Source: Comamonadaceae bacterium (lineage in GTDB: Bacteria > Pseudomonadota > Gammaproteobacteria > Burkholderiales > Burkholderiaceae). From it: 7,429 bases of DNA. Shown piece by piece: positions 1 through 7,429 of the stretch. The translations under genes and the position numbers were made by a program. The stretch is from the NCBI GenBank assembly GCA_947484245.1, contig CANKOT010000111.1, forward strand, positions 1-7,429, given 5' to 3'. The notes under the pieces were generated by a model, which saw nothing but the letters and a program-made list of their open reading frames with translations, did no database searches and was not told the DNA's origin. Every line of letters begins with the position of its first letter. Positions within the stretch are counted from its first letter, which is position 1.

Positions 1-336
1 ACAAAGCGCGTACCGCACAACATCAACATGAGTTTCAACTATGTTGAGGGCGAGTCGCTCATCATGGGCATCAAAGGTTTGGCTGTGTCTTCGGGCTCTG
101 CTTGTACCTCTGCCAGCCTCGAGCCTAGCTATGTACTGCGCGCCTTGGGCCGCAGCGACGAATTGGCCCACAGCAGCTTGCGTATGACCATGGGCCGTTG
201 GACCACCGAAGCCGAAATTGACTTCGCCATCGACACCATCAAAGCCAACGTGGCCAAGCTGCGCGACCTCAGCCCCTTGTGGGACATGTACAAAGAAGGC
301 ATTGACCTCAGCACCATTCAGTGGGCTGCCCACTAA
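1..336 (+). CDS. iscS: Cysteine desulfurase IscS, C-terminal part (5' end outside window)
   Basis: IscS is a PLP-dependent enzyme that takes sulfur from L-cysteine, forms a persulfide on an active-site cysteine, and passes it to IscU and other acceptors in the cytoplasm. The open frame runs from base 1, so only the last 111 residues are present. An internal ATG at 28 is not the true start. The active-site loop reads [10 protein letters not shown], with the persulfide cysteine at bases 103-105. It is followed by [11 protein letters not shown], as in the E. coli enzyme. The C-terminus ([16 protein letters not shown]...) matches the tail that docks IscU in E. coli. It is the first visible gene of the isc operon, 31 bp before iscU. 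Any iscR and the operon promoter would lie upstream of the window. Confidence 0.97.
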
Positions 337-367
337 CATTGAACCGAAGTATTAAGGAAGTAACACC

Positions 368-757
368 ATGGCTTACAGCGAAAAAGTTGTTGATCATTAC
401 GAAAACCCCCGCAACGTGGGCTCTTTTGAAAAGGGCGACGAAGATGTGGGCACCGGCATGGTGGGCGCGCCTGCCTGCGGCGACGTTATGAAGTTGCAAA
501 TCAAGGTCAACCCACTCACAGGCGTGATTGAAGACGCGCGTTTTAAAACCTACGGCTGTGGATCTGCCATTGCTTCCAGTTCATTGGTCACCGAGTGGGT
601 CAAGGGCAAAACCTTGGATCAAGCAGCCGCTTTGAAAAACAGCGAAATTGCCGAAGAGTTGGCTTTGCCACCCGTCAAAATTCACTGCTCTATTTTGGCT
701 GAAGATGCCATCAAAGCCGCTGTCGAAGACTACAAGAAAAAACACGCAACTGCTTAA
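368..757 (+). CDS. iscU: Iron-sulfur cluster assembly scaffold IscU
   Basis: IscU is the scaffold on which [2Fe-2S] clusters are built from IscS sulfur and iron before transfer to apoproteins. The protein is 129 residues, close to the 128 of E. coli. The three cluster cysteines are visible at Cys37 (in APACGD, with the conserved Asp39), Cys64 (in YGCGSA) and Cys107 (in KIHCS). His106 precedes the last one. The HscA-recognition motif LPPVK is at residues 100-104. The start is supported by a strong Shine-Dalgarno, AAGGAAG at 354-360, 7 nt before ATG. This is the best ribosome binding site in the operon, which fits a scaffold needed in quantity. It lies between iscS and iscA in the usual ISC order. 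Confidence 0.98.
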   Translation: MAYSEKVVDHYENPRNVGSFEKGDEDVGTGMVGAPACGDVMKLQIKVNPLTGVIEDARFKTYGCGSAIASSSLVTEWVKGKTLDQAAALKNSEIAEELALPPVKIHCSILAEDAIKAAVEDYKKKHATA

Positions 758-781
758 TGCAGCGTTTGTCGGAACTCAACA

Positions 782-1105
782 ATGGCCATCTCTTTAACTG
801 AAGCAGCAGCTCGGCACGTGTCGCGCTACATCACCAAACGCGGCAAAGGCGTGGGTGTGCGCTTAGGCGTCAAAACCACGGGCTGCTCTGGTTTGGCCTA
901 CAAGCTTGAATACGTGGACGAAGTAGCGCCAGAAGACGTGGTCTTTGAAGACCATGGCGTGAAGGTGCTCATCGATCCCAAAAGCTTGGCCTACATCGAT
1001 GGTACCCAACTCGATTTTGTGCGCGAAGGTTTGAACGAAGGTTTCCGTTTCAACAACCCCAATGAGCGCGATCGCTGCGGCTGTGGCGAATCGTTCCGCG
1101 TGTGA
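782..1105 (+). CDS. iscA: A-type iron-sulfur carrier IscA
   Basis: IscA is an A-type carrier that takes up Fe-S clusters or iron and delivers them, chiefly to [4Fe-4S] targets. The protein is 107 residues, the same as E. coli IscA. The three ligand cysteines are Cys35 (in TTGCSGLAY) and Cys99 and Cys101 (in CGCGESF) near the C-terminus. A GGAA at 771-774 sits 7 nt before the ATG. The stop codon overlaps the GTG start of hscB (shared GTGA at 1102-1105), so translation of the two is probably coupled. It could in principle be named for a sister A-type protein such as ErpA, but its place between iscU and hscB argues for IscA. Confidence 0.97.
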
Positions 1106-1641
1106 TCTCTCTGCAGGCGTCAGACTTTGAGCTGTTTGGCTTGCCTACAGCGTTTGAGCTAGACCGCACGCAAGTAGATCTTCAGTGGAAGACTTTGCAA
1201 CGCGAAGCCCATCCCGATCGATTTGCTTCTGAAGGTGCTGCTGCGCAGCGCATTGCCATGCAATGGTCTGTGCGCATCAATGAAGCCTATGGCCGACTCA
1301 AAGACCCTTTAAAACGTGCCGCTTACTTGTGTGAGTTGAACGGTGCCGCTGTCAATGCTGAAAACAACACCAACATGCCGTCTGCGTTTTTGATGCAGCA
1401 AATGGAATGGCGTGAAGCGCTAGACGATTGCAAAGCACTCAAAGCGAGTGACGCTAAAGATGTGGCTTTGGAAAAGCTGTTGGACGAGGTGGATGCGTCG
1501 CATGCGCAAGCTTTGAAGCAGATTGCCAAGTTGATTGATGTTGAACAAAATTTCCCTGCAGCGGTAGGACAGGTCAGAGCGCTCATGTTCATTGAAAAAT
1601 TTGCCCAAGAAGTGCAACACCAACTCGACGCCTCTAGTTAA
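1102..1641 (+). CDS. hscB: Fe-S co-chaperone HscB (J-domain protein)
   Basis: HscB is the J-protein partner of HscA. It binds IscU, brings it to HscA and stimulates ATP hydrolysis. The product is 179 residues, against 171 in E. coli. The N-terminal J domain (about residues 7-80) starts DFELFGLP and holds the catalytic HPD tripeptide at 37-39, followed by [18 protein letters not shown]. The C-terminal part (about 95-175, from [15 protein letters not shown]) corresponds to the IscU-binding three-helix region. The start is GTG, overlapping the iscA stop by 4 bp. No strong ribosome binding site is seen, so expression likely depends on coupling from iscA. No internal ATG would keep the J domain intact, which favours this GTG. 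Confidence 0.96.
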
Positions 1642-1651
1642 AAAATTCGCA

Positions 1652-3538
1652 ATGGCTCTCTTACAAATTTCAGAACCTGGTCAGGCACCAGACCCTCATC
1701 AACGGCGCATTGCCGTGGGCATCGACCTTGGCACCACACATTCCTTGGTGGCATCGGTACGCAATGGCGTGGCCGAATGTTTGCCCGATGACAAAGGCCA
1801 AGTGATCTTGCCATCTGTGGTTCGTTATTTGCCTGGACAGGGCCGCCAAATTGGCCAAGAAGCTGTGGCCAATGCCGCGCAAGATCCTGAAAATACACTG
1901 GCCTCTGTCAAGCGATTCATGGGACGCAGCTTGTCTGACATTGCCCATCCCGAAAAGCTGCCCTACAAGTTTGCGCAGCCAGAAGGCGCTACCGCCAAAG
2001 GCATGTTGTCCATTCAGACGGTGCAGGGCAATAAGTCGCCTGTTGAAGTCAGTGCCGAAATTTTGGCAACCCTGCGTTACCGCGCAGAAGACACCTTCAA
2101 CGATGACCTTCATGGCGCAGTCATTACCGTACCCGCCTACTTTGATGACGCACAGCGCCAAGCCACCAAAGATGCCGCTCAAATGGCTGGCATCAATGTG
2201 CTGCGCCTAATCAATGAGCCCACAGCAGCCGCCATTGCCTACGGCTTGGACAATGCCAGCGAAGGTATTTATGCGGTGTTTGATTTGGGTGGCGGCACTT
2301 TTGACATTTCTATCTTGCGTTTAACGCGTGGTGTGTTTGAAGTGATGGCCACCGGAGGCGACTCAGCTTTGGGGGGCGATGACTACGATCACGCATTGGC
2401 AGATGCAGCCTTGGCATCGCTGGGTCTGTCTGACGTTCAGGCGGGCCTCAGTGCAGAAGGCAAAACCCGATTGAAAGCCGCAGCGCGTGCAGCCAAAGAG
2501 GCTTTGACCACTTCCTCTGACGCTTCTTTGGCATGGACACATGCAACCCAAAGCCACGAGGTGAAACTCACGCGTGTGCAATTTAACGAAGCAACTTCGG
2601 CACTCACTGCAAGATGCATGTCTGCCGTTAAGAAGGCCTTGCGCGATGCCAAGATCAAGGCTGAAGACATTCAAGGCGTGGTCATGGTGGGCGGCTCTAC
2701 GCGCATGCCACAAGTGCAAGAAGCTGTAGCCGCTTTCTTTGGCAAGCCACCGCTTAACAATTTGAACCCCGACGAAGTGGTGGCCTTGGGCGCTGCCATT
2801 CAAGCCAATCAGTTGGCTGGCAACGATTCGGCAGGCGACTTGTTGTTGCTCGATGTCATTCCTTTGTCCTTGGGCATCGAAACCATGGGCGGTTTGGTGG
2901 AGCGCATCATTCCACGCAATCAAACCATTCCCACGGCTATGGCCCAGGACTTCACTACCTACCAAGATGGTCAAACTGCTTTGGCATTGCACGTGTTGCA
3001 AGGCGAGCGCGATTTGGTGGTGGACTGCCGAAGCTTGGCCCGCTTTGAATTGCGGGGTATTCCGCCAATGGCTGCAGGCGCAGCGCGAATTCGCGTCACA
3101 TTTACGGTGGATGCTGATGGTTTGCTGAGCGTTGCTGCCAAAGAGCAAATCAGTGGCGTCGAGGCCAAAATTGATGTGAAACCTTCTTATGGCTTGAGCG
3201 ATGACCAAATTGCCAAAATGCTACAAGACAGTTTTACAACTGCCGAAGTGGACATGAAGGCAAGGGCCCTGGTTGAGGCTCGAGTGGATGGCGATCGCAT
3301 GTTGCTGGCCACCCAAAGTGCACTCAATGCGGATGGTCAATTGCTCAGTGCAGCTGATCGTGCGCAAATTGATTCACTCATGTTGGCTTTGCGCCAGACA
3401 GTCGACTCATCGCAAGATGCGCAGGCGGTAGAAGATGCCACGCAAGCCTTGGCACAAGCCACCGAAGCTTTTGCAGCCGACCGCATGAATCACAGCATTC
3501 AAAAAGCTTTGTCTGGCCAAAATATCCAGAGCCTTTGA
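1652..3538 (+). CDS. hscA: Fe-S assembly chaperone HscA (Hsp70 family)
   Basis: HscA is a specialised Hsp70 that, with HscB, binds the LPPVK motif of IscU and drives cluster release using ATP. The ATG at 1652 is chosen because it gives MALLQISEP, the typical HscA N-terminus, and lies 10 bp after the hscB stop. The frame is open to an ATG at 1592, but that start would overlap hscB by 50 bp and add 20 residues with no counterpart. The product is 628 residues (E. coli 616). The nucleotide-binding domain shows GIDLGTT (23-29), DLGGGTFD (from 211) and VGGSTR (from 346). The interdomain linker [12 protein letters not shown] is near 397-408, and the substrate-binding domain follows. One difference from E. 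coli is His30 in GIDLGTTHS, where E. coli has Asn. No clear Shine-Dalgarno is seen. Confidence 0.98.
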
Positions 3539-3565
3539 GCTCACTGCTTTTTAAAGAAATACAAA

Positions 3566-3904
3566 ATGCCCGTTATCAAAATATTGCCCCACGCCGAATA
3601 TTGCCCAGAAGGCGTTCAAATATCTGCGCCTGCTGGCACCAGTATTTGTGAAGCCTTGCTTGACAACAAAATCAACATTGAACATGCCTGCGACATGAGC
3701 TGCGCTTGCACCACTTGCCACGTCATTGTGCGTGAGGGCTTGAGCAGCTTGAACGAAGCTGAAGAAACAGAAGAAGACTTGCTCGATCGCGCCTGGGGCT
3801 TAGAGCCCAACTCACGTTTGAGCTGCCAAGCCTTTATGGGCAAGCAAGACGTGGTGATCGAAATTCCCAAGTACACCATCAACCACGCAAAAGAAAACCA
3901 TTGA
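3566..3904 (+). CDS. fdx: ISC-type [2Fe-2S] ferredoxin
   Basis: This adrenodoxin-type ferredoxin supplies electrons for cluster assembly on IscU. It has 112 residues, against 111 in E. coli Fdx. The four cluster ligands are Cys42, Cys48 and Cys51 (spacing C-x5-C-x2-C in ACDMSCACTTC) and Cys87 (in RLSCQA). The extra Cys46 is also present in E. coli Fdx. The C-terminus EIPKYTINHAKENH is characteristic of this family. It lies 27 bp after hscA. A weak purine-rich AAAGAA (3553-3558) precedes the ATG. It is the last isc gene here. No iscX follows, and the next gene is dnaQ. Confidence 0.97.
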   Translation: MPVIKILPHAEYCPEGVQISAPAGTSICEALLDNKINIEHACDMSCACTTCHVIVREGLSSLNEAEETEEDLLDRAWGLEPNSRLSCQAFMGKQDVVIEIPKYTINHAKENH

Positions 3905-3940
3905 AAGTAATCGCGGCTTAATTGCGTTTACAGTTAGCTT

Positions 3941-4648
3941 ATGCGCCAAATATTTCTAGACACCGAAACCACAGGCCTCTCCGCTGAAGGCGGAGACCGC
4001 GTCATAGAGTTGGGCTGTGTTGAGCTTGTCAACCGCAAGCTTACCGGCAACAACCTGCATTTCTACTTCAACCCCGGCCGAGACAGCCATGAAGACGCCC
4101 TCAAGGTTCATGGCATCAGCAATGAGTTTTTGCGAGACAAGCCCAAGTTTGAAACTGTGTCACAAGAAATTTTGGACTATGTTCAAGGCGCCGAAATCAT
4201 CATTCACAACGCTGCATTTGATGTGGGCTTTTTAAACAAAGAGTTAGAGCTCGCAGGGCAAAAACCCTTCACCCAGTATGTCGAAAGTGTGGTCGACACC
4301 TTGGTCATGGCCAAACAAATGTACCCCGGCAAGCGCAATAGCCTCGATGCCCTTTGCGACCGCCTTGGGGTAGACAACTCTGGTCGCACTTTGCACGGCG
4401 CCTTGCTCGATGCTGAGTTGTTGGCCGATGTCTATATCAACCTAACGCGTGGTCAGGAAGCATTGCTCATCGATGCAGGCGGTGATGAAGGGCAGAAGGG
4501 TGCAGATGAGTCTGTTGACCTGAGTGGCTTTGAGTTGCCTGTTATTCAGGCCAACGCCCAAGAGCATGCTGCGCACCAAGAACAATTGGCCCAATTGGAC
4601 AAGGCCAGCGGTGGAAAGACTATTTGGCGCCAGACCGTGCCTGTTTGA
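3941..4648 (+). CDS. dnaQ: DNA polymerase III epsilon subunit (3'-5' proofreading exonuclease)
   Basis: Epsilon is the 3'-5' exonuclease that proofreads for the replicative polymerase III core (alpha-epsilon-theta). The product has 235 residues (E. coli 243). The DEDDh catalytic set is complete: Asp7 and Glu9 (FLDTETTGL), Asp94 (HNAAFDVGF), and His152 and Asp157 (HGALLDAE). VVNRKLTGNN-like and PGKRNSLDALC segments match the family closely. After the exonuclease domain (about 1-175) comes a Q/A/E-rich linker. A conserved tail, GGKTIWR near 225-231, corresponds to the alpha-binding end of E. coli epsilon. It starts 36 bp after fdx with no evident Shine-Dalgarno, so it may share the isc transcript or have its own undetected promoter. 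It is followed by a tRNA gene with its own promoter. Confidence 0.96.
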   Translation: MRQIFLDTETTGLSAEGGDRVIELGCVELVNRKLTGNNLHFYFNPGRDSHEDALKVHGISNEFLRDKPKFETVSQEILDYVQGAEIIIHNAAFDVGFLNKELELAGQKPFTQYVESVVDTLVMAKQMYPGKRNSLDALCDRLGVDNSGRTLHGALLDAELLADVYINLTRGQEALLIDAGGDEGQKGADESVDLSGFELPVIQANAQEHAAHQEQLAQLDKASGGKTIWRQTVPV

Positions 4649-4660
4649 CACCCTAAAACC

Positions 4661-4690
4661 TTGAAATACGCCAATTTTCCATGGCATAAT
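4661..4690 (+). promoter_or_regulatory. Probable sigma-70 promoter of the tRNA-Val gene
   Basis: The sequence TTGAAA (4661-4666), an 18-nt spacer and CATAAT (4685-4690) match the sigma-70 -35 and -10 consensus at 5 of 6 positions each. Transcription would begin near 4697, about 20 nt before the mature tRNA. It lies just after the dnaQ stop. The position, the quality of the match and a single downstream tRNA support the call. Confidence 0.7.
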
Positions 4691-4715
4691 TTAAGGCTAC
4701 GCTAAAAAAGCGATA

Positions 4716-4790
4716 GGGCGATTAGCTCAGGGGTAGAGCACTGCATTCACACTGCAGGGGTCGCAAGTTCGAAACTTGCATCGCCCACCA
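4716..4790 (+). tRNA. tRNA-Val (anticodon CAC)
   Basis: A full cloverleaf can be drawn by eye. The acceptor stem pairs GGGCGAT (4716-4722) with ATCGCCC (4780-4786). The D stem is GCTC/GAGC (4725-4728 with 4736-4739). The anticodon stem CTGCA/TGCAG (4741-4745 with 4753-4757) encloses loop TTCACAC, with CAC at 4748-4750. The T stem GCAAG/CTTGC (4763-4767 with 4775-4779) encloses loop TTCGAAA. The discriminator is A (4787) and the CCA end is encoded (4788-4790). Anticodon CAC reads the valine codon GUG. It separates the isc-dnaQ genes from the accessory region downstream. Confidence 0.97.
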
Positions 4791-4808
4791 AAAATCTCCA
4801 ATTAAATC

Positions 4809-4843
4809 AAGCACTTAGATTAAAGTCTCGGTGCTTTTTTTCT
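4809..4843 (+). terminator. Rho-independent terminator of the tRNA-Val transcript
   Basis: AAGCAC (4809-4814) pairs with GTGCTT (4831-4836). A T-G wobble, one mismatch and AGA/TCT (4817-4819 with 4826-4828) extend the stem towards a 6-nt loop. A run of T follows (TTTTTTT, then CTTT). It begins about 18 nt after the tRNA CCA end, as expected for a terminator of this gene. Confidence 0.8.
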
Positions 4844-4846
4844 TTG

Positions 4847-4879
4847 AGTGTCCTAAAAATGTCCTAAAGACACTTTTTT
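4847..4879 (+). terminator. Possible second terminator hairpin with direct repeats
   Basis: AGTGTC (4847-4852) can pair with GACACT (4869-4874), followed by a T-run ending at 4879. An alternative inner stem uses TGTC (4860-4863) and GACA (4869-4872) with loop CTAAA. The interval holds a direct repeat of TGTCCTAAA at 4849-4857 and 4860-4868. The T-run doubles as the apparent left edge of repeat copy A. It may simply back up the first terminator. Confidence 0.45.
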
Positions 4880-5085
4880 CTTGTGAATAGTCAGCAGAGT
4901 GAACTTGATCAATTTCTGACTTTGAGCGACTTGAGGGGGGGAGGGTAACGCACTCTTTCCAGTATTTGTGGATGCCTCCCACCCACACAAGAAGCTAATT
5001 TGCGAATAAGTCGTTGTAATCGGTTTGGTACGGCAGGTAGGGAGCAGGTCAGCGCCTACCAACATTCATTGGCTTGACTGATAAG
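4874..5085 (+). repeat. Structured intergenic repeat, copy A
   Basis: First of three direct copies of a non-coding repeat. The core holds a G-run G7-A-G3 (4935-4945), TTTGTGG (4965-4971) and CCCACCC (4978-4984). Stem I pairs GGGAGG (4939-4944) with CCTCCC (4975-4980), and can extend with GGG/CCC past a bulged A. Stem II pairs AAGTCG (5008-5013) with CGGTTT (5021-5026), with two G-U wobbles and a 7-nt loop. From CCCACCC to the end of the first arm of stem II, copies A and C match at 35 of 36 positions. Copy A alone contains about 30 extra nt after stem II, which hold the inverted-repeat motif at 5024-5051. Left of the G-run, similarity to the other copies is weaker and needs a gap. Edges are approximate. 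No gene lies between copies A and B. Confidence 0.75.
5024..5051 (+). repeat. Left copy of 28-nt inverted repeat motif
   Basis: This motif begins TTTGGTACGGCAGG and ends GCAGGTCA. Its reverse complement recurs at 6692-6719 with 26 of 28 positions identical. With a few mismatches the similarity extends outward to 5019. It lies inside repeat copy A, where copies B and C have no equivalent. This is why copy A is about 30 nt longer between CCCACCC and the downstream TTGGCTTGACT-type segment (91 nt, against 62 in B and 57 in C). Confidence 0.7.
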
Positions 5086-5122
5086 CAATCACTAACTTAA
5101 ATCCCCAAGTATTGAAAATGTA

Positions 5123-5320
5123 TTGAAACTCAGGTTTTATGGGTGTCGATTCGGCTTAATTTTCCTGCTTTATTTTTGTAATGAAAACGGAAACATAGGG
5201 GGGGAGGGGGAGCACACTTTCTCCGGCATTTGTGGTTGCATCCCACCCACATATGAATCAAATTGGGAAGTTTGCAGCTTGAACCTGCAGTCGCCTAAGC
5301 AATTTGGTTGACTATGGGTT
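5123..5320 (+). repeat. Structured intergenic repeat, copy B
   Basis: Second direct copy. It begins TTGAAACTCAGGTTTT exactly 75 nt before its G-run (G7-A-G5, 5198-5210). Copy C begins with a near-identical segment, also 75 nt before its G-run, and the 75 positions align without gaps at 49 identities. TTTGTGG is at 5229-5235 and CCCACCC at 5242-5248. Stem I is shorter (GGGA 5208-5211 with TCCC 5241-5244). Stem II pairs TTGCAG (5272-5277) with CTGCAG (5285-5290) around a 7-nt loop, at the same distance from CCCACCC as in A and C but with different bases. TTGGTTGACT (5304-5313) resembles copy A's right end. Between this copy and the next gene (5321-5489) only a candidate promoter was seen. Confidence 0.75.
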
Positions 5321-5413
5321 CTCCACCCGTTTGGGTTGCACACTCACCGTCTGCAGATTAGTGCTATCACTTGGAAGCGACGCTCGATGATAAAAATTCA
5401 GCTGAATTACCAG

Positions 5414-5442
5414 TTGATATATTTGCACGTCACTTGTGAAAT
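5414..5442 (+). promoter_or_regulatory. Candidate promoter of the first lipoprotein gene
   Basis: TTGATA (5414-5419), a 17-nt spacer and TGAAAT (5437-5442) match the sigma-70 boxes at 5 of 6 and 4 of 6 positions. This would give a leader of about 40 nt before the ATG at 5490. The region is AT-rich, so chance matches are likely, and this is only a suggestion. Confidence 0.3.
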
Positions 5443-5489
5443 TAGATTACAGTATTCGTAATCAAAAAAGTAGATCGAAAGGGTACGCC

Positions 5490-6314
5490 ATGAAACTGCA
5501 CTTCAAATTTACGCTAATCTTTTTTGTTTCTTTATTGGTCGCTTGTGGTGGCGGTGGAGAGTCTGGGGCTTTGAATGCAACTAGTTACAGTTTAGAGGGC
5601 TTTGCCGCAAAAGGGACGTTGAAGTTTGCGACCGTAGAGGTTTACAAGCTTGATAGTAATGGCAATCAGACGTTGGTTAAATCAGGTGAGACTTTGGATG
5701 ATGGCACATACAAAATCCCTGATGTTGGCGTAACTGCTGGCCAAAAATACATTATTAAAATTAAGCCCAACAGCAGAACTGTTCACGTTGACGAATTGCT
5801 TGGCAATCAAACATTGCCAGCAGATTTTGAATTGACAGCCTTTACGCAAACCGATAGCGCCACAACGACTGTAAGCGTGACACCCTTTAGCCACATGATG
5901 GTCGAGGCCGCTAAAAATGCCCAAGGAGGGTTGACCGCTGCTAACATTTCTCAAGCCCAAATCACTATTACCGAATTACTAGGCTTCAACCCTATCACTG
6001 TCGCCAAAAATGACGGCGTCAGCAACGATGCGAAAAAACTAATCGTTCTTCTTACAGCTGTTTCACAAATGGCGAAAGATGGTGCATTAGGATGCACTAG
6101 TGGTGCGGCAGCAGATAAAACAAAATGTGTAATCAATGCCTTGGCTGCTGGAACTAGCAGTACTGGTTTGAAACTTGAAATGAGGTTGGGTTCTCAGACC
6201 TTTAACGTCTCATGTGTAATCGCCACTGCAATTAGTAAAACTCTGCAAGATGCCAAGTTCCAATCTCAATCACCACTATTGGCGCTAGTACTTAACAAGT
6301 TTAAATGTGGATGA
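5490..6314 (+). CDS. Putative outer-membrane lipoprotein, function unknown
   Basis: I do not recognise this protein. The ATG at 5490 is preferred over an in-frame TTG/GTG-type start near 5436 because it directly begins a lipoprotein signal peptide. GAAAGGG at 5477-5483 also sits 6 nt upstream. The signal is MKLHFKF, a hydrophobic stretch, and lipobox LVAC, with the lipidated Cys19 followed by GGGG. Glycine rather than Asp at +2 favours outer-membrane sorting. The product has 274 residues. Residues 33-100 look like a beta-sandwich of the carboxypeptidase-regulatory or transthyretin-like type (G-x-AAKG...VEVYKLD..GN...SGETLDDGTYKI); this is an inference from pattern. A predicted helical part follows (about 130-260). 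Four further cysteines (202, 213, 242, 273) could form two disulfides. The gene lies between repeat copies B and C, with copy C starting 2 nt after its stop. Confidence 0.8.
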   Translation: MKLHFKFTLIFFVSLLVACGGGGESGALNATSYSLEGFAAKGTLKFATVEVYKLDSNGNQTLVKSGETLDDGTYKIPDVGVTAGQKYIIKIKPNSRTVHVDELLGNQTLPADFELTAFTQTDSATTTVSVTPFSHMMVEAAKNAQGGLTAANISQAQITITELLGFNPITVAKNDGVSNDAKKLIVLLTAVSQMAKDGALGCTSGAAADKTKCVINALAAGTSSTGLKLEMRLGSQTFNVSCVIATAISKTLQDAKFQSQSPLLALVLNKFKCG

Positions 6315-6315
6315 G

Positions 6316-6511
6316 TTGAATCTCAGGTTTTCTTAGTGAAGTTTCGCCCTCGTTCTCAAGCTCTATATTTGTTCCAAGAGCAACAACAAAGGGGGGGGGG
6401 AGGGGTAACGTACTTCCTGCAACATTTGTGGTTGCTACCCACCCACACAAGAAGCTAATTTGCAAATAAGTCGTTCAAATCGACTTCTTAATGGTTGGCA
6501 AGTTTGAGAAG
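6316..6511 (+). repeat. Structured intergenic repeat, copy C
   Basis: Third direct copy, starting immediately after the lipoprotein stop with TTGAATCTCAGGTTTT. Its G-run is the longest (G10-A-G4, 6391-6405). TTTGTGG is at 6425-6431 and CCCACCC at 6438-6444. Stem I pairs GGGTA (6403-6407) with TACCC (6436-6440). Stem II is perfect: AAGTCG (6468-6473) with CGACTT (6481-6486) and loop TTCAAAT. Similarity to copy A seems to continue through TTGGCAAGTTTGAGAAGG (6495-6512). It lies between the two lipoprotein genes. No open reading frame is shared by the three copies. Confidence 0.75.
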
Positions 6512-6691
6512 GATTTCACTTGATTCTGTAGCCACACTATTCAAGATATCTAATGGGAGTGGCTCGTATAAAAAGATAACACGGCTCAGCCTAAGCACTA
6601 ATGCGCACGCGAGACATCAGCCCCCCCCTTGAAAGAAGATTAAGGGGCTTACTAGCAAATAGCCTAAAAGCCAAGACTGTTTTTGAGTATT
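6512..6691. other. Gene-free spacer with a C-tract hairpin
   Basis: No gene is seen here. The one clear structure is CCCCTT (6625-6630) pairing with AAGGGG (6642-6647) around an 11-nt loop. The upstream C8 run (6621-6628) allows slipped pairings, including AGCCCC (6619-6624) with GGGGCT (6644-6649). No T-run follows on either strand, so it is not a convincing terminator. TATAAA at 6567-6572 resembles a -10 box but has no matching -35. Confidence 0.4.
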
Positions 6692-6719
6692 TGACCTGCC
6701 CCCTCCCTGCCGTACCAAA
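6692..6719 (-). repeat. Right copy of 28-nt inverted repeat motif
   Basis: This is the reverse complement of 5024-5051 with two differences. It begins TGACCTGCCCCCT and ends CTGCCGTACCAAA. Weaker similarity extends outward to 6724. It lies about 50 nt upstream of the second lipoprotein start. Together the two copies bracket about 1.67 kb that contains repeat copies B and C and the first lipoprotein gene. No target-site duplication is visible outside the pair. Confidence 0.7.
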
Positions 6720-6767
6720 GTGATGGAACAAAGTCCGCTAATATCGGAGAGTATCAAGTGGATCACT

Positions 6768-7124
6768 ATGACTAAATTTCAAGCCTTTTGGATCATAGCA
6801 AGCAGTGTCTTTTTGAATGCCTGCGGCGGAGGTAGTACTGATCCGCAGAGTGAAAATAGCCTTTTTTATAAGTATGCTGGCTCACTGCAATGCTTTGGGG
6901 GTGGCCTATCATTATCTGAGATGACATTTCAACTTAGCAATTCTGGCATTCTGGTACTTGAGTCCTATTGTGGCGACGATGGTCTACCCCATGTTGCTAT
7001 GTGTGGTGCTACCGACGGGCGTATTGGTATCTTTAAGGTCTATTCGTTCCAAGAACAGACTGCATTTTCTATTGGCTTAAAACAGTTGAGCACATTACCG
7101 TCAGGAGTCAAAACAGATTGTTAA
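6768..7124 (+). CDS. Small cysteine-rich putative lipoprotein, function unknown
   Basis: I do not recognise this protein. The ATG at 6768 is chosen because it starts a compact lipoprotein signal, MTKFQAFWIIASSVFLNAC. The lipobox is LNAC, with lipidated Cys19 followed by GGG. In-frame GTG/ATG codons at 6720 and 6723 would add 16 polar residues in front of the signal. The ribosome binding site is weak (AAGTGG at 6756-6761). The product is 118 residues. The mature part is short, with glycine-rich turns and four cysteines (42, 68, 79 and the last residue, 118), which suggests a small disulfide-bonded periplasm-facing domain. Its stop is 8 bp from the stop of the convergent CWC gene. It shares with the upstream lipoprotein a Cys19-poly-Gly start, four extra cysteines and a cysteine at or near the C-terminus. 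The sequences are otherwise not visibly related. Confidence 0.7.
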   Translation: MTKFQAFWIIASSVFLNACGGGSTDPQSENSLFYKYAGSLQCFGGGLSLSEMTFQLSNSGILVLESYCGDDGLPHVAMCGATDGRIGIFKVYSFQEQTAFSIGLKQLSTLPSGVKTDC

Positions 7125-7132
7125 ATGTCAAC

Positions 7133-7342
7133 TTATCCAATTGGCTCAGTAACGCACTTTGAGCAAATGCAAGCCTTGTTTTTTGATTCTTCCGGCACCA
7201 GATCAAGAAGCTCTGACGAGAAGGTCGCAGTCATGCACCAGCACCTCTCAGGCGACTTTCCAGTGACTTTGGCAATTTCCTGAGCACACAGGTTAGGCTT
7301 ACCGCATATGGGGCACTTTGAAGGGTCTATTACTTTGTCCAT
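7133..7342 (-). CDS. Cysteine-rich CWC family protein
   Basis: This 69-residue protein matches the pattern of the small Cys-rich CWC family, named for its Cys-Trp-Cys motif and common in proteobacteria. Its function is not established. Visible features are CPICGKPNLCA (residues 9-19), the CWC motif in RCWCM (34-36), FSSELLDLVPEE and a C-terminal ACICSKC. The arrangement of CxxC-like pairs suggests metal binding, but this is an inference. The ATG at 7342 is the only suitable start. Just upstream the frame closes quickly and no clear Shine-Dalgarno is seen. It is convergent with the second lipoprotein gene and sits 33 bp after a probable upstream gene on the same strand. It likely marks the resumption of core chromosome. 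Confidence 0.85.
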   Translation of the reverse strand: MDKVIDPSKCPICGKPNLCAQEIAKVTGKSPERCWCMTATFSSELLDLVPEESKNKACICSKCVTEPIG

Positions 7343-7375
7343 TGAATGATTAGATCATGAGTAAAAATCATGTGC

Positions 7376-7429
7376 TTAATGTTGACTTCCACGATCAATG
7401 ACCTTAGCTTGGGCAAGCATCGCTTTAAT
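7376..7429 (-). CDS. Possible C-terminal end of an upstream gene (partial)
   Basis: On the - strand the frame entering from the right edge reads IKAMLAQAKVIDRGSQH and then TAA. Seventeen codons are too few to identify a product. A stop 33 bp before the CWC gene start would fit two genes in one operon. The reading is only a frame that stays open to the window edge and could be chance. Confidence 0.3.
   Translation of the reverse strand: MKAMLAQAKVIDRGSQH

Follow-up and report, generated by a model that had tools for sequence, protein, structure and literature searches.

Upstream of the tRNA-Val(CAC) gene, the window (the whole stretch of DNA that was analysed, 7,429 nt) carries genes that we take, from their open reading frames, to be an isc cluster, fdx and dnaQ. 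Among 90 genomes from the genus of a Comamonadaceae MAG, the dnaQ product had 97% identity to its G020 counterpart and 87-95% to those of thirteen others. Three related repeat copies, referred to as A, B and C, and two lipoprotein genes lie downstream of the tRNA (Table 1). In G020, G011 and G050, other genes follow the same tRNA-Val(CAC), and no matches to the copy cores were found there. B is followed on its right by lipoprotein gene 1, and C by lipoprotein gene 2. Nine relatives of lipoprotein 1 were found, none of them with a domain or a functional name. Neither lipoprotein matched the defence families searched, and the XRE-type regulator described below matched controller models in the same search. 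A small gene with a Cys_rich_CWC domain (Pfam, E 7.5e-14) is located on the minus strand at 7133-7342. A further C run within a short inverted repeat, AGCCCC...GGGGCT, was seen by eye at 6619-6649, outside the three copies.

The preliminary description of this DNA reported a G run, TTTGTGG and CCCACCC in all three copies, with the last two at a fixed spacing. This was confirmed, with TTTGTGG starting at 4965, 5229 and 6425 and CCCACCC starting exactly 13 nt past the TTTGTGG start in 3/3 copies. When up to three mismatches were allowed, the joint pattern matched three times in the window and not once in 200 shuffles, and A/B/C was the largest direct repeat family of the window (88 nt; identity to A was 68% for B and 83% for C). 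The left parts of B and C were likewise found to share 49 of 75 positions without gaps, which was equalled by 0/300 first-order Markov sequences. The left part of A was unlike that of B (96/300 random sequences were equally good). The copies had been given a length of about 200 nt, but their homologous cores are shorter (Table 1). The fixed internal spacing had been taken as a sign of function in the fold or the spacing; it is explained by the copies being homologous with few gaps, and no kept fold is required.

Table 1 Features downstream of and including the probable integration target in the window
Feature	Position	Strand	Evidence or remark
tRNA-Val(CAC), probable integration target	4716..4790	+	ARAGORN, Rfam tRNA
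Tandem repeat TGTCCTAAA, 11-bp period, putative arm-type site	4849..4868		66 nt ahead of the G run of A
Copy A	4934..5022	-	Flank with G run, XRE stop 4995-4997, last 8 XRE codons
IS-like end	5019..5051	-	Inverted counterpart of 6692-6724, 88%
Last 10 nt of tRNA-Val(GAC)	5052..5061	+	Same 10 nt and next stretch in G056, G087, G088
Block downstream of tRNA-Val(GAC) in relatives	5062..5197		Similarity to G056
GTATTGAAA repeat, 11-bp period	5109-5128, in block 5062..5197		69 nt ahead of the G run of B
Copy B	5192..5284	-	Flank with G run; model R1 match 5198-5283
Lipoprotein gene 1, 274 aa	5490..6314	+	No Pfam
Left part of C, inner piece of tRNA-Val(GAC)-type block	6316..6390		No adjoining tRNA piece
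Copy C	6387..6544	-	Flank with G run, XRE stop 6455-6457, ~29 XRE codons, in-frame stop 6488-6490
IS-like end	6692..6750	+	6689-6750 77% identical to L036/L146
Lipoprotein gene 2, 118 aa	6768..7124	+	No Pfam

Read on the minus strand, copies A and C consist of the 3' end of an XRE-type regulator gene followed by a 3' flank of ~65 nt, which ends in the C/G run; both lipoprotein genes point away from this strand. The counterpart used for alignment was a related genome, G055, whose contig starts inside the open frame TVVSKIERAVTNPSIEVLLKLANQLDVDLTDLFVN-stop. This frame resembles the XRE protein of another genome, G006 (Pfam HTH_3, 6.8e-13). In G055 the flank directly follows the XRE C-terminus, and a tRNA-Ser(CGA) lies ~190 nt further on with its 3' end towards the block. 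Copy A was aligned to G055 over 88 nt that take in the last 8 codons (score 106; maximum of 100 shuffles 27), copy B over 73 nt of flank only, at 5192-5264 (90; 28), and copy C over 158 nt through the XRE C-terminus (192; 32). Relative to G055, the XRE part of C has a 3-nt deletion and an in-frame stop. Copy C was also found by tblastn with the G006 XRE protein as query (E 7.7e-4). Copy B keeps the flank alone, and no XRE codons were recognised in its alignment to G055. The homologous XRE frame is thus present in A and C and not in B; as had been stated, no reading frame is common to all three copies, A and C alone sharing ..NDLFAN-stop on the minus strand.

With the XRE tail in A and C, two of the three copies therefore contain the terminal part of a coding gene that has decayed. 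A known IS, a REP or a decayed coding gene had been named in the preliminary description as what could account for the copies instead; the decayed gene end was found in A and C, and as to IS, one IS-like end adjoins A and another precedes lipoprotein gene 2. A 70-aa minus-strand ORF over A had one protein match, identical to the query. A coding role of the flank itself was considered and dropped because the differences between the copies did not resemble third-position changes (judged by eye, without computation).

The region containing B could be traced to a second tRNA gene. Positions 5052-5235 were 89% identical over 184 nt to the tRNA-Val(GAC) region of G056, and the left part of C (6316-6394) was 82% identical to G062. 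What B and C have in common on the left is therefore the block located downstream of tRNA-Val(GAC) in relatives. G087, G088, G033 and G062 share 85-94 nt of this block and then diverge, and the G-run flank is absent from all four. The tRNA piece in the window directly adjoins the IS-like end at 5019-5051, which presumably belongs to the IS3 family. The other IS-like end, at 6692-6750, stops 18 nt short of lipoprotein gene 2 and may supply its promoter. In G001 (G001:C16 37826-57679), a 51-nt copy of the 3' half of tRNA-Val(GAC), with the same orientation as the whole gene, lies ~20 kb away from it; this displaced half is regarded as the mark of an integrated element.

Between the tRNA and the G run, motifs repeated at 11 bp were noticed by eye in A and B (Table 1), in G055 (CATGTAGCCA) and in G434 (TACCTA), as well as in G006 (TTGGACAA). 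Taken singly, equally good repeats occurred per 300 random sequences 28 times for A, 16 for B, 3 for G055, 34 for G056 and 1 for G006. For G434 the figure was 91/300, and the best repeat of that locus was another one. The 11-bp distance summed over the five XRE/G-run loci gave 44 against a null maximum of 31 (0/500), and over seven loci, the two further ones being tRNA-Val(GAC) in G001 and G077, it gave 63 against 40 (0/500), with all distances from 7 to 30 allowed in the null; these joint figures are somewhat too good because the choice of segments followed the visual detection of the repeats. The repeats precede the G run by 66 nt in A, 69 nt in B, 113 nt in G055, 69 nt in G056 and 36 nt in G434. 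They are read here as candidate arm sites of a tyrosine integrase.

The preliminary description proposed either a transcribed RNA or a recombination/REP-like DNA element, and matched the copies to no described family. Rfam agreed on the last point: tRNA alone exceeded the gathering score, and at E up to 1 the one sub-threshold match lay outside the copies. What speaks for a structured non-coding RNA or leader family is a small hairpin that recurs. It had been placed 30 nt after the CCCACCC start in every copy; its 6-bp stem is present in B and C, and A needs two G-U pairs. Across A, B, C and G055, 87.5% of the cells of this stem, which was chosen for testing because it had already been seen, were paired (12/500 shuffles as high). 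Two-sided changes occurred in 4/6 pairs (30/500 shuffles), the covariation score was reached by 11/500, and slid versions of the stem paired to at most 45.8%. The short hairpin pieces of C and B had z-scores of -2.16 and -1.41, those of G028 and G055 -1.01 and -0.92, and a longer piece of G434 -1.49. Against this, the piece of A folds otherwise (z 0.12), G055 breaks 3/6 of the stem pairs, and the stem of C falls within XRE codons. Furthermore, on neither strand did the full copies fold better than shuffles (plus-strand z: A -0.55, B 0.15, C -0.40, G055 -1.92; minus-strand z: A -0.08, B 0.58, C 0.21, G055 -0.54), and only 1/15 pairs predicted by RNAalifold had a two-sided change. Promoter-like sites (1 vs 4.6 expected) and terminator-like sites (2 vs 2.4 expected, one of them on block A at 4938-4960) were not in excess. 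Without an Rfam family, a stable conserved fold or such an excess, an RNA family is considered very improbable, the recurring small hairpin being the part of that proposal that stood.

The distribution of the flank was examined with a sequence-only model, R1, built from A, B, C and G055, which it matches by design, and with R2, in which G434 and G056 were added. A search of 14 close genomes with copy A returned G055 (84%), G028 (partial) and G001, the last of which was rejected as a chance match of the exact-pattern scan. In the 90 genomes of the nearest genus, R1 found the full flank in G055, the left half in G056 and the right half in G028, where the match consists of the XRE tail and the flank start. 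At E up to 10 there was some match in 25/90 genomes, and three weak matches that were inspected (L069, L072 and L090) seemed by eye to fall within ordinary genes. Among 399 genomes drawn from the family, only G055 and G434 matched R1 at E <= 0.001; G434 was the sole match among the 10 genomes of its genus, a different one. R2 again recovered G055 and G056 in 38 genomes, with weaker matches in G028, G001, G080 and G077 at E 0.01-0.05. When the G055 flank was searched by blastn against a set of 399 family genomes centred on G001, nothing was found at E <= 0.01.

Outside these genomes, blastn of 4700-6560 returned 10 plasmid records and 1 phage record, which matched only the tRNA portion of the query. 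The exact-pattern scans returned 2 stretches in genome contigs and 4 in viral contigs, which had no preceding G run and were taken as chance. In the viral contigs, the left-half pattern gave one stretch (L137), without a G run of this kind, the right-half pattern gave no match, and no relative of the G006 XRE protein was found among 45 pattern stretches. Because the left half alone is present in G056 and the right half alone in G028, an integron attC-like site and a crossover midway through the block were also considered; this is not claimed because two partial copies are too few.

The G434 locus could be aligned to A, B and G055 better than all 200 random sequences, but its alignments to the XRE-coding queries of G028 and G006 were equalled by 51/200 and 127/200, and no XRE codons were recognisable in G434 or G056. 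A partial tRNA-Arg-like stretch was seen by eye at the start of the G434 contig, a locus at which ARAGORN found no tRNA, and in G056 the tRNA-Val(GAC) adjoins the half copy. A tRNA or tRNA piece is thus beside the flank in 5/6 loci (A, B, G055, G056 and, by eye, G434), and not in C. Next to the half copy of G056, two small overlapping minus-strand genes (L066 440-826 and 823-1050) resemble by eye a Doc-type toxin-antitoxin pair.

These searches bear on the idea of a free-standing, self-mobile REP- or MITE-like repeat, which should occur as numerous dispersed copies with constant ends. Such a repeat would fit the occurrence of B and the G056 half copy without recognisable XRE codons. However, the flank was not abundant, few copies being found in the relatives' genomes searched, the ends vary between copies, and no inverted repeat bounding all three cores was seen among those listed (25 of 27; 25 of 66). 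Self-mobility of this type is thus extremely unlikely. From the earlier proposal of recombination DNA, what stood is that the copies adjoin probable attachment sites and arm-type repeats, and REP-like mobility did not.

Fuller elements with related XRE genes are present in other genomes; XRE relatives were found in 9/90 at E <= 1e-12. The G006 element (~6.6 kb) contains an XRE gene (88 aa), a divergent lipoprotein gene of 222 aa, a 728-aa VapE-domain protein and a tyrosine integrase. Its integrase gene adjoins an intact gene, which we take to be moaC-like, and a 3' fragment of the same gene lies at the other end. In G016, an XRE gene and a divergent lipoprotein gene are located beside an integrase gene. 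No match to the block was seen for the G006 flank, since 207, 73 and 52 out of 300 random sequences scored equally well, and no convincing relation was found between the lipoproteins of the window and those of the G006-type layout (blastp E 0.010 and 0.014, both within the signal peptide, and 0.089). The parallel between G006 and the window is therefore one of layout only. Between the XRE gene and a divergent gene for a secreted protein or lipoprotein, G006, G016 and more weakly G031 have by eye two CCACGG sites 9 nt apart and a TTAAAAGC-like stretch (L043 1743-1824, L127 9724-9811, L128 upstream of 9337). These paired sites are perhaps an XRE operator; no such pair was seen by eye in the window.

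Taken together, the three repeats are probably decayed terminal segments of site-specific integrative elements that target tRNA genes, rather than a new RNA family. From the target inwards, such an end comprises the tRNA 3' end, the 11-bp-period repeats, a spacer of 36-113 nt, the ~65-nt flank beginning with the G run, and the antisense 3' end of the XRE gene. Elements with XRE-coding ends may have entered the tRNA-Val site or sites more than once, after which the integrase and other genes would have been lost and the XRE genes would have decayed. The two IS-like ends may mark deletions that joined a tRNA-Val(GAC)-type end to tRNA-Val(CAC), and IS elements would then have helped in the cutting and joining. 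This explanation draws on sequence comparisons that point the same way: an XRE frame with the flank near tRNA-Ser in G055, alignments of A, B and C far above shuffles, the tblastn match of an intact XRE protein to copy C, a tRNA or tRNA piece adjoining the flank in five loci, the shared 11-bp period, the assignment of 5052-5235 to tRNA-Val(GAC), and a tRNA-Val(CAC) free of copies in three close relatives. G006, with a related XRE gene, 11-bp repeats, a tyrosine integrase and a VapE-domain protein in one element, likewise suggests how the parts may have belonged together.

Several observations count against it. No integrase (two queries) or VapE remnant was recognised in 4791-7429 (best 16 aa, E 0.38), and a remnant, not an intact element, is therefore claimed; no far border or complete att pair was seen in the window. 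The mismatch of the G006 flank also counts against it, as do the block without the flank in G033 and G062, the position of C without a tRNA, the lack of recognisable XRE codons in B, G056 and G434, the negative ARAGORN result for the G434 locus, and the repeats of A, B, G056 and G434, which are unremarkable when taken singly. The recurring hairpin in copy B is not explained by element ends.

Within a decayed element end, the flank most likely serves as a passive linker that separates the attachment region from the last gene. It might instead be a kept cis-acting control site, at which for example a directionality factor, the XRE protein or a host factor is bound at excision, or XRE transcription ends. 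This is unlikely, although the flank recurs in two genera beside different targets, and the G run is better kept than its surroundings in G434 (relative to A, 11/12 positions against 35/58 for the remainder; relative to the other four, 9-10 out of 12 against 20-32 out of 55-58). B and G056 also retain the flank without recognisable XRE codons. On the other side, there are only six loci, three of them within one decayed region, G-rich runs are easily alike and therefore weak evidence, and the related G006 element has no such flank. Under a control site, the flank would be kept at a seam, with attachment modules exchanged on one side of it and cargo on the other. There is thus only a small chance that it represents a conserved control site of little-known tRNA-targeting elements of Comamonadaceae with XRE and lipoprotein genes; if that were true, it would provide a sequence handle for finding the element family.

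The repeats are real, and the best explanation for them is that they are left over from mobile DNA of a known kind. The literature search found no paper joining all the features queried, and otherwise general matches; the family is not claimed as undescribed. A convincing 'uncatalogued RNA repeat' can thus be the leftovers of integrative elements, for which the antisense gene tail and the 11-bp-period repeats are clues. Among known systems, PMC5704250 describes, for tRNA-targeting islands, decay to CIMEs and accretion of tandem decayed elements at the end of the target gene. The window differs in having no recognised integrase, far border or complete att pair; it resembles them in that decayed elements are piled up at a tRNA gene. 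The attP of ICEMlSym-R7A, given in PMC11963761 as 283 bp with five arm-type motifs, similarly has short repeated motifs beside the attachment core, whereas those of the window are candidate sites seen in the sequence, and their 11-bp spacing was observed in the present analysis. Phage-satellite-like islands, characterised by an integrase and a VapE-type primase, differ from the window, which is without these core genes. The G006 element appears to be phage-satellite-like, since it likewise combines an integrase, a VapE-domain protein and an XRE gene within ~6.6 kb.
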